Below, piece after piece: positions 1 to 64,000 of a stretch of 64,000 nt of DNA. The notes below the pieces were generated by a model. The model searched no databases, was not told where the DNA came from, and worked only from the letters and a program-made list of their open reading frames with translations. The DNA comes from Planctomycetota bacterium (GTDB taxonomy: Bacteria > Planctomycetota > Planctomycetia > Gemmatales > Gemmataceae): the NCBI GenBank assembly GCA_021781415.1, contig JAJXWW010000144.1, positions 1 to 64,000 on the forward strand, given 5' to 3'. A program made the translations under genes and the position numbers. Numbering within the stretch: position 1 is the stretch's first letter; every line of letters begins with the position of its first letter.

Positions 1-417
1 CATGATTGATCCGCAGCGGTTGGACATGGAATTGCCGCTGATCCAGAACAATGTCGTATCCGGCGCAACGTCGCGGGCATAGTTCTTAAAGTTGGACGCG
101 GATGTTCCGATGTTGTGAATCTGCGGGCCATCGCCTTGATACAAATAGCCGCCGTCATCGCCGCGCAGGAAGATTGATTGTGCCGTCAGTCGATTTTGAA
201 CGAAGGGTGGGATCACAACGTTACGGAAATCGACGCCGCCGACGGCACCGACGAGTTTGCCGCAGAAGCCAAGCCACTTCGAGCCAAACCAATTGTCGAT
301 GCGAAACGTCTGGTAGCGCGGCAGAGCCATGCCGCCAACGATGCCGTGGACCAACTCGGTTGCGCACAGCATGAAGCCGGGATCGTCGTTGTCGAATTCA
401 GGCCAGTTGAAACTCAT
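1..417 (-). CDS. hypothetical protein, 3' end outside window
   Basis: A minus-strand frame opens with ATG at 417 (MSFNWPEF...) and stays open for 139 codons to the window edge, so the C-terminus is missing. I do not recognise the family. It is rich in aromatic residues and glycine, with a repeated small/hydrophobic segment around residues 20-30 and no obvious signal peptide or membrane span. The start lies only 8 nt beyond a 89-bp inverted repeat (425-513) that follows the HEAT gene, which is how a gene sits in a cassette array. Coding in this frame is supported by the lack of stops and by good GC3 usage; function is unknown. Confidence 0.6.
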   Translation of the reverse strand, partial: MSFNWPEFDNDDPGFMLCATELVHGIVGGMALPRYQTFRIDNWFGSKWLGFCGKLVGAVGGVDFRNVVIPPFVQNRLTAQSIFLRGDDGGYLYQGDGPQIHNIGTSASNFKNYARDVAPDTTLFWISGNSMSNRCGSIM

Positions 418-424
418 AGCACAT

Positions 425-513
425 AACGCCCCAGCTCAGCAGCGGCGGGGGCCGAGTGAGTTACGAACTCCAGAACCGCTATATGCCCCCGCCGTATGCT
501 GCAGCTTCTGGTT
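425..513 (-). repeat. attC-like inverted repeat, element E
   Basis: An imperfect hairpin of 89 bp. On the plus strand it starts with AAC, then GCTCAGCAGCGGCGGGGGC, and ends with GCCCCCGCC, GTATGCTGCAGC, five bases and GTT. The terminal AAC/GTT and the GCTCAGCA / GCTGCAGC pair are shared with elements at 2586-2677 and 3112-3203. The HEAT gene stop codon lies inside it. It could be an integron recombination site or a mobile palindromic repeat. Confidence 0.5.
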
Positions 514-1567
514 CTGCGGCCTCGCCCCGGAGCCGAATATTGCGTAGCGCGATCTCCGACCAACGTGCCACATCCTTGTCCTTATCGTTCTCCATTTCCT
601 TGATCCGAGCGAGGTCAGCCGCCGACAGAACCTTGATCGATATCAGCGCCTGGAGCGCTTCACGCCTCACGAACGGGCTGCTGTCATTGAGGGCTTGGAG
701 CGCCGCCGCTTTCGCTCGGGGATCGTCGGGGGCGACGCCCGCAAGCATGTTCACCGCTGCTTGGCGTAGCCCGAACTCGTCGGAACTGGCGACCCGCAGC
801 AACTCGGGGACAGCTACTCTCGCACGCTCTCCGAATCGATGCAACTCGAACACTGCGCGAAAGATTTTCTTGCCGTCGGACGAGCGCAACGCCTCCAGAA
901 CTGGCTCAATCGAAAGTTCTGGGCGCTTGGCCGTCGGGTCGATTGGCTTCAGGCCACCGGCCGCCAATTCCCCAAGTAGCACAAAGTCGCCGCTGTCGAA
1001 CCCGACCGCCACCCCGAGCGAGTCAGACCGACCCAGCATCAGCGAGGGCTCGACCTGCTGGAGCAGGTTCCGGACGGCGAACGCACCATATCCCAGTACC
1101 AGGGGATATTCGGCGTTGTTGCCCAAGCCCCCCTTCCGCTCGGTGACGCGCGAACCTTGGCGGTAAGCAATGCGATACATGTCGGCCAGCACCGCCGAGT
1201 TTGCATAGCGGTCATTCGGCCACCATTCCGGGCCGACCGCCCAACTGTCGTCGTTCGGGTCCGAGTCGAAACGCTCGGACCCGCACAGGTAAATGTCGGC
1301 AACCGGGGTTCGGCCATCTGGGCACGGGTTAAACAACCCGAACCACAAGCCCTTGAGGGGTACTTCCGGCGGATCCTCGCGGAACGGCTTCTGGATCCAG
1401 TCCAGCAGGGCCGACAGCTCCGAATACGGTAGCGCCCGCAGTTTGTTCCAGTCCGAGTGCGGGTGTGCCGCTTCACACTGGTCGATGAGACTAACCATCG
1501 ATTCCGCGACAGAACGGCGGCGAGCGAGTTCGTTAACGATCCAGCCGTGCATCTGTCCGAGATCCAT
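479..1567 (-). CDS. HEAT-repeat protein with unrecognised N-terminal domain
   Basis: A 362-residue cytoplasmic protein. ATG at 1567 is preferred over the upstream in-frame start because AGAGG lies seven bases before it. Residues about 1-210 form a domain I do not recognise (motifs GLFNPCPDG, GPEWWPNDRY, GYGAFAVRNLL). Residues about 220-345 are HEAT-like helical repeats (PVLEALRSSDGKK, AVPELLRVASSDEF, AALQALNDSSPFVRREAL), usually a scaffold for protein contacts. A promoter nearly identical to that of the restriction-endonuclease gene lies just upstream (1617-1645). The gene ends inside repeat element E. It may be an immunity or defence accessory protein, but that is only suggested by its neighbours. 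Confidence 0.75.
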   Translation of the reverse strand: MDLGQMHGWIVNELARRRSVAESMVSLIDQCEAAHPHSDWNKLRALPYSELSALLDWIQKPFREDPPEVPLKGLWFGLFNPCPDGRTPVADIYLCGSERFDSDPNDDSWAVGPEWWPNDRYANSAVLADMYRIAYRQGSRVTERKGGLGNNAEYPLVLGYGAFAVRNLLQQVEPSLMLGRSDSLGVAVGFDSGDFVLLGELAAGGLKPIDPTAKRPELSIEPVLEALRSSDGKKIFRAVFELHRFGERARVAVPELLRVASSDEFGLRQAAVNMLAGVAPDDPRAKAAALQALNDSSPFVRREALQALISIKVLSAADLARIKEMENDKDKDVARWSEIALRNIRLRGEAAEPEAAAYGGGI

Positions 1568-2036
1568 CGAGCAACCTCTGCCGCAGAACAAATTATTCTA
1601 CACCTTTCAGCTACCTATCTTGGCAAGGCGTTGTAGCGCTGTCAAGCAAAATGCCGTTCTATTCTTCGACGATTCCGCGCGACTTGCACTGCCGGAGCAA
1701 ATCCGCAAACCTTTCGAGTACCGTCACTTACAATAATCGATTCTTTTTTTCTCCTACGGCACTTCACTTGGGTTAACCGTACTCCAAACTGCTCGGCCCC
1801 CGACCGTGTTGCTGCTGGCAGTCGTCGCGTCGGCTCGCGCGCTCGCAACCGGAGAGATTTTCTCCGAGGTTTCCGTTGTCCCCCAGGCTTCGCACGCGGT
1901 CGTTACCAACCGCGCACACTGAGGTAGCAGACTGCTGGCGGAACAGCAGGTAACGTCGAGGTGCATCCCTGTCACCAAGCGTTACAGATCATTCCGATGA
2001 GACGGATCGTACCAACGGGTGGTTCAGCGGTTCCAT
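1568..2036. other. intergenic region with promoter and small hairpin
   Basis: No convincing gene. It holds the promoter of the HEAT gene at 1617-1645 and a 6-bp perfect stem (CTGCTG, six-base loop, CAGCAG) at 1932-1949. The short frames here have no family resemblance. A cassette-type repeat would be expected after the toxin stop at 2037, but only a poorly paired stretch (about 1960-2036) is seen. Confidence 0.6.
1617..1645 (-). promoter_or_regulatory. sigma70-type promoter of HEAT gene
   Basis: On the minus strand TTGACA (1645-1640), a 17-bp spacer and CAAGAT (1622-1617). It is followed by AGCTGAAAGGTG and an AT-rich GAATAA block that recur in the promoter of the endonuclease gene at 6020-6048. 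Confidence 0.6.
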
Positions 2037-2294
2037 CTACCTCGTTAGTATCCGATCGTACTCGCTGTGGGGGCCAATCCAAAACCAGACCAATCCTTCC
2101 GCGCGGTCACGCCCCAGAACGCGGTAGTGCAAACCCACACGCGCCGACCAGAACGCACCGACCTTCTTCAGTCGCAGCGATGGATGATGCGGATTCTGTT
2201 GCATCAAGGCGAAGTTCTTGTCCGCCAGTTCCCGCACCTCGGCCGGCAGATGACGGTAGCAGTACCAGAAATCGGGCGTGGCGAAATGGTTCAT
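2037..2294 (-). CDS. RelE/ParE-like toxin of a type II toxin-antitoxin pair
   Basis: An 85-residue basic protein resembling the RelE/HigB-like toxins often annotated next to short acidic antitoxins. Typical motifs are FWYCYRHLP near the N-terminus, HPSLRLKKVG in the middle, and the strand FWSARVGLHYRVL followed by FWIGPHSEYDRIL at the C-terminus. Members act as ribosome-dependent mRNA interferases or as gyrase poisons; the residues here do not tell which. Its ATG overlaps the antitoxin stop as ATGA (2294-2291), implying translational coupling. It sits in the cassette-like array, where such pairs are commonly found as stabilising modules. Confidence 0.85.
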   Translation of the reverse strand: MNHFATPDFWYCYRHLPAEVRELADKNFALMQQNPHHPSLRLKKVGAFWSARVGLHYRVLGRDRAEGLVWFWIGPHSEYDRILTR

Positions 2295-2488
2295 AGTGGC
2301 TTGCACCGCCCCGCCTCGAAATCGGCATCCGCGCGGCGACCCGCTTCGTCCAGTCGTCCGGCCTTGATGTCCTCTTCGATGCGACGGTCCCAAGCGTCCG
2401 CCAAGTACTCCTCAAACCAGCGTGCGAAGGCGTTTAGTTCGTCGGCGGGCAGTTGGCTCACTGCGGATTCGAGTTCTTGCAGGCTCAC
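2291..2488 (-). CDS. antitoxin partner of RelE-like toxin
   Basis: A 65-residue acidic protein starting at GTG 2488, six bases after GGAG. The longer open frame from 2611 would read through the adjacent repeat element and is not preferred. Motifs VSQLPADELNAFARWFEEY and AWDRRIEEDIKAGRLD match small antitoxins that precede RelE-like toxins in planctomycetes and cyanobacteria; the C-terminal tail is expected to wrap the toxin. The stop overlaps the toxin ATG by four bases. No separate DNA-binding fold is obvious, so autoregulation is uncertain. Confidence 0.8.
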   Translation of the reverse strand: MSLQELESAVSQLPADELNAFARWFEEYLADAWDRRIEEDIKAGRLDEAGRRADADFEAGRCKPL

Positions 2489-2585
2489 AGCTATCTCCGG
2501 GAAAGCAGGGCGACTGTCGCAGTATCCCACGCTGAGGAGCTTACGGCAAGACGATCGAGGCGGAGACCATCCTAACTCGACGGCG

Positions 2586-2677
2586 AACACCAAGCTCAGC
2601 AGCCGGTTCACGCGGGAATAGCCATCGTACCGCGCACCGCTGTCAGTCGCGTGGCCGGTCTGGTGCAGCGCCAGGTT
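2586..2677 (-). repeat. attC-like inverted repeat, element A
   Basis: A 92-bp imperfect hairpin. The plus strand runs AAC, CCAA, GCTCAGCAGCCGGTTCACGCG, a central 33-base loop, CGCGTGGCCGGTCTGGTGCAGC, five bases and GTT. The two arms pair through CACGCG/CGCGTG, CCGG/CCGG and the outer GCTCAGCA/TGCAGC. It has the same length and layout as element B and lies 19 bp beyond the stop of the preceding minus-strand gene. Confidence 0.65.
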
Positions 2678-2695
2678 CGACCTGCCTTTGACACT

Positions 2696-2950
2696 TTACC
2701 GCCGACCTTGCTGCATTCTCCGTTTAGATGTGGCGGCTGCCTTCTTCTCTTCCTTTGTCAGATTGTCCACTTGCAAAACCCATTCGGTTATGTCGCGGTC
2801 TAATTCGGTTGATTCGGTGTCTTCCTCCAATTCACCGAGCCGGACAGTAGCACGAATCCGTTGGGCCTTGATCCATTCTGCGAGAGCGAGACGATCCGCT
2901 TCTTTGACTCCCCATCGCTTCCGGTGAACGACGCCGTAGGTGTTTGCCAT
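2696..2950 (-). CDS. small charged hypothetical protein
   Basis: An 84-residue protein, start chosen at ATG 2950 (MANTYGVVHRKRWG) because the longer frame to 3238 would run back through repeat element B. It is highly charged with a lysine/arginine-rich tail (EEKKAAATSKRRMQQGRR) and a central helix that could bind nucleic acid or protein. I do not recognise a family. It lies exactly between repeat elements B and A, as a single gene cassette would, with only 19 bp between its stop and element A. The start is uncertain. Confidence 0.55.
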   Translation of the reverse strand: MANTYGVVHRKRWGVKEADRLALAEWIKAQRIRATVRLGELEEDTESTELDRDITEWVLQVDNLTKEEKKAAATSKRRMQQGRR

Positions 2951-3111
2951 TCCGCCTTGCTGCCCCATCAGACAACGCAGCCGTCGCGACTTCAAGAACA
3001 CCATAAGGTCCGCTTCAAAGCGTGACTTCGTGCCGGGCGGGTTCGCAAAGGATGGAAACTCAACATGATAGAGAAAGAGAAAGATCGGACGCACAACCGC
3101 TCCTTCGCCGA

Positions 3112-3203
3112 ATGAAAAGCTCAGTAGCCGGCTCACGCGGGGAACGGCGCTGAAGCACGACAAACCTTCATTCGCGTGGCCGGTCAGCTGCAGCACTTGG
3201 CTC
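3112..3203 (-). repeat. attC-like inverted repeat, element B
   Basis: A 92-bp imperfect hairpin with the same length as element A. The plus strand reads GCTCAGTAGCCGGCTCACGCG on the left and CGCGTGGCCGGTCAGCTGCAGC on the right, then five bases and GCT. Sequence conservation with element A is highest in the stem and lowest in the loop. It starts 45 bp after the antitoxin gene stop at 3248. Confidence 0.65.
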
Positions 3204-3247
3204 GACGGCTCCCCGATCCTCTGGTAGATCATACGCATCCGCGTGGG

Positions 3248-3496
3248 TCAGGTGGCCGTCCTGCTCACTGACCCGGATAAGCCTTGAACCTCTACGGAAC
3301 ACCAACTGCACCTCAAGGCAATCCCCGGGATGGCGTCCAACTCGGCATCCCTGCGTGTCAACTCCGCCCGCTGCTCGGCGGTCAACCGAGCCTGCGGGCG
3401 AGCTTCCCCGAGGCTCTCCCAAATTTCCAGCGCCAGCGCGACATGCTCTTCGGGACTCAGCCGGTCGATCCCAAGTTCCTTCATCGTCGCGGCCAT
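3248..3496 (-). CDS. putative addiction-module antitoxin, possibly frameshifted
   Basis: An 82-residue protein starting at ATG 3496 with GGGAGG five bases upstream. The N-terminus MKELGIDRLSPEEHVALALEIWESL is the hallmark of the unstable antitoxin family PF09720/TIGR02574 (shown here only by the pattern GIDRLSPEEHVALALEIW). The family usually ends near PGD-x-x-x-W-x-x-V. Here the frame reads PGIALRCSW, whereas a -1 type shift at a GGGG run would restore PGDCLEVQLV, so the end may be frameshifted. No toxin gene lies next to it. It is followed by element B, so it behaves like a single-gene cassette. Confidence 0.7.
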   Translation of the reverse strand: MAATMKELGIDRLSPEEHVALALEIWESLGEARPQARLTAEQRAELTRRDAELDAIPGIALRCSWCSVEVQGLSGSVSRTAT

Positions 3497-3971
3497 CGGA
3501 ACCTCCCGCAAAGTGTCTTTGCGGATGTTACCAGATCCGGCGGCATCCCGCCACCGCCCATCAAAAGCTCACGTCTCGAGAATCCTCCTAGTCCGAACAA
3601 CCGCGTCCCTTTCCAGGGCGGTTGCAAGGAACGTGATGTCTCGAAACCCCTATGCCGTCCCGGTCAAGTGCAACGCTTTGATAGCCCAGCCGGATCGCCG
3701 AGGAGAGTTCTCCGCCGCCGCCGTTACACTGTTCGGAAATCCGGCCAGAAAAACGCCGTCGATTGCCGTTCCCGTGGGAAATATTTTCTCTTGAGACCAA
3801 GAGCGATATGAGGGTTCGTCGATGCTTTTCACTGCTCCTGACCAGGGCAATTCGACGTTTCAAGCTGGGTAAGGTTCTTCACCCGTCGTTCTTGGACTTA
3901 TGACGAATCGGCTTACCCAATGTGAACCATCAAACTGCCCTGTGCTCCTGACAAAACGGAAAAAGAACTGC

Positions 3972-3999
3972 TTGACAATGGGGGTACCTTTGGTACATT
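3972..3999 (+). promoter_or_regulatory. promoter of RHH regulator and methyltransferase
   Basis: TTGACA (3972-3977), 16-bp spacer and TACATT (3994-3999). The spacer and -10 box are overlapped by the inverted repeat GTACC-TTT-GGTAC at 3984-3996, a plausible operator placed to block RNA polymerase. Confidence 0.7.
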
Positions 4000-4003
4000 A
4001 CAA

Positions 4004-4018
4004 GCAGAGGTACTCTGC
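4004..4018 (+). promoter_or_regulatory. second inverted repeat in R-M leader
   Basis: GCAGAG-GTA-CTCTGC, a perfect 6-bp inverted repeat at the predicted transcription start and immediately before the GTG start at 4020. It could be a second operator, or an RNA hairpin covering the AGAGG ribosome binding site. Confidence 0.55.
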
Positions 4019-4019
4019 C

Positions 4020-4208
4020 GTGGCGGAATCGCAACGACAACTTCATATCCGTATACCCACCCGGCTGCACAAAGTCTTGAGGCTGCGCGCAGCTGCGGAA
4101 GATAAAACCATCCAAGAGGTTGTGGTCGAAGTCCTTTCCAAAGAGCTTGCGGCCATGTCGCTTAAGGATGTTGATACTCCTGCGGAAGGCGGTTTCAACG
4201 ATGAATGA
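4020..4208 (+). CDS. ribbon-helix-helix protein, probable regulator of the R-M locus
   Basis: A 62-residue protein with the Arc/CopG-like pattern QLHIRIPTRLHKVLRLRAA followed by EDKTIQEVVVEVLSKEL: one beta strand and two helices. Such proteins dimerise and bind palindromic operators with the strand. GTG 4020 is chosen because earlier in-frame ATG codons lie inside the promoter. Two inverted repeats sit in and just after that promoter. The 3' end overlaps the methyltransferase start by 8 nt, so the two are translationally coupled. A controller role is inferred from context; in most known systems the C protein is a helix-turn-helix protein instead. Confidence 0.75.
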   Translation: MAESQRQLHIRIPTRLHKVLRLRAAAEDKTIQEVVVEVLSKELAAMSLKDVDTPAEGGFNDE

Positions 4209-5073
4209 GCCGATCTGCAATCAAATCATCTGTGGCGATGCGCGAGCGATCCTTCAGACCCTTCCTTCCAAGAGGGTAGACTGCATTGTCACCAGCCCTC
4301 CGTACTACAAACAGCGTGATTACGAACACTCCCTTCAGGTCGGGAACGAAAGCACTGTCGAGGACTACATTCGGCGAGTGCTTCAAGTTTTCGCCGAATG
4401 TCAGAGGGTTCTCAAGGATACAGGAACCCTTTGGTTGAATATCGGTGACAAATTTTCGGATGGACAACTTCTAGGACTGCCGTGGCGCGTGGCGTTTGGA
4501 TTGGTTGATCAAGGTTGGATTCTCCGATCAGACATCATTTGGCACAAGCCGAACGCAATGCCCCATTCCGTAAAGAATCGCCCAACCGTCGATCACGAGT
4601 ACCTATTTCTGTTCGCCAACAGCCCAGACTATTACTACGATGCCGATGCTATTCGGGAGCCCCATGTCACCTTCACGGGAGAAAGCCGGATGCGCGGTGG
4701 CCGGAATCACTTTGGGAAACGGAACGGCACGCCCGAGCAGGGGAAGAACGAAGGTAAATCTAACTTGCACGACGGCAGATGGGATCAAGCTTTTCACCCT
4801 CTTGGCCGAAATAAACGTACCGTTTGGAGCGTGCCACTCGGGAAGAATCGTGACGCCCATTTTGCCGTTTTCCCCGAAAGGCTGATCGAACCGTGCATCT
4901 TGGCAGGCTCCCCTAGCGACGGGCTTGTCTTAGACCCATTTGTCGGAACCGGCACGGTTCCCACAGTGGCGAAGCGTCTGGGCAGGCGTTACCTTGGCAT
5001 CGACCTGAACCCAAAGTATGTCGCGATTGCAACTGAGCGGGTAGATCAAGAACAGTTACCGCTCTTCAGGTGA
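4201..5073 (+). CDS. beta-class type II DNA methyltransferase
   Basis: A 290-residue S-adenosylmethionine-dependent DNA methyltransferase. The catalytic motif IV TSPPYY is at residues about 34-39 and the cofactor motif I DPFVGTGT near residue 245, giving the permuted beta-class order. The S-P-P-Y variant points to N4-cytosine methylation, although some N6-adenine enzymes also carry it. FAVFPERLIEPCI precedes motif I as in other PF01555 members. Start ATG 4201 overlaps the RHH gene stop; the gene end overlaps the convergent endonuclease end by 8 bp. It would protect host sites against the neighbouring nuclease. Specificity cannot be read from sequence. Confidence 0.93.
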   Translation: MNEPICNQIICGDARAILQTLPSKRVDCIVTSPPYYKQRDYEHSLQVGNESTVEDYIRRVLQVFAECQRVLKDTGTLWLNIGDKFSDGQLLGLPWRVAFGLVDQGWILRSDIIWHKPNAMPHSVKNRPTVDHEYLFLFANSPDYYYDADAIREPHVTFTGESRMRGGRNHFGKRNGTPEQGKNEGKSNLHDGRWDQAFHPLGRNKRTVWSVPLGKNRDAHFAVFPERLIEPCILAGSPSDGLVLDPFVGTGTVPTVAKRLGRRYLGIDLNPKYVAIATERVDQEQLPLFR

Positions 5074-5950
5074 TGGATGCCAGCACAGCCACATGTTTTT
5101 CGAGTTCCGATTCCAGAATCGGCGTAATCTTGTCAATCAAGTTGGGGTTCATCGGGATGTAGATGCTGCCTTTGCATCGCAGCGAAGATAAATCTCCGGT
5201 CCACGATTCAGCAATAATGATAGGCAAACACTCGTATCCATTCGTTTGGGCAACCGAAATCGACTTGTGAATATCCCTTGTGAATAGGAGCGCATGTCCC
5301 CCGCCCATGGTTTCCCGAGTCTTGACAGGCAAGAGTATAGTTCCCTTCTTACCAACAACTTCGACGTCGAAGGTCTCATCGAGCAATCTTACCTCTTTGT
5401 CCGTAACCTTCAGCTTGAGCTTGTGCTTGGCAATGATTCTCTCCAGGCTGCTCCGGGCGATTTTCTCGAATTGACTCCCGCGCAACGATCGGCGACTTCC
5501 CTCAAGCCGGGCAAGCATGACCTCCGAGAGAGCCGGCCAAGTCCAACTTTCAGGCCGAGAAAACAAGGGAGCAACGAACTCTCTTATCTTGTTCAACAAT
5601 GTGACGCGCCGTTCCATCGGATTTGCTCCTTCAACCGCGCGGAGCAACGGCTCCAGTCTCTGCGCAGGAGCATCCCGAAACAGCCACGCCAAGAAATACC
5701 ATTTGGCTTTGTTGGCGTGGTATGGGCGCCCGATGCCATCAAGCATCGGGTTTGCAAAGGGCGTTTGAAAATAAGCTGTCAGAACTTCCTTTGCCTTTTC
5801 GCTGGAAGTTTCGATAATGAAGGAATGGATCGTGTCGTAGCCCCGCGCGTTTAGAAACGCCTCGAATTCGAGAAAGAAGGGTTGGTTCTGGTTGACGACC
5901 AAGACCAACTCACTGAGACGGATGTTCTCGATCAGCAAGTCGTTCACCAT
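5066..5950 (-). CDS. type II restriction endonuclease, PD-(D/E)XK-like
   Basis: A 294-residue protein with no signal peptide, next to and convergent with a DNA methyltransferase. The C-terminal half has a nuclease-like core: a helix with QFEKIARSSLERI (Glu at about 162), then ETFDVEVVGKKG with Asp at about 195, then LLPVKTRE with Lys at about 210. A D-x(n)-V-K arrangement with an upstream Glu is typical of BsaWI/SgrAI-like enzymes, but I offer that family only tentatively. ATG 5950 is preferred to 5953 for spacing to AAGGA. It has its own promoter (6020-6048), so nuclease and methyltransferase are transcribed separately. The assignment rests mainly on context. Confidence 0.75.
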   Translation of the reverse strand: MVNDLLIENIRLSELVLVVNQNQPFFLEFEAFLNARGYDTIHSFIIETSSEKAKEVLTAYFQTPFANPMLDGIGRPYHANKAKWYFLAWLFRDAPAQRLEPLLRAVEGANPMERRVTLLNKIREFVAPLFSRPESWTWPALSEVMLARLEGSRRSLRGSQFEKIARSSLERIIAKHKLKLKVTDKEVRLLDETFDVEVVGKKGTILLPVKTRETMGGGHALLFTRDIHKSISVAQTNGYECLPIIIAESWTGDLSSLRCKGSIYIPMNPNLIDKITPILESELEKHVAVLASIT

Positions 5951-6019
5951 CATAATCCTTGGATTTCAAGACTGCGCGAGCTGTCGCCGCACAATTTATT
6001 CCGCACCTTTCAGCTGAAT

Positions 6020-6048
6020 ATCTTCACCGAAGCGGGAGCGATTGTCAA
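6020..6048 (-). promoter_or_regulatory. promoter of restriction endonuclease gene
   Basis: On the minus strand TTGACA (6048-6043), 17-bp spacer and GAAGAT (6025-6020), followed by AGCTGAAAGGTG and GAATAA. The same block follows the promoter at 1617-1645. Confidence 0.6.
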
Positions 6049-6269
6049 AGAAAATATCGCCGCTATTTTCACGCAGCATTCATTCTTGCCTCAAAATCGA
6101 TAATCATAAATCCTTTTACAGCAGTAACTTGTGTCTTTCTGCCCGGATTCGCGTCCGGGTGTCCGCTATTCAGGTGACGGCTCGAAGGACGTCTTGTATA
6201 AATCTGTTCACCGATACGCGAGCGGTTTACTGGGTAGATGAGAAGTGCAGAACGCTCTCCATTTGTTGC

Positions 6270-6298
6270 TTGATGCCGAATCGGTGGCGGAGTACAAT
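6270..6298 (+). promoter_or_regulatory. promoter of Bax inhibitor-1 gene
   Basis: TTGATG (6270-6275), 17-bp spacer, TACAAT (6293-6298; five of six consensus bases). It lies about 80 bp before the ATG at 6380. Confidence 0.65.
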
Positions 6299-6379
6299 AG
6301 AATAGACTTTAGGCATGGCTTGGCGGCGAAGTCCTCGCCACCGCCCCGAGGTCATTCGGTCACAAATTAGGAGCGTCCA

Positions 6380-7087
6380 ATGAGTTACGGGTACAATGTT
6401 TCCATCGCCGCGCGAGCGGCCGGTAGCGACCGCGCTGCCTTCATCCGCCGGACCTACGCCCACTTGGCCGGAGCGATCTTGGCCTTCATCGGCATTGAGG
6501 CGTTTCTGCTGAAGTCCGTAGGTGCGGAGCAGGTGCTGGGTATTCTCGGTTCGTCCCGCCTGAGTTGGGTTTTCGTTATGGTCGCCTTCATCGCGGCTGG
6601 ATGGATTGCCCGCGTTTGGGCGCATTCCGACACCTCGCCAGGTTTACAGTATCTCGGCCTTGGACTCTACATCGTCGCCCAGGCCGTTATTATGTTGCCG
6701 TTACTCTACATCGCGTCCAGGCTTTCCGATCCGACCGTCATTCCCACAGCGGGCATTTTGACACTCTCCGTATTCGGCGGACTGACGGTATCCGTCTTCG
6801 TGACCAAGAAAGATTACTCTTTCATGGGACCGATTCTCGGCATGGCTAGTTTTCTCGCCTTGGGTGTGATCGTCGCTGCATACTTCATCGGCTTCGGCCT
6901 GGGTCTGCTTTTCTCCTTTGCCATCGTCGCCTTGGCTTGCGGCTATATTTTGTACGACACCTCCAATGTCCTACTGCACTATCGCACCGATCAACACGTC
7001 GGCGCGGCACTAGAACTGTTCGCCTCCGTGGCACTCCTTTTCTTGTATGTCCTGCGGATTCTTATCGAGTTGAACGGCCGCGATTGA
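6380..7087 (+). CDS. Bax inhibitor-1 family membrane protein
   Basis: A 235-residue inner-membrane protein of the Bax inhibitor-1/YccA-YbhL family (PF01027). Seven hydrophobic helices run from about residue 29 to 231; the N-terminal cytoplasmic stretch ends in FIRRTYAHLAGAI, the usual family opening. GGLTVSVFVTKKDYSFMG and the acidic/aromatic GYILYDTSNVLLHYRTD near the C-terminus are characteristic. Family members modulate membrane proteostasis (YccA inhibits FtsH) or form calcium leaks; which applies is unknown. AGGAG stands six bases before the ATG. It has its own promoter and a strong terminator and so is monocistronic. Confidence 0.93.
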   Translation: MSYGYNVSIAARAAGSDRAAFIRRTYAHLAGAILAFIGIEAFLLKSVGAEQVLGILGSSRLSWVFVMVAFIAAGWIARVWAHSDTSPGLQYLGLGLYIVAQAVIMLPLLYIASRLSDPTVIPTAGILTLSVFGGLTVSVFVTKKDYSFMGPILGMASFLALGVIVAAYFIGFGLGLLFSFAIVALACGYILYDTSNVLLHYRTDQHVGAALELFASVALLFLYVLRILIELNGRD

Positions 7088-7106
7088 TTCGCCGACTCTC
7101 TCCTTT

Positions 7107-7167
7107 CCATCGGCCCGCGACGCTGGCAGAAGCACACTTGCCGGCGTCGCGGGCCGATGGTGTTTTT
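7107..7167 (+). terminator. rho-independent terminator after Bax inhibitor-1 gene
   Basis: A perfect 17-bp stem, CCATCGGCCCGCGACGC (7107-7123) with its complement at 7144-7160, a 20-base loop and a TGTTTTT tract. It lies 19 bp after the stop codon. Confidence 0.9.
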
Positions 7168-7244
7168 CCCTTGCTCAACACGCTCCTCGCCGGTTACGAT
7201 AGGCTTACCTACCGATTGGTTCCGCCTCGCAACTAGGAGATGCC

Positions 7245-8597
7245 ATGACGCGCGATCCCGCCGTTCGTTGTCCCGGTCCTCGTCGCCTTTCGCGGCGGGA
7301 AATCCTGCAAGTCGGCGGGGCGAGCCTTCTCGGCCTCAGTCTGCCGCGGTTGTTGCAAGCGAGCGAAGGGCGAGCCACGAAAGCCGACTCTTGCATCTTG
7401 ATTTTTCTCAACGGCGGACCAAGCCATCTCGACATGTGGGACATGAAGCCGGACGCCCCGAAAGAAGTGCGCGGCGAGTTCAAGCCCATCGCCACCAGCG
7501 TGCCCGGCGTCCAATTCGGCGAACATCTGCCGCGCCTGGCCCAGCACATGCACCGCTGCACGTTGGTTCGCTCGGTGCATCACAGCGTCAACAACGCGCA
7601 CGCCGCCGCCGTCTACACCGGCCTGACCGGACACGATCGCGGCGAGATCGGCGGCGGAACCAAACCGACCGATCATCCGGCCATCGGCTCGGTGATGGGG
7701 TTGCTGCGGCCACCCAGCAAGCCGGTCGTGCCGTATGTGTCGATGCCGTACATCACCCAAGAAGGCGCGGGAGGTCCGCCGCAGCCCGGCTTCTTCGGCG
7801 GACTGTTGGGCAGGACGCGCGATCCGCTGTTCGTGTTGCGCAATCCCGATGCCCCGGACTTCGCCATGCCGGAATTGGGACTCGGCGCGGACATGAGCGC
7901 GGCCCGGATGCACTCACGGCGTCAATTGCTCGGCTCACTGCACGGCGGCGCGGACGACCGAACCACCGCCGAGATGACCGGCTTTCAGAGCAAGGCATTC
8001 GATCTGCTCGTCTCGTCGCAAACGCAGAAGGCGTTTCGCCTGGATCAAGAGCCGGCGGCGCTGCGCGATCGCTATGGCCGCAACATCTACGGGCAAAGCG
8101 TGTTGCTGGCCCGACGGCTGATCGAGTCCGGCACGCGCGTGGCCTGCATCTCGTGGGCACCGGACGCCAACGCCACCTGGGATACGCACGGCAACAACTT
8201 CGCCAGCCTCAAAACTCGGCTGCTGCCGCAACTCGACGCGGCGACGGCAAGCCTGTTGACCGACCTGGCGGAACGCGGACTACTGGAGCGCACCGTGGTG
8301 GCCATCATGGGCGAGTTTGGCCGTTCGCCCAAAATCAACGGCAACGCCGGACGCGATCATTGGAACTTCTGTTACAGTCTGCTGCTCGCCGGCGGCGGCT
8401 TCAAGGCCGGCTACGTCCACGGAGCCAGCGACAAGATCGGCGCGCGCCCCAGCCGCAATCCGGTCTCGCCCGCCGAAATCGTCGCCACCATCTACACCTG
8501 TTTGGGCATCGATCCCACGCAAGAGTTAACGGATCGCTTGGGGCGACCTTTTCCGCTCGTCCCCGGCGGCAAACCTCTCGCCGAATTGATGGCGTGA
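7245..8597 (+). CDS. DUF1501 family protein, Tat-exported
   Basis: A 450-residue member of the DUF1501/sulfatase-like family that is expanded in planctomycetes. The N-terminus carries a twin-arginine signal (SRREILQVGGASLLGLSLP). NGGPSHLDMWDMKP at about 45 is the family's opening motif, with IMGEFGRSPKING near 350 and a late H-W motif in the alkaline-phosphatase-like core. Substrates are unknown; the fold suggests metal-dependent hydrolysis in the periplasm. ATG 7245 follows AGGAG by five bases. The phosphotransferase-like gene follows after 7 bp and is probably co-transcribed. It lacks the usual DUF1549/DUF1553 partner, unlike the copy at 48.8 kb. Confidence 0.92.
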   Translation: MTRDPAVRCPGPRRLSRREILQVGGASLLGLSLPRLLQASEGRATKADSCILIFLNGGPSHLDMWDMKPDAPKEVRGEFKPIATSVPGVQFGEHLPRLAQHMHRCTLVRSVHHSVNNAHAAAVYTGLTGHDRGEIGGGTKPTDHPAIGSVMGLLRPPSKPVVPYVSMPYITQEGAGGPPQPGFFGGLLGRTRDPLFVLRNPDAPDFAMPELGLGADMSAARMHSRRQLLGSLHGGADDRTTAEMTGFQSKAFDLLVSSQTQKAFRLDQEPAALRDRYGRNIYGQSVLLARRLIESGTRVACISWAPDANATWDTHGNNFASLKTRLLPQLDAATASLLTDLAERGLLERTVVAIMGEFGRSPKINGNAGRDHWNFCYSLLLAGGGFKAGYVHGASDKIGARPSRNPVSPAEIVATIYTCLGIDPTQELTDRLGRPFPLVPGGKPLAELMA

Positions 8598-8604
8598 TTG
8601 CGAA

Positions 8605-9597
8605 ATGCCTTCTCCCCTCGATCTCGACGCCTCGGCGGTTCTGGCGCGCTATCCCTCGTTTTGCCGCCAGGCGACGCCGCTGCCGTTGGATCACGGCGGA
8701 TTCAGCGGCACCGCGCTATGGCATCTCGACGGCAGCGCCGGATCGTTTGGTCTGCGCGCCTGGCCGCCGACCGAAACCTGGGAGCGCGTGCGGTTTCGCC
8801 ATCGTCTGATGGTGACGGCACGCCGCGCCGGCTTATTGTTCGTCCCCACGGTTTTTGCCGCGCTGGACGGAGCAACGGTAGTCGAACGCGGCGGTCGTCT
8901 CTGGGACGTTTCCGAATGGATGCCCGGACGCGCCGACTTTCACCAGCACCCTTCCTCCGGCCGTCTCGAAACCGCCGCGAGCGCACTCGCCCAGTTGCAC
9001 GCCGTCTGGCGGAGCGTGCCGTGCGAACGAACCGGACCTTGTGCCGTGCAACGACGGTTGAACTTTCTCGACGAATGGCTGCGCCTCGTGCGATCCGGTT
9101 GGCGACCATCCCCTGAAGTTGCCGATCCGTTGCACCCATTGGTCGAACGCGCTTGGAGGATGCTGCCGTCCGCTCTCGAACGAGTGCCGTCCCGCTTGCA
9201 GCGCTGGCGCGACGATGCGCCGCGCTTGCAGCCTTGTCTATGCGATCTTTGGCACGATAACGTTCTCTTCGACGGCGACCGTCTGGGCGGCCTGATCGAC
9301 TATGGCGCGGTCAAGGTCGATCGCGTTGCCGTCGATGTGGCGCGGTTGCTCGGCAGTTTGGTCAAGGACGACGCCGACGGCTGGCGGTGCGGTTTGCAAG
9401 CCTATCGCCGTTATGCTTCGTTCTCGGCCGACGACGAGGAACTGGCTCGCGCTCTCGATCGAACCGGCGTTGCCCTGGGCGTTGCAAACTGGTTGCGCTG
9501 GTTATACCAAGAACATCGGCTCTTCACGGATCGAGACGCCGTGTCCCGCCGTCTGACCGAATTGGTGGAGCGCTTGCAAGGCGAACCGGCAGGATAA
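8605..9597 (+). CDS. aminoglycoside-phosphotransferase-like kinase
   Basis: A 330-residue soluble protein with the APH/choline-kinase fold (PF01636). The catalytic loop is CDLWHDNVLFDGDRL at about 215-228 (H-D-N), followed by the metal-binding segment LIDYGAVKVDRVAVD. The N-terminal lobe has FSGTALWHL. Family members phosphorylate small molecules such as aminoglycosides, homoserine or choline; the substrate here is not evident and antibiotic resistance should not be assumed. It starts 7 bp after the DUF1501 gene without a clear ribosome binding site, so it probably depends on coupling. Confidence 0.85.
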   Translation: MPSPLDLDASAVLARYPSFCRQATPLPLDHGGFSGTALWHLDGSAGSFGLRAWPPTETWERVRFRHRLMVTARRAGLLFVPTVFAALDGATVVERGGRLWDVSEWMPGRADFHQHPSSGRLETAASALAQLHAVWRSVPCERTGPCAVQRRLNFLDEWLRLVRSGWRPSPEVADPLHPLVERAWRMLPSALERVPSRLQRWRDDAPRLQPCLCDLWHDNVLFDGDRLGGLIDYGAVKVDRVAVDVARLLGSLVKDDADGWRCGLQAYRRYASFSADDEELARALDRTGVALGVANWLRWLYQEHRLFTDRDAVSRRLTELVERLQGEPAG

Positions 9598-9631
9598 TCT
9601 GCCTCCACCGCCAAGAATGCCGGACGCGAGG

Positions 9632-12600
9632 CTACTTCCGTTCGATGGAGGGGGACGGCAATTTGTCCGAACGACCCTCTTTCTTATCCTTGTCCTTGGC
9701 AGGGAACAACGGGGCTTTTGTATCACCCTGCCCCAACCGCGCGGCGTCCAGATTCTTCCGAACGACGTCAGAGAAGGGATCGTTCGACCTGCTTTCGCCC
9801 ACCGTGGTGAAAGGCGTGTCGAATTCTTCTACCGATGGATTCGCGGTTTCCGACGGCAGTATCGATTCGCTTTCTTCAAGCTGATATATCTCCTCACGCT
9901 CCGTGGATGAAGACGGATCGGAGTCCGTGGTATTCAGCACCCCCAGGCCTGCGGCATCCAAGTCGCCCTCGGGTTGCGCGGCGGACGTATGGAGTCGCGC
10001 GGCTTGCAGTAGATCGGCGATGGCTTTGTCGTACTCATTCTTCCGCAGATAAACAGCACCGCGCAAGACATAAGCCGGGTGTTGGTCGGGAGAGAGCCGG
10101 ATGGCTTCGACGCAGTCGGCCAGAGCCTTGTCGTACTGTTGGATGTTAATGAGAGCGTAAGCGCGTCCGAGAAAATAGCGAGAATTATTCGGCTCACAAC
10201 GGATTGCGTCGTTCAAATGCTGAACCGCCTCGGCGTACCGTCTCTCAAGAATGCAAGCACAGCCGCACTCGGCATTTGCCTCACCACATTTGGGATCGAG
10301 GCGAATGGCCTCCTGGAAGTCTTTCTTCGCCGCCTCGATTTCACCGTACTTCTGGCGACATCTCCCGCGCAGAACATATGCGGAAGCATTTCGTGGATTA
10401 TGAAGAATCAATACATCGCAATCGGCAATCGAATGCTTGAGGAAGCCGGCCTGGAAATAGGCGTTCGCCCGCGCATAAACGTCTTCCTCCGACGGATGAG
10501 CGCGAATCGTCTTCGTGAGGTCTTCGATGGCCCTTCGGAAATTGCCGGATTTCAAATAGCACATGCCCCGCCAATAATAGGCGGCGACGCCGCGATCGGG
10601 ATTCAGTCGAATCGCCTCGGTGAGTTCGGTCGCGGCACGATTCCATTCTGCTTTACGGTAGAGGGCGGTGCCGAGGAACAATCGAATATGAAAGTTTTTC
10701 GGATCGAGTCGAACGGCTTCGGTGAGGTCGTCTAGGGCCAAGTCGTACTTTCGCTCCACCATTTGGATCCAACCGCGCCGCGTGAACGCCTTGGCGTCGC
10801 GCGGATTGTGTTGAATCGCCTCGGTGCATTCCGCCATTACCTTGAAATACACCTTCTCGGTCTGATAGTGGAAATTATATATTTTCTCCGATATGGTGTT
10901 CGCCGAAATCCGCATAATATAAGATTGCGGCTCCGCGGAGAGATTCGATTGGACGCGACTTGTTTGCGATAGGCCAGAGTCGGCCTCGCCGGCAGTGGAT
11001 AGCATTTCAAGTGACTTGCATCGTTCGGCTTCGGCCTTGTCGTATTCTCCTAACAATAAATAGAGAGACCGCAGAAAATCGTGATAATTTCCATCTTGTG
11101 GTCTAAGACGGATCGCCTCTTCGAGATCCGCCACTGCTTCCTTCCATTCGCATTTCAAATAGTGTACGATTGCTCGGTCATGGAACACGACCGCATTCGC
11201 TGGCCGAAGACGGATCGCCTCGTTGAGTTCGGCGAGAACTTGGACGTAGTCTCCCTTCGAAAGATTAATAAAACCGTGAAGAAAACAATTCTGATCGTTC
11301 TTCCCTTCCAAACGAACGATCTCGTCGTAATCCACAAACGCGCCATCGTAATTTGCTTTATTCACATGAATTCCAGCCATAATGTATTTGAAATCGACAT
11401 TCCTCGGCTCAAGTCGAAGCAGTTCCCGTGCATCGGCCTCTGCTCTGTCGAACTCGCCGTCTTCGAGATAAGCAGCGATGCGGCATAAGAAACATTCGGC
11501 GCTTTTCGGATTGAGCCGAATCGCCTCGGTGAAATCGGCGAGAGCGCGCTTCCGATCTCCCATACAACGGTACGCGGTGCCTCGGAAGACGTGGATGCGG
11601 AAATTCTTAGTATCGAGACGAGTTGCTTCGGTTAAATCGGCGACCGCCCGGTCGAATTTTCGGTCCACGAGGCGAATCCAACCGCGCCGCGTGAAGGCCT
11701 TGGCGTCGCGCGGATTGCGCCGAATGGCCTCGCTGCATTCCGCAATCGCTTTGAGTGTTGCTTTCTCCGATAAATCACCGAGTATCTCCCATCGGTCACC
11801 ATTCTTACGCTTCAACTCAATGCGGAATCCGGAAGAGACGGCTTGAGTTCTTTTGCAGCTTTTAACCGCGGCACGATCCGCGTCGGCCTTGTCGTATTCC
11901 CCCATCCATTCGTACAGCCGGCTTCGCTTTTCATAGCTCAGCCCGAGTTGCGCATTGAGACGGATGGCTTCGTTATAATCCGCCAAAGCCTCGGCAAAGT
12001 CGCCTTCGCTAAAATGGTAATTGCCTCGAAGGAAGAATCCTTCATCGAGATTTGGGTTTGCGCGGATCAGTTCGTCGCAATCGGTCGCGACTCGATCGAG
12101 GTCATTTTGATGGAAGTGATTTGCAGTCAACAACAGATAAGAATTGACGCTTTTTGGGTCATATCGCAGAGCTTCCTTGGCATCGTCGATACTTTTGTGA
12201 ATGTCGCCTCGTCGATAGTGAATGAAGCTGCGAGCGGTCAAAGCGGCGGCGCTTTTAGGATCCAATTTTAGCGCTGCTCGACAATCCGCGAGAGCCTTTT
12301 CGGGTTCGTGGAGCTGCATATACGCATAAGCGCGGGCCACATAGGTTGACGCCTCTTTCGGCTTGAGCCGCAGGTCTTCACTGAAATCGCGGATCGCATT
12401 GGTGGGATTACCATTTAAATCAAATGCATAACCGCGCAAGTAATATGCCCGACCGTTTTTCGGATCCAAGCGAATCGCTTCATCGCAATCGGCGAGAGCC
12501 TCGTCGATCTCTCCTCGTCTGAGATACACATAAGCTCGATTGACAAATGCTTTAACACATTTCGCATCCGTCGCAATCGCTTGGTTGAAATCCACCATCG

Positions 12601-12925
12601 CCCTGTTGTACTCGCCTCTCGCGCCGTAGATCGCCCCGCGTGTGGAAAAAGCGAGCGGGTCCAGCGGATCGAGACGGATTGCTTCATCCACATCGGCCAG
12701 GGCTGGATCGTCTTTATCGAGACAATAATAGGCTCTGGCGCGTCCCGTGTAACTCGCGGCATCCGACGGATTGGCCTCGATCGCTTTGGAGAAAGCGGCG
12801 ACGGCCCTGTCGTACTCTTTCTTTTCCAGCGCCTCCCGGCCTTGACGCGCGAAATCTTCGCCGAATGCCAAGGGGGGAAACAGAAGGAGCAAGGGAACCA
12901 GACAAACCGAACGAAACGAAGTCAT
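9632..12925 (-). CDS. secreted giant tetratricopeptide-repeat protein
   Basis: A 1097-residue protein made almost entirely of TPR units (more than twenty, each about 34 residues, with the recurring phrase AIRLDPK). ATG 12925 is chosen because it opens a signal peptide (SVCLVPLLLLFPPLAFGE). Two non-repeat spacers interrupt the array near residues 360-390 and 640-700; the segments following them start with the same phrase NPRDAKAFTRRGWI, suggesting internal duplication of a large block. The C-terminus is acidic and serine/threonine-rich. TPR arrays bind other proteins; this one presumably acts in the periplasm or at the cell surface. Confidence 0.9.
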   Translation of the reverse strand: MTSFRSVCLVPLLLLFPPLAFGEDFARQGREALEKKEYDRAVAAFSKAIEANPSDAASYTGRARAYYCLDKDDPALADVDEAIRLDPLDPLAFSTRGAIYGARGEYNRAMVDFNQAIATDAKCVKAFVNRAYVYLRRGEIDEALADCDEAIRLDPKNGRAYYLRGYAFDLNGNPTNAIRDFSEDLRLKPKEASTYVARAYAYMQLHEPEKALADCRAALKLDPKSAAALTARSFIHYRRGDIHKSIDDAKEALRYDPKSVNSYLLLTANHFHQNDLDRVATDCDELIRANPNLDEGFFLRGNYHFSEGDFAEALADYNEAIRLNAQLGLSYEKRSRLYEWMGEYDKADADRAAVKSCKRTQAVSSGFRIELKRKNGDRWEILGDLSEKATLKAIAECSEAIRRNPRDAKAFTRRGWIRLVDRKFDRAVADLTEATRLDTKNFRIHVFRGTAYRCMGDRKRALADFTEAIRLNPKSAECFLCRIAAYLEDGEFDRAEADARELLRLEPRNVDFKYIMAGIHVNKANYDGAFVDYDEIVRLEGKNDQNCFLHGFINLSKGDYVQVLAELNEAIRLRPANAVVFHDRAIVHYLKCEWKEAVADLEEAIRLRPQDGNYHDFLRSLYLLLGEYDKAEAERCKSLEMLSTAGEADSGLSQTSRVQSNLSAEPQSYIMRISANTISEKIYNFHYQTEKVYFKVMAECTEAIQHNPRDAKAFTRRGWIQMVERKYDLALDDLTEAVRLDPKNFHIRLFLGTALYRKAEWNRAATELTEAIRLNPDRGVAAYYWRGMCYLKSGNFRRAIEDLTKTIRAHPSEEDVYARANAYFQAGFLKHSIADCDVLILHNPRNASAYVLRGRCRQKYGEIEAAKKDFQEAIRLDPKCGEANAECGCACILERRYAEAVQHLNDAIRCEPNNSRYFLGRAYALINIQQYDKALADCVEAIRLSPDQHPAYVLRGAVYLRKNEYDKAIADLLQAARLHTSAAQPEGDLDAAGLGVLNTTDSDPSSSTEREEIYQLEESESILPSETANPSVEEFDTPFTTVGESRSNDPFSDVVRKNLDAARLGQGDTKAPLFPAKDKDKKEGRSDKLPSPSIERK

Positions 12926-12989
12926 CGAACGACCTCGCAATGGAAGAGGATGGGCGGATGAGAGGAAATAGCAATCCCTCCCTATCTCG

Positions 12990-13173
12990 TCTAGCCCAGA
13001 TTGCGCGCCACGGAGAGCGCAGGATAAGAAAGATAGATGAGTTAGGCACACCGGCCTCGCTTGTCGCCGCGGCAAACTCGTTCGACCCTCTATGAGCTTA
13101 AACTCTTGAGAGTCAATTTTTGTATTTTCTCTGCGATTTCCGCGATCTCCGTGGCGACCTATTCGGGTTAGTA
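12990..13173. repeat. interspersed repeat, copy 1
   Basis: About 180 bp upstream of the TPR gene that match 40061-40231 along their length: GCCCAGATTGCGC, then GAGTTA, CACCGGCCTCGC, TGTCGCCG, CTCGTTCGACCCTC, TGAG, TAAACTCTTGAGA and a tail of TGCGATTTCCGCGATCTCCG type. The tail recurs alone at 63165-63221. Confidence 0.75.
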
Positions 13174-13201
13174 CCGGGGAGAGGGGAGCACTGCGGTAGC
13201 G

Positions 13202-14122
13202 TTAGCTATCGGTGTCGCGGAGCAGGCGAAATAAGGCCGCCGCCGCCTGAGTGGAGGTTACGGTGCCTCGCTCCCAGGCGGCGAGAAGCTGTTGCAATTC
13301 GGGATGCGCTTCGACGGCGGCAAATCGGGCCGTCAAGGTCTGTTGTGCCAGCAGCAGCAAATCGCGCCCGCGTTTTTGTCGACCGCGACGCAAGGGTAGC
13401 GAGGCGATGGTTTGCCATAACTCGGCCAGTCCCGCGCCGGTGCGCGAACTGACGCGCAACACGGGAGCGACCGGCCCGGTTCCCAAGGAGAGGGTGGCCA
13501 ACACCTGCGCCTCGACGCGCTCCGCGCCGGACAGATCGGCTTTATGAATGACGATGGCGTCGGCGACTTCGAGCAGACCCGCTTTTTCCCACTGCAAATC
13601 GTCGCCGGTTTCCGGCTGCAAGAGCAGTACGAGGACATCGACCCATTCGCGCACCACGGTGTCGCCCTGTCCCGCGCCCACCGTTTCGATCAGCACCACG
13701 TCGAAGCCGAACGCTTCAAACAAGTGAACGAGCGCGGGCAGATGCTCGGCCAAGGCTCCGTGGCCTCCGGCGGCGGCGAGGCTGCGGATAAAGACGCCGT
13801 CGTCGTCGGGCCGAGCCGTCATGCGGAAGCGGTCGCCGAGGAGCGCGCCGCCGCTCAGCGGACTTTGTGGATCGCAAGCCAGCACGGCGACGCTCTGGCC
13901 CCGTTGGCGAATCGTCTCGATCGACTTGCCGACTAGCGTGCTTTTGCCGACGCCGCCGCTGCCGGTGAAGGCGACCACGCGCGCCGGCTTGGCCGTTTCG
14001 CCGACGCCGGTGAGAATCTCTTCGATGCGTTCGCCGCGCGCCACCGTGCTGAGGAGTCGAGACAGAGCCAAGCGGTCGCGCTGGCGGAAGCGTTCCAACA
14101 GCGTTTCAAGCATGGCCGGCAC
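13202..14122 (-). CDS. meaB: MeaB/ArgK-type GTPase, methylmalonyl-CoA mutase chaperone
   Basis: A 306-residue G3E-family P-loop GTPase. Walker [10 protein letters not shown] is at about 53-61, switch segments DPQSP and ETVGAGQ follow, and the guanine-specificity motif is VIHKADL. MeaB escorts adenosylcobalamin into methylmalonyl-CoA mutase and protects it from inactivation, in propionate and branched-chain amino acid catabolism. It overlaps the 3' end of the B12-binding subunit gene by 8-17 nt depending on whether ATG 14113 or 14122 is used, so the two are coupled. The large catalytic mutase subunit is not in this window. Confidence 0.93.
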
Positions 14123-14516
14123 CGCTGCGCTCCTGGAGAAAGGTCACGATCTCCGGCAACGACGTGCCGGGACCGAAGATGCGCGCCACGCCCATCTCCC
14201 GCAATTTCGGAATATCCCCCTCCGGAATGATGCCGCCGACCAGAACGCCGACGTGTTCCAACCCCGCCCCGCGCAGCAATTGCAGCACGCGCGGCACCAG
14301 CGTCATGTGCGCCCCGCTGAGGAGACTCAAACCGAGCCAGTCGGCGTCCTCTTCGGCCACGGCTCGGACCACCGCTTCCGGCGTCTGCCATAGTCCGGCA
14401 TAGATCACCTGCATCCCGGCATCGCGCAGGGCGCGGGCAACCACCTTAATGCCGCGGTCGTGGCCATCGAGTCCGACCTTGGCCAACACGACGCGCACGG
14501 GGGGGGAATCGGCCAT
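14106..14516 (-). CDS. cobalamin-binding (small) subunit of an acyl-CoA mutase
   Basis: A 136-residue stand-alone B12-binding domain (PF02310; methylmalonyl-CoA mutase C-terminal type). The signature D-x-H-x-x-G occurs as [16 protein letters not shown] at about 16-31; the histidine ligates cobalt in base-off/His-on cobalamin. [10 protein letters not shown] and GGIIPEGD follow as in other mutase small subunits. Together with the overlapping MeaB gene it forms the assembly part of a split mutase. The substrate (methylmalonyl-, isobutyryl- or ethylmalonyl-CoA) cannot be told without the large subunit. Confidence 0.93.
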
Positions 14517-14530
14517 CTCTATCCCTCAAT

Positions 14531-15115
14531 TCACTCGAAGAATCGCCTCACGGGTAGGTGCAAGTCCGGCAACACGTCGGGGACGGTCAACTCCCGATCG
14601 GACGAGAAGGTCTGCATCTCTTCTTCGTTGCGATAGACGTGGCATCGCTCCGTCATTTGATCGAGAACGCAGACGACGGTGACGCCGGCCGACAGATACT
14701 CGGCAACCTTCGCCAAGATCGCGCTCCAACGATCGGTCGGCGAACGGACCTCGAAGATCAATTCCGGTACGACGGGCAGATAACCTTGAGGCAATGGGCC
14801 GGAGGGGATTCGCGCGTAACTGTAAAATGCCACATCGCCTCCCCGCACCGTGTCTGGACCGCGCTCGGTGCGAACTCCCGAATCGTTGCTGACAACGTGT
14901 CCCAGATGGTTCTCGTCCGCGAAATTGCCGATCAGACGAACGACCTTTGCGCAGATTTGACCGTGACGCGGCGCGGGCAAGTTCATGGAAACAACTCTCC
15001 CTCGTACTAATTCCTTGGGCCGTCCGTCGTTGGGAAGACGCAAAAAATCCTCCGCCGTCATCGGTGCCTTTTGGGCCTCCTCGATCACCAACGGTTCGAC
15101 AATCGCGCCGGCCAT
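14531..15115 (-). CDS. Uma2 family (DUF820) putative endonuclease
   Basis: A 194-residue protein of the Uma2/DUF820 family, a PD-(D/E)XK-like fold abundant in cyanobacteria and planctomycetes. ATG 15115 is chosen because AGGAGG lies seven bases before it. The family opening MTAEDFLRLP occurs at about 20, then the helix HGQICAKVVRLIG, and the core strands GGDVAFYS and LIFEVRSPTDR, where D and E-x-R occupy the nuclease-like positions. Biological role is unknown; many copies are thought to be mobile or selfish. It ends 15 bp before the B12-subunit gene. Confidence 0.9.
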   Translation of the reverse strand: MAGAIVEPLVIEEAQKAPMTAEDFLRLPNDGRPKELVRGRVVSMNLPAPRHGQICAKVVRLIGNFADENHLGHVVSNDSGVRTERGPDTVRGGDVAFYSYARIPSGPLPQGYLPVVPELIFEVRSPTDRWSAILAKVAEYLSAGVTVVCVLDQMTERCHVYRNEEEMQTFSSDRELTVPDVLPDLHLPVRRFFE

Positions 15116-15479
15116 GGTCGTCCCTCCTCTTCTCGAAAAATACTTCTTCCCGCCGAACAAGCCATTGGAAGCCGCGCCCTCTCACTCAATGTAACGTCGT
15201 TCGCGGTTCGATGCAAACCGAGTCGTTCGCCAAAAAATGGTGAACGCGCGCCTACGCCCCTTGTCTTTCGCCCTCGGTGCGCCTATAAATATCTACTATT
15301 GGACGTTTCAACACGAAGTTGAACTTACTACGACTCTTTTTTTGTGCGCAAGGAAGCAACCCACCGCCACGACACACCGCGACTTCAGAAGCATCCATTC
15401 ACGCATTCTACATGGGAGGGAATCTCCGCGTGTGAGATTCTCGTCAGGAAGTTCTTTTGGCTCAAGGAGGTAGCTACAC
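15116..15479. other. divergent intergenic region with CsrA leader
   Basis: No gene. It separates the minus-strand Uma2 gene from csrA. The csrA-proximal 70 bases hold a hairpin and GGA motifs (described separately). A T-rich stretch near 15330-15345 may belong to a promoter but no consensus pair is clear. Confidence 0.6.
15414..15470 (+). promoter_or_regulatory. csrA leader with hairpin and three GGA motifs
   Basis: A perfect 7-bp stem GAATCTC-CGCGTGT-GAGATTC at 15420-15440 is flanked by GGGAGGG on its 5' side and TCAGGAAG on its 3' side, and is followed by the ribosome binding site AAGGAGG (15464-15470). CsrA family proteins bind GGA motifs in leaders, so autorepression of translation is plausible. 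Confidence 0.55.
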
Positions 15480-15935
15480 ATGTTAGTCTTGGCCCGTCAA
15501 CTCAACGAACGCATCGTGTTGCCGACCGTGCCGGTGACGATTGAAGTGGTCGGCATCAAGCCCAACGGCGTTCGTCTCGGCATCGACGCACCCGCTTCGG
15601 TGACGATTTTACGCGAAGAAGTGTTGCGCCGCGGCAATGCCTCGATCGAGGACACACTCGTACCGCCCGAAGGCGACGCGGCGACGCGCCTGAATCGAAT
15701 CCGCCGCGTGCTGAACAATCGTCTGCAAACGGTGGCATTGAGTCTCGATTTACTCCGCGAACAACTGGAAGAGGCGGACGCCGATTCCCAGGCCATGCTT
15801 CGCCGTCTCGGAACCGAGGTGAAACGGCTCGACGAGCAACTCCGCGAGCTGTTGTCGCCGTCCGCTCCGTCGGTCCATGCTCCGCTGGATCTCGCGCCCT
15901 GTTTTGTCGTCGAGTCGGAAGAGTTCTCGATTTAG
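15480..15935 (+). CDS. csrA: CsrA carbon storage regulator with C-terminal helical extension
   Basis: A 151-residue protein. Residues 1-60 are a CsrA/RsmA RNA-binding domain (MLVLARQLNERIVL..., VRLGIDAP, ILREEV), which binds GGA motifs in mRNA leaders to control translation and stability. Bacterial CsrA is usually about 60-75 residues; the remaining 90 form a predicted coiled coil (RLNRIRRVLNNRLQTVALSL, then LRRLGTEVKRLDEQL) resembling a histidine-kinase dimerisation helix pair without the phospho-acceptor. Such extended CsrA proteins seem typical of planctomycetes. The start has a very strong AAGGAGG site nine bases upstream. Confidence 0.92.
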   Translation: MLVLARQLNERIVLPTVPVTIEVVGIKPNGVRLGIDAPASVTILREEVLRRGNASIEDTLVPPEGDAATRLNRIRRVLNNRLQTVALSLDLLREQLEEADADSQAMLRRLGTEVKRLDEQLRELLSPSAPSVHAPLDLAPCFVVESEEFSI

Positions 15936-16055
15936 CTGCGAAGGGCGGGATTGCCGAGAGATGCGCGTCGTAAGGACGCTCTTACCCCGTTGCGATAAGA
16001 TGACGGAGTGAGATGCACTTGCCGACGATTCGGCAATCCCAAAGGGGCCGCCTTC

Positions 16056-17015
16056 ATGTTTGGCACGCCGGTTTTTGCTTTCTTCTCTTCCGAATGGCTC
16101 GATCGCGGCATCGACTTCTGCACCCGTCTGGCTCCGGCAAACAGCTTTTTCGCTTGGGATTTCAACATTCGTTCGCTGTTGGCGACCGTTCTGGTCGGCT
16201 TGTGCTGCGCCTCGCTCGGTTCGCTGGTGGTGGGAAGCCGGATGGCCTTCTTCAGCGACGCGCTCGCGCACTGCTCTTTTGCCGGCATCAGCATCGGCTT
16301 CTTTCTCTTTCTGTTGTTCGGTTCGCGCGGCGGGCACGATTTCTTCTGGGATTGGGTGACGGCCGTCATGGCCGTGTTCGGCATCGTGGCCGGCTGTGGC
16401 ATCGTCTGGGTGCGCACGCGCACCGGACTGAGCAGTGACACGGTCATTGGCGTTTTCTTTGCCGGCGCGGTCGGCCTGGCCGCCGCCCTGCGCGATCTCC
16501 TGCGCAATCGCGCGCTCTTCAACCTGGAAGACTTTCTGTTCGGCGATCCCCTGCGCGTGTCCAGCGGGCAAATCCTCGTCCTCGCCGTGTTGCTCGCGGT
16601 CGCGCTCCTGCTCCTCGCCGGTATCTACAACCATTTGTTGCTGGCCAGCTTCAATCAGAGCCTAGCCCTGTCGCGCCGCGTGCCGGTACAAACGGTGCAA
16701 TACCTCTTCATCGTCCTCCTGGCGCTGACCGTGAACCTCTGTTTGCGCTTCGTCGGCGCGCTGCTCATCAACGCCTTGCTCATCATCCCGGCGGCGACGG
16801 CGATCAACCTCAGCCGCAATATGCGCCAGCTGTTCTGGCGCACCGTAGCGCTCAGCCTCACTTGGTGTCTCGTCGGCCAATGGGTGAGTTGGGAAATCGG
16901 CATCGGTACCAAAAACCAACTCGGCCTCTCCGGCACGATTGTCTTGTTGAACGTCTGCGCCTTTGTCGCATCGCTGGCCCTGTCTCCCTGGCTACGCGCG
17001 CGGGGGGCGGGGTAA
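16056..17015 (+). CDS. metal ABC transporter permease (ABC-3 family)
   Basis: A 319-residue inner-membrane permease of the ZnuB/TroC/MntB family (PF00950), with 8-9 hydrophobic helices. ATG 16056 follows AAAGGGG. Family signs include the SDALAHCSFAGI loop (residues about 66-77), which contacts the ATPase, SSDTVIGVFFA and the late GALLINALLIIPAATA helix. It would import zinc, manganese or iron. No ATPase or substrate-binding protein gene is adjacent, so the partners must lie elsewhere. The loop before the second helix block, rich in aromatic residues, is somewhat longer than usual. Confidence 0.88.
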   Translation: MFGTPVFAFFSSEWLDRGIDFCTRLAPANSFFAWDFNIRSLLATVLVGLCCASLGSLVVGSRMAFFSDALAHCSFAGISIGFFLFLLFGSRGGHDFFWDWVTAVMAVFGIVAGCGIVWVRTRTGLSSDTVIGVFFAGAVGLAAALRDLLRNRALFNLEDFLFGDPLRVSSGQILVLAVLLAVALLLLAGIYNHLLLASFNQSLALSRRVPVQTVQYLFIVLLALTVNLCLRFVGALLINALLIIPAATAINLSRNMRQLFWRTVALSLTWCLVGQWVSWEIGIGTKNQLGLSGTIVLLNVCAFVASLALSPWLRARGAG

Positions 17016-17060
17016 GGAGATCGACAATTTTCTGGACGGAGCTATTGACTTCTCCCGCAT

Positions 17061-17080
17061 TGTGGATAAACTTATCCATA
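17061..17080. promoter_or_regulatory. head-to-head DnaA-box-like palindrome
   Basis: TGTGGATAA (complement of the DnaA consensus TTATCCACA) and TTATCCATA face each other with two bases between, forming TGGATAA-AC-TTATCCA. A possible promoter, TTGACT with TAAACT 16 bases later, overlaps it. It could be a DnaA site or an operator for the gene at 17136. Confidence 0.4.
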
Positions 17081-17135
17081 TATCCTCTGCATCCGCCGCT
17101 TTTCCCACCTGGCGGGTTCTGGGTCAAGGAGTTCG

Positions 17136-18557
17136 ATGATGCAAGCACGTTGCCTCTCCTTATCCTGGGGCTATGCGATGGCCCTGCTGCCAATTCTCTT
17201 TCCTGCCGCCGTCCGCGCCGTGGATCTCGACCGACCGCCGATCGAGTACGGCACCACCGAGCCGCACAATGCCGTCGAACGATTGCAAGAACGACTCAAG
17301 GACGGACGGACGAAGCTGAGTCACGAAGAGGGGACCGGCTATCTGCGATCGCTGCTGCGCGAGTTGAAGGTGCCGCAATCGTCGCAGATGTTGGTGTTCT
17401 CGAAAACGAGTTTGCAGCGCCAGCGCATCAATCCGCGCACGCCCCGCGCCATTTACTTTGCCGACGATGCCTACGTCGGCTTTTGCCAAAAGGGCGATGT
17501 GTTGGAAGTAACCGCCGTCGATCCGCAACTCGGCGCGGTCTTTTACTCGCTGAGTCAGAAGAAGAGCGACCGCCCGCGACTTCTCCGGCAAACGGATAAC
17601 TGTTTGATCTGCCACGCTTCCTCGTTCAATCGGGGCTATCCGGGTCACTTGGCGCGTTCGGTGTTCGCGGACAACGCGGGGATGCCGCTCTTGGCTTCGG
17701 GGACTTATCGCATCGACCACACCAGCCCGCTGCGGCAGCGTTGGGGCGGATGGTACGTCAGCGGCGATAGCGGCAAACAGATGCACCTCGGCAATCTGAT
17801 CGCGCGCGGCAATCCGCGCCCAGAGGACATCGACAATTCGGAGAACCTCAATGTCGCCCATCTGAATCGCTATTTCCGCACCGAGCCGTATCTGACCCCG
17901 CACAGCGACATCGTGGCCCTGATGGTGATGGAACACCAAACCGAGATGCAAAATCGCCTCACCCGCGCCAATTTCTCGACGCGCATCGCGCTGCGCGACG
18001 AGACCGAGTTCAACAAAGCCCTGGGCCGAAAGACGGGGTATCGCTCCGAGAGTACCCTCAGCCGCATCCAGAACGCCGGCGATCCGGTCGTCGAGTACAT
18101 GCTGTTTTGCGAAGAAGCCCAATTAACCGATCCGATAAAGGGCGTATCGGGGTTCGCCGAGGAGTTCGTCAAAGCCGGGCCGCTCGATGGCAAGGGACGT
18201 TCGTTGCGGCAATTCGACCTGAAAAAACGCTTGTTCGCCCATCCGTGCAGCTATGCCATTTATTCCGAGCAATTCGACGCCTTGCCGTCGCCGGTAAAGG
18301 ATTACATTTTGCATCGCTTATGGGAAGTGTTGAGCGGCAAGGATACGAGCAAGACGTTCGCGCATCTTTCCGCGGAAGATCGCCGGGCTATCTTGGAAAT
18401 ACTGCGCGAGACGAAAGCGAACCTGCCGGCCGAATGGAAGGCGAAGGCATCCGCGCCCGCGCGCCAACCTCTCTCCCTGAGAGTCCGTCCGATAAGCTCG
18501 ATCTCCGGGGGGCGATCCGTGGAACCTCATTCGGCCAATTCGGCGTCCTTGAGGTAA
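17136..18557 (+). CDS. secreted protein with a CxxCH heme-binding motif
   Basis: A 473-residue exported protein. AAGGAG precedes two adjacent ATG codons, and a signal peptide (YAMALLPILFPAAVRAV) follows. NCLICHASSFNRGYPG near residue 167 is a c-type heme attachment site (C-x-x-C-H), so the protein is probably a periplasmic cytochrome c-like protein; no second heme motif is seen. SGTYRIDHTSPLRQRWGGWYVSG just after it is well ordered and recurs in planctomycete proteins annotated only as hypothetical. The last 31 bp overlap the convergent VWA gene, so the C-terminal tail may be a late extension. Confidence 0.85.
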   Translation: MMQARCLSLSWGYAMALLPILFPAAVRAVDLDRPPIEYGTTEPHNAVERLQERLKDGRTKLSHEEGTGYLRSLLRELKVPQSSQMLVFSKTSLQRQRINPRTPRAIYFADDAYVGFCQKGDVLEVTAVDPQLGAVFYSLSQKKSDRPRLLRQTDNCLICHASSFNRGYPGHLARSVFADNAGMPLLASGTYRIDHTSPLRQRWGGWYVSGDSGKQMHLGNLIARGNPRPEDIDNSENLNVAHLNRYFRTEPYLTPHSDIVALMVMEHQTEMQNRLTRANFSTRIALRDETEFNKALGRKTGYRSESTLSRIQNAGDPVVEYMLFCEEAQLTDPIKGVSGFAEEFVKAGPLDGKGRSLRQFDLKKRLFAHPCSYAIYSEQFDALPSPVKDYILHRLWEVLSGKDTSKTFAHLSAEDRRAILEILRETKANLPAEWKAKASAPARQPLSLRVRPISSISGGRSVEPHSANSASLR

Positions 18558-19795
18558 GTGGCGCGGCCGAGTGGGCGGAGCGCTTCGTGCTGGCGGTGGT
18601 ACGTCTCTTCGCGGTTGAACAGCCAGAGCAGGCGCGTGTGGCGATGGGTCGGACGCGGCGGAACGGGGGCGTAGCCGTCGGTGAAGACGATCGCCCCATC
18701 GTAGTCGCGGTGTCGATTTAGGAACTCGATGACGGCCGTGAAGTCCGTGCCGCCGCGGCCTTTGACTTCGATGTTGTGTCGGGCGCGTTTGAGCGTCTTC
18801 GGCTCGCCTTGGACCTGGGTATCGAACTGGATTACGTCGATTGCTTCGATGCCGTACTTGAAGAAGCGGTTGATCGTCGAGAAACCCAATGCCAGATCGG
18901 AGCTGGCCATCGAACCGCTGACATCGACGGCGAACAATAGACGCGTGGTGAAATCGTAGCGGCTGCCCATGTACTGGAAGCCGTAGCGGCGGTTCGGCTT
19001 CATGCGCGTCAGTCGGCGGTGGACCGAGAGAACGCTGGCCCGAAATTGGCGCAAGACGGATCGATAATTGAGGCGCGGTCGCAGCTCGGCCAGGATGCGC
19101 TCTTTCCAGCGTCCCGGAATCGAACCCCAGGAATCCGACTCGAATGCCGTCCGGATGCGCTCGTCGATCTGGTCGATGCGCAACTCGTCCGATCCCCACT
19201 CTTCCGCGTTCTCCCAACCGCATATTCGCGGACGAACGTAGTCGTCCAGAGAGGAACCAGCTCCCGAACCCGCTCCCGCCTCGCCTCCCGTTCCCTCCTC
19301 CGCTTCGGAGACGGCTCGCTCGCCCCGACCGGAACCGCCGTCTCCTCCCATCGGAGACAAGTCGGGAACACTGGGCCGCGCATCGTCGGAGTCAAGTCGA
19401 TCCGCCAATCGACGATAGTAAAACTCGTAATACTGCCGGTCGAAATCGGCGCATCCGAAAACGTCTCGAGCGCGCGGCAGCGGCAGCGTGGTTTCCAGAT
19501 ACTCTTGCAGCGTCAGATTGCTGGCCGCGTAGGCTAACTCGGCATTGCCCGGACGCCGCGCGTACGGGTGCTTCAACAGAATGCGCATCGCTTCCAAGGC
19601 GAGTAGCTGTTCCAATTCGTTGCGATTCAACGAGTCGATGAATACGGGATTGTATTCCACGCGGCCCTGCCGAACGCGGATATTACGGATGCGCGGCTCG
19701 ATGGCCAGTTCGTGCGTCGTCCACACGCCGAACAGCAGCGGTTCCACCAGAAACCACTTCTCGACGACCTGGCGGATGCGTTCGCGGGCAGACAT
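18527..19795 (-). CDS. VWA-like metallopeptidase-domain protein (DUF2201 type)
   Basis: A 422-residue soluble protein. The N-terminal half resembles the DUF2201 metallopeptidase-like domain (LEAMRILLKHPYAR in place of a full HExxH), then a Gly/Ser/Glu-rich linker at about 150-185, and a C-terminal VWA-like domain with the MIDAS motif DVSGSMASSD near 290 and FTDGYAPVP near 375. It pairs with the MoxR-type AAA ATPase encoded 1 bp upstream; such AAA/VWA pairs act as chaperones or metal-insertion machines. Target unknown. The 3' end overlaps the convergent CxxCH gene by 31 bp. Confidence 0.88.
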   Translation of the reverse strand: MSARERIRQVVEKWFLVEPLLFGVWTTHELAIEPRIRNIRVRQGRVEYNPVFIDSLNRNELEQLLALEAMRILLKHPYARRPGNAELAYAASNLTLQEYLETTLPLPRARDVFGCADFDRQYYEFYYRRLADRLDSDDARPSVPDLSPMGGDGGSGRGERAVSEAEEGTGGEAGAGSGAGSSLDDYVRPRICGWENAEEWGSDELRIDQIDERIRTAFESDSWGSIPGRWKERILAELRPRLNYRSVLRQFRASVLSVHRRLTRMKPNRRYGFQYMGSRYDFTTRLLFAVDVSGSMASSDLALGFSTINRFFKYGIEAIDVIQFDTQVQGEPKTLKRARHNIEVKGRGGTDFTAVIEFLNRHRDYDGAIVFTDGYAPVPPRPTHRHTRLLWLFNREETYHRQHEALRPLGRATYLKDAELAE

Positions 19796-19796
19796 A

Positions 19797-20894
19797 TCAA
19801 TCGACCTTAATTCCCTTGACGTAATCGCTCAGCAACTCGACGAGAGGCATCGATTCGGCGGCGAAGGCCATCGCCTTGTCGTACTTCGGATTCTCCAAGA
19901 GCGAGGCCAAATGGGCCACGGCTTCGCGCTCTTGAGCGCTCTGCAAGAACTTCATGTATCCCAGCAGATTGGCGCGGGCTTTGTTCTCCTTTTCGGAGGG
20001 ACAACGTCCGGAGTTGAGCCAGAGGGCGATCTGTTCGTTCAGTAGAATCAAATCTTGGAGGGATAGCTCCTTCAACAGTTTTTTGTACTTGTCCAGTTGT
20101 AGAAGAATCTGTTCCGGCGTGACCGGCAGCGCGCGCACCAGGCTTTTCTTGAACTTCATCGCCGTGCTGGTGCCGACCATGCCGGCGATGATTTTGATGT
20201 GGAGATCCTCGATGCGCTCCAGCGGCGCGATAAAGTTGGCGACGCGGACCCAGGCGCGCCGATCCGGCGTCTTCACGAGGCCCGCATGCGCCGTTAATTC
20301 GTCTTCGTCGCCGGTCTTTTCGTCGCCGTCGAGATACGAGTTGTTCTGTTGAATGAAGGCGGTGACGCGCGGATCGATGCCGTTCTCGGCGGCCCAAAGC
20401 AGCCAGTCTTCCGCCGTCGGGGCGAACTCGTAGAGGTTGAAGCGCGAAACGAGGGCCGGGTCCAGGTCGGTCAGTTGATACTCGTCCCCCTCGTTGACGG
20501 CGGAGACGACGATGCTGCCTTCGGGCAGACTCTTGCCGGCCAGCGTCTTATTTAGCGCCAATTCGTGTATCGATTGGAGGATTTCCGGCCGGGCGCGATT
20601 CAGTTCGTCGAGGAACAGCACGATCGGCCGGCCGTCCACAGGCCACCAGTAGGGCGGCAGAAAGAGGGATCGCCCCGTAGCCTCGTCTTTGTGCATCAAG
20701 CCGATCAGATCGCCCGGATCGCTCATTTGACCGAGGAAAAAGGCGGTAACACTCAGCCGCCGTTCGCGTTCGTAAAAGCGACGCACGATCTCCGATTTGC
20801 CGATGCCGTGCTTGCCGATGAGCAGGACGTTCTGCTCCGGCGGCGTCAAGCGGAGAACTTCGAGCAGCTCCTTCACGTCGATGCGAATGGCCAT
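19797..20894 (-). CDS. MoxR-type AAA ATPase
   Basis: A 365-residue AAA+ ATPase. Walker A GKHGIGKS is at about 27-34, Walker B IVLFLDELNRA near 95, sensor 1 IVVSAVNEGD and the arginine segment DPALVSRFN follow, as in MoxR/AAA_5 proteins. The stop is 1 bp from the start of the VWA partner, and the gene upstream (20923-21654) is 28 bp away, forming a three-gene operon. It is expected to remodel a protein target presented by the VWA protein. Confidence 0.93.
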   Translation of the reverse strand: MAIRIDVKELLEVLRLTPPEQNVLLIGKHGIGKSEIVRRFYERERRLSVTAFFLGQMSDPGDLIGLMHKDEATGRSLFLPPYWWPVDGRPIVLFLDELNRARPEILQSIHELALNKTLAGKSLPEGSIVVSAVNEGDEYQLTDLDPALVSRFNLYEFAPTAEDWLLWAAENGIDPRVTAFIQQNNSYLDGDEKTGDEDELTAHAGLVKTPDRRAWVRVANFIAPLERIEDLHIKIIAGMVGTSTAMKFKKSLVRALPVTPEQILLQLDKYKKLLKELSLQDLILLNEQIALWLNSGRCPSEKENKARANLLGYMKFLQSAQEREAVAHLASLLENPKYDKAMAFAAESMPLVELLSDYVKGIKVD

Positions 20895-20922
20895 TCCTCT
20901 CCCTCCGTCGAATCCATTCCCC

Positions 20923-21654
20923 TTACGGTAGCGGCTCTTTTTTGTCCTCTTTTGCGAGGCTCTGATGCGTGGTCCACGATTGGCTCGAGGGCAAACCGGC
21001 TCGTCCCACCAGTTGAAAGCGGATGCCCTTCTGATACAGTTGCCGCAGCGACACGATCGCCGTTTGCAGATGGGGCAGATAGTCCTTGAAGTTTTTGAAT
21101 GGGATGGGCAAGACCAAAGACTGATCCTTGGACATCTTGATAAACAGATTCAGCTTTTGCGCATCCGACTCGCTCATAAAATCGAAGCGTTCTACCTTGG
21201 CCAGTTTGCGAACGTGGGCGAGGATGGCCTGCGAGTACAAATCCCGCACCTTGCTCCGTTTCGTTCGCAATGCCTTCTGCCGGTCCAACTGTTGCTTGCA
21301 ATGGCGGACGAAAGTTACCACTTCCTCCAAGTCGCCGACCATTGCCGAATGGCTACCGTGGGCCTCTTGAATCGTCAGCCGATTTTCTTCGTCCACTTGG
21401 AGGCGAAAACGGATGCGGAGCGAGTGATAGTAATACGCTTCGGGATTGTGGATCGCAAAAGCGTAGACGAACCGAGGTTTGTCCTCCGGACGGACATGAT
21501 AGTGGCCCGTCGCGTCCACGCCGTCGAGACGTTCGAGTCGGGCCTTGAGGTCGGCGGCAACTTTATCTCGCTCCGCCGGTTCGACCACCAGGGGATTCGT
21601 TCCGGGAAAGTCCTCGCGCATCAACTTCTGTATCGTGCGGGTTTGTATCGTCAT
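20923..21654 (-). CDS. hypothetical protein in AAA/VWA operon
   Basis: A 243-residue soluble protein without signal peptide or membrane segment. I do not recognise a family. Residues about 50-110 look like an alpha/beta domain (GHYHVRPEDKPRFVYAFAIHN, IRFRLQVDEENRL); the second half is mainly helical and basic, with a final serine-rich tail. It is the first gene of the operon with the AAA ATPase and the VWA protein, so it may be the substrate or adaptor of that pair. Confidence 0.75.
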   Translation of the reverse strand: MTIQTRTIQKLMREDFPGTNPLVVEPAERDKVAADLKARLERLDGVDATGHYHVRPEDKPRFVYAFAIHNPEAYYYHSLRIRFRLQVDEENRLTIQEAHGSHSAMVGDLEEVVTFVRHCKQQLDRQKALRTKRSKVRDLYSQAILAHVRKLAKVERFDFMSESDAQKLNLFIKMSKDQSLVLPIPFKNFKDYLPHLQTAIVSLRQLYQKGIRFQLVGRAGLPSSQSWTTHQSLAKEDKKEPLP

Positions 21655-21778
21655 CGCTGCTCTTCAACCGAGACCGAATCCTCAAACGCCCACGTTTTCA
21701 GCCGTGGGGAGGCAGGTTCCAACATACGATTAACCGGGGCTCGATTTCAAGCTCAGCTCATCGGATCCGCGCATTTAA

Positions 21779-21856
21779 GGCGAACCGGCAGCGTAAGCTG
21801 CCGGGTGGTCCGCACCGCCGGGCAAGGCGAACCGGCAGCGTCAGCTGCCGGGTGAA
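21779..21856. repeat. REP-like palindromes, family 1
   Basis: Two copies of CGAACCGGCAGCGTAAGCTG-type palindrome (GGCAGC...GCTGCC) 56 bp apart between the operon start and the next gene. The same family occurs at 44534-44640 and 60003-60170. Confidence 0.8.
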
Positions 21857-21866
21857 GATGCAGTTG

Positions 21867-22340
21867 TCACGATCTCTGTCGCTTCAGATGCACGACGATC
21901 AATTTACCGTCCTTAAATGATGTTGGACGACTTCCCTTTCCCCAATCGGAGGAAAAGCCCCATTTCATGGTGTCTTCCTCGATTTCGTAGAGGACGCTCC
22001 AGACGACTTTCCCCTCTCCCTTGGACAAGGTGAGGTCCATCGTCTTGGGATTCTTGTCGGTCCCGAGTGCGAACGCGCCGCTCCGTTCGACGGTCTGCGT
22101 TTTGAAGAGAACTTTGCCCTCTTTGGTAAAGACGATCTCTTCCTTCCCAAGGGGGCCGGGAAGGACTCTCCCGTCCAATTCAACGGATGAGAGAGTCCAG
22201 GCTCCCTGAATCTTTTCGAGTTCGGCACGATTCGCCGATTCGTTCGACGGAGGATTGTCTGCGACGGCGCGGCTACTTCCCGAATGATACGGGAAATAGG
22301 CCGCGCCCAGGAGAAAAAGCAAGGCAAGCGTCGAACGCAC
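21867..22340 (-). CDS. TIGR03067-type planctomycete secreted protein
   Basis: A 157-residue protein with signal peptide (STLALLFLLGAAYFPYHSG) and one TIGR03067 domain: KIQGAWTLSSVELDGRVLP near 43-62, then LGTDKNPKTMDLTLSKGEG, YEIEEDTMKWGF and RPTSFKDGK. The family is found almost only in planctomycetes and a few other environmental bacteria. The fold is lipocalin-like beta; function is unknown. Confidence 0.9.
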   Translation of the reverse strand: MRSTLALLFLLGAAYFPYHSGSSRAVADNPPSNESANRAELEKIQGAWTLSSVELDGRVLPGPLGKEEIVFTKEGKVLFKTQTVERSGAFALGTDKNPKTMDLTLSKGEGKVVWSVLYEIEEDTMKWGFSSDWGKGSRPTSFKDGKLIVVHLKRQRS

Positions 22341-22380
22341 GATCTATTTCCTCCTCGAAAGACAATCGTTTCCGTCGTCT

Positions 22381-25300
22381 TTACGGCTTCGTTTTCGATG
22401 GCGAAGCAACGGGTTTGCCGCGCGCGATGTTGATGTAGTATTGCTGGATCATCGCGGCGTATTCGGGCGGCATCTTCTCGTTGAGGGCTTGTTTGATGAG
22501 TTCGCGCTGGCGCGGCGGCAGATGGAGGAATGTCCCGTCGCCTCGTCCGTCGTTGAGACGCGAGGGAGCATTGTTCTTCTGACCGTCGGCAACGCGGTTG
22601 CCGCTGCCGCGACTCTCGTTCTTCTCTTGGCTCTTGCCGGGTTTCTCTCCTTGGCCTTGCCCCGGTTTTTGTCCTTGACCGGGCTTGTCCCCTTGGCCTT
22701 GACCGGGCTTCTCGCCTTGTCCTTGTCCGGGCTTTTCGCCTTGGCCTTCACCTTGTCCTGGCTTTTCTCCTTCCCCTTCGCCCTCGCCTTTCTCGCCGGC
22801 TTGGGCCGTGGCCGAGTTGAGGGTTTGCAATGCCTGCTTCAGTTGCTCGGCGGCTTCCATTTGCCCGTCGTTGGCGGGTTGGGCTTCGCCCTGTTGCAAC
22901 TTCTGGGCGGCTTGAGCCAGTTTCTCACCGGCCTTTTGCAGTTGAGGCTTCACGATGGACGGCGCTTGGGCCTGGGCCTGTGCCAGCGCGGCCTCGGCGG
23001 CTTTGTTGGCGGCTTCCGACTTGGCCAGCGCCTTGGTGGCTTCCATGAGTTCCTTCTGCGCTTGGGCCAATTCGCCGGCGTTCTTGGCTTCCTCGGGCAT
23101 GGGCGCGCCTTCCGGGGCTTCGCCTTGTTCGCCCTTCTTTTGAGCGGCGTCTTGCAGTTCGCCGAGCGCTTTCTTCTGTTCTTCCAACGCCTTTTTCAGA
23201 TCGCCTTTCTCCAAGGCTTCCGCCGCTTCGCGGGCCGGTTGCTTGGCCTGCGGCGCGTCTACCTTGTCGGCCTTCTCGGCGACTTGCTTTTGCAGCTTGG
23301 CCAGGTTCGGCTTGGACTCTTGAGGTTTGCCCGCCATTTTCTCTTTGGCGGCAGCCGAGTCCTTGGCCGCTTGCTCGGTCTGTTCCAACGCCTTGGCCAC
23401 CTGCTGGGCCGCGTTGGACGGATCGACTTCGGACTGCATCGCCGCTTGCTCCGCCGCCTCGGCCCCCTTCTTCTCGTCGAGCGCCTTGGCCACTGCCTTT
23501 TGAGCCTCCTTCAACTTCTCGACGGCCTGGTCCGCTTTCTGAGCGGCGGGAGGCAATTGCTTCTTATCGAGATCGCTTTTGGCGGCTTCCATGTGCTTCG
23601 CACCGTCTTCGACGTGCTTGGCCGCTTCCGGCGCGGACTTCTCCAACTCTTTGCCCAACTCCTTCGTTTGCGGCGTGAGTTCGCCCTGTTCCTTGGCCAA
23701 TTTGTCGGCGTCCGTCTTCTCCGGCTTTTTGGCTTCGTCGGCGACTTTACCTTCTTTCTTAATCATCTCTTCCAGTTTGCGGTCGGCATCTTCGAGTTTG
23801 GCGATCTCCTCGCGCCGTTTCTCGATCTCGGCCACTTGCTCGGCCAATTCCTTCTTGGCTTCTTCCAACTTGCCGAGCGCCTCGTCCTGCTTGGCCACGG
23901 CAGGTTTCGCCTCCTTGTCCTTCAGCGGCTTCGTCGCCTGTTCCATTGCCTTGGCCGCCTTGTCGAGAGCCTTATTCGTCTCCGGCTTAGACGCGCTGGG
24001 TTGTCGGGCGAGGTCTTCGGTACGCTTGCCCAAGTCTTCTTGCTTCGGTTCCAGATAGGGCAAACGCTGGGCTTGCTCGGTCTTGCCGGCTTCGTCCGCT
24101 TTGTCGCGCAGATCCTTTTGTTCCTTGATAATCTGTTCGACCTGGGCGAGCTTGTCTTTCAGATTGGCCAGCGGATCGGCTTGGGCCTTCTCCGCGTCGG
24201 CGAGCAGACGATCGAGTTCGGCTTGAATCGCCTTCCATTGGGTCAGCGCACCATCTTGCGGCGGAATCGCCTTGTTCGCATCCGAACCGCGCGCGCCCAG
24301 CCCGCGCTGTGCGCTCTGAGCCTCGCGCAGGATCTTTTCGAGCGGATCGAACTTCTGGGCCAACTCCTTGGCGTGCGGTACGATCGCCGATTGCACGGCA
24401 CGCGCGTCGAACTCCAGGCTGGCTTGTCGGCTGCTCAGGCCGCGCGCCCACGAGAGATACAGCTCCGCCAATTCATTGGGTTTGGCATCGGGCTTTTCCA
24501 TTTCCGGGGTCGTTCGCGTGCTTTGCTTCACGCCTTCTTGATCTTCGATGGCGCGCTCCACTTTTTGCCGCGCCTCGCGCAGCGCGGACAAACGGTCTCG
24601 ATTACCGTGCAGAATGCGGGCCAACTCTTGAATGTCGCCGCACGCCTGCCACTGGATCTGTGCTGCCATGCGCCACTGTCGCTGCCGTTCGACCGGAGCG
24701 CCGTAGCCGCGCATGTGACGGCTGGCCGCGAGCATATTGTCGAGTAGATTCGACGAACGGAGGACCGCTTCCATGCGACGAAGGCGTTCCGCGTGTTCGG
24801 GCGGCAACAGCTTTTTCAGTCCGTCCAGCTGCGCGAGCAGGGTGCTGAGATCGCGGTGCAAGAACGTCTCTTCACCGGCGAGTTTCTCCGTCCGAAAGCG
24901 AAGGTCGCCGTTCTTGGGCAGTTTGGCGGCGTTCTCGTCCTCCCAGGCCATCTGCACGTTTTGCAGATAGTGATCGAGTTCGTCGCGGGACATTTTGTCG
25001 AGCCGTTCCGCCGCTTCATCAATGCTCTTGATGGCGTCGAAGCGCGCCAGCAGGCTTTTCAGACCCAGGACGATCTGCTCGTGCCGGGTTTCAACTTCCT
25101 TCAGATGTCCGTCGCGCGTCGTACCATCGGCTTTGTCGGCTTTGTCCAAGGCGGCGATGAGTTGCAACATCTGTTCGCGGCTCAGCCCGCCGAGCGTGCC
25201 GGACATTTGGTCGAGCAGTTGTTTCTCCGCCGTTTTGTCGAGGCGGTTGTATTCGAGCAAACGAATCGTGGTCTCGACGCGGCGAACGAGCCGGTCGGTC

Positions 25301-25440
25301 TCAACCTTGATTTGCCTTTGCTTTTCCCGCTGCGTCGCCAGATCGGCAACGGACTCCGCCGCCCGCGGCGCGGAGCCGGACCAGGATAGGCTCGCCAGAG
25401 CCATCCAAACCACAACGCCGATCTTTCTTGTGCGAAGCAT
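22381..25440 (-). CDS. large exported coiled-coil protein with Lys/Glu/Gln-rich repeats
   Basis: A 1019-residue protein. ATG 25440 opens a signal peptide (KIGVVVWMALASLSWSG). Residues about 30-380 are helical; 400-850 are long Ala/Lys/Glu coiled coil; residues about 900-960 hold tandem EKPGQGQG-type units, and the last 60 residues form a conserved-looking tail (RLNDGRGDGTFLHLPPRQR). It ends the MoxR-DUF58-BatA-VWA-DUF4175 cluster and follows the DUF4175 gene; cluster partners in planctomycetes often carry this architecture. It may be a structural periplasmic component. A 768-codon antisense open frame is a compositional shadow. Confidence 0.88.
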   Translation of the reverse strand: MLRTRKIGVVVWMALASLSWSGSAPRAAESVADLATQREKQRQIKVETDRLVRRVETTIRLLEYNRLDKTAEKQLLDQMSGTLGGLSREQMLQLIAALDKADKADGTTRDGHLKEVETRHEQIVLGLKSLLARFDAIKSIDEAAERLDKMSRDELDHYLQNVQMAWEDENAAKLPKNGDLRFRTEKLAGEETFLHRDLSTLLAQLDGLKKLLPPEHAERLRRMEAVLRSSNLLDNMLAASRHMRGYGAPVERQRQWRMAAQIQWQACGDIQELARILHGNRDRLSALREARQKVERAIEDQEGVKQSTRTTPEMEKPDAKPNELAELYLSWARGLSSRQASLEFDARAVQSAIVPHAKELAQKFDPLEKILREAQSAQRGLGARGSDANKAIPPQDGALTQWKAIQAELDRLLADAEKAQADPLANLKDKLAQVEQIIKEQKDLRDKADEAGKTEQAQRLPYLEPKQEDLGKRTEDLARQPSASKPETNKALDKAAKAMEQATKPLKDKEAKPAVAKQDEALGKLEEAKKELAEQVAEIEKRREEIAKLEDADRKLEEMIKKEGKVADEAKKPEKTDADKLAKEQGELTPQTKELGKELEKSAPEAAKHVEDGAKHMEAAKSDLDKKQLPPAAQKADQAVEKLKEAQKAVAKALDEKKGAEAAEQAAMQSEVDPSNAAQQVAKALEQTEQAAKDSAAAKEKMAGKPQESKPNLAKLQKQVAEKADKVDAPQAKQPAREAAEALEKGDLKKALEEQKKALGELQDAAQKKGEQGEAPEGAPMPEEAKNAGELAQAQKELMEATKALAKSEAANKAAEAALAQAQAQAPSIVKPQLQKAGEKLAQAAQKLQQGEAQPANDGQMEAAEQLKQALQTLNSATAQAGEKGEGEGEGEKPGQGEGQGEKPGQGQGEKPGQGQGDKPGQGQKPGQGQGEKPGKSQEKNESRGSGNRVADGQKNNAPSRLNDGRGDGTFLHLPPRQRELIKQALNEKMPPEYAAMIQQYYINIARGKPVASPSKTKP

Positions 25441-25536
25441 GGAAACTCCTCGGAGGAAGCCAGAGATGCCGGACTTCGGCATCCTATCGTGAAACCCCTT
25501 CGTACCCCATAGAGTAACGCGCCCTGTCCAACGGTG

Positions 25537-28500
25537 TTACTTTTTCTTGTCTTTGTCCGGCGGCTGAAGGCGATAGGTGACACCGGGCAACGCCTTGCCG
25601 GTCGGCGGATCGAGCAACTCGAAGTAAAACGCCCAATCCGACATTCGATTGTCGATCTTGACCAACACCTCGTTCCATCCCGCTTTGAGGCGCACCGGAG
25701 TGCGGTCGCTGCTCGGCTCCGCCGTCCGCGCGACGGCTTTGTCGTGAACGATGCCCCGATTGATCCAGACCTTGATGCCGTCGTCGCTGCCGGTGGCCAG
25801 AATCGCCATTTTCTCTTTGTCGCACTGGACCCAACAGACGGCGTAGCCGACCGCGTCGCGGGCCTCGTCGCCCTTCAACGCAAACGCCTCGACGAGATTG
25901 ATCCGCCCTTCCTTGGCTCGATACTCCTTCCAGCGGACTTTGCCCTTGCGCGCGTCGTACTCTTTTTTGAGATCGACCGGATCGCGTTCGGGAGGGAACT
26001 CCTTGGAGTGCGCCTGATTCTCCTTGGCGGCGAAGGGACCGAGCAGCAGCCATTCTTTGACGAACGCCTTGCCCTCGAACTGCGTCAACGGCGTTGTGCG
26101 CACCTGAAGGCGCTGGAGCGGCAACGATTTGCCCGTATTTACATCGACAATATCGAAATAGAACGCCCAGCTGCCGAAGCGGTTATCGACTTTGACCAAA
26201 ACCTCTTGCCAGCCGTCGCGCAGGGTGAGGGGCGTTTTGTCGTCGGCGGGGATGGCCTCGCGGTGGACGGCCTTGTCGAGAACGAGCTTGCGGTCGATCC
26301 AGACTTTGATGCCGTCATCGCTGCCGGTGTTCAAGACGACGCGCTGCGAACCGGCGGAGCGAATCCAACAGGCCGCGTAGGCGACTCCCGCCTCGCCGCG
26401 GGCGAAAAACTTTTGCAGATCGACTTTATCCGTTAATCCGTGGTAGACCTGCCAGCCGACTTTGCCGCCGATGCCGTCGTACCGTTTGGAAAGATCGGTC
26501 GTCTCGCCTTCCGGCGGATAGACGCGAGCATGGCCGGTGTCGTTGTCGTCGGCGAACGGGCCGAGCATCTGCCAATCGCGGCCAAGGACGCCGTCGCCTT
26601 CTTGAACGCGCGAAGGCGGAGGACCGAGCGGAGGAATGGGATTCGTGCGGTCGGGCGGGCGCGGACGATCTTCGGGCAAGAGAGAGACGATGCCCGCCAA
26701 GCCGCGCTGCTCTTCTTCCAGACGGCGAATGCGCTCCTTGTGGTCTTCTTTCTTCTCGATCCAGGCCCAGAAATCGCGTTGGTTGACGACCTCTTTTTCG
26801 CGGACGGCGGATCGTCCCGGCACGCCTTCCGGATCGGCGCGGCCAAAGACTTCGACGTAGAACTGAATGCGATCCCCCTCTTGCAACCGGAGCAGTCCGC
26901 CCTTGCCGTTGGGGATGCCGGACGAATCGAAGTCGTAGCGCCCACCGCCTTCGAGGTCGCCCAATTGGTCGGGATCGCCGGAGGGAAGAGTGAAAAACTC
27001 ACGCTCTCGAAACGCGCGCCCGGAAGGTCCGCGCCGCGATCCCAACGGCAGGGGCAAGAACTCGCCCTCGCCCGGTTCGCCGTCATCGTCGCGGCTGACG
27101 GCGCGCGGAATGACGCGATAGCGCAGCCGGGCGTGGCTCAATCCGTAGCTCGCTTTGCATTCGTATGCCAACGGCACGCGCTGGCCTAGAAGAATGGGAA
27201 TCCCCTCGATTTCGTCGTCTTCCGAGACTTGGCCGTTGCGCGACGGCAGGGCTTCGGGTAACAGGGCGACTTCGGGCGGATCGACGGGCGCGGTGCGGAT
27301 GCTCCGGCGCGGCTTGTCGGTATTTTCCAGATCGAACTCGTCGCGGACGACGATGCGATACGCCGTTTCGGATTGCATCGGTTCGCCGCGCGCCACCAGG
27401 AAGAGGGCGGCCCAGGGCAAACTCGCCGGGCCACCGACGGGCAGCGAAGCCGCCAACGTCGAGAGCAATTCGGGGCGAATGCCCGGTTCAAACGAGAACA
27501 CCCCCTCCGCCGTGCGACCATCGTCTCCCACTTCGAGATCGACCGAGCGCCGGACGACTTCGGATCGAACCGCGCCGTCGCCCGGTAGCTTGCGCTGCCG
27601 ACTCGCCAAAACCGACCCGCCCAGCAGCGGCGGACCCAGAACCTCGACCTTCGCCTCGACGATGGGCTTTTGCGTTTCGATGGCCACGCGCGCCGACGAC
27701 TTGGCAAGCCGAAAGACGACATCGCTGCCCTTTTGCGCTTCTTCGTAGGGCTTACCGTTCGACCGCAAGCCGATCGATGGGGGCAGTTGCACCCAGGCGC
27801 GCTGACGCTTCACAATCGGGCGCGGTTCAAAATGAACGCCAGCCGATTCGTGGGTGCGTCCATCCTTCAGCCAGGCGCGATAGTTGAAATCGCGGGTCAA
27901 AGGCGGGACGCGCGCCAGGTAGATCGCACCGAGATCGTCGGTCGATTCAAAGATCAGTTCGTGGCGTTCGGCTTCGCCGTCGGGGAGATCGAGGCGGACC
28001 TCGCCGCGAAGATGCTCGGCGAACGCCCCTCGAACGCGGAAGCGCAGCACGCCTTCTTCGTTCGCGGGCCACACTTGTTGGGAGCGGGCGCTTTCGATGG
28101 TCACGGAGCGCGGAATGGCGCGATCGTCGAGCATCTGGCGCGCCAACAAAGCTCGCACGGTATCCGGCCACAAAACGAACGAGAGACCCAATGCCAACAG
28201 AACCGGGGCGAGGAGTTGCGCCGTCCATTTGAGACGCCTTGTGTCGGCAATCGAGGCGAAGTCGGTGGCGGCCACTTGATCCTCGGCTTGCTTCGTCACG
28301 GCGGCGATCATGGCCGGCGACATGCCTTTGGTATCCGCCCCAGGACGATTGAGTTGCACCGCCGAGATCAGGCGATGCCCCAACCGCGGCACTTTGTCTT
28401 CGATCCACAGCGACAACTCGTTATCGCCGAGCTTTCGAGCCAGTTGCACGAGGACGAACGCTCCGCCGAGGGTCCATAATGCCATCTGTCCGACGAGCAG

Positions 28501-28680
28501 CCCCCAACGCAGCCAGGACGGCGTATCGCGGTACAAATCGACGGTGAAGTCGATCAAACAGGCGGCGGCGAGAACGACGGCGAAGACGGCGACTGCGCGC
28601 GCCGCCGCCCACGCCAGCCGCAGCAAGCGCTCGCGGCGGCGGAGTCGTTTCAGTTGTCGTTGAATCGAGCGGGGGACCAT
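25537..28680 (-). CDS. DUF4175-type membrane protein with two tandem C-terminal domains
   Basis: A 1047-residue protein. Two N-terminal membrane helices (about 20-45 and 60-80) and a third at about 155-170 precede a large periplasmic part, as in DUF4175 proteins. The C-terminal third has two homologous modules of about 140 residues, at about 705-855 and 870-1030, each opening with a W-x-x-L-GPFA phrase and containing TGSDDGIKVWI, then WNEVLVKIDNR or WQEVLVKVDNR. They resemble PA14-like carbohydrate- or ligand-binding beta domains. The start is 6 bp after the VWA gene stop, so the genes are coupled. Confidence 0.85.
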   Translation of the reverse strand: MVPRSIQRQLKRLRRRERLLRLAWAAARAVAVFAVVLAAACLIDFTVDLYRDTPSWLRWGLLVGQMALWTLGGAFVLVQLARKLGDNELSLWIEDKVPRLGHRLISAVQLNRPGADTKGMSPAMIAAVTKQAEDQVAATDFASIADTRRLKWTAQLLAPVLLALGLSFVLWPDTVRALLARQMLDDRAIPRSVTIESARSQQVWPANEEGVLRFRVRGAFAEHLRGEVRLDLPDGEAERHELIFESTDDLGAIYLARVPPLTRDFNYRAWLKDGRTHESAGVHFEPRPIVKRQRAWVQLPPSIGLRSNGKPYEEAQKGSDVVFRLAKSSARVAIETQKPIVEAKVEVLGPPLLGGSVLASRQRKLPGDGAVRSEVVRRSVDLEVGDDGRTAEGVFSFEPGIRPELLSTLAASLPVGGPASLPWAALFLVARGEPMQSETAYRIVVRDEFDLENTDKPRRSIRTAPVDPPEVALLPEALPSRNGQVSEDDEIEGIPILLGQRVPLAYECKASYGLSHARLRYRVIPRAVSRDDDGEPGEGEFLPLPLGSRRGPSGRAFREREFFTLPSGDPDQLGDLEGGGRYDFDSSGIPNGKGGLLRLQEGDRIQFYVEVFGRADPEGVPGRSAVREKEVVNQRDFWAWIEKKEDHKERIRRLEEEQRGLAGIVSLLPEDRPRPPDRTNPIPPLGPPPSRVQEGDGVLGRDWQMLGPFADDNDTGHARVYPPEGETTDLSKRYDGIGGKVGWQVYHGLTDKVDLQKFFARGEAGVAYAACWIRSAGSQRVVLNTGSDDGIKVWIDRKLVLDKAVHREAIPADDKTPLTLRDGWQEVLVKVDNRFGSWAFYFDIVDVNTGKSLPLQRLQVRTTPLTQFEGKAFVKEWLLLGPFAAKENQAHSKEFPPERDPVDLKKEYDARKGKVRWKEYRAKEGRINLVEAFALKGDEARDAVGYAVCWVQCDKEKMAILATGSDDGIKVWINRGIVHDKAVARTAEPSSDRTPVRLKAGWNEVLVKIDNRMSDWAFYFELLDPPTGKALPGVTYRLQPPDKDKKK

Positions 28681-28686
28681 AAGGCA

Positions 28687-31158
28687 TCAACTCAGGTTCG
28701 AGAACTTCCGCAGAACCCATTCCGCGGTTATCAGGCCGACGAACAGCAGCATCGTCAGCGAACTCCACAGCAGTTTCTCTTGCCGCTGCACGAACGGTAG
28801 GGAGCGCGGTGGAACGTCCGCCGCTAAGTGCTGCAAATCTTCCTCGCGGTAGAATCGTCCGCCGCTCGTCTGGGCTGCCTCGCGCAGCGACTCCTCGGCC
28901 ATGCCGGCGATCTCGGTCTCGTGTCCCGGTGGCCGTTCGACCCGATACGATAACGACGACGGCTCCAGCCCCTCGGATTCTTCCACCTTCAACTCGAAGC
29001 GCCCCGGCGTATCGTTGGGCAGCGTGGCGCGATACTCGCCGGGCATGCTCTTGATGCGTTTCAGTTCGATGGGTTGCTCGCGCTTTTGTCCCGCGGCCGC
29101 ATCTTGTTGCACCAACACGGCGCGAACGCTCGGCCGGGTCAGCGGCTCATAATCTTTGTCGAGCAAACGGGCCTTCATGGTTCCCGGTCTACCCAAAATG
29201 GCTTCGCCGCGCTCCAATTCCAATTGCACGCGGCGCGAGTGGCCGAGCAGGTGCGGCAAGCCCAATTGCGTGACGATCTGACCCCAGAAACGCGAAGTCA
29301 GGCGGTCGCCGGTGCTGTCGCGCCAACGCCAGGTTTCATCCACGCCCAAAAAGAACACCTCGCCTTTACCGTAGTATTGGGAGGCGATCAAGGGCATCGG
29401 TTTGTCGTTGGGCTTCTGGCCGTTTTTCCGTTCGGGATGCACCAACAGAGCCGTCGCCGCCGGACGTAAACCGTTGACCGGGTAGAACCAATGGAAGCCG
29501 CGACCGTCCTTCCATAAGTCCTCTTTCCACAGTCGCAGATTGTCCTCCTGACCGTCGGCGAGGGCGATGGTGCCGCTCTGTTCGCCGTCGTAAGTCAACG
29601 ATGGCCGGAACGCTTGCGTACGCGCTTCCGCCAGAATGGGAAACGCTTGCCGGCTAAACTCGACGGGCATGACCTCGGCCAAGGGGGTGTCCACATAGTC
29701 GGCGGGCATGTGCTGCCGACCGGCCACAATCGCCAAGCCGCCTCCTTCTTTGACGAATTTCTGGATCGCTTTTATCCCTTGAGGTCCGAGAGCCGAGGGG
29801 GCCACGTCGCCCAGGATCAACAGATCGTAGGGCTTGGGGTCGGTGTCGCGGCTCGACGGGTCGGGAAAATTCTCCGGAAAGGCATCGAGGAACAGCGACG
29901 CCGCCGGATCGCTGGGGCGATTCTCGGCCAGACGCGGATCGCCTTCGACGAGGAAATAGCGGGCAAGGACACGCCGATCGCGGTCGAGCAACGGCTGTAA
30001 AAACTTGTACTCGCGCCGCGGCAGATTCTCAACGTACAACACCTTGACTCGGCTATTCTTGACCTGGACCGACCGCTGCACCCGGTCGCGCGTGGTGGAG
30101 TCTTGCTTCATCTCCAGCGTGGCGGTGAACTCGCGCAGACCCTCCTTGCCTTTGTGCGGCACAAACGTCAGAATCTCGCGCAACTCCTCGCCTTCCTTGG
30201 CCGCAATCTCCCGGCTTATCTTTTGATCGCCGAGCTGCACGTTCAGAAGCACTGTCCCTTGCTTGAATCCGCGACAGCGCCAGCGCACGACGATTTCGAT
30301 GGGGTCGTCCGCCGCCTCCGCCTTGTCGTCCACGAAGATGGTATTGGGCAGCGTTACGTCCTTGATTTGCAGCACGCCGCCGCTGGACGAACCGACGCCG
30401 TAGACGAACAGCGGCACGTCCTTGTCGCGGCACATCTCGGCGGCTTCTTGAAGGGTGAGCTTGCTGGCATTGTCGCGCCCATCGGTCAAGACGACGATAG
30501 CCGCGGGTAACTCGCCGCCGCTCCGCACGAGAACCTCGCGCAGCGAATCGGCCAAAGCGGTGTGACTCGGATCGAGTGTCGTGTCGCCGACCCCATGAAG
30601 TTTGCGATCGAATTGAAACTCTTGCAGCGGCCCTTTATCGGTGAGCGAAGAGCGCAATTTCAGATCGTTATTCGACAAAATCGCCTGCACCAACTCCGCG
30701 CGGGTTGGATTCGCCAATTGTTCGGGGGACAGTGCGGACAGTCGATCGGTCTCGGTAAGCGCGGTATTCCACGGCAGCAGCCCCTTGGCCAGCGCGACGC
30801 GTAAGCGGTCGGCGTCGGAAACTCGGCGGTCCCGCTGTTTCATGCTTTCGGTGTCGTCGATCAGCAGCACGACGGGACGCGGACGTTCGCCGTGGAACGA
30901 AGCGATCAACACGGGACGACTGAGCAGGACGAGAACCAGAGCAATCAACGCGATGCGCAACCCAGCGAGAAGCAGACGCCGGGCCGCGCTGAGCCGCGCA
31001 TTTTCACGGCGATACAAGTAGATCACCCCGGCGGACGCGCCCAAGAGCAACAGCGCCGAAAGCCACACGGGCAGCAATCCGCGCCAGCTCAACTCCGCCG
31101 AACGCAGCACGGTGTTCTCGGGAGCCTCTATCAAATGCAGTCGTTGAAGCCAGTGCAT
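28687..31158 (-). CDS. membrane VWA / glutamine-amidotransferase-like protein
   Basis: An 823-residue membrane protein. ATG 31158 gives MHWLQRLHL; the longer frame reads into the duplicated segment. Membrane helices lie at about 28-48 and 60-80. A VWA domain follows with LLIDDTESMKQ (MIDAS D-x-T/S-x-S variant) near 100 and VVLTDGRDN near 210. A class I glutamine-amidotransferase-like fold follows (LLILGDVAPSALGPQGI near 475) without the catalytic cysteine. A C-terminal membrane helix ends the protein. The layout matches the second VWA protein of planctomycete BatA clusters; its first nine codons occur again at 32035. Confidence 0.88.
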   Translation of the reverse strand: MHWLQRLHLIEAPENTVLRSAELSWRGLLPVWLSALLLLGASAGVIYLYRRENARLSAARRLLLAGLRIALIALVLVLLSRPVLIASFHGERPRPVVLLIDDTESMKQRDRRVSDADRLRVALAKGLLPWNTALTETDRLSALSPEQLANPTRAELVQAILSNNDLKLRSSLTDKGPLQEFQFDRKLHGVGDTTLDPSHTALADSLREVLVRSGGELPAAIVVLTDGRDNASKLTLQEAAEMCRDKDVPLFVYGVGSSSGGVLQIKDVTLPNTIFVDDKAEAADDPIEIVVRWRCRGFKQGTVLLNVQLGDQKISREIAAKEGEELREILTFVPHKGKEGLREFTATLEMKQDSTTRDRVQRSVQVKNSRVKVLYVENLPRREYKFLQPLLDRDRRVLARYFLVEGDPRLAENRPSDPAASLFLDAFPENFPDPSSRDTDPKPYDLLILGDVAPSALGPQGIKAIQKFVKEGGGLAIVAGRQHMPADYVDTPLAEVMPVEFSRQAFPILAEARTQAFRPSLTYDGEQSGTIALADGQEDNLRLWKEDLWKDGRGFHWFYPVNGLRPAATALLVHPERKNGQKPNDKPMPLIASQYYGKGEVFFLGVDETWRWRDSTGDRLTSRFWGQIVTQLGLPHLLGHSRRVQLELERGEAILGRPGTMKARLLDKDYEPLTRPSVRAVLVQQDAAAGQKREQPIELKRIKSMPGEYRATLPNDTPGRFELKVEESEGLEPSSLSYRVERPPGHETEIAGMAEESLREAAQTSGGRFYREEDLQHLAADVPPRSLPFVQRQEKLLWSSLTMLLFVGLITAEWVLRKFSNLS

Positions 31159-31160
31159 GC
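31131..31160. repeat. short direct repeat at VWA gene start, copy 1
   Basis: The 29 bases covering the first codons of the VWA gene recur with one difference at 32008-32037, 877 bp away. It marks one boundary of the tandem duplication described below. Confidence 0.8.
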
Positions 31161-31211
31161 TAATTCTTCCGCCTCGTGTATCAAACTCTACATCGGATAC
31201 TGCCATGACCC

Positions 31212-31892
31212 TCATGCAATCGGGGTAGCGCAACAATTAAACGAATCTCCATCAATGAACCAGAATGCATTTAGACCGAATACCCTGGCAACAACATCGG
31301 TATTTATAGTCTTGGCCGGCCTGGTGGTGAGCATGAGGAGTGGCGGCTGCCGGTCATGCAGACCCAGGTCGGATCGGAAATTGACGACACGCTGCGTGGA
31401 ATCATAGCAAAGCACCCCGTTGCTCGTTCGGTGAATATCGCACGGCGGGTCGAAAACGATCAATCCGGCAATGCCAGGCACTTGCTCTCGGGCGCGACAC
31501 ACGAATCGCGCCAGATCCTGCGGACAGGCAACCCATACCTTTCGGGAGTTCCAAGTAGAGCTATGATTCCGAGGCCGCTCTTGCACATACCGTCGGTATG
31601 GCCATTTTTCGTACAATCTTATCGCCAAATCATAGCTGCGCGGAACGATAATCCACACACCACCTCTTGGATTCACATCGAGCCTTCCGAATTGCTCGAT
31701 CGCTCGGTCGAACCCTGGGTGTTTGCCGACGAACCACCCGATTTGTTCGCGGCCCATCTCGGAGGCGGTCGTCACATCAAGGACAGCGAAGCCGAGAGCC
31801 TGTTCCTCCCACCGGGTAATGCGATTGCCGCAAACCCGCGTAGTCGGATAGATCGCCGATAGACGGCGCAAAAGCGGATCGCCAGGAGTCAT
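31212..31892 (-). CDS. duplicate of the helicase C-terminal domain
   Basis: A 226-residue protein clearly homologous to the last 230 residues of the helicase encoded at 32083-35190. Shared phrases include RLSAIYPT, EMGREQ, GWFVG, QFGRL, SRKVW, DPPC, VVNFR and the terminal TNTEVVAR-type strand. Residues are about half identical by eye. It starts with ATG overlapping the stop of the small zinc-ribbon frame by four bases. In the intact helicase these are one continuous chain, so this copy was split by a one-base deletion. Whether it is still functional is unclear; the frame is fully open. Confidence 0.75.
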   Translation of the reverse strand: MTPGDPLLRRLSAIYPTTRVCGNRITRWEEQALGFAVLDVTTASEMGREQIGWFVGKHPGFDRAIEQFGRLDVNPRGGVWIIVPRSYDLAIRLYEKWPYRRYVQERPRNHSSTWNSRKVWVACPQDLARFVCRAREQVPGIAGLIVFDPPCDIHRTSNGVLCYDSTQRVVNFRSDLGLHDRQPPLLMLTTRPAKTINTDVVARVFGLNAFWFIDGDSFNCCATPIA

Positions 31893-32035
31893 GGGAAGAC
31901 CTCCAGCTTCTCGCCGCAGATGCTACAGAACCGAGCGGCGCGTCGTCGCGGTTTCTGACAAGTCGGGCAGTTCTCAACCAAGGGCGGTTGGAGCGGAAGA
32001 TCCGCCGGCAAATGCAGTCGTTGGAGCCAGTGCAT
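31889..32035 (-). CDS. short zinc-ribbon frame, fused start of VWA gene and helicase zinc ribbon
   Basis: A 48-residue frame that begins MHWLQRLHL, identical to the VWA gene, and continues with a zinc ribbon (NCPTCQKPRRRAARFCSICG) matching NCPKCHTPRQPAARFCSNCG of the helicase. It is therefore a chimera made by tandem duplication, not an original gene. The stop overlaps the next ATG as ATGA. A one-base deletion relative to the helicase shifts the frame at the end. It may be translated as a coupled leader for the 226-residue product. Confidence 0.6.
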   Translation of the reverse strand: MHWLQRLHLPADLPLQPPLVENCPTCQKPRRRAARFCSICGEKLEVFP

Positions 32036-32082
32036 GCTTGTTTTTCCGTCCGTTAAATCAATTCTGTCGAAAGCCGGTGCAA

Positions 32083-35000
32083 CTAGACATCTATGATCGG
32101 CGTGTCGCAACAGTCGAACGAGTCGCCAGCGATGAACCGGAACCCGTTCAGGCAGAACGCTCTGGCAACTATCTCTGTGTTGACTGCCTTGGCCGGCTTG
32201 GTAGTGAGCAAGAGAAGGGGCGGCTGCCAGCCATCCACGTCGAGTTCCGCACGGAAGTTGACGACATGCTGCGGGCGGTCGTTGCGATGCACTTTGCCCC
32301 ATGAGTCGGTCCCGCCCCGGGCCTTGTACATGATGCACGGCGGGTCGAGGACGATCACCCCGGCTAGACCGGGCTTGAATGCACGGGCGAGCGGGAGGAG
32401 TTGCTTCAAGTCTTCCGGTATGGCAATCCACACTTTTCGGGACCGCCACGCGGTGTTCCGTGATGTCGGTCTTTCGGTAACGCGATCGCTGTGCGGCCAT
32501 TTGTCGAACATCTCGTTCGCCAAATCCTTGCTGTGCGGCACGACAACCCAGACGCCGCCTTCTTCTGGGTTCCCCTCAAGGCGGCCGAATTGCCTGACCG
32601 CCGTTTCGGGCCCCGAGTGCCGTCCGACGAACCAGCCGAGTTGTTCCCGGCCCATCTCGACCGCAGTCGCCGCGTCGAGGATGGCCCGGTCGAGGTACGA
32701 TTCCTCCAAGCGGGTAATGAACCGGCCGCAGATCCTTGCGGTCGGGTAAATCGCGGACAGACGGGCGATGGACGTGGCGGGAGTCATGGGGCCGTCCTCC
32801 AGTTTCTTACCGCAGTTGCTGCAAAACCGGGCGGCGGGCTGCCGCGGTGTATGACACTTCGGGCAGTTCCCGACCGGGACCGTCGGGCCTTCGTCGGGCT
32901 GGGTTACCACAGGAGGAGTCGCCAACTCGACCTCGATCATCTCCAAGAGGGCGAGCGTCGCCGCCTTGCTCGCCGAGACTTCTGCTTGCGGATTGCGCAC
33001 ACACTGGAAACACCCCTCGTCTGTCCCGCACCGGCAGCTACGAACCTGCTCGGCCGCGCGTGCGACTAGATCGGCCATCCGGTCGAATGCCTCGACTGTC
33101 AAGCCCACGCCGTAAGGGACCATATCATAGAGGTAGACGGCCGGCGGCCCGTCTTTCGGAGTGTCCGCCGCGGAGGAGTAGTCGGACGCATCGCACGGCC
33201 CGGTCACTGTAGGGAACAGGCTCCCGAACAGCCGGGCAATCGTGTCCAACCCGGCCTTGGCCGATGGTTCTCCGAGTTGGGCGATCACTTCCTCCCAGAG
33301 CGGTCGTTCGAGCCGCAGCATGGTCCCCTCCGTTGGCAGCCAGTTGTTCGGCATCCCGGCCCCTGCATAACTGCGGACCAACTCGCCGGACAGATGCTTC
33401 TCAGTCACGCCGAGCAGGTAGTCGTTTACGTCCAAAGTCGCCCGAGCTACCACGACCCGGCCGTGCTGACTGAGAATCGGCAACCGCCGTACGCGGATAC
33501 TTGTCCGAACGGTGGAGGTAGTGAAATGGGGGCTAAACTCGCGGGCCAACCGCACCTGCCGCTGTTTCTCCAAAACATCCTTCACACGATACCGCAAGCC
33601 GCCGTGCGAGTAGATGCCGTTCCGCGGAGCCTCTCGAAGCAAGTGGAAAGGGTCGATTTCACCGATTTCGTCCTGACCACAAACCAATTTGTACGCCTCG
33701 TCTCCTGTACCTCGGATGCGGACGGCTCGGTGTGGCTCCGTCAGGTAGAACACTTCTTCCCTTAACTCCCCTGTGGCTCTCTTTGCTTTCACGGCAGCGA
33801 TCTCCGCCCCCAACATTCCGGCGTCCAACCGTGCTTCATCCCCAGCCTCCTTCACCGCACAGGCATAGTGCAGGTAAAGAACACGCTGATTGCTCAAGTT
33901 CAGTGCAAGCGGTTCGTGTTCCCGCTCGAACAGTTGATACGGGTGAGTGGAGTGATAGGCGTCGATCGGCGTCTCGCCAGGGACTAGTATCACCGCTCCC
34001 TGTTTTCCTGCCCGCCCCGCCCTCCCGGCCCGTTGCAGAAGGCTCATCATCGTCGTCGGCAGCCCGACACACACAACCACATCGATAGCTCCAATATCTA
34101 TTCCGAGTTCGAGGGCGCTGGTCGAGAATACCGCCCGAACGGTTCGATCTCGCAGTCCTCGCTCGATCTCCTGGCGCTCCTCCGGCGTCAATCCAGCTCG
34201 GTAGACGCGGACGAAAGGCGACTCTGCCTCCTTGTTGTCCGGTCCAGACCGAGCCATCATCCGTTCCGCCGCGGTTCGACTGAGGCAGAACGTGAGGACG
34301 GTTAAGTCATCCTTGGCAAGAGACAGCGTGATCTTTCTACCCGCGTCGTAGGCATGTTCCTCCGACCGCACCATCCAGAACTTCCGTTCACCTTGATTGC
34401 TGCCATCCTCGTCCGGGCCGACGCATACGAACGGAAGTCCGGTAAGCCTCTCCAGGTGCTCTTGGGGCGACTGCATAGTGGCCGAGGTGGCAATGAAGGT
34501 CGGCGACGAGTCGTGTCTTCGGCATAACGCTCTCAGGCGTCGAAACAGGTAACAGACGTTGGTCCCGAAGATACCCCGATACTCGTGGCACTCATCCACG
34601 ACGACGTACCGCAGCTGGGACAGGAAGCGATCCCAGTTGCCGGGATACGCCAGAATGGCGTAATGTAGCATGTCCGGATTGGTCAGAAGTATTTGGACCT
34701 GTTTGCGGATTTCTGGGCGATCACCCTCCGAGGTCGCCCCATCGTAGCGCGCGATCAAGTGCGGGGTTGCTGCTCGCTGACGGGCTATCGAAGGAATGTC
34801 GTTGGCCGCTGCAATGAATTTCTGGAGTTGATCGTTCGCCAGTGCCTTTTGCGGAAACAGAAACAGGGCTGTGGAGTTAGGCTCAGTAAGTAGTCGGTCG
34901 AAGACCGCGAGCGTGTAGATAAGTGATTTACCAGAAGATGTCCGGGTCGCTACGACCGTATTCCGACCTGCGAGAAGCTGTTGGGTTGCTGCCCCTTGAT

Positions 35001-35190
35001 GGCGGAACAAGCCTCGTGGGAATTGGCGTTTGAGGTAGTCTGAAAGTTCGCAGTGTAATCCCGAGGGGGGCGGCTCGAAAACTCCATCCGTCGGGGGAAT
35101 AGCTGGCGGGTCGTAGCAGACGCTAAGTCCAGCGTCTGACGCAAGTAAACGACTAACCGTATCGATTGTAGGCGGGGCGGCTTGAATCAT
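32083..35190 (-). CDS. MrfA-like DEAD/H-box helicase with DUF1998, zinc ribbon and novel C-terminal domain
   Basis: A 1035-residue superfamily 2 helicase. Q-like LFRHQGAATQ and Walker A ATRTSSGKS lie near 60-90, DECH near 200, SAT near 235, and the C-terminal helicase lobe has STSALELGIDIG and QRAGRAGR at about 360-395. A DUF1998 segment (VPYGVGLTVEAFDRM) with the cysteine cluster CRCGTDEGCFQC follows at about 700-745, as in MrfA/YprA DNA-repair helicases. Then a zinc ribbon (about 770-800) and a 230-residue C-terminal domain I do not recognise. It interrupts a conserved BatA cluster, suggesting later insertion. Helicases with extra effector domains are often defence or repair proteins; here the role is inferred only. 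Confidence 0.9.
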   Translation of the reverse strand: MIQAAPPTIDTVSRLLASDAGLSVCYDPPAIPPTDGVFEPPPSGLHCELSDYLKRQFPRGLFRHQGAATQQLLAGRNTVVATRTSSGKSLIYTLAVFDRLLTEPNSTALFLFPQKALANDQLQKFIAAANDIPSIARQRAATPHLIARYDGATSEGDRPEIRKQVQILLTNPDMLHYAILAYPGNWDRFLSQLRYVVVDECHEYRGIFGTNVCYLFRRLRALCRRHDSSPTFIATSATMQSPQEHLERLTGLPFVCVGPDEDGSNQGERKFWMVRSEEHAYDAGRKITLSLAKDDLTVLTFCLSRTAAERMMARSGPDNKEAESPFVRVYRAGLTPEERQEIERGLRDRTVRAVFSTSALELGIDIGAIDVVVCVGLPTTMMSLLQRAGRAGRAGKQGAVILVPGETPIDAYHSTHPYQLFEREHEPLALNLSNQRVLYLHYACAVKEAGDEARLDAGMLGAEIAAVKAKRATGELREEVFYLTEPHRAVRIRGTGDEAYKLVCGQDEIGEIDPFHLLREAPRNGIYSHGGLRYRVKDVLEKQRQVRLAREFSPHFTTSTVRTSIRVRRLPILSQHGRVVVARATLDVNDYLLGVTEKHLSGELVRSYAGAGMPNNWLPTEGTMLRLERPLWEEVIAQLGEPSAKAGLDTIARLFGSLFPTVTGPCDASDYSSAADTPKDGPPAVYLYDMVPYGVGLTVEAFDRMADLVARAAEQVRSCRCGTDEGCFQCVRNPQAEVSASKAATLALLEMIEVELATPPVVTQPDEGPTVPVGNCPKCHTPRQPAARFCSNCGKKLEDGPMTPATSIARLSAIYPTARICGRFITRLEESYLDRAILDAATAVEMGREQLGWFVGRHSGPETAVRQFGRLEGNPEEGGVWVVVPHSKDLANEMFDKWPHSDRVTERPTSRNTAWRSRKVWIAIPEDLKQLLPLARAFKPGLAGVIVLDPPCIMYKARGGTDSWGKVHRNDRPQHVVNFRAELDVDGWQPPLLLLTTKPAKAVNTEIVARAFCLNGFRFIAGDSFDCCDTPIIDV

Positions 35191-35414
35191 TTTTTGGTAG
35201 CCTTGGACCTAAATAGTTACTGGTTACTAACCGGGTAAAAAGTACAAGAGAGATTCAATCTACAGCCACAACGGCCCGAGCGAGACGCAAACAACGTCGT
35301 TTCATTGTACGAACCTGTTCGTTATTGTTGTGTTCTCGTTCATGGTCTGACCGAGACACTGACACGCCAGTGAAACCAGTGCTTACTCCCAAGCATCTTC
35401 TCCTCCTACACGCC
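35191..35414. other. intergenic region upstream of helicase with palindrome
   Basis: 224 bp with no gene. GGTTA-C-TAACC at 35222-35232 is a perfect inverted repeat, preceded by a related GTTAC at 35216-35220. On the minus strand it sits about 30-40 bp before the helicase ATG, where a -10 region and operator would be. It is less GC-rich than its surroundings. Confidence 0.5.
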
Positions 35415-37697
35415 TCACCACGCTCTACCGCAGAACCAGGCCAACACCGTCTCGCCCAGAACGAAGACGAACAATGCCGTCAATAGCCACATGGTCCATT
35501 CGCTTTTCATCCGCGCGCCGTCGCCGAATAGCCCGCTGTCATCGCCGGCGCTCCAGTGGGCAACCTTGGCTCCCGTGAGCGCGTCGATCTCTTCGGGCCG
35601 CAACGGTTGCAGTTGTTCGCTATCGCGCACGTCGGGAGTGACGGCGAACGGCACGCCATCCGGCTCGTCGAGGATTCGTTCGCCATCGGGTTCCTCGGCT
35701 CCGGGCTGCGCGGCTCGATTGGCAGCCACGATGCGATAGATTCCGGCCTTCGCCGTGTCCTCGGCCGTCACGAGGGGCCGACCGGCCACCGTTTCCGGAT
35801 AGCCCAGTCGCACCGACTCGCCGTCGGGACGCACGAGGTCGTAGGCCGCCGTCGTGCCGGCTTTAGGCGCTTGCCATTGCAACGGTTCGCCGGCGATGCG
35901 ATTGTGCGCCTCCGGCTGCCCCTGCAACAAATAATTGAGCGACATCTGTACGAACGGCACGAACGGCGGCGCGATGAACCAATCGGTCCATTGGGGATCG
36001 CTCATGGAGGTTGTGACGAACATCACCTCGCCCTCGCCGGGCCGCTTGCGCCCGACGACGGCCGGCATCCCGTTGCCATAGCGCAACAGCACGCGGGTCT
36101 CGTCGAGCGAATCGGTGCCTTGCGGCTGTTTTTCCAACTCGACGATGCGGCGGACTTCAATGCGATCGACCCCGGCGTAGCCTTCCTCCTCGCGGAATTT
36201 GGCGAAAGGATTCGTCTCGGCGCTCTGGCGGTCCAGCGTCCACGGTTTGTCGCCGGGCGAATGAGACACTTTGGCGATCTTCATGGGTAGCAATCTTCGT
36301 TGCTCGAACAGCAGACGATTGTAAGCCTCCGGCTCGACGTTCCCGCCGGAGAAGATCATCAGCCCGTGGCCATCGCGGACGAAGGAGGCGAGGCTCTTGA
36401 CGAACTCCGGCGCGAGGCTGCCGCCCTCGTTCTTGCCGTTGGCCTCCAGTCGCACATTGACCAGGATGCACAGATCTTTGTTGACGAGCGAACGCGGCGT
36501 GGCTCGCGCCGCCGATGTGACTTGCGCGGGTAGATTCAAAGCGTGCTGGAGGAAAAAGCTACCGGCATTGCGTGGCTCAAGGTCATTGGGCGCGCCATCG
36601 ACGACTAAGATGCCGACGCGGTCGTGAACGACGATCACTTCGTCGAAACGGTTGTCGCCGTCGAGATCGTCCGCTTTCAGTCGCGCCGTGAGGATACGGC
36701 GGCCAGCGCGGTCGAGCATTCCGGTCAGCAGGACGGCGCGCGTCTCTCCCGGCTTGAGTTCTTCGAGAAGGCGGGTATCGCTCTCGGCCGTTTTGCCGTC
36801 TACTTCGAGGCTAACGCTCAGGTTTCGCAGAGCGTTCGCCGAGGTGTTGCGCACCAAGACGGCGAAGTCGGCGCGTTCGCCGGTGCGCAGGCTGCTCTGC
36901 GGCGTGATGCCGACGATGGCGGCGTTATCGGGGGTTCGCTGAGCGCAATGCACGAGATGAATGCGAGCGGTGCCTTGCAACTCTTTGAGCTTTTCGGAGA
37001 GCGACGAGGCTTGGGCTTCCCAGCCGCGCCGCTGCATGTCGCCGAACAGATACAGCTCCTTGTTCGGCGATTGGCCGCGCCGCAGCGTCGCCGCCGCTTC
37101 GCCGATGCCGGGCAATAGATCGCTGCCTTGTTGAGAGAGTTCCATCTCAGCGACAATTTTCCGCGCTTGGTCCAGGTGCGACGGCGTTTGTGGCCCCACG
37201 AGCGCGGCGCGGTCGGAGACGGCGATCACCTGCGCGGTCGAATGCGGCGGCAAACTCGTCAGCACGGCCAACGCCGCCGCCTTGGCTCGGTCGATTCGCC
37301 GAACCGTGCCGTCTCCGGCGGCAAACTCTTTGAGCGCGGAAAGGTACACGTCGCTGCCTGGTTCGATCGGCGCGACTCCATCGCGCGCCCCCATGCTCAG
37401 CGAATTGTCGATCAATAAGACCGCATCGACCGCGTCGCCCTGTCCTCCGCCGCGCGCCGCCGTCGTCGAAGGCCGCGCCAGGGCCAGGGCCAACAGAGCG
37501 AGGACCGCGACGCGCAGGACGAGCAACAGCAATTCTTGGAAACGCAGTCGCCGACTCGTTTGTTCGATGCTGTCGAGCAGAAACTTCATCGCCGCCCACG
37601 GCACGGTGCGATAGCGGCTGCGATAGAAGAAATGCAGCGCGATCGGGATGCCGCAAGCCGCCAAACCGCCGAGCAGATAAGGTGCGAGGAACGACAT
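35415..37697 (-). CDS. BatA-like protein with N-terminal BatA and VWA domains
   Basis: A 760-residue membrane protein. ATG 37697 (MSFLAPYLLGGLAACGIPIALHFF) opens the BatA N-terminal helix; a second helix (LLLVLRVAVLALLALALARP) is near 60. A VWA domain follows with MIDAS motif LLIDNSLSMG at about 95. A large periplasmic region and a final membrane helix end the chain. It is 14 bp after the DUF58 gene, in the MoxR-DUF58-BatA order seen in aerotolerance-type operons. Work in other bacteria links this order to envelope stress or protein maturation; the exact job here is unknown. Confidence 0.9.
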   Translation of the reverse strand: MSFLAPYLLGGLAACGIPIALHFFYRSRYRTVPWAAMKFLLDSIEQTSRRLRFQELLLLVLRVAVLALLALALARPSTTAARGGGQGDAVDAVLLIDNSLSMGARDGVAPIEPGSDVYLSALKEFAAGDGTVRRIDRAKAAALAVLTSLPPHSTAQVIAVSDRAALVGPQTPSHLDQARKIVAEMELSQQGSDLLPGIGEAAATLRRGQSPNKELYLFGDMQRRGWEAQASSLSEKLKELQGTARIHLVHCAQRTPDNAAIVGITPQSSLRTGERADFAVLVRNTSANALRNLSVSLEVDGKTAESDTRLLEELKPGETRAVLLTGMLDRAGRRILTARLKADDLDGDNRFDEVIVVHDRVGILVVDGAPNDLEPRNAGSFFLQHALNLPAQVTSAARATPRSLVNKDLCILVNVRLEANGKNEGGSLAPEFVKSLASFVRDGHGLMIFSGGNVEPEAYNRLLFEQRRLLPMKIAKVSHSPGDKPWTLDRQSAETNPFAKFREEEGYAGVDRIEVRRIVELEKQPQGTDSLDETRVLLRYGNGMPAVVGRKRPGEGEVMFVTTSMSDPQWTDWFIAPPFVPFVQMSLNYLLQGQPEAHNRIAGEPLQWQAPKAGTTAAYDLVRPDGESVRLGYPETVAGRPLVTAEDTAKAGIYRIVAANRAAQPGAEEPDGERILDEPDGVPFAVTPDVRDSEQLQPLRPEEIDALTGAKVAHWSAGDDSGLFGDGARMKSEWTMWLLTALFVFVLGETVLAWFCGRAW

Positions 37698-37711
37698 AGA
37701 AGCCCCGAAAA

Positions 37712-38596
37712 TCACGGTCCCTGTAAACGCCGAGCCAAATACTCCGTCAACGTCTGCGCCAGCGGGCGCGACGTGTCCATCAACGCATAATCGCAGCGAT
37801 TCGCCCGACAACCAGCCGTCAGCTCGTCCAAATAGCGTTGCACCGCCCGCAGGTACGTCGGTCGAATCAAATGGGGGCGGGTCAGAACGTGCATGCGTTC
37901 CTCCATCGCGTCGAACTTCGTCATGCCCTCGAAGGGGAAGCCGATCTCATCGGGATGGAGAACGTGAAAGACGGTGACTTCGTGTCCCTGAAAGCGCAGG
38001 TGTTGCAGCGCGTTCATCAGGCTGGGCACATCGTCGAAGCAATCGGAGATCAGAAACACCAGGCCGCGCCGCCGGGCTTGCTGGGCCAGATCGTGCAACA
38101 GCGGGGCGATGGCCGTCTTCTCGCGCGGTTCGGCGCTTTCCAGCTGTTGCAAGATCGTCTGCATGTGGCCCGGTTGGCTGCTCGGAGGAAGACGGAAGCG
38201 CCAGGCCGAATCGAAGATGCCCAGGCTGACGCTGTCGCGTTGATGGATAATCACATAAGCCAGTGTTGCCGCGATCAGCTTGGCGTATTCCAGTTTGTTC
38301 GTCCCTCCCTCGCCGTAGAGCATCGAGCGGCTGGCATCGACGACGACGTGGCCGATAAAATTCGTCTCCTGTTCGTACTGCTTGATGGTGTAGCGCTCGG
38401 AGCGGCCGTAGCTCTTCCAGTCGATGTGGCGGATGTCGTCGCCGGGAACGTACTCGCGGTGCTGCACGAACTCGACGGAAAAGCCGCGATAGGGACTTTT
38501 GTGATCGCCGATGCGCAATCCCTCGACGACGCCGCGCGCCTTGAGTCCCAAGGCTTGGGCGCGAGCGACAACATCGGCTGGTAAGGTTTGTGTCAT
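37712..38596 (-). CDS. DUF58 domain protein
   Basis: A 294-residue soluble protein of the DUF58 family (PF01882), related to VWA domains. The signature GDDIRHIDWKSYGRSERY, then IKQYEQETNF, lies near 50-80, and VVDASRSMLYGEGG near 90 provides a MIDAS-like site. DUF58 proteins almost always accompany MoxR ATPases, and here the MoxR gene precedes by 45 bp and BatA follows by 14 bp. It is thought to act as the adaptor of the MoxR chaperone. Confidence 0.95.
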   Translation of the reverse strand: MTQTLPADVVARAQALGLKARGVVEGLRIGDHKSPYRGFSVEFVQHREYVPGDDIRHIDWKSYGRSERYTIKQYEQETNFIGHVVVDASRSMLYGEGGTNKLEYAKLIAATLAYVIIHQRDSVSLGIFDSAWRFRLPPSSQPGHMQTILQQLESAEPREKTAIAPLLHDLAQQARRRGLVFLISDCFDDVPSLMNALQHLRFQGHEVTVFHVLHPDEIGFPFEGMTKFDAMEERMHVLTRPHLIRPTYLRAVQRYLDELTAGCRANRCDYALMDTSRPLAQTLTEYLARRLQGP

Positions 38597-38641
38597 AACG
38601 AAGAACCCATAGACACCGCCTCCGCGGTGAATCCTTTTGTC

Positions 38642-39661
38642 TTACGCGGCCTGGTTCTTGGGGATGGCTTGCAACAGGCGTTGGATCACGTCGTCCACGC
38701 TGATGCCTTCGCTCTGGGCGGTGAAGTTGGGGATGAGGCGATGGCGGAGGATCGGCGGAGCGACGGCGGCCACGTCGGCGGCGGAGACGTGAACGTTGCC
38801 GTTCAGGATGGCATGCGCTTTGGCGGCGAGGATCAGGTTCATGCTGGCGCGCGGGCCGGCTCCCCACGTCAACCATTTGTTCACGAAGTCCGCCGCTTCC
38901 GGCGTGTTGGGGCGGGTCATGCGCGTCAGACGCTTGGCGTAAGCGAACACGTGGTCGGCCACCGGAACCCGGCGGACGACGTGCTGCAAGCGCAGAATAT
39001 CGTCGCCGTGCAGGATCTTGCCGATGGAGAAGGACACATCCGACGTGCCTTGCCGCATGATCCGTTCCTCTTCCGCGTCGCTGGGATAATCGACTTTGAT
39101 GAGGAACAAGAAGCGGTCGAGCTGGGCTTCGGGCAGGGGATAGGTTCCCTCTTGTTCGATGGGGTTCTGCGTGGCCAAGACGAAGAACGGATCTTTCATG
39201 GGATAATCGCTGCCGCCAATGGAGACTTTGCGCTCTTGCATGGCTTCGAGGAGCGCGGCTTGGGTTTTCGGCGGCGTGCGGTTGATCTCGTCGGCGAGCA
39301 GGATGTTGGCGAATACGGGTCCGGGTAAGAACTTGAACATACGTTGCTTGCTGACCGGATCGTCTTGAATGACCTCGGTTCCGGTGATGTCCGACGGCAT
39401 GAGATCGGGGGTGAACTGAATGCGTTTGAAACTCATGTCGAGCGCTTGGGCCAACGTGCTGACCATGAGCGTCTTGGCCAAACCGGGCACGCCCATGAGC
39501 AGGGCGTGGCCGCGACAAAAGATCGCCGTAAGTAGCTGATCGAGAACGTGTTCCTGGCCGACGATGATCTTGCCGATCTCCTGGCGGAGTTGGCGGTGGG
39601 CGGATCGCAGTTGCTCGACGGCTTGGACATCGGCGGCGGAGACGGGTTCAGCAGTATTCAT
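38642..39661 (-). CDS. MoxR AAA+ ATPase
   Basis: A 339-residue AAA+ ATPase of the MoxR family. ATG 39661 is chosen because the region upstream in the same frame is arginine-rich non-conserved sequence. Walker A GVPGLAKT is at about 56-63, Walker B ILLADEINRTPPKTQ near 117, sensor 1 LATQNPIEQEGTYPLPEAQLD near 155 (quoted here only in part: ATQNPIEQEGTYPL). It is the first gene of the MoxR-DUF58-BatA cluster and would power assembly or maturation of a target in the envelope. Confidence 0.95.
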   Translation of the reverse strand: MNTAEPVSAADVQAVEQLRSAHRQLRQEIGKIIVGQEHVLDQLLTAIFCRGHALLMGVPGLAKTLMVSTLAQALDMSFKRIQFTPDLMPSDITGTEVIQDDPVSKQRMFKFLPGPVFANILLADEINRTPPKTQAALLEAMQERKVSIGGSDYPMKDPFFVLATQNPIEQEGTYPLPEAQLDRFLFLIKVDYPSDAEEERIMRQGTSDVSFSIGKILHGDDILRLQHVVRRVPVADHVFAYAKRLTRMTRPNTPEAADFVNKWLTWGAGPRASMNLILAAKAHAILNGNVHVSAADVAAVAPPILRHRLIPNFTAQSEGISVDDVIQRLLQAIPKNQAA

Positions 39662-40347
39662 TTCTGGATGCTCACTCGGTTGGTCGGACACACTCGCGCG
39701 CCGGACAGACGACGACCGGCGGGAGAATCTCACACGGGACCGCGTTCGGGAGAGGCCGAGGCGGGCCTAACGAGGCAGGCGGCTCACGGAGGGCAGGAGC
39801 AGAGGCGGATATGATTCTAACGGCCCCATGGGCGCAATGCAAGCAGCAAAGCGAACGGTTTCGCGTTTTTGCGAAGACAGGCCAACGTCGAGAAATCGTA
39901 GGGTTCCCCTGTCTTGGATCACCAAGATTGAACCGTATCCGTCCATGGATTCGCTCGCCTCGCCGCGGTCGTCGAACAATGGAACGAAAAGGGTCGAAGA
40001 ACCGTGCTGCGTAGCCTGGGTAGGTGTTCGTCTGATACTTGGGTGGGAACGGGGATTTGCCCTAGCCCAGATTGCGCACCCCAGAGAACGCAGTGAGCGC
40101 AGAGGAAGCAGGAGAAATGAGTTAAGTACACCGGCCTCGCATGTCGCCGGGGCAAGCTCGTTCGACCCTCCATGAGTTTAAACTCTTGAGATTCAATCTC
40201 CGTGATCTCCGCGGTGACATATTCGGGCTAGACATTCGCTCGGTTCTCATGGTATGCCGCGCGGACGCAGAGATTTTCATAAGTCGCTCAGCGCCGCCAG
40301 GCGAGGCGTCTTCCGGGATTCGACGTTCAAAGGATCTCAGGGCGGTA
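39662..40347. other. divergent intergenic region with interspersed repeat
   Basis: About 690 bp between the MoxR gene and the M1-barrel gene. No gene is supported; the left half shows no recognisable feature and the right part contains repeat copy 2 (40061-40231). Confidence 0.6.
40061..40231. repeat. interspersed repeat, copy 2
   Basis: Matches 12990-13173 from GCCCAGATTGCGC to the ATTCGGG end, with small insertions and deletions. It also carries the GAGTTTAAACTCTTGAGA palindromic stretch. Both copies lie just upstream of genes for exported proteins, in either orientation relative to the gene. Confidence 0.75.
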
Positions 40348-43300
40348 ATGGATCGAGCTACGATTAACTCGCAATTCCGCCTCGCGCTCGGCGCGTTGGC
40401 GTTGATTTTGACCGCCGACCCAACGCGGGCCGGCGCGCCGTCTCCCTTGCCGCGCTATTTCCTCGATATCCAACTCGACACCGATGCCCACCTTGCCGTC
40501 GTGCGCCAACGCATCGTCTGGACCAATTGCCAAGCGCGACCGGCCAACGAACTGATCTTCAACGCCCATAGCCACTATCAGCTGCCCGATAAAGATGTGG
40601 GCATGACCTCCAAGATTTTCGAGATCTTGCGGATGATGCCCAGCGAATCGCTCGACTTCGAGGGCCACGCCCTAGATGTCCGCAAAGTGCGTTTGATGAA
40701 GATAGAACGCGAGGAGAATACGGAAGAATTGGGGCAACCGCGCAAAGTGGAGGGGACGGCGAGCGGGGGTAAAACTCAGGGGGCTGACGCCCCCCGCTCG
40801 GCGGAGAAGACTCAGGGGGCCGACGCCCCCCGCTCGCCGGACGGCGACCGTTTGCCGTTTCACTACGACGAGAAGAACGACTCGGCGTTGGTCGTCCCTC
40901 TGCCGCGTCCGCTGCTTGAGGGCGAGACGGTTACGGTCGATCTGGACTTCGTCTTGAAGCTACCGGAGAAGTACGGACGCTGGGGACACTGGCGTGGCAT
41001 CACCTATCTCACGAACTGGCTGCCGGTGTTGGCGGTGTACAATCAAACTGGGTGGCAGCCGACGCCTTACGTTTGCTGGCATCAGCCGTTCTACAACGAA
41101 GCCGGACTGTACACGGCGCGGCTGACGCTGCCGTGCCAGCAAAAAGTCGCCTGCTCGGCGGCGGTGTTGACCGATACCTCGTTGGCCAACGGTCGGCGAC
41201 AAATCGACTTCGCCCCCTTTTACGCGCGCGACTTCTCGCTCGTTTGCAGCGACCGCTTCCACGAATACACCGGCAAGTGCGGCGATATTACCGTCCGCTG
41301 CTTGGCCGATCCGAAACACGAACACCACGCGCGCTTCGCCGTCGAAAGCGCCCGCGAGGCGTTGGCGACCTATAGCCGTTGGTTCGGTCCCTATCCCTAT
41401 CGACATTTTACCGTCGTCGAGTCGTATTTCGGTTGGAACAGCAACGAATGCTCCGGTCTCATTCTGATCGACTCGCGCATCCTCGGCATGCCCAAATTGG
41501 CCAAGGGGTTCGTCGATTATCTGGTGGCCCAGGCAACCTGCCATCAATGGTGGTACAACGTGGTCGGCACGCACGGCTACAGTGAAACGTGGATGGACGA
41601 AGGGGTGGCCACCTATTTCGCCTACCGCTTGATGAAGACGAAATACGGAGCCAACGATCCGCTCGTCAACTACCCTACGGGTCTGAAATGGCTGCCCAAC
41701 GTCCGCCGCAGCGACTACCGCTACTTCAACCTGTACGGAACCATCGCACGCGCCGAGTTGCAGCCGACCGTGCAAGACATTCCCAAGTTTGGACACATCG
41801 TCGATCTTTATAGTATGTGTTACGAGCGCGGCAGCAAAATCATCGGCATGATCGAACACGATCTGGGCGAGAAAGCCTTTTTCGAATTCATGCGCTTCGT
41901 CTACGAGCGGCACGCCTGGGGCATCCTCCGAGTGGCCGATTTTCAGCGCGATCTCGAGCAGTTCACGCACAAATCGTGGCAGACCTTTTTCGATCGTTGG
42001 GTCTACGGTGCCGGAGTCAGCGATTGGTGCGTCGAAGACGTGAAAATCCAATCGACGGCGTCGGGCCGACCGCATCTGCCCCGCATGGTATACGGCCGCT
42101 ATAGCTCGGCGATGAAGAGTTGGTGCCGACCCAAAAATCCCTGTAAGGTCACGGTGATCGTCAAGCAAAAGGCCGACTACAACGATCCGACCGTGCTGGG
42201 CATTCGGCTGGACGACGGCGAGGGCTATCAAATCCGCATCCCCATCGTGCCGGAGACGGGTCTAGTCGAGACCACCGATCCGCCCGGCCGCGTCGAGACC
42301 CTGGCCGACAATCGCGTCCGAATCGAAGTCGAACTACCGACTTGGCCGACGCAAATCACCGTCGATCCCGATGAGATTCTCGTCGATCGCAATCCGGCGA
42401 ACAACTATTGGAAGCCGAGCTTTCGCGTCCGACCCACGCCGCTGTACACCTTCCTCGACGAGACGGATCTGACCAACGCCTACGACCGTTGGAATCTCAT
42501 TTTCGGGCCGTGGATCTTCGCGCCGACTTACGATAATCCGTGGTTCACGCGCTCGACGCGCTTCGGAGTGCGCGGGGGGGGCTATCGCACGGCGTCTTTC
42601 GAGGGCGGCGGGTACGCCGCCTATCGCACCGACTACCGCGATTTCGTCGAAGGGGTCGATGCCATTTTCGATCATTGGCCCTTCCCGCACACCGAGGCCG
42701 GCTTCGTCTTCGAACGCCGATTTGCCGGCACGCTCAAGGGGGAAGACAACGCCAACATCGGCGTCGCCTACGCCCGCTATGTGATCGACTATGGCGATAG
42801 CCTTTATCTGCCACCCTTCCAATATGCCGAGGTGTTCACGACCATTCAGGACGATTTGCTGCCCTTGGCGCGAGATACGGTGCCCGGCGCGGAGCGCTTT
42901 CGCCATCAAGGCATGGGCGGTGCCCACTATCACATCAACTATCTGACGCCGTACTGGAATCCCGAAGGCGGCTTCTCGGCGGACGTCAGCTACGCCGGCG
43001 GACTCGTGCTGCCGGGCGAAGCGCAAACCATCGACGGCTCGCATCAATTTCTCGGACAGGCGACCTACGTGCAAGCCATGCCGGACGGTCTGGGGTGGTT
43101 TTCCGACACCGTGTTCGCCTTTCGCGCCTACGGGGCCTTTGGCCTGCCCAACAACGTGCAGTATTTTGCGATGGGGGGCAGTTCGTTATTCCGCGGCTAC
43201 GATTTGGCTCAACGTCAGGGCAATGCCCTTTGGGTGGGCAGCGTGGAATGGCGATTCCCGGTGGCGCGGGAGCTGAATTGGGCCTTCTTCGACCGCGCGT

Positions 43301-43527
43301 TTAACTTGCGCGGCATCTATGCGGCGGCGTTCTGCGACGTGGGCAACGTCTACTTGCGCGGTCAAACCGTGGGTAACGGCGTCGCCGAGGCCGTGGGCGC
43401 GGGCTTGCGACTCGATGTCGCCTGGTTCACTTTCGTCGAACGCACCATCTTCCGCCTCGACGCTGCCAAAACCGTCAACAGCACCGCCCCCATGCAAATC
43501 TGGGCGGGAATCGAGCATCCATTTTGA
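40348..43527 (+). CDS. inactive M1-peptidase-like domain fused to an Omp85-type beta barrel
   Basis: A 1059-residue exported protein with signal peptide (FRLALGALALILTADP). Residues about 30-600 follow the M1 aminopeptidase layout. The zinc motif HExxH is QATCH at 395-399, with the third ligand Glu 418 (WMDEGVA) kept at the exact x18 spacing, so one zinc ligand and the catalytic Glu are lost. From about 700 the protein becomes an outer-membrane barrel with GGSSLFRGYDLA (the Omp85 L6-loop R-G-Y/F motif) and a terminal phenylalanine. Residues 136-168 contain two in-frame copies of a palindromic repeat. ATG 40348 has AGGGCGG upstream. Confidence 0.85.
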   Translation: MDRATINSQFRLALGALALILTADPTRAGAPSPLPRYFLDIQLDTDAHLAVVRQRIVWTNCQARPANELIFNAHSHYQLPDKDVGMTSKIFEILRMMPSESLDFEGHALDVRKVRLMKIEREENTEELGQPRKVEGTASGGKTQGADAPRSAEKTQGADAPRSPDGDRLPFHYDEKNDSALVVPLPRPLLEGETVTVDLDFVLKLPEKYGRWGHWRGITYLTNWLPVLAVYNQTGWQPTPYVCWHQPFYNEAGLYTARLTLPCQQKVACSAAVLTDTSLANGRRQIDFAPFYARDFSLVCSDRFHEYTGKCGDITVRCLADPKHEHHARFAVESAREALATYSRWFGPYPYRHFTVVESYFGWNSNECSGLILIDSRILGMPKLAKGFVDYLVAQATCHQWWYNVVGTHGYSETWMDEGVATYFAYRLMKTKYGANDPLVNYPTGLKWLPNVRRSDYRYFNLYGTIARAELQPTVQDIPKFGHIVDLYSMCYERGSKIIGMIEHDLGEKAFFEFMRFVYERHAWGILRVADFQRDLEQFTHKSWQTFFDRWVYGAGVSDWCVEDVKIQSTASGRPHLPRMVYGRYSSAMKSWCRPKNPCKVTVIVKQKADYNDPTVLGIRLDDGEGYQIRIPIVPETGLVETTDPPGRVETLADNRVRIEVELPTWPTQITVDPDEILVDRNPANNYWKPSFRVRPTPLYTFLDETDLTNAYDRWNLIFGPWIFAPTYDNPWFTRSTRFGVRGGGYRTASFEGGGYAAYRTDYRDFVEGVDAIFDHWPFPHTEAGFVFERRFAGTLKGEDNANIGVAYARYVIDYGDSLYLPPFQYAEVFTTIQDDLLPLARDTVPGAERFRHQGMGGAHYHINYLTPYWNPEGGFSADVSYAGGLVLPGEAQTIDGSHQFLGQATYVQAMPDGLGWFSDTVFAFRAYGAFGLPNNVQYFAMGGSSLFRGYDLAQRQGNALWVGSVEWRFPVARELNWAFFDRAFNLRGIYAAAFCDVGNVYLRGQTVGNGVAEAVGAGLRLDVAWFTFVERTIFRLDAAKTVNSTAPMQIWAGIEHPF
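40774..40836. repeat. two palindromic repeats inside a coding region, family 3
   Basis: Two 27-bp units (ACTCAGGGGGCTGACGCCCC...; one base apart) at 40774-40800 and 40810-40836. Each codes for T-Q-G-A-D-A-P-R-S. The reverse complement of the same family lies at 48811-48837. Confidence 0.85.
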
Positions 43528-43637
43528 AGAAGTAGTCAGTAGTCAGGAGCCAGTAGTCAGCAGTCGGGAATTCGCCATGTTGTGGGCATTCCTGGCTACT
43601 GACTACTGGCTACTGACTACTGGCTACTGACTACTTC
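43528..43637. repeat. hairpin built of AGTAGTCAGTAG-type repeats between convergent genes
   Basis: The left arm (43531-43563) carries AGTAGTCAGTAGTCAG and CCAGTAGTCAG; the right arm has three perfect tandem units of TGGCTACTGACTAC at 43593-43634. The arms are complementary and could form a long terminator-like stem. The stop codon of the minus-strand gene (43631-43633) lies in the last unit. Confidence 0.85.
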
Positions 43638-44503
43638 TCCAACGGCGAGGGTTCCGGCAGTCTCTCGCGCTTGGGGAGTTCGGGCTTGTCGCCGTTCTCC
43701 GGTTTGTCGGCGTCGGTGTCTTCGGCGACCTTAATGGTAACTTGGAAACCGAAGTCCTTTTTGACCGCTCCGTGGAATGGCTCTTTGTAGCTGAGCCACA
43801 AGGGGTCGATGGCCGGGTCGGGAGCGAACTCCGCCGACGGTCCCTTGGTCGGCAGCACGGTGGGTTGGGCCATCGCCGACACGCGAAACGTCTGATGCAG
43901 TGTGTAACGGCCCGCCGTCACCGGCACGCTCTGAGGTCCGTCGTGATCGTTGACGGAGAGGCTCTGTTTACCGCAAACGGAATGGGGCGGCACGCAGAGA
44001 CTGAGGAGACTCTGCGAGCCGACACCGATGGCGGCACAAGCGTTTTCGTATCCCGCTCCATCGCGCATACCGTGGCTGCGCAACAGACCGATGACGCGGC
44101 CCTCCATCGTCAACTTGCCCTTTTTCACTTTGGGATTATCGAAGGATAACTCGAAACATTGTTCGAGATCGAACGCCTGGGCGGCATGGGCTTCGCGCAG
44201 CGCGCCGTAGGCCAAGGCCGCGCCGGACATGGTGATGACGAGCGTATCGGGCGCGGGTTGCGCGACGTCGATGTTGCCTCCGCCGGTATGCGTGCAGCCG
44301 CGCCGCTCCGGTGTGACGTGGCCGTGACGCGGGCCGAGGACGAACGAAATCGGCGGCGACGAGGGCGAGGCCGGCTGCACGGTGATGTTCACCGGCGTGC
44401 CCGGCTGTGCCGTGGTCTTCTCCTGTGCGTTCAGCGTCCATGGCACCAGCAACCCTACTGCCGCCGCCCATGCGCTTCGTTTCCCAATCCATCGGGTCAA
44501 CAT
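43631..44503 (-). CDS. secreted hypothetical protein
   Basis: A 290-residue exported protein; ATG 44503 opens a signal peptide (RSAWAAAVGLLVPWTLNAQ). The longer frame runs into REP-like repeats and is not preferred. I do not recognise a family. The middle is rich in small residues with paired cysteines (RGCTHTGGGN, YENACAAIG, LSLCVPPHSVCG) that could form disulfides; the tail is acidic and proline-rich. It is followed closely by the porin gene upstream and may be co-transcribed with it. Its stop codon comes from a repeat element. Confidence 0.7.
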   Translation of the reverse strand: MLTRWIGKRSAWAAAVGLLVPWTLNAQEKTTAQPGTPVNITVQPASPSSPPISFVLGPRHGHVTPERRGCTHTGGGNIDVAQPAPDTLVITMSGAALAYGALREAHAAQAFDLEQCFELSFDNPKVKKGKLTMEGRVIGLLRSHGMRDGAGYENACAAIGVGSQSLLSLCVPPHSVCGKQSLSVNDHDGPQSVPVTAGRYTLHQTFRVSAMAQPTVLPTKGPSAEFAPDPAIDPLWLSYKEPFHGAVKKDFGFQVTIKVAEDTDADKPENGDKPELPKRERLPEPSPLEK

Positions 44504-44533
44504 GCTCTCTCTCCTCCAATAAAACGAGTCCGG

Positions 44534-44640
44534 CGAACCGGCAGCGCAAGCTGCCGGGTTCTGATCGCCATACCGGCAGCGCAAGCTGCCGGTTCGCCAT
44601 ACCAGGCAGCTTACGCTGCCCGTTTGCCTACCAGCGAATA
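44534..44640. repeat. REP-like palindromes, family 1
   Basis: Three palindromes of the GGCAGCGCAAGCTGCC type follow one another between the porin stop and the next gene. The last overlaps the 3' end of the porin gene region. Confidence 0.8.
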
Positions 44641-46184
44641 ATCAGATCCGAGGCAGCCGTGAAGATGCCGTGATGGCCTTCAAACGGCTTCTGCAACCAA
44701 TTGTCGTCGTAGCGCAGTTCGGGGCGAATGACCATGCTTTTATTGATGTGATATTGCACGCCCGTGGTCAGCGAAGTGTAGAGTCCGGCGAAGCCGGTGC
44801 GCTGTCCCTGGCAATCGTCGAAGGTCTCAAAGCGGACGATGCTGCCCCATTTTGGAGAAATGGTCCAAAACAGATAGTGAGCCGCCGAGAACCAGTTGGC
44901 GAATCCGTTCGAGCTGCCGACGGCCATCGCGTCTTGCGGCACGTTGTACTGATAGCCGTAGATCCCTTCCAGATTGTAGCTCAGCACGGAGTTAAACAAG
45001 TGCGTGTAGACAATGTCGAAGGCGTTGAAATTGTTTCTTCCAAACGGCTCGGTGGCCAGGGCGACGGTGCTTTGTTGCGGCGGCGTGGCGTAGGCGGGAT
45101 TAAACTTGCCGCGCCCCAGCGAGGTGGCCACCGTCACCGTATTGCGTCCGCCCGGCTGAACCCAGCGAAGGTTGCCGACGAAACGCAGTTCCTCGGACGG
45201 ATCGCCGAAAAACACGTCGTTGCCGTTGGCCAACATGAACACGCCGGACCATTCCTTGGTGAAGGTGACGTAGGCGGCCAAACCGGAATGGGTGAAGGGG
45301 GGAGACCAGTTGAAGGCATACGAACGCGAAAGTAACGGCGTACTGACCGCTTCGAGGCTTTCCACGCCCCACGGAGTGTACAGACGCCCCAAACGCAACT
45401 CCACTCCTTGGAACAGCGTCGGCAGATACATCGACACATATTCCTGAATCGGATCGACGCCATAGAGATTCTGCCCACCCGCCGAATTGTACAACTGGCT
45501 ATTCAACAGTCCGCGCGGCAGCGTGAAGCGATAGTCCGTACCGGCCAGGACGTCGAGCTGAAAGCCGAAGCTCGGCGAAGTGGTGCCGCTGGTGACGACG
45601 CTGCGACCGACGCGGAACCATGCCTGTTGCAACAAGTACTTATTGGCTTGGTCGTTCCAAGTGATGGTTCCGTTGGTAACTTTATCGGTACTGCCCGTGA
45701 ACGACTGCTCGATCCAGCCGGTCATAAAGAAGCGATTGTCGTCGAGAAACGCACCCAGCGCCGTCCCCTGAACCTCGCGCATCAACCACCAACGATCGGG
45801 AAGCGGCGCGGGCGGAGGCGCGGGCGGCGGCGGCACGGGCGGCGGAACCGGCGTCGGCAACAGCGGCGCGGGAATCTCAATCGGCGCTGCCGGAGCAACG
45901 GCATCGGCAGATTCCGCAGATGCGGCGCGCGACCAAGTAAGGCCGGGAAAATTCAACGGGGCATCGGCAGCTTCGGCGGCACGCGGAGTACCGGGAACGG
46001 AGCTGGGAACGGAACCGCCAGCGGGCGGATCGTTCTGAATTGGGTATAGCTGGGCGGTTGGGCCTGGAGAGAACGAATCCAGTGGAGGACCGACCACCGA
46101 TACGGCCGCACTGCGCGGAACCGTAGCCTCTCCGGTCGTCTGCCCCGGCATAAGAGCCGACAACAGCAATACGAACGAAACCAT
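44628..46184 (-). CDS. outer-membrane porin, OmpL-like BBP2 family
   Basis: A 518-residue porin of the planctomycete BBP2 type (PF07642). ATG 46184 is preferred to 46214: GGAG precedes it by six bases and it opens a signal peptide (VSFVLLLSALMPG). Residues about 70-130 form a Pro/Ala-rich linker with PPPVPPPPAPPPAP, then a beta barrel of alternating strands (FMTGWIEQSF, WFRVGRSVV, FGFQLDVLAG) ending in DLIIRW. It would allow passage of small solutes across the outer membrane. The minus-strand gene at 43631 follows. Confidence 0.9.
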   Translation of the reverse strand: MVSFVLLLSALMPGQTTGEATVPRSAAVSVVGPPLDSFSPGPTAQLYPIQNDPPAGGSVPSSVPGTPRAAEAADAPLNFPGLTWSRAASAESADAVAPAAPIEIPAPLLPTPVPPPVPPPPAPPPAPLPDRWWLMREVQGTALGAFLDDNRFFMTGWIEQSFTGSTDKVTNGTITWNDQANKYLLQQAWFRVGRSVVTSGTTSPSFGFQLDVLAGTDYRFTLPRGLLNSQLYNSAGGQNLYGVDPIQEYVSMYLPTLFQGVELRLGRLYTPWGVESLEAVSTPLLSRSYAFNWSPPFTHSGLAAYVTFTKEWSGVFMLANGNDVFFGDPSEELRFVGNLRWVQPGGRNTVTVATSLGRGKFNPAYATPPQQSTVALATEPFGRNNFNAFDIVYTHLFNSVLSYNLEGIYGYQYNVPQDAMAVGSSNGFANWFSAAHYLFWTISPKWGSIVRFETFDDCQGQRTGFAGLYTSLTTGVQYHINKSMVIRPELRYDDNWLQKPFEGHHGIFTAASDLIIRW

Positions 46185-46573
46185 TGCATTCTCCGCAGCG
46201 CTAACGCGCACCATCACCTATCCCGCGACACGAATGATAACGGCAAGGAGAGGAGGTGCCGTTCCATTCGAGCCACGGCGATTCCCACGCCGCCCTCTCG
46301 CTCAGGTTGTAGGTTTTGTATCGGCAGATTGTCGTGGAATATGCAGAGTCTTTTTCGATACACTTAAGACCGAAAAGCCTCTCTCCTCTTCAGCGCGGAG
46401 GAGAGGGAGCCTTGCGGATAAAACGGTAAAGGTTTCTTGATCCCTCGCTCTATCGGCGTTACCATCACCATTAGGGAGAGGGGAGATTCGAGAGCAGCGC
46501 TGTAGCGTTAGCCCTCCGGTTCCAGCCAGTACAATGATTCGTGCATCTCCGGATGCCGCGAGGAGAGCGCCGC
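46185..46573. other. divergent intergenic region with hairpin and repeat end
   Basis: No gene. It contains the hairpin GCCTCTCTCCTC ... GAGGAGAGGGAGCC (about 46378-46413) and, at 46471-46510, GAGAGGGGAGATTCGAGAGC followed by GCGCTGTAGCGTTAGC, one end of the repeat element seen whole at 56178-56361. Confidence 0.6.
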
Positions 46574-48778
<2,205 letters not shown>

Positions 48779-48791
48779 ACGGGTGATCCCC

Positions 48792-50285
48792 ATGTCGCAA
48801 TCCATCGTGGCGAGCGGAGGGCACAAGCCCCCGGATGCGAGCTTCCCGCACCGAGTTATGGCGCACTCTCGCCGCGACTTTTTATCCCGCACCGGCGGCG
48901 GACTGGGCATGCTCGCCCTTCTCGATCTGCTCCAGCGCGACGCCGACGGCAACGAATCGACGGCGACGAATCCCGCGGCGGCGCGTGCGCCGATTCTCCC
49001 AGCCCGTGCGAAGAGCGTCATTTGGTGCTTTCTCGATGGCGGCCCCAGTCACATTGATTTGTTCGACCCCAAACCCGCGCTGACGAAGCTCGACGGCAAA
49101 CCGTTGCCGCCGTCGTTCAAGCGTCCGGTGACGGCGATGGGACGCACCGCCCATACGCCGTTGTTGGCCTCGAAACGACGTTTCCAACAACACGGCCAAT
49201 CTGGCTTGTGGGTCAGCGACTGGTATCCGCATCTGGCCGGCTGCGTCGATGACATCGCCATGCTGCACGGCTGCTGGGCGGATGGCCTCAATCACGTCGG
49301 CAGCGTCTGCCAAATGAACACCGGCAGCATCCTGGGCGGCAGGCCCTGCCTCGGTTCGTGGGCGCTGTATGGACTGGGCAGTCTCAGCGAGAACTTGCCG
49401 GGCTACGTCGTTCTCCTCGACTATCCCGAAGACCCGCCCGGCGGCGCGCGCAACTGGTCCACGGGGTTCATGCCCTCCACCTTTCAGGGCACGCGCTTCC
49501 GCGACGGCGGCACGCCGATTCTGCACCTCAAGCCGTCCGACGCAACGGCCGGCGGCCAGCGCGCCAAGCTGGATTTCGTTCAGGAATTGAATCGCCGCCA
49601 CCTCGCCGAACGCCGCGAGGATCACGATCTCGAAGCCCGCATCGCCTCTTACGAATTGGCGTATCGCATGCAGTCCGCCGCCACCGAAGCGGTCGATTTG
49701 GCCCGCGAGACGCGCGAAACCCAAAGCCTTTACGGACTCGACGAGAAAACGACGGAGCGCGTGGGTCGCAATTGTTTGCTGGCCCGTCGGTTGGTGGAGC
49801 GCGGCGTGCGCTATGTGCAACTGTACTGCGGCTCCGGCAGCAAATGGGACGCCCATCGCAACGTCGAAGGCAACCATGCGCGCTATTGCCGCGAGAGCGA
49901 CAAACCCATCGCCGGTCTGCTGCGCGACCTCAAGCGGCGCGGCTTGCTCGACAGCACGCTAGTCGTCTGGGGCGGCGAGTTTGGCCGCACACCCATGAGC
50001 GAAAGCGGCGACGGACGCGACCACAACCCCTACGGCTTCACCGCCTGGCTGGCCGGCGGCGGCGTCCGCGGAGGCGTCCGCCACGGCGCTACCGACGAAC
50101 TGGGACTGTACGCCATCGACGGTCGCGTTCACGTTCACGATCTGCACGCCACCATTCTCTACTGCCTGGGCCTCGATCACCGCAAGCTCATCCTCCCCTT
50201 CAACGGCCGCGACGAACGAGCCACCATCAACGGCGGCCACGTCATTCGAGAGGTACTGAAAAAGGCCCCAACAATATCCTCTTAA
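48792..50285 (+). CDS. DUF1501 family protein paired with DUF1549/DUF1553
   Basis: A 497-residue DUF1501 protein. ATG 48792 begins an N-terminal segment VASGGHKPPDASF before a Tat-type signal (HSRRDFLSRTGGGLGMLAL), so export may start at ATG 48858 instead. WCFLDGGPSHIDLFDPKPAL is the family opening and WGGEFGRTPMSE the late metal-site motif. It is 14 bp after its DUF1549/DUF1553 partner. The first segment is encoded by a palindromic repeat (48811-48837) and is likely a recent insertion. Confidence 0.9.
   Translation: MSQSIVASGGHKPPDASFPHRVMAHSRRDFLSRTGGGLGMLALLDLLQRDADGNESTATNPAAARAPILPARAKSVIWCFLDGGPSHIDLFDPKPALTKLDGKPLPPSFKRPVTAMGRTAHTPLLASKRRFQQHGQSGLWVSDWYPHLAGCVDDIAMLHGCWADGLNHVGSVCQMNTGSILGGRPCLGSWALYGLGSLSENLPGYVVLLDYPEDPPGGARNWSTGFMPSTFQGTRFRDGGTPILHLKPSDATAGGQRAKLDFVQELNRRHLAERREDHDLEARIASYELAYRMQSAATEAVDLARETRETQSLYGLDEKTTERVGRNCLLARRLVERGVRYVQLYCGSGSKWDAHRNVEGNHARYCRESDKPIAGLLRDLKRRGLLDSTLVVWGGEFGRTPMSESGDGRDHNPYGFTAWLAGGGVRGGVRHGATDELGLYAIDGRVHVHDLHATILYCLGLDHRKLILPFNGRDERATINGGHVIREVLKKAPTISS
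48811..48837. repeat. palindromic repeat family 3 at a gene start
   Basis: CGAGCGGAGGGCACAAGCCC followed by CCGGATG, the reverse complement type of the units at 40774-40836. It codes for the residues ASGGHKPPDA of the DUF1501 protein. Confidence 0.6.
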
Positions 50286-50427
50286 AAGCATAGCAATACT
50301 CTGAATGTCATCTGTCTCCCCGATCCCACGCTCCCCGTGGGAAACAGAGACGCCATCTTTCGATTCTTGCAAGAGAAAAATGCGCTTCCTAGAATCATTG
50401 GTGTCCCAAGCTCAAGAGGTTTCCTCG

Positions 50428-52746
50428 ATGGCGCGGCTCCGGTGTCCTCACTGCGCAACACTCGTCGCCAACTCCAACGTCGCCGAGTCGGAGTTGTGCG
50501 GCTGTCCGGCGTGCGGCGGGGTCTTCGCGGCGACGAACTCCGAGGCGGATTTGCAGGACGAGACGGTACCGCGATCGAAAGCTCCAGCACCCGTTCGCAA
50601 CCGAGAATTCTATCCGCCCAGTCCGTCAGAGGTTCCCGCCGATCTAACGGTTCCCAGTTCGAGTTATCGGCGGGGCGTGGTGTTTCTCTTCGCCACGATG
50701 TTGCTATTCTTTGGCATTTACTTCGCATTGGCGATCGTTTGCGGTTGTTCGATCTTCTGGTCGTTGCGCTGGTTTGGACTGCTCGGTATTCCGATGGCTC
50801 TGCTTTTCCTTATTCTGTTTCTGTATTTGCTCAAGGGCTTTTTCAAAACGAAAAGCGAGGGGAAATCGTTTCACATCGAGATTACCGAAGAGGAGCAGCC
50901 GCGTCTGTTCGCCTTCATCCGCCGCGTGTGCCAAGAAGTAGAAGCCCCCGAACCGCATCGCGTTTTTCTTAGCCCCGAAGTGAACGCCGCCGCGTTCTAC
51001 GAACATTCCGTCGTCGATCTCTTTCACCCCAGCCCCAAGAACCTGATTTTGGGTCTGGGGCTGGTGAACGTGTTGACGTTGAGCGAATTCAAAGCGGTTC
51101 TGGCGCACGAGTTCGGCCACTTCGCGCAGAGCAGCATGAAGCTGGGTTCCTACGTCTACGCCTTCAATCGCATTCTGATTGAAGTGGTGGCCGGACGCGA
51201 TTGGCTCGATCGCTTGTTGCTCTCGCTGCGCGGGCAGCCCAGTTTCGTGGGGCTGTTCGGCGCGATATGTTGGGGGCTGGTGAGCGGGCTGCGCAAAGGC
51301 ACGATCGGTCTCTTTTACGCCATCAACTTCCTGGACAAGTCGCTGTCGCGGCAAATGGAGTTTCACGCCGATCTGGTGTCGGTGCGGGCGTGCGGAAGCG
51401 AGGCCATCGTGCGAGCCCTGTCGCGGCTGGACTTCGCCAACGAAGCGCTGGAGGCAGCCGTCGGCGATCTCAAGTTGGCCGCCGATCACAAACGCTATAC
51501 CCTCGACCTGTTCGTCCATCATCGCGATGCCATCGAACGCCTCCGCAAACAGCGTCAGAATCCCCGACTTGGCGAGCCTCCGCCTTTGACCGACGATCCG
51601 ATGTTGGCACCCGAGGTGTTCGATCCCGAGGATGGTCCGCCGCAAATGTGGGCCGACCATCCCTCCAACTACGACCGCGAACAAAATGTCAAGCGCCGCT
51701 ATGTGGCTTGCCCCTTGGACGACCGCCCCGCCTGGCTGCTCTTCGACGATGCCGCCGGGGCTTGCGAACGAGTCACCTGGCGATTCTACAGGCTGGGGCT
51801 GAAAATCCCCCGCGATGCCGAACTGGAAGACCCGGAATCGATTCAAGCCTTTCTCGATGAGGAACGCCGTGCCATCGCCTTCAATCCGCGCTACCACGGC
51901 ATGTACGACGAGCGCTTCATCGAACCGGGCGACTTGGAAGAGTTGATCGCCCTCGACCTGTTTGAATTGCCCGAGCCGTCAACTCTCCGACATCGCTACG
52001 CCGCCCTTTATGGAGAAGAGACGATGGAGCGATCGGCGGCATATCGACGACACCGAGAGGAGCGGGATCTGTTGTTGATCTATCGGCGGGAGTACAAGGA
52101 GAAGAAGAAGCCGCTGGAGTTTCGCGGCCGGCGCTATGGACCGAGCGATGTCAAAAATTTGCTTCGCTTTCTCGACGAACAACAGGCCAAGGATCGCCGC
52201 CGGCTGGCCGAGGAGGATCGCGCCGTCTTCGTGGTCTATTACCCGATGGCTTGCTATCTGGGCGACAAGACGAAGCAGGTTTTACTCGACCGCTACCGCT
52301 TTCATCTGGCGGCGCAAAGACTGCTCGGCAACCTCTTCGCTTCGCAAGACGACTTGGAATCGGCGCTCGCCCTCGTCGCCGAGCAATCCGAGGGGAACGT
52401 GTCGCCGGAAACATTCGCCCAACTGTCTCGTTCATTTCGCGGCGTGCGGGATACACTCCGTGAGACCTTGGAGGCGGCCGACGAAATGAAAATACCTCCC
52501 TTACCCCATCTCAAAGTAGGGTCTAGGCTTGGCCCCCTTCTTTGGGATGGCCCGGTCGTGGGCCGCCTGGGCGTCTCCGGGCGATCCATCTCGATGCAGA
52601 AGGTCGAAAAGCTCCGCATGCAGCTGGCCGAAGTAATCGACCGCCTGCGCCAAGTCCATTTCAAGAGTCTGAGCGCCTTGTTGAAGCTACAGGAACAGAT
52701 TGCCCAACAGTGGCTCGCGCGAAAAGATGCCCAACGCGCGGACTAA
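50428..52746 (+). CDS. M48-family zinc metalloprotease with N-terminal zinc ribbon
   Basis: A 772-residue membrane protease. ATG 50428 (MARLRCPHCATL) follows AGAGG by eight bases. A zinc ribbon CPHC ... CPAC occupies residues 6-33. Two membrane helices lie near 85-140. The catalytic motif HEFGH is at 227-231 in LAHEFGHFAQSS, and the third ligand in FHADLVSV near 312. The long C-terminal half has no family I recognise and may be a regulatory or substrate domain. M48 enzymes such as HtpX degrade misfolded membrane proteins; a similar quality-control role is likely. Confidence 0.92.
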   Translation: MARLRCPHCATLVANSNVAESELCGCPACGGVFAATNSEADLQDETVPRSKAPAPVRNREFYPPSPSEVPADLTVPSSSYRRGVVFLFATMLLFFGIYFALAIVCGCSIFWSLRWFGLLGIPMALLFLILFLYLLKGFFKTKSEGKSFHIEITEEEQPRLFAFIRRVCQEVEAPEPHRVFLSPEVNAAAFYEHSVVDLFHPSPKNLILGLGLVNVLTLSEFKAVLAHEFGHFAQSSMKLGSYVYAFNRILIEVVAGRDWLDRLLLSLRGQPSFVGLFGAICWGLVSGLRKGTIGLFYAINFLDKSLSRQMEFHADLVSVRACGSEAIVRALSRLDFANEALEAAVGDLKLAADHKRYTLDLFVHHRDAIERLRKQRQNPRLGEPPPLTDDPMLAPEVFDPEDGPPQMWADHPSNYDREQNVKRRYVACPLDDRPAWLLFDDAAGACERVTWRFYRLGLKIPRDAELEDPESIQAFLDEERRAIAFNPRYHGMYDERFIEPGDLEELIALDLFELPEPSTLRHRYAALYGEETMERSAAYRRHREERDLLLIYRREYKEKKKPLEFRGRRYGPSDVKNLLRFLDEQQAKDRRRLAEEDRAVFVVYYPMACYLGDKTKQVLLDRYRFHLAAQRLLGNLFASQDDLESALALVAEQSEGNVSPETFAQLSRSFRGVRDTLRETLEAADEMKIPPLPHLKVGSRLGPLLWDGPVVGRLGVSGRSISMQKVEKLRMQLAEVIDRLRQVHFKSLSALLKLQEQIAQQWLARKDAQRAD

Positions 52747-52762
52747 GAGGTCGTCCCAATAG

Positions 52763-52802
52763 CCCCCCTCTCCCCTGAGTACAGGGGCGAGGATCGGGGC
52801 TG
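52763..52802. repeat. single arm of CCCCTCTCCCCTGAGTACAGG repeat
   Basis: CCCCTCTCCCCTGAGTACAG plus GGGCTGAGGGGCTTTCG between two convergent genes. The sequence is related to the inverted repeat at 56201-56333. Confidence 0.6.
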
Positions 52803-52927
52803 AGGGGCTTTCGGGACAGGCTCTAACCGTTCTCCTCCGCCTCCTCGCGCGAATCGTGAAACGAACAAAGACTACTTATGACATCTTAATAGCATTCTAT
52901 CCACGAAGTCGGTAGAAGAGAGACGGA

Positions 52928-54376
52928 TCACGCCAGCAGTTTCGCCACGATCTCGCCGTGTACGTCGGTGAGGCGGAAGTCGCGGCCTTGGAAGCGGAAC
53001 GTCAGTTTGGTGTGATCGAGACCGAGTAGATGGAGTACCGTCGCTTGCAAGTCGTGGACGTGAACGCGGTCCTCGACGGCGGCGAAACCGAGTTCGTCGC
53101 TGACGCCGAGGTTCAGTCCCGGCTTGATTCCGCCGCCGGCCAGCCACATTGCATAGGCGTCGATGTGGTGATTGCGCCCCACCGAGTCGCGCACTTCGCC
53201 CATCGGCGTTCTCCCAAATTCGCCGCCCCATATCACCAGCGTGTCGTCGAGCAGACCGCGCCGCTTGAGGTCCGTCACCAGCGCGGCGCTGGGGCGATCG
53301 ACTTCGCGGCACACGCGGTCGAGTCCGGCGGTGAGATTCTCGCTGCCGGAGCCGTGGTGGTCCCAATCGGTGTGATACAGCTGCACGAAGCGCACGCCGC
53401 GCTCGACGAGACGGCGGGCCAACAGGCAATTGTTGGCGAACGACGGCTTGCCCGGCTGCGCGCCGTACATTTCCAGAGTCTTCTTGTCCTCTTGTGCCAG
53501 ATCGATCAACTCCGGCGCGCTCGTCTGCATCCGATAGGCCATCTCGTAGGACGAGATGCGCGTGGCTATTTCCGGATCGCCCGTGTCCGTTAATCGCGCC
53601 GCGTTCAACTCTTTGACGGCGTCGAGTACCTGCCGTTGCCGTTCGTCGCTGATGCCGGCCGGCCGCGTCAGATTGAGAATCGGTTCGCCGCCGGAGCGGA
53701 ACGGGACGCCTTGATACGTCGTCGGCAAGAAGCCGCTGCCCCAGAGGGGATGTCCGCCGCGCGGCCCGCGCGGCCCCGATTGCAAGACGACGAAGCCGGG
53801 CAGATTATTTGCCTCACTACCGATCCCATAAGTGACCCATGCGCCCATGCTGGGCCGTCCCGCCTGCGGCGAGCCGGTGTTGACGAAGATTTTCGCCGGC
53901 GCGTGGTTGAACACATTCGTGGCCATCGACCGCACCACGGCAAGGTCATCGACGATGCCCGCCGTGTGCGGCAGACATTCTGACACCCACGTTCCCGCTC
54001 GTCCGTGCTGGGCAAACTTGCGGCGCGAGGCCAATAGTTTCGGCTTCTCCTTGGTGAAGAAGCTATCCATGAAGGCGAAGCGCTTGCCTTTGATGAACTC
54101 ATCGGGAATGGGCTTGCCGTGCAGCGCCGTCAACTTCGGTTTGTAATCGAACAGTTCGAGCTGGCTCGGCCCACCGGCCATGAACAAGAAGATAACGTGC
54201 TTGGCCCGCGCCGCGCGATGCCCCTTCTTCGGCGTTAATGGGTTGACCAGCGGCACCTCGCCCCGCGCTCGTCCCTCGTCGAGCAACGACGACAAGGCAA
54301 GCGAGCCAAGCCCGAGCGCGCAATCGTGGAAAAAATGCCGGCGCGTTTGCGATAAAAGAGAAGTCGCGGACAACAT
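52928..54376 (-). CDS. DUF1501 family protein, third copy
   Basis: A 482-residue DUF1501 protein. The N-terminus carries a Tat-like signal with a degenerate pair (QTRRHFFHDCALGLGSLAL). FLFMAGGPSQLELFDYKPKL is the family opening, FVQLYHTDWDHHGSG and WGGEFGRTPMGEVR carry the metal-ligand residues. It stands alone: neither flank carries DUF1549/DUF1553. Substrate unknown. Confidence 0.9.
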   Translation of the reverse strand: MLSATSLLSQTRRHFFHDCALGLGSLALSSLLDEGRARGEVPLVNPLTPKKGHRAARAKHVIFLFMAGGPSQLELFDYKPKLTALHGKPIPDEFIKGKRFAFMDSFFTKEKPKLLASRRKFAQHGRAGTWVSECLPHTAGIVDDLAVVRSMATNVFNHAPAKIFVNTGSPQAGRPSMGAWVTYGIGSEANNLPGFVVLQSGPRGPRGGHPLWGSGFLPTTYQGVPFRSGGEPILNLTRPAGISDERQRQVLDAVKELNAARLTDTGDPEIATRISSYEMAYRMQTSAPELIDLAQEDKKTLEMYGAQPGKPSFANNCLLARRLVERGVRFVQLYHTDWDHHGSGSENLTAGLDRVCREVDRPSAALVTDLKRRGLLDDTLVIWGGEFGRTPMGEVRDSVGRNHHIDAYAMWLAGGGIKPGLNLGVSDELGFAAVEDRVHVHDLQATVLHLLGLDHTKLTFRFQGRDFRLTDVHGEIVAKLLA

Positions 54377-55029
54377 GGCGCAGCCACTCCCCGTTTCGTC
54401 TTCGAGGTTTTCCCTTCTCTTAGCCTACCGCAATTGCCCGCGATCACAAGGGAAAAATCGAACGGTGTCGAAACGCGGTCGAATCGCTTCCAACACCACG
54501 ATCGTCTCGCGCGGAATATCGGCGGATGCGCGGGAAGATCCGTCGAGGAGATCGTCCTCAATGTCGTCGTCGATCCCAAGATCACCTTCGTTGCACCGTG
54601 CCACTTTTTTCCTTGGCGACGGCAAGGGGGATTGTGGACGAGCAAACCGCTGCGAAGTACATAAAACAAAGAGAACAGTGAGAACGTGGAGATCATGGCA
54701 AGAACAGCAACCGTCGCCAATGCCCTCGCTGCATTCGATCGGTTCCAGCATCGTGGCAAACGGCTTGAAGCGATCCTCATCACGAACAGGGGTCGCCAGG
54801 CCGAAACACGAGAGCGCTTTCCCTACGGATCGCGCACACACGTTGATTTGCCGCGACGCGCTGCGGAGCGCGAGACAACTCGCTCCGCTGCGCGTCGCGG
54901 CTAACCAAAACGTTTCGTTGTAGGCAATCCGAAAAGGAACCGCTCTAAGGGGAATCGTCGCGATCCATGATATTCCGAAATGGAACGGTGCGATCGGCGG
55001 ATAACCGTGCGAAGTGGAGGAAGCCGTAC
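54377..55029. other. intergenic region with REP-like palindrome, no supported gene
   Basis: 650 bp between the DUF1501 start and the next gene. Frames on both strands exist (for example minus 54235-54783 with a hydrophobic stretch) but none shows a family pattern or a ribosome binding site. A REP-like palindrome lies at 54850-54906. Confidence 0.5.
54850..54906. repeat. REP-like palindrome, family 2
   Basis: GCCGCGACGCGCTGCGGAGC and its complement CGCTCCGCTGCGCGTCGCGG with CTAACC at the end, separated by a short loop. A second copy is at 63091-63156. Confidence 0.85.
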
Positions 55030-55590
55030 ATGAAGCGCCTGCTCGCCGTCATGAACCGCGTGGTGAAGTTCTTCGAGGAAGAACACGCCGAGGTCTTCGA
55101 TCTCGCCGCTCCGACTTCCGCCAAGCGTCGTCCGTCGAAAGCCAACCTGTTGTTCCAATTCAAGATCACGCTCCTGGACAGCAAGCCTCCGATCTGGCGG
55201 CGGATTCAGGTCCAGGACTGCACGCTCGACAAGCTCCACGAACACATTCAGACGGCAATGGGCTGGACCAACAGCCATCTCCACCAGTTCGAGATCAAGG
55301 GCGAGCGGTACGGCGATCCCGAACTCCTGGAGAACGACTTTGAGGACTTCGATTGCGAAGATTCGACCAGGACATTCCTCAGCGACATCCTGACCGAGAC
55401 CGGCAAACGCTTTGCCTTCAAGTACAGCCCGCACATGAAAATCGCCGACATCAGCCGGATATTCGGGGTCGGCGAAAGTACGGCGGCAGCAAGAACCGCG
55501 GCGATCAGGAAAGTGCTGCACCTTGGCCCGCTCGATACGGACGACGCCGAGACGTTGGTGGCTTTTTTGCGGAGGAAGGTGCAGGCATGA
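55030..55590 (+). CDS. chimeric pRiA4b ORF-3 family protein
   Basis: A 186-residue soluble protein; ATG 55030 follows GGAGG by nine bases. Residues about 38-132 match the first part of the plasmid pRiA4b ORF-3 family (LLDSKPPIWRRIQVQD, LHEHIQTAMGWTNSHLHQF). The chain stops before the usual Y-D-F-G-D-x-W motif and continues with YSPHMKIADISRIFGVGEST, the helix-turn-helix segment typical of DUF6398 proteins. It therefore looks like a fusion or deletion product joining two families. The stop overlaps the next start as ATGA (55587-55590). Function unknown. Confidence 0.8.
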   Translation: MKRLLAVMNRVVKFFEEEHAEVFDLAAPTSAKRRPSKANLLFQFKITLLDSKPPIWRRIQVQDCTLDKLHEHIQTAMGWTNSHLHQFEIKGERYGDPELLENDFEDFDCEDSTRTFLSDILTETGKRFAFKYSPHMKIADISRIFGVGESTAAARTAAIRKVLHLGPLDTDDAETLVAFLRRKVQA

Positions 55591-56144
55591 GTGAAGTCAC
55601 TCCCGGTCGCTACCGCCACTACAAGGGAAACGAGTACACCGTCGTCGGCACGGCCCGGCACAGCGAGACGCTGGAAGAGATGGTCGTCTACCGCCAGGAA
55701 TACGGCGAACACGGGCTGTGGGTCCGCCCCAAGGAGATGTTCTCGGAGACGGTGAAGGTAGATGGGCAGGAAGTGCCTCGTTTTCAACGCTTGCCGTCGA
55801 GCGGCGCGAACATCGGCGAGAGCGCGACCAACATCTACGATGACCTTCCGCGGCACATGCCCAAGGAAGTCGTCCAGACGCTCATCCAAGCCGCCGACGT
55901 GCGTATCGAACGGATTATCTCGCACGGTCATGCCTCACCGCCAGACTTCTGGTACGACCAGCCGCAGCACGAGTGGGTAATCATCTTGAAGGGAGCGGCG
56001 AGGTTGCAGTTCGAGGATGGCATGGTCGAGATGAAGCCCGGTGATTTCCTCAACATTGCTGCGTTCAAAAAACATCGGGTCGATTGGACGACGCCGGATG
56101 AGCCGACCGTGTGGCTCGGCGTGAGATATGGCTCAAGTCAATAA
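55587..56144 (+). CDS. DUF1653 - cupin fusion protein
   Basis: A 185-residue soluble protein. Residues about 5-70 are DUF1653 (GRYRHYKGNEYTVVGTARHS, VVYRQEYGEHGLWVRP), and about 100-183 a cupin-2 fold (SPPDFWYDQPQHEWVIILKG, MKPGDFLNIAAFKKH). In the cupin the metal ligands His/Glu/His appear in reduced form (QHEWV, KKHRV), so metal binding is likely but not certain. DUF1653 and cupin domains are usually separate proteins. Start ATG overlaps the previous stop by four bases, so the pair is translationally coupled. Confidence 0.85.
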   Translation: MSEVTPGRYRHYKGNEYTVVGTARHSETLEEMVVYRQEYGEHGLWVRPKEMFSETVKVDGQEVPRFQRLPSSGANIGESATNIYDDLPRHMPKEVVQTLIQAADVRIERIISHGHASPPDFWYDQPQHEWVIILKGAARLQFEDGMVEMKPGDFLNIAAFKKHRVDWTTPDEPTVWLGVRYGSSQ

Positions 56145-56177
56145 ATCTGCAACACAACACCTGAAGTAGATTGCCCA

Positions 56178-56361
56178 GTTAACAGTACAGCGCTACTCTC
56201 CTCTCCCCTGTACTCAGGGGAGAGGGGCCGGGGGTGAGGGGTTTGGTGAAAACGAGTGGTTTCGGCGTCTCCTTTCGTCTCTTACCCCTCACCCCCAACC
56301 CCTCTCCCCTGAGTACAGGGGAGAGGGGAGAATCCGAGAGCAGCGCCGTACAATTAACACG
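56178..56361. repeat. full-length MITE-like inverted repeat
   Basis: About 184 bp. Outer arms GTTAACAGTACAGCGCT and AGCGCCGTACAATTAAC pair with four mismatches; inner arms CTCTCCCCTGTACTCAGGGG / CCCCTGAGTACAGGGGAGAG and GGGGGTGAGGGG / CCCCTCACCCCC are nearly perfect. It lies between convergent genes and may also serve as bidirectional terminator. Single ends occur at 13176-13206 and 46471-46510. Confidence 0.75.
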
Positions 56362-56389
56362 ACCCTCCTTCGTCTGCAATAACTCGCCC

Positions 56390-59300
56390 TCACTTCCGCG
56401 GGCGGAATAGCTTCCTCAATCCGCTCTCGGCCTCCTTTTTCAAATTGCCGTCGGTCTCTTGGCGCAGGGTGTTCTCGGCTGCGTCGCGGACGAAGCGGGA
56501 CATGGCGTTGCGGAGGGCTTGCTCGTCGATCTTCGGCTTGTCGAGCGTGCCGCCGATGGGGAGGCGGACGGTCTGATTGCCGAAGGCGGACTTGGCGACC
56601 TTGCTGTTGCCCAGCCACTTGGGTGGCACCGGCATCTCCGCCGTCAGCGCGAGGCTGCCATCCAGGCCGACCGAGCCGGAGGTCCGGATCGTCAGTTCGG
56701 GAAAACGCAGCTCCAGTCCATTGTGATAGACGCGCCCCTCGACCAATCGAAACGGCACGACGTTGTCCTTGGCTAACGTCAAGGTGGCCGGTCCCTTGAG
56801 CAAGACGCTGAGTTCTCGCACCAACGGACTACCGCCGACTCGGGCCGAATGCAGGGTGAGCCAACCGGCCAGGTCGGTCTTGGCGGGATCGAGCAACGGC
56901 GTCCGTCCGTTTTGGAGATCGACCGAGATCTCGCCATCGGCCTCGGCCACACCCGCCAACACCGGCGCGGCATAGCCGAGCGCGCTGGCGCAGGCCATCG
57001 GCGACAGGCGTGCATGGTCCAGCACGCGGCCCTTGGCCAAGGTCACTTCCACCGGCAGCGGATCGAGACGCAGGGTCGGTTGCACTTGCAGCCGTCCGCG
57101 ATTCAATGTCGCCTCAATCGGAGCGGCGCGGAAGGAGCCGCCGGTCAACGTGCCACGCATCTCAGCGGGACCGATTTGGCAACCCATCGCTTGCAGCGAT
57201 TGCCATCCCAAAGCCGCATCGCCATGCAATCGCGTGAGCAAACTACCTTGCGGCCCGGCCAACGGTCCCGCCAGGTGGAACGGTCGCGCTTCGCGCCCGT
57301 TCAGCTTCACGCCCGGCCCCAAATAGGGTCGCAGTTGCGAGTCCAGTTTCTCCAAGTCCAGGTCGAGTTTGCCTTCGAGAGACAGTTCCATGTCGGTACT
57401 CAAGGCGACGATCTCGCCGTTGGCGTCGCAACCGAAGCAAGGTGTGTCCAGGTGCAGCTGGGGAATGCGCAGGGAATCCTTGACGACATCGTAAACGATG
57501 TGGCCGACGAGATTGACGCGCGACTCGCGCCACAAAGGACTGTTGGACGATCCGAAAAAGAGATTTTGCAGGTGGAGGTCCAACTGAGCGATCTGCCGGC
57601 CGTCGTCGGGGCGAAGGTCGATGCGTCCGGCGAGCGCACCGCCGAACGGCTCGGCGGAGCCGAACAAGCGGCACAGGCGCGCGGCGTCGCCCTGCACGCT
57701 GGCGGCGGCGGTAATCTGCCAGGCACCGACGCTATCGACGCTCAGCGTCGCCGCCGGCGTTTGCAGGGTCACGGTGGGGCAACCGAGGCGCGTGTGCTGC
57801 AACTCCAGAGTGTCGCGCTGGGGCAGCCAGCGACCGCTGGTCGTGAAGTCCAGCGACGCTTCGTCCACATTCAACCCCGCGCCGCGCAGCTTCACGTCGC
57901 GGCCCGTCGCCCGGAAGTCTTCGACCTGAATCGCCTCCGGTTCGTAGCGCAGCCGCGCGTCCATCTCGAGTTGTCCGGAGGCGCTGACTCCTTCGAGCAA
58001 GCCGGTCAGACTGGACACGCGGCCGCGCCAGCGCGCCAGATCGCCGGACACGCGCAGCCGCGTTCGCGCGGAGTGGATCGATTGCAAACTGGCGATCGGC
58101 TCCATGAGATCGAGGTCGATGCCGTCGGTTCCGGCCTGAACGTGGAGTGCCCCGGCCTGAATGCGGTTGTCGCCACCCAGCGCTCCAATCAGATCGAGGT
58201 GAACGGTGATGCGGTCCTCGCGCCAGACGCGCGATCCGTCGCTCAGGTTGAACTGTCCGAAGCGAAGGTCCGTCTCCAGGCGCGAACCGTCGCGCGAGTT
58301 GCGCCGCATCGACGCTCGCACCGTGCCCTCGCTCTGCACGCGCAGCGAACCGAGTTCGACGAAGCCGGCCAGATGTTCGCTCAACCGGCCGAGATTGAAA
58401 GTGCCTCGCGCCGTCCATTCTTCCAACGAACCGGACATCTCCAAACGCAGAAAGTCCGAATCGCAGCGGAAGCGCTCCAAAATCGGCAGCGAATCGTTCG
58501 TCTCCTGATGGGCGGCCAGAACGAGCGCGAACGGCTCCTTCCACACGATGCGCTGCCCCTGATACAGACCTTCCAGATCGGAAGTGTGGACATTGCCTTC
58601 CCACAACAGGCTTTCGCCGCGCTGCGAACTGTGAAGATGTAGCGACAGCACTCCCGATTGAACGCGCGTGTCCTTGGTCAGATGCAAGGCGTCGGGCAGC
58701 AACTCGGCGAGGCGGACGAGATTCAATTCGGCGTCGAGCCGTTGGCCGGGCTGAAGCACGGCCGCGCGCGAGTCCTTGGCCAGATCGATCGTGCCGCCGA
58801 GATTGATCTTGCCGACTTCGGATTGCACTTCCAACTGTTCGACGGTCAGTCGGCTGCCCTCCAAGGCGAAACGGCACGGCGCATCGACGCGCGCCAAGCG
58901 CAGCACGTCTCCTCCCAAGAGGGAATCGCTCGCGGCGAGTGCCTGGATGGCGACATTGCCCGCCACGCGCAGGTCCGGCCCGCCGTTGGACTCGCTGCCG
59001 GGTTGCAACTGCAAATCGGCGTTGAGCCAACCGCCGAGGCGGAGGCGCGGCTCGATGCGGCGAAGGATCGGCTCCAAGGCGTCGAGCGGCAAATCTTCGG
59101 CGTGCAATTCGCCCTCGGCTCGAAGGCGCGGCGGCCCGTTGGTTCCCTCGATCCCATGCGCCGATGCACCGAAGTGCAGTCGGCCCTCGCGACGCGACTC
59201 CGTCACCGTCGCGTCCAGTTCGATCCGCGACGGAGTGCGTCGATCGCGGGCCACTTCGACGGTCAAGTCCAGGGGATCGAGCGACCAGGCGTTCCCGCCT

Positions 59301-59824
59301 TCTTCGTCTTCCATCACCGCGCTGGCCCCTTCGACAACGGCGCGGAAGCCGATCCCATCGAGGGCCAACGGAGAGTCGGACGGTACGTCCTTCAGCCGCA
59401 GCCAATACGCCAATGTCGCTTCCAAGTTACTGCTCTGGCGCGAGCAGACGATGTGGACGGCGGGGCGCGTCAAGCGAATCTCGCCGAGGTCGAGAGGGTG
59501 GCAGAGGAGTCGGAGCAACGATTTATCGGTCTCGATGCGCGGAACATGCAACAGGGTTCGCCCATCGAGATCGCGGATCTCGAGATCGGTGACGACCGGG
59601 GCGCTGAACCACCACAGCGACGCGCCGCCGATGCGAATGTCCCCCTGAAGCCGCGACACGGCCCGCGCGATCAGCCAGTTGCGCAGCGGCGTGCGCGCGA
59701 TGAGAATCGGCGACAGGATGAAGATTATCGCCAACGAGAGGAACGCCGTCCAGAATCGGCGCTTCCATTTGCCGCGCGAAGGGGTAAGGGTTCGATCCGC
59801 GGCGCTTCGTTTGAATAGGCCCAT
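56390..59824 (-). CDS. large AsmA-like membrane-anchored protein
   Basis: A 1144-residue protein starting at ATG 59824 (MGLFKRSAADRT); the upstream part of the frame is arginine-rich and non-conserved. One membrane helix (FWTAFLSLAIIFILSPILIA) lies near 24-44, followed by about 1100 residues of periplasmic beta-rich sequence. TPLRNWLIARAVSRLQGDIRIGGASL after the helix is the start pattern of AsmA/TamB/YhdP-type proteins, which form long lipid-transport grooves between membranes. The C-terminal part includes an AsmA-like GKPKIDEQALRNAM segment. Its role in envelope lipid transport is inferred from the family. Confidence 0.8.
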   Translation of the reverse strand: MGLFKRSAADRTLTPSRGKWKRRFWTAFLSLAIIFILSPILIARTPLRNWLIARAVSRLQGDIRIGGASLWWFSAPVVTDLEIRDLDGRTLLHVPRIETDKSLLRLLCHPLDLGEIRLTRPAVHIVCSRQSSNLEATLAYWLRLKDVPSDSPLALDGIGFRAVVEGASAVMEDEEGGNAWSLDPLDLTVEVARDRRTPSRIELDATVTESRREGRLHFGASAHGIEGTNGPPRLRAEGELHAEDLPLDALEPILRRIEPRLRLGGWLNADLQLQPGSESNGGPDLRVAGNVAIQALAASDSLLGGDVLRLARVDAPCRFALEGSRLTVEQLEVQSEVGKINLGGTIDLAKDSRAAVLQPGQRLDAELNLVRLAELLPDALHLTKDTRVQSGVLSLHLHSSQRGESLLWEGNVHTSDLEGLYQGQRIVWKEPFALVLAAHQETNDSLPILERFRCDSDFLRLEMSGSLEEWTARGTFNLGRLSEHLAGFVELGSLRVQSEGTVRASMRRNSRDGSRLETDLRFGQFNLSDGSRVWREDRITVHLDLIGALGGDNRIQAGALHVQAGTDGIDLDLMEPIASLQSIHSARTRLRVSGDLARWRGRVSSLTGLLEGVSASGQLEMDARLRYEPEAIQVEDFRATGRDVKLRGAGLNVDEASLDFTTSGRWLPQRDTLELQHTRLGCPTVTLQTPAATLSVDSVGAWQITAAASVQGDAARLCRLFGSAEPFGGALAGRIDLRPDDGRQIAQLDLHLQNLFFGSSNSPLWRESRVNLVGHIVYDVVKDSLRIPQLHLDTPCFGCDANGEIVALSTDMELSLEGKLDLDLEKLDSQLRPYLGPGVKLNGREARPFHLAGPLAGPQGSLLTRLHGDAALGWQSLQAMGCQIGPAEMRGTLTGGSFRAAPIEATLNRGRLQVQPTLRLDPLPVEVTLAKGRVLDHARLSPMACASALGYAAPVLAGVAEADGEISVDLQNGRTPLLDPAKTDLAGWLTLHSARVGGSPLVRELSVLLKGPATLTLAKDNVVPFRLVEGRVYHNGLELRFPELTIRTSGSVGLDGSLALTAEMPVPPKWLGNSKVAKSAFGNQTVRLPIGGTLDKPKIDEQALRNAMSRFVRDAAENTLRQETDGNLKKEAESGLRKLFRPRK

Positions 59825-60002
59825 CGTTTGCATCCTGCACGGGACCGAGAGTCGTTCGGACAAGCGCGGCCTTCGACGGAAGGAACCGCGCATCATACCC
59901 ATTCGACCGGAACCGAGAGGCGTCCGAGGGAGAATTCGCCGATAGACGCGGAGGCGAGATCCATCCGCCCGCGCCATCGTTGGGGCTTACCCAACTTGCC
60001 AC

Positions 60003-60170
60003 TCATCACCCGGCAGCTTACGCTGCCGGTTCGCCGGGACTCGGCAGATTACAATGCCGGGGCTGGCGAACCGGCGGCGTGAGCCGCCGGGTGGGCGTAT
60101 TCATCACCCGGCAGCTTACGCTGCCGGTTCGCCGGGACTCGGCAGATTACAATGCCGAGTCGCCGGTTAC
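60003..60170. repeat. tandem copies of REP family 1 next to aspS
   Basis: A 57-bp sequence (60003-60059) recurs exactly at 60101-60157. It carries the palindrome ACCCGGCAGCTTACGCTGCC plus CGGCAGATTACAATGCCG; between copies lies a related GGCGGCGTGAGCCGCC palindrome. The aspS stop (60167) lies at the end. Confidence 0.9.
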
Positions 60171-61975
60171 AGGCCCAGTTCGCGGAGTTGTTTGGCGTCG
60201 ACTGGGGCCGGCGCTCCGGTCATCAGATCGCGCGCCTTCTGGTTCTTCGGAAACGCCAAGACATCGCGGATATTCGTGGTGCCGGAGAGGATCATCGCCA
60301 GGCGATCGAGGCCCAAGGCGATACCGCCGTGCGGCGGCGCGCCGAACTTCAGGGCGTCGAGCAAGAAGCCGAAGCGCTGCCGAGCTTGCTCCGGCGACAT
60401 GCCCAGCATGGCGAACATTCGCCCTTGCACTTCCGGGCTATGGATGCGGATACTGCCGCCTCCGGCCTCGTAGCCGTTGATGACCAGATCGTATGCCTTG
60501 GCCTTCACCTGGGCCGGATCGCTCTCCAGGACGGCCAAATCCTCGTCGCGCGGCGCGGTAAACGGATGGTGGTTGGCCGCCCAGCGCTTTTCCTCGTCGT
60601 CCCAGATAAACGAAGGGAAATCGACGACCCAAGCGAGTTTGAACTTACCCGGTGTATTGTCACATGCACCCACATGCCCAGCGTAATGCGCGCGGAGATG
60701 ACCGAGGGCTTGGCAAACCACCGCTTCCTTGTCGGCCACGAAGACAATCACATCGCCTTCAGCGGCCGCTACCCGCCGACGCAATTCCATCTGAGCGGGA
60801 GCGGGTAGAAACTTCTCGATGGGCGAAGTAAACTTGTCTGCCTCAACCTTGATCCAAGCCGCCCCCTTGGCACCGTATTGTTGCACGAAAGGAGTCAGAT
60901 CGTCGAGTTGCTTGCGCGTGAACTTCGGCACCGCTCCTTTCATGTTGATCGCGCGCACTCTCCCGCCCGCGGCCACAACGTCTTTGAAAACGCGGAACTC
61001 CGTCGATCCTGCCCAATCGCTCAGTTCGAGAATCTCCATCCCGTCGATGCGCAGGTCCGGTTTGTCGCTGCCGTACTTGAGCATCGCTTCGTCGTAGGGC
61101 AAGCGGGGCAGGGGCAGGGGAACGGTCGCGCCCGCGCACTTTTGGAAGATCTCGGCGATCAACCCCTCGACCAGCGTTAGCACATCGTCTTGTTCGACGA
61201 ACGACATTTCGAGATCGAGCTGCGTGAATTCCGGCTGCCGGTCGGCGCGAAGATCTTCATCGCGCAGACAGCGGGCGATCTGAAAGTAGCGATCGTAGCC
61301 GGCGACCATGAGCAACTGTTTGTACAGCTGCGGCGATTGCGGTAGGGCGTACCAAAAGGGTTTGCCCGTCTTCTCGTCCTGCCACACGCGGCTGGGGACG
61401 AGATAATCGCGCGCTCCCTCCGGCGTGCTGCGGCCCAAAAGAGGCGTTTCAACCTCTAAAAATCGCTCTTTGTCGAGATAGTCGCGGATGACCTTGTTGA
61501 GTCGATGGCGCAGCGCCAGCGTGCGTTGCAGCGAGGGCCGGCGCAGATCGAGATAGCGATATTGCAAACGCAGATCCTCGCCGGCCAACTCCGGATCGCC
61601 GAAGCCGGTCTCCAACGGGATCGACATGACCTCGAACGGCGGCGTCGGACAGCGATTGAGGACGATCAATTCCTCGGCCAATACCTCAATGTCGCCGGTC
61701 GCCAGCTTGGGATTGTGCTTGTTCGGCAGCCGCTCCCGCACCTTGCCGCGCACCGACACCACCCATTCGTCGCGGATCTCCTGGGCGACGGCGAACATCT
61801 CGGCGCAGTCGGATTCGAGAACGATCTGCGTCAATCCGTAGCGATCTCGCAGATCGACGAAGACCTGATCGGGATACGCGCGGTAGCTGTTGGCCCATCC
61901 GTTTAACACCACGGTCTGTCCGGCGTGTTCTTGTCGTAATTCGCCGCAGGTATGCGTTCGCCGCCACTCCGCCAT
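60167..61975 (-). CDS. aspS: aspartyl-tRNA synthetase
   Basis: A 602-residue bacterial-type class IIb synthetase. [14 protein letters not shown] opens the OB-fold anticodon domain (about 1-110); [14 protein letters not shown] is typical. Class II motif 2 [18 protein letters not shown] is near 215, the bacterial GAD insertion covers about 290-420, and motif 3 GLDRLAMIL lies near 565. It attaches aspartate to tRNA-Asp, and possibly to tRNA-Asn if the organism uses the amidotransferase route. ATG 61975 is chosen for family alignment. Confidence 0.97.
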
Positions 61976-62055
61976 TTGCATCGCCCTTTGTAACGTCGTC
62001 GTTCGGTTCTTCTTCCGCTCGCGCGGAGACAACGGGATTATAGAGGAATTGATGC

Positions 62056-62084
62056 TTGACAGAAGATAGGCGATCGCCTTAGAT
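62056..62084 (+). promoter_or_regulatory. possible promoter of FHA gene
   Basis: TTGACA (62056-62061), 17-bp spacer and TTAGAT (62079-62084), a perfect -35 with a weak -10, 26 bp before the ATG at 62110. Confidence 0.45.
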
Positions 62085-62109
62085 AGAATCGCCCCGATTC
62101 CCTTGCGAG

Positions 62110-63045
62110 ATGCTTCACGCCATGTCGTTCCGATTGTTCATCTACTATTGTGCCCTCTGCGGCGGCGGCGGAGCATTTCTGGGCTGGATACTCGGTCGTC
62201 CCCTGGCGCTAAACGACGTGGTCTTGACGCAAGGCTTCAAAGGGATGTTCCTCGGCTTCGGGATCTCGCTGGCGTTGGCGCTGGTGGACTCGCTGTGGGT
62301 CTTTTCGTTGCGGAATGTGGTGGCGATTTTCGCGCGCGTGGCGACGGCCGTGGTGGTCGGAGCGATGGGCGGACTGCTCGGCGGACTCATCGGGCAGGTA
62401 CTCTACGGTCTCAAGGACTGGGGCATCTTTCTGGTATTCGGCTGGGCGATTACCGGCTTTCTCATCGGCGTGTCGCTGGGCGTTTACGATCTGCTGTCGA
62501 GTCTGCTCTTCGCTCGCAACGCTTCCATGGCGCTGCGCAAGGTTCTCAAAGGGGTACTCGGCGGCACGTTGGGCGGCATTCTGGGCGGCATCCTGTCGCT
62601 GATGCTGTTGGCCGGCTGGACGCATCTGCTCGGCGGCGATCCCGAAGTGGAGAGGCGTTTGTGGAGTCCCAGTTCGTGGGGGTTCGTATCGTTGGGCGCG
62701 TGCATCGGCTTGCTGATTTCGGTGGCACAGGTGGTTCTCAAGGAGGCTTGGTTGAAGGTCGAAGCGGGATTTCGCAAGGGGCGCGAGGTGATTCTAACCA
62801 AGCCGGAGATCACCATCGGTCGAGCCGAGAGTTGCGACATCGGCCTCTTCGGCGATCCCCAAATCGAGAAGCTCCACGCGCGCATCCGCCGCGAGGGCAA
62901 TCGCTACGTCCTCATCGACGAAGGCGCGGGAACCTACCTCAACGACGACCTCGTCCGCGGCTCGGCAACCCTCCAAGCCGGCGACGCCATCCGCCTGGGC
63001 AAGTGCGTCTTGCGTTTCGGCGAACGGCAGAAGCAAGAACAATGA
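62110..63045 (+). CDS. membrane protein with C-terminal FHA domain
   Basis: A 311-residue protein. About six hydrophobic helices, rich in GG motifs (GGLLGGLIGQ, GGTLGGILGGIL), cover residues 8-210. The C-terminal FHA domain (about 225-305) has the pattern ITIGRAESCDIGLFGD, then H-A-R-I and GTYLNDD, which binds phosphothreonine peptides. FHA proteins read Ser/Thr kinase signalling, which is expanded in planctomycetes; the membrane part may tether a signalling complex. It is divergent from aspS. ATG 62122 is an alternative start. Confidence 0.88.
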   Translation: MLHAMSFRLFIYYCALCGGGGAFLGWILGRPLALNDVVLTQGFKGMFLGFGISLALALVDSLWVFSLRNVVAIFARVATAVVVGAMGGLLGGLIGQVLYGLKDWGIFLVFGWAITGFLIGVSLGVYDLLSSLLFARNASMALRKVLKGVLGGTLGGILGGILSLMLLAGWTHLLGGDPEVERRLWSPSSWGFVSLGACIGLLISVAQVVLKEAWLKVEAGFRKGREVILTKPEITIGRAESCDIGLFGDPQIEKLHARIRREGNRYVLIDEGAGTYLNDDLVRGSATLQAGDAIRLGKCVLRFGERQKQEQ

Positions 63046-63379
63046 GTTCGAGGACGAGAAATGCTCCTCGTCGCCGTCGCGCATGGGCACCTCGGTGAGC
63101 CGCGACGCGCAGCGGAGCGTGGGGTTCGCGCTCCGCTGCGCGTCGCGGCTAACCGAGATGTGTACAAGTTGTATTTTCTCTGCGATCTCTGTGATCTCCG
63201 CGGTGAGATATTTGGACTAAAGAGCCTGCCGTTGCGTTTCTCACCTCTCGCTCTCGGACGGAGCCTGGATACGAGAAAGTTTCCCTTTCGCTTTCGCTTC
63301 TTTCTCCCTTTCCGCGCGCCGCTTGGTATAATCTGTCTCTGTTCTCCTTCTCGATTGAGGCCGCGTGGACGGGGCGATT
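63046..63379. other. intergenic region with REP palindrome, repeat tail and promoter
   Basis: No gene. REP family 2 palindrome at 63091-63156, the tail of the interspersed repeat at 63165-63221, and a TATAAT box at 63327-63332 about 48 bp before the next ATG, without a clear -35 box. Confidence 0.65.
63091..63156. repeat. REP-like palindrome, family 2
   Basis: GCCGCGACGCGCAGCGGAGC and CGCTCCGCTGCGCGTCGCGG form a long stem, with CTCGGT / ACCGAG at the outer ends. Confidence 0.85.
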
Positions 63380-64000
63380 ATGACGCTCGTTTGTCGCAAT
63401 TGTTCGCGGGTGAATCCGCTCGAAGCGCAATACTGCTATTGGGACGGCGCGGTATTGGACGGGCGCGGGCGCGCCAGCGGCCCTATCGCCGTGGGCGCTC
63501 AACCGTTTCTCAGCCCGTTCGTCTTTCCGTCCGGCCGGCAGTGTCGCAATTTCGACGAATTGGTGTCGGCCTGCTACGGCGAATGGAAAGAAGCACTCGA
63601 TTTGTTGCGCCAGGGCTATTTGGAGAGCTTCTTCGGCGCTCTGGGACGGGCCGATCTGGCGCTGGCGGCAAAGCAAGCGGTCCATTCCGCCGACGCCGAC
63701 CGAGGTCTCGATCATCTGTTGAGCAAACTGCCGTGCAGCAACCGCGAGCCGCCGAAGTTGTTCGCTCAGCCGTTGGAGATCAACCTCGGCCAGATCGCGC
63801 GTTCGGGCGGACGGCGCTTCGAGTTGCACCTCGAAAATCAGGGCATGGGGTTGTTGCAAGGCACGGTCTCTTGCGACGACACGGCCTGGTTGATGCTCGG
63901 CGAAGGGACCGGCTCGCCGCGTAAGGTTTTCCAGACGCTCAACGAGTTCACGCTGCCGGTGCAGGTTCACGGCAAGGCGCTGCGTGCCGGTAATAAGACG
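63380..64000 (+). CDS. zinc-ribbon protein, 3' end outside window
   Basis: The frame opens with ATG 63380 and runs 207 codons to the window edge. The N-terminus is a zinc ribbon (CRNCSRVNPLEAQYC), then a helical segment with FDELVSACYGEWKEALDLL, a run of leucine-rich helix, and a beta part beginning LEINLGQIARSGGRRFEL and GTVSCDDTAWLML. Planctomycetes have proteins with this layout, annotated as zinc-ribbon or Hsp70-associated proteins. A cytoplasmic role is likely; more cannot be said from the fragment. Confidence 0.8.
   Translation, partial: MTLVCRNCSRVNPLEAQYCYWDGAVLDGRGRASGPIAVGAQPFLSPFVFPSGRQCRNFDELVSACYGEWKEALDLLRQGYLESFFGALGRADLALAAKQAVHSADADRGLDHLLSKLPCSNREPPKLFAQPLEINLGQIARSGGRRFELHLENQGMGLLQGTVSCDDTAWLMLGEGTGSPRKVFQTLNEFTLPVQVHGKALRAGNKT

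Follow-up and report, generated by a model that had tools for sequence, protein, structure and literature searches.

A predicted, genus-wide M1 pseudo-peptidase fused to an Omp85-type outer-membrane barrel in planctomycetes

Introduction

The closest described relatives of the protein reported here are found among the M1 aminopeptidases (ERAP2, IRAP, PSA, tricorn factor F3, aminopeptidase N and a cold-active aminopeptidase) and among the Omp85 proteins, such as BamA, TamA and the patatin-Omp85 protein PlpD. In Omp85 proteins, loop 6, which links strands 11 and 12, carries an RGF/RGY-type motif, and TAF2 is an M1-like protein that is not a peptidase. In M1 enzymes two histidines and a distal glutamate bind zinc, the first glutamate of the HExxH motif acts as the general base, and the glutamate of the GAMEN motif has been proposed to hold the amino terminus of the substrate (PMC10343166). 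In PlpD, a hydrolase-fold domain lies N-terminal to the Omp85 barrel and has been shown to be periplasmic (PMC11116518). Omp85 proteins without an N-terminal extension ('noNterm') also exist (PMC4104836). A 'Metallo' subfamily, called metalloprotease-Omp85 by Heinz and Lithgow in 2014, is excluded as the family described here, as its domain, PF00149 (PMC4104836), is Metallophos in Pfam. Metallopeptidase pseudoenzymes, which keep the peptidase fold, have lost catalysis and take binding or regulatory roles, as the present protein probably does, are a known kind of protein; in a word search, their review (PMC11266112) contained no mention of the M1 family or of TAF2.

Here we analyse a gene in a 64,000-nucleotide stretch of a Gemmataceae genome (contig JAJXWW010000144.1, positions 1 to 64,000; hereafter the window). 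Its product shares domain I, the thermolysin-like catalytic domain and the Ig-like domain with the M1 aminopeptidases, in sequence and in fold, and keeps their third zinc ligand, catalytic tyrosine and exopeptidase glutamate. Unlike them, it has lost the H and the E of HExxH, reads NSNEC instead of GAMEN, and carries a beta barrel, with helical domain IV not seen. With BamA and TamA it shares 16 strands, the RGY/F motif between strands 11 and 12 and a C-terminal Phe, but sequence similarity is weak and a peptidase unit takes the place of a recognised POTRA domain. PlpD has the same overall order of a hydrolase-fold domain and a barrel, but its hydrolase fold is a different one, it has a POTRA domain, and it has not been described as catalytically dead. 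A text search of the searchable literature for M1 and Omp85 together returned no description of such a fusion. The M1-Omp85 family is apparently undescribed, and the window's copy appears to be a pseudo-peptidase member of it. We know of no metallopeptidase pseudoenzyme on an outer-membrane barrel.

Results

Architecture and active site

The features of the gene are collected in Table 1; its start codon matches that of an orthologue (L006). Peptidase_M1 (PF01433) is matched by residues 330-551 (E=1.2e-15; 58.2 bits against a cut-off of 27.7), and a full-length AlphaFold2 (AF2) model built on 83 family sequences (pLDDT 89, pTM 0.87) matches the M1 aminopeptidases ERAP2 and IRAP in Foldseek at E of about 1e-22. 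The names of the M1 domains were assigned from the order of structural elements in this model. For the C-terminal part, the Omp85 match (PF01103) is sub-threshold (residues 936-1023, E=7.5e-4, 19.5 bits), and the assignment was settled by structure. Sixteen strands are modelled, at 715-724, 738-747, 751-760, 765-775, 782-794, 802-814, 825-835, 851-864, 874-889, 896-910, 922-933, 956-973, 985-1003, 1013-1026, 1031-1042 and 1050-1055, with FRGYD between the strands 922-933 and 956-973; a model of the barrel alone (pLDDT 88) agrees with the full model in having 16 strands, and matches BamA and TamA in a fold search (E 3e-7 to 5e-5). No POTRA domain is recognised by Pfam in the protein, and the linker at residues 681-714 is modelled as short helices and one short strand only. 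One other Omp85 protein of the window's genome lies above the Pfam cut-off.

Table 1. Features of the M1-Omp85 gene in the window (positions on the forward strand of the window)
Feature	Residues	Position	Strand	Basis or remark
Complete gene, predicted M1 pseudo-peptidase fused to Omp85-type barrel	1,059 aa	40348..43527	+	Pfam; orthologues in G146, G218, G217
Signal-peptide-like N-terminus, MDRATINSQFRLALGALALILTADPTRAG	1-29	40348..40434	+	by eye from sequence
M1 domain I, beta-sandwich	30-320	40435..41307	+	AF2 secondary structure
Interspersed repeat found genome-wide, two copies in frame, domain I loop	~141-164	40770..40839	+	low pLDDT
M1 catalytic domain, predicted inactive	321-557	41308..42018	+	PF01433; fold match ERAP2/IRAP
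Exopeptidase (GAMEN-equivalent) motif NSNEC	364-368	41437..41451	+	family form NGNEC; E367 kept, G365 -> S
QATCH replacing HExxH, codons CAG GCA ACC TGC CAT	395-399	41530..41544	+	
Third zinc ligand, kept, 18 residues after H399	E418	41599..41601	+	
Catalytic tyrosine, kept; adjoining D493 -> E	Y492	41821..41823	+	
Ig-like beta domain as M1 domain III	558-680	42019..42387	+	AF2 secondary structure
16-strand Omp85-type beta barrel, C-terminal Phe	715-1059	42490..43524	+	AF2 model; fold match
FRGYD motif, loop between strands 11 and 12 (Omp85 loop-6 position)	948-952	43189..43203	+	

QATCH corresponds to Q395-A396-T397-C398-H399 and is followed by exactly 18 residues and then E418. The HExxH(x18)E signature of active M1 aminopeptidases is absent, and neither H395 nor E396 is present in any of the four orthologous proteins that read QA at these positions (QA proteins). 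All four retain H399, E418, Y492 and E367, the last within NSNEC, for which the HExxH relatives read NGNEC and not GAMEN. Domain I holds the motif WHQPFYNE (244-251), and the window's copy retains its conserved H245, Q246, P247 and E251; judging by the corresponding segment in other M1 enzymes, we take Q246 and E251 to be residues that hold the N-terminus of a substrate. When sequences were compared, no His or Cys of the QA clade was found at a position that would obviously substitute for H395. New His or Cys residues are fixed at a few positions in the clade, for example H409 and C491, both close to the site along the chain. None of these candidates is convincing as an alternative zinc ligand, and three HExxH proteins of the family carry H409 as well. 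Having lost the general base and one zinc ligand, the protein is probably a catalytically inactive pseudo-peptidase.

The preliminary description of this DNA had read QATCH as a replacement of HExxH with the third ligand at an unchanged spacing, had proposed that the peptidase fold is kept while catalysis and one zinc ligand are gone, and had recognised a fused Omp85-like barrel with FRGYD. The motif, the kept fold, the loss of the general base and of one zinc ligand, and the fused barrel are borne out by the residues just listed, by the PF01433 and ERAP2/IRAP matches, and by the 16-strand model with its BamA and TamA matches.

The domain I repeat (about 30 bases, of the AAACTCAGGGGGCTGACGCCCCCCGCTC type) encodes KTQGADAPRS twice, and has 69 matches in the genome, those of the window included, many of them as inverted pairs.

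Family survey

Relatives of the window's protein were found at E<=1e-10 in 93 of the 199 sampled genomes of the class, some of them merely weak M1 matches, and at E<=1e-30 in 83 of the 95 genomes of the window's family. A phylum-wide search at E<=1e-30 returned no member outside the class Planctomycetia among the sampled genomes, and the named records of relatives belong mostly to Gemmataceae and other Planctomycetota. Two records titled Bacteroidales and Candidatus Kuenenia (L041 and L058) are apparently planctomycete M1-Omp85 contigs, probably from mislabelled bins; a score shared with a protein of G154 is among the evidence for this. A contig titled Lokiarchaeota (L068, 4398-6374) encodes a 659-aa M1 protein with the family signature HETCHQWWYN and no recognised barrel.

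Six catalytic positions (H, E, H, E, exopeptidase E and Y) were scored in 109 non-redundant related proteins from Planctomycetia. The intact pattern HEHEEY is present in 102 of them and QAHEEY in four, with HEHEQY, EQQASA and a partial pattern in one each. The four QAHEEY proteins come from exactly the four genomes of the window's genus (G000, G146, G217 and G218) and are 75-100% identical to the window's protein; each of these genomes also carries a second M1-Omp85 copy, with HExxH intact. A one-off loss, chance, a sequencing error or an error in a metagenome-assembled genome is excluded, because the substitution is common to four genomes. QATCH is a fixed, genus-wide pseudo-peptidase state, neither a one-off nor the rule of the family. 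The preliminary description had reckoned with a one-off loss should most homologues carry HExxH; most of them do, but the loss extends across a genus under purifying selection (see below).

The HEHEQY protein (L078, 547-3525, in G234) has HExxH intact and a Gln in place of the exopeptidase Glu (NQC), which may alter its specificity. A third and weak Peptidase_M1 match (27.8 bits) is found in G000 (L173, 1-2733 of C207), in a 910-aa protein without HExxH whose N-terminal half resembles, by eye, a C45-type acyl hydrolase; it is possibly another disarmed M1 unit.

Old paralogues and a second loss

In the tree, the QA proteins are monophyletic with full support, and their sister is an HExxH protein of G182 (SH-aLRT 98). 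Intact copies from the window's genus are placed elsewhere, beside those of G162 and G225, and a topology that unites QA and HE copies of this genus in one clade is rejected (AU p=0.0006), which excludes a recent duplication inside the genus. The two copies, which lie on different contigs, are therefore either old paralogues or the outcome of an acquisition of one copy from a relative, two histories that the tree does not separate.

At least two changes from the intact to the inactive state are required, one in the genus clade and the other in the EQQASA protein (L102, 5219-8194 of C206 in G211), in which no ligand survives, nor the base, the exopeptidase Glu or the Tyr, and in which the barrel columns are intact. 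The two lineages fall in different supported clades, and G211 has an intact M1-Omp85 copy as well. Judged by its residues and its place in the tree, L102 is an independent second dead copy, in a lineage represented by one contig of a fragmented assembly.

Selection

We compared changes at 98 columns, each of them conserved in 95% or more of the family members. Six of them are changed in the QA clade (G365S, H395Q, E396A, D493E, E535D and E613D), four of which belong to the active site as hand-chosen from known M1 motifs (hypergeometric p=0.002), with none of the 22 conserved columns of domain I and none of the 31 of the barrel among them. L102 has changed 15 conserved columns; ten belong to the active site (p=1e-8) and none to the barrel. 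Among QA copies, pairwise dN/dS is 0.06-0.16 overall, 0.03-0.08 for the catalytic domain and 0.04-0.15 for the barrel; among intact copies it is 0.07-0.13 overall and 0.04-0.12 for the catalytic domain. These ratios are approximate, since dS is above 1 in several comparisons. The difference in relative constraint between dead and intact copies is not significant, and we dropped the idea that the dead domain is more constrained than the active one, since the bootstrap interval includes no difference. Because catalytic residues have been lost and the gene is under purifying selection, the QA copy may be classed as a pseudo-peptidase; the pattern of substitution indicates that it is a kept, functional protein.

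Gene surroundings

Divergent from the target gene, on the minus strand (35415-39733), lie genes for a MoxR ATPase, a DUF58 protein and a BatA/VWA protein, an ordinary set. No conserved gene neighbourhood pointing to a ligand or a partner was found around the M1-Omp85 copies. DUF1501 genes occur near both copies and were set aside as evidence for a partner, as this family is widespread in planctomycetes. Promoter and terminator scans gave matches at chance level only.

Discussion

We suggest that the window's gene encodes a pseudo-peptidase with a periplasm-facing role in binding peptides or proteins, its barrel serving as an anchor or conduit, and put the probability of this reading at about one half. 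The ancestor would have been an ordinary HExxH member of the planctomycete M1-Omp85 family. In the ancestor of the genus, changes of E to A and of H to Q would then have removed the general base and the first zinc ligand, respectively, from one of two old paralogues, whose disarmed product would have been retained. The M1 unit, joined through its C-terminal end to the 16-strand barrel and facing the periplasm, would no longer cleave, and may bind the N-termini of peptides or proteins as a receptor, a sequestering protein or a regulator. What favours a binder, we infer, is that the residues that cut are gone and those that may hold a substrate N-terminus (Q246, E251 and E367) are kept together with Y492. 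Selection alone does not indicate binding, given that relative constraint does not differ significantly between the dead and the active domain, and the retention of H399, E418 and Y492, which a pure binder does not obviously need, speaks against it.

These retained residues would be explained if a metal were still bound by H399, E418, Y492 and E367, possibly helped by Q395 or a further residue, and the site performed other chemistry. All four are kept in every QA protein, and new residues such as H409 and C491 have been fixed in the clade; residual metal binding or other chemistry is possible on these grounds. However, the general base is absent from all four QA proteins, and H409 is not specific to the dead site, being found in HExxH members too, and we regard altered catalysis as improbable. 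The main rival of the binding role is that the dead copy is a regulatory or structural subunit of the intact HExxH paralogue in an outer-membrane hetero-oligomer, with no peptide binding of its own. In support of this idea, every genome of the genus that has the dead copy also has an intact paralogue, as has the genome of L102; the dead catalytic domain of the genus is strongly conserved; and PlpD, also an Omp85 protein, forms homodimers (PMC11116518). The two copies lie on different contigs, though, and are old paralogues rather than a recent pair; on balance such a subunit role seems unlikely, if worth serious attention.

Selection might instead act for the barrel, in transport or outer-membrane protein assembly, with the M1 part reduced to a folding or plug domain. 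None of the 31 conserved barrel columns is changed in either dead lineage, which speaks for this, but the QA catalytic domain is constrained about as much as the barrel or more (0.03-0.08 against 0.04-0.15) and the M1 part keeps its substrate-holding residues, and we regard a barrel-only role as improbable. A recent loss of function, in a duplicate on its way to becoming a pseudogene, could be read from the presence of HExxH in most homologues. Against such decay, the frame is open in four genomes, dN/dS is far below 1 in every domain, and synonymous divergence is around or above 1 between the two pairs of QA copies, leaving it scarcely credible.

The preliminary description had proposed a periplasmic or surface peptide receptor, or a translocation gate. 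Peptide binding is plausible, as the residues that may bind an N-terminus are kept, but a surface location finds no support, nor does a gate. An M1 part outside the cell, or guarding a passage through the barrel, could appeal to Omp85 relatives such as TpsB proteins, which translocate proteins (PMC11116518). With an even number of strands, however, the N-terminal unit is expected on the same side as the C-terminus of the barrel, in the periplasm. The patatin domain at the N-terminus of PlpD, which had been regarded as secreted, likewise remains periplasmic (PMC11116518). No POTRA domain and no partner gene were seen either, and we consider an external receptor or a gate very improbable.

The M1-Omp85 family would add another hydrolase-on-Omp85 design beside PlpD. 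Moreover, it offers a natural experiment, in which one cell carries two copies of an outer-membrane enzyme, one apparently active and the other disarmed, and in which a second loss appears to have occurred independently. Such paired copies may allow a non-catalytic role of the M1 domain to be tested directly.
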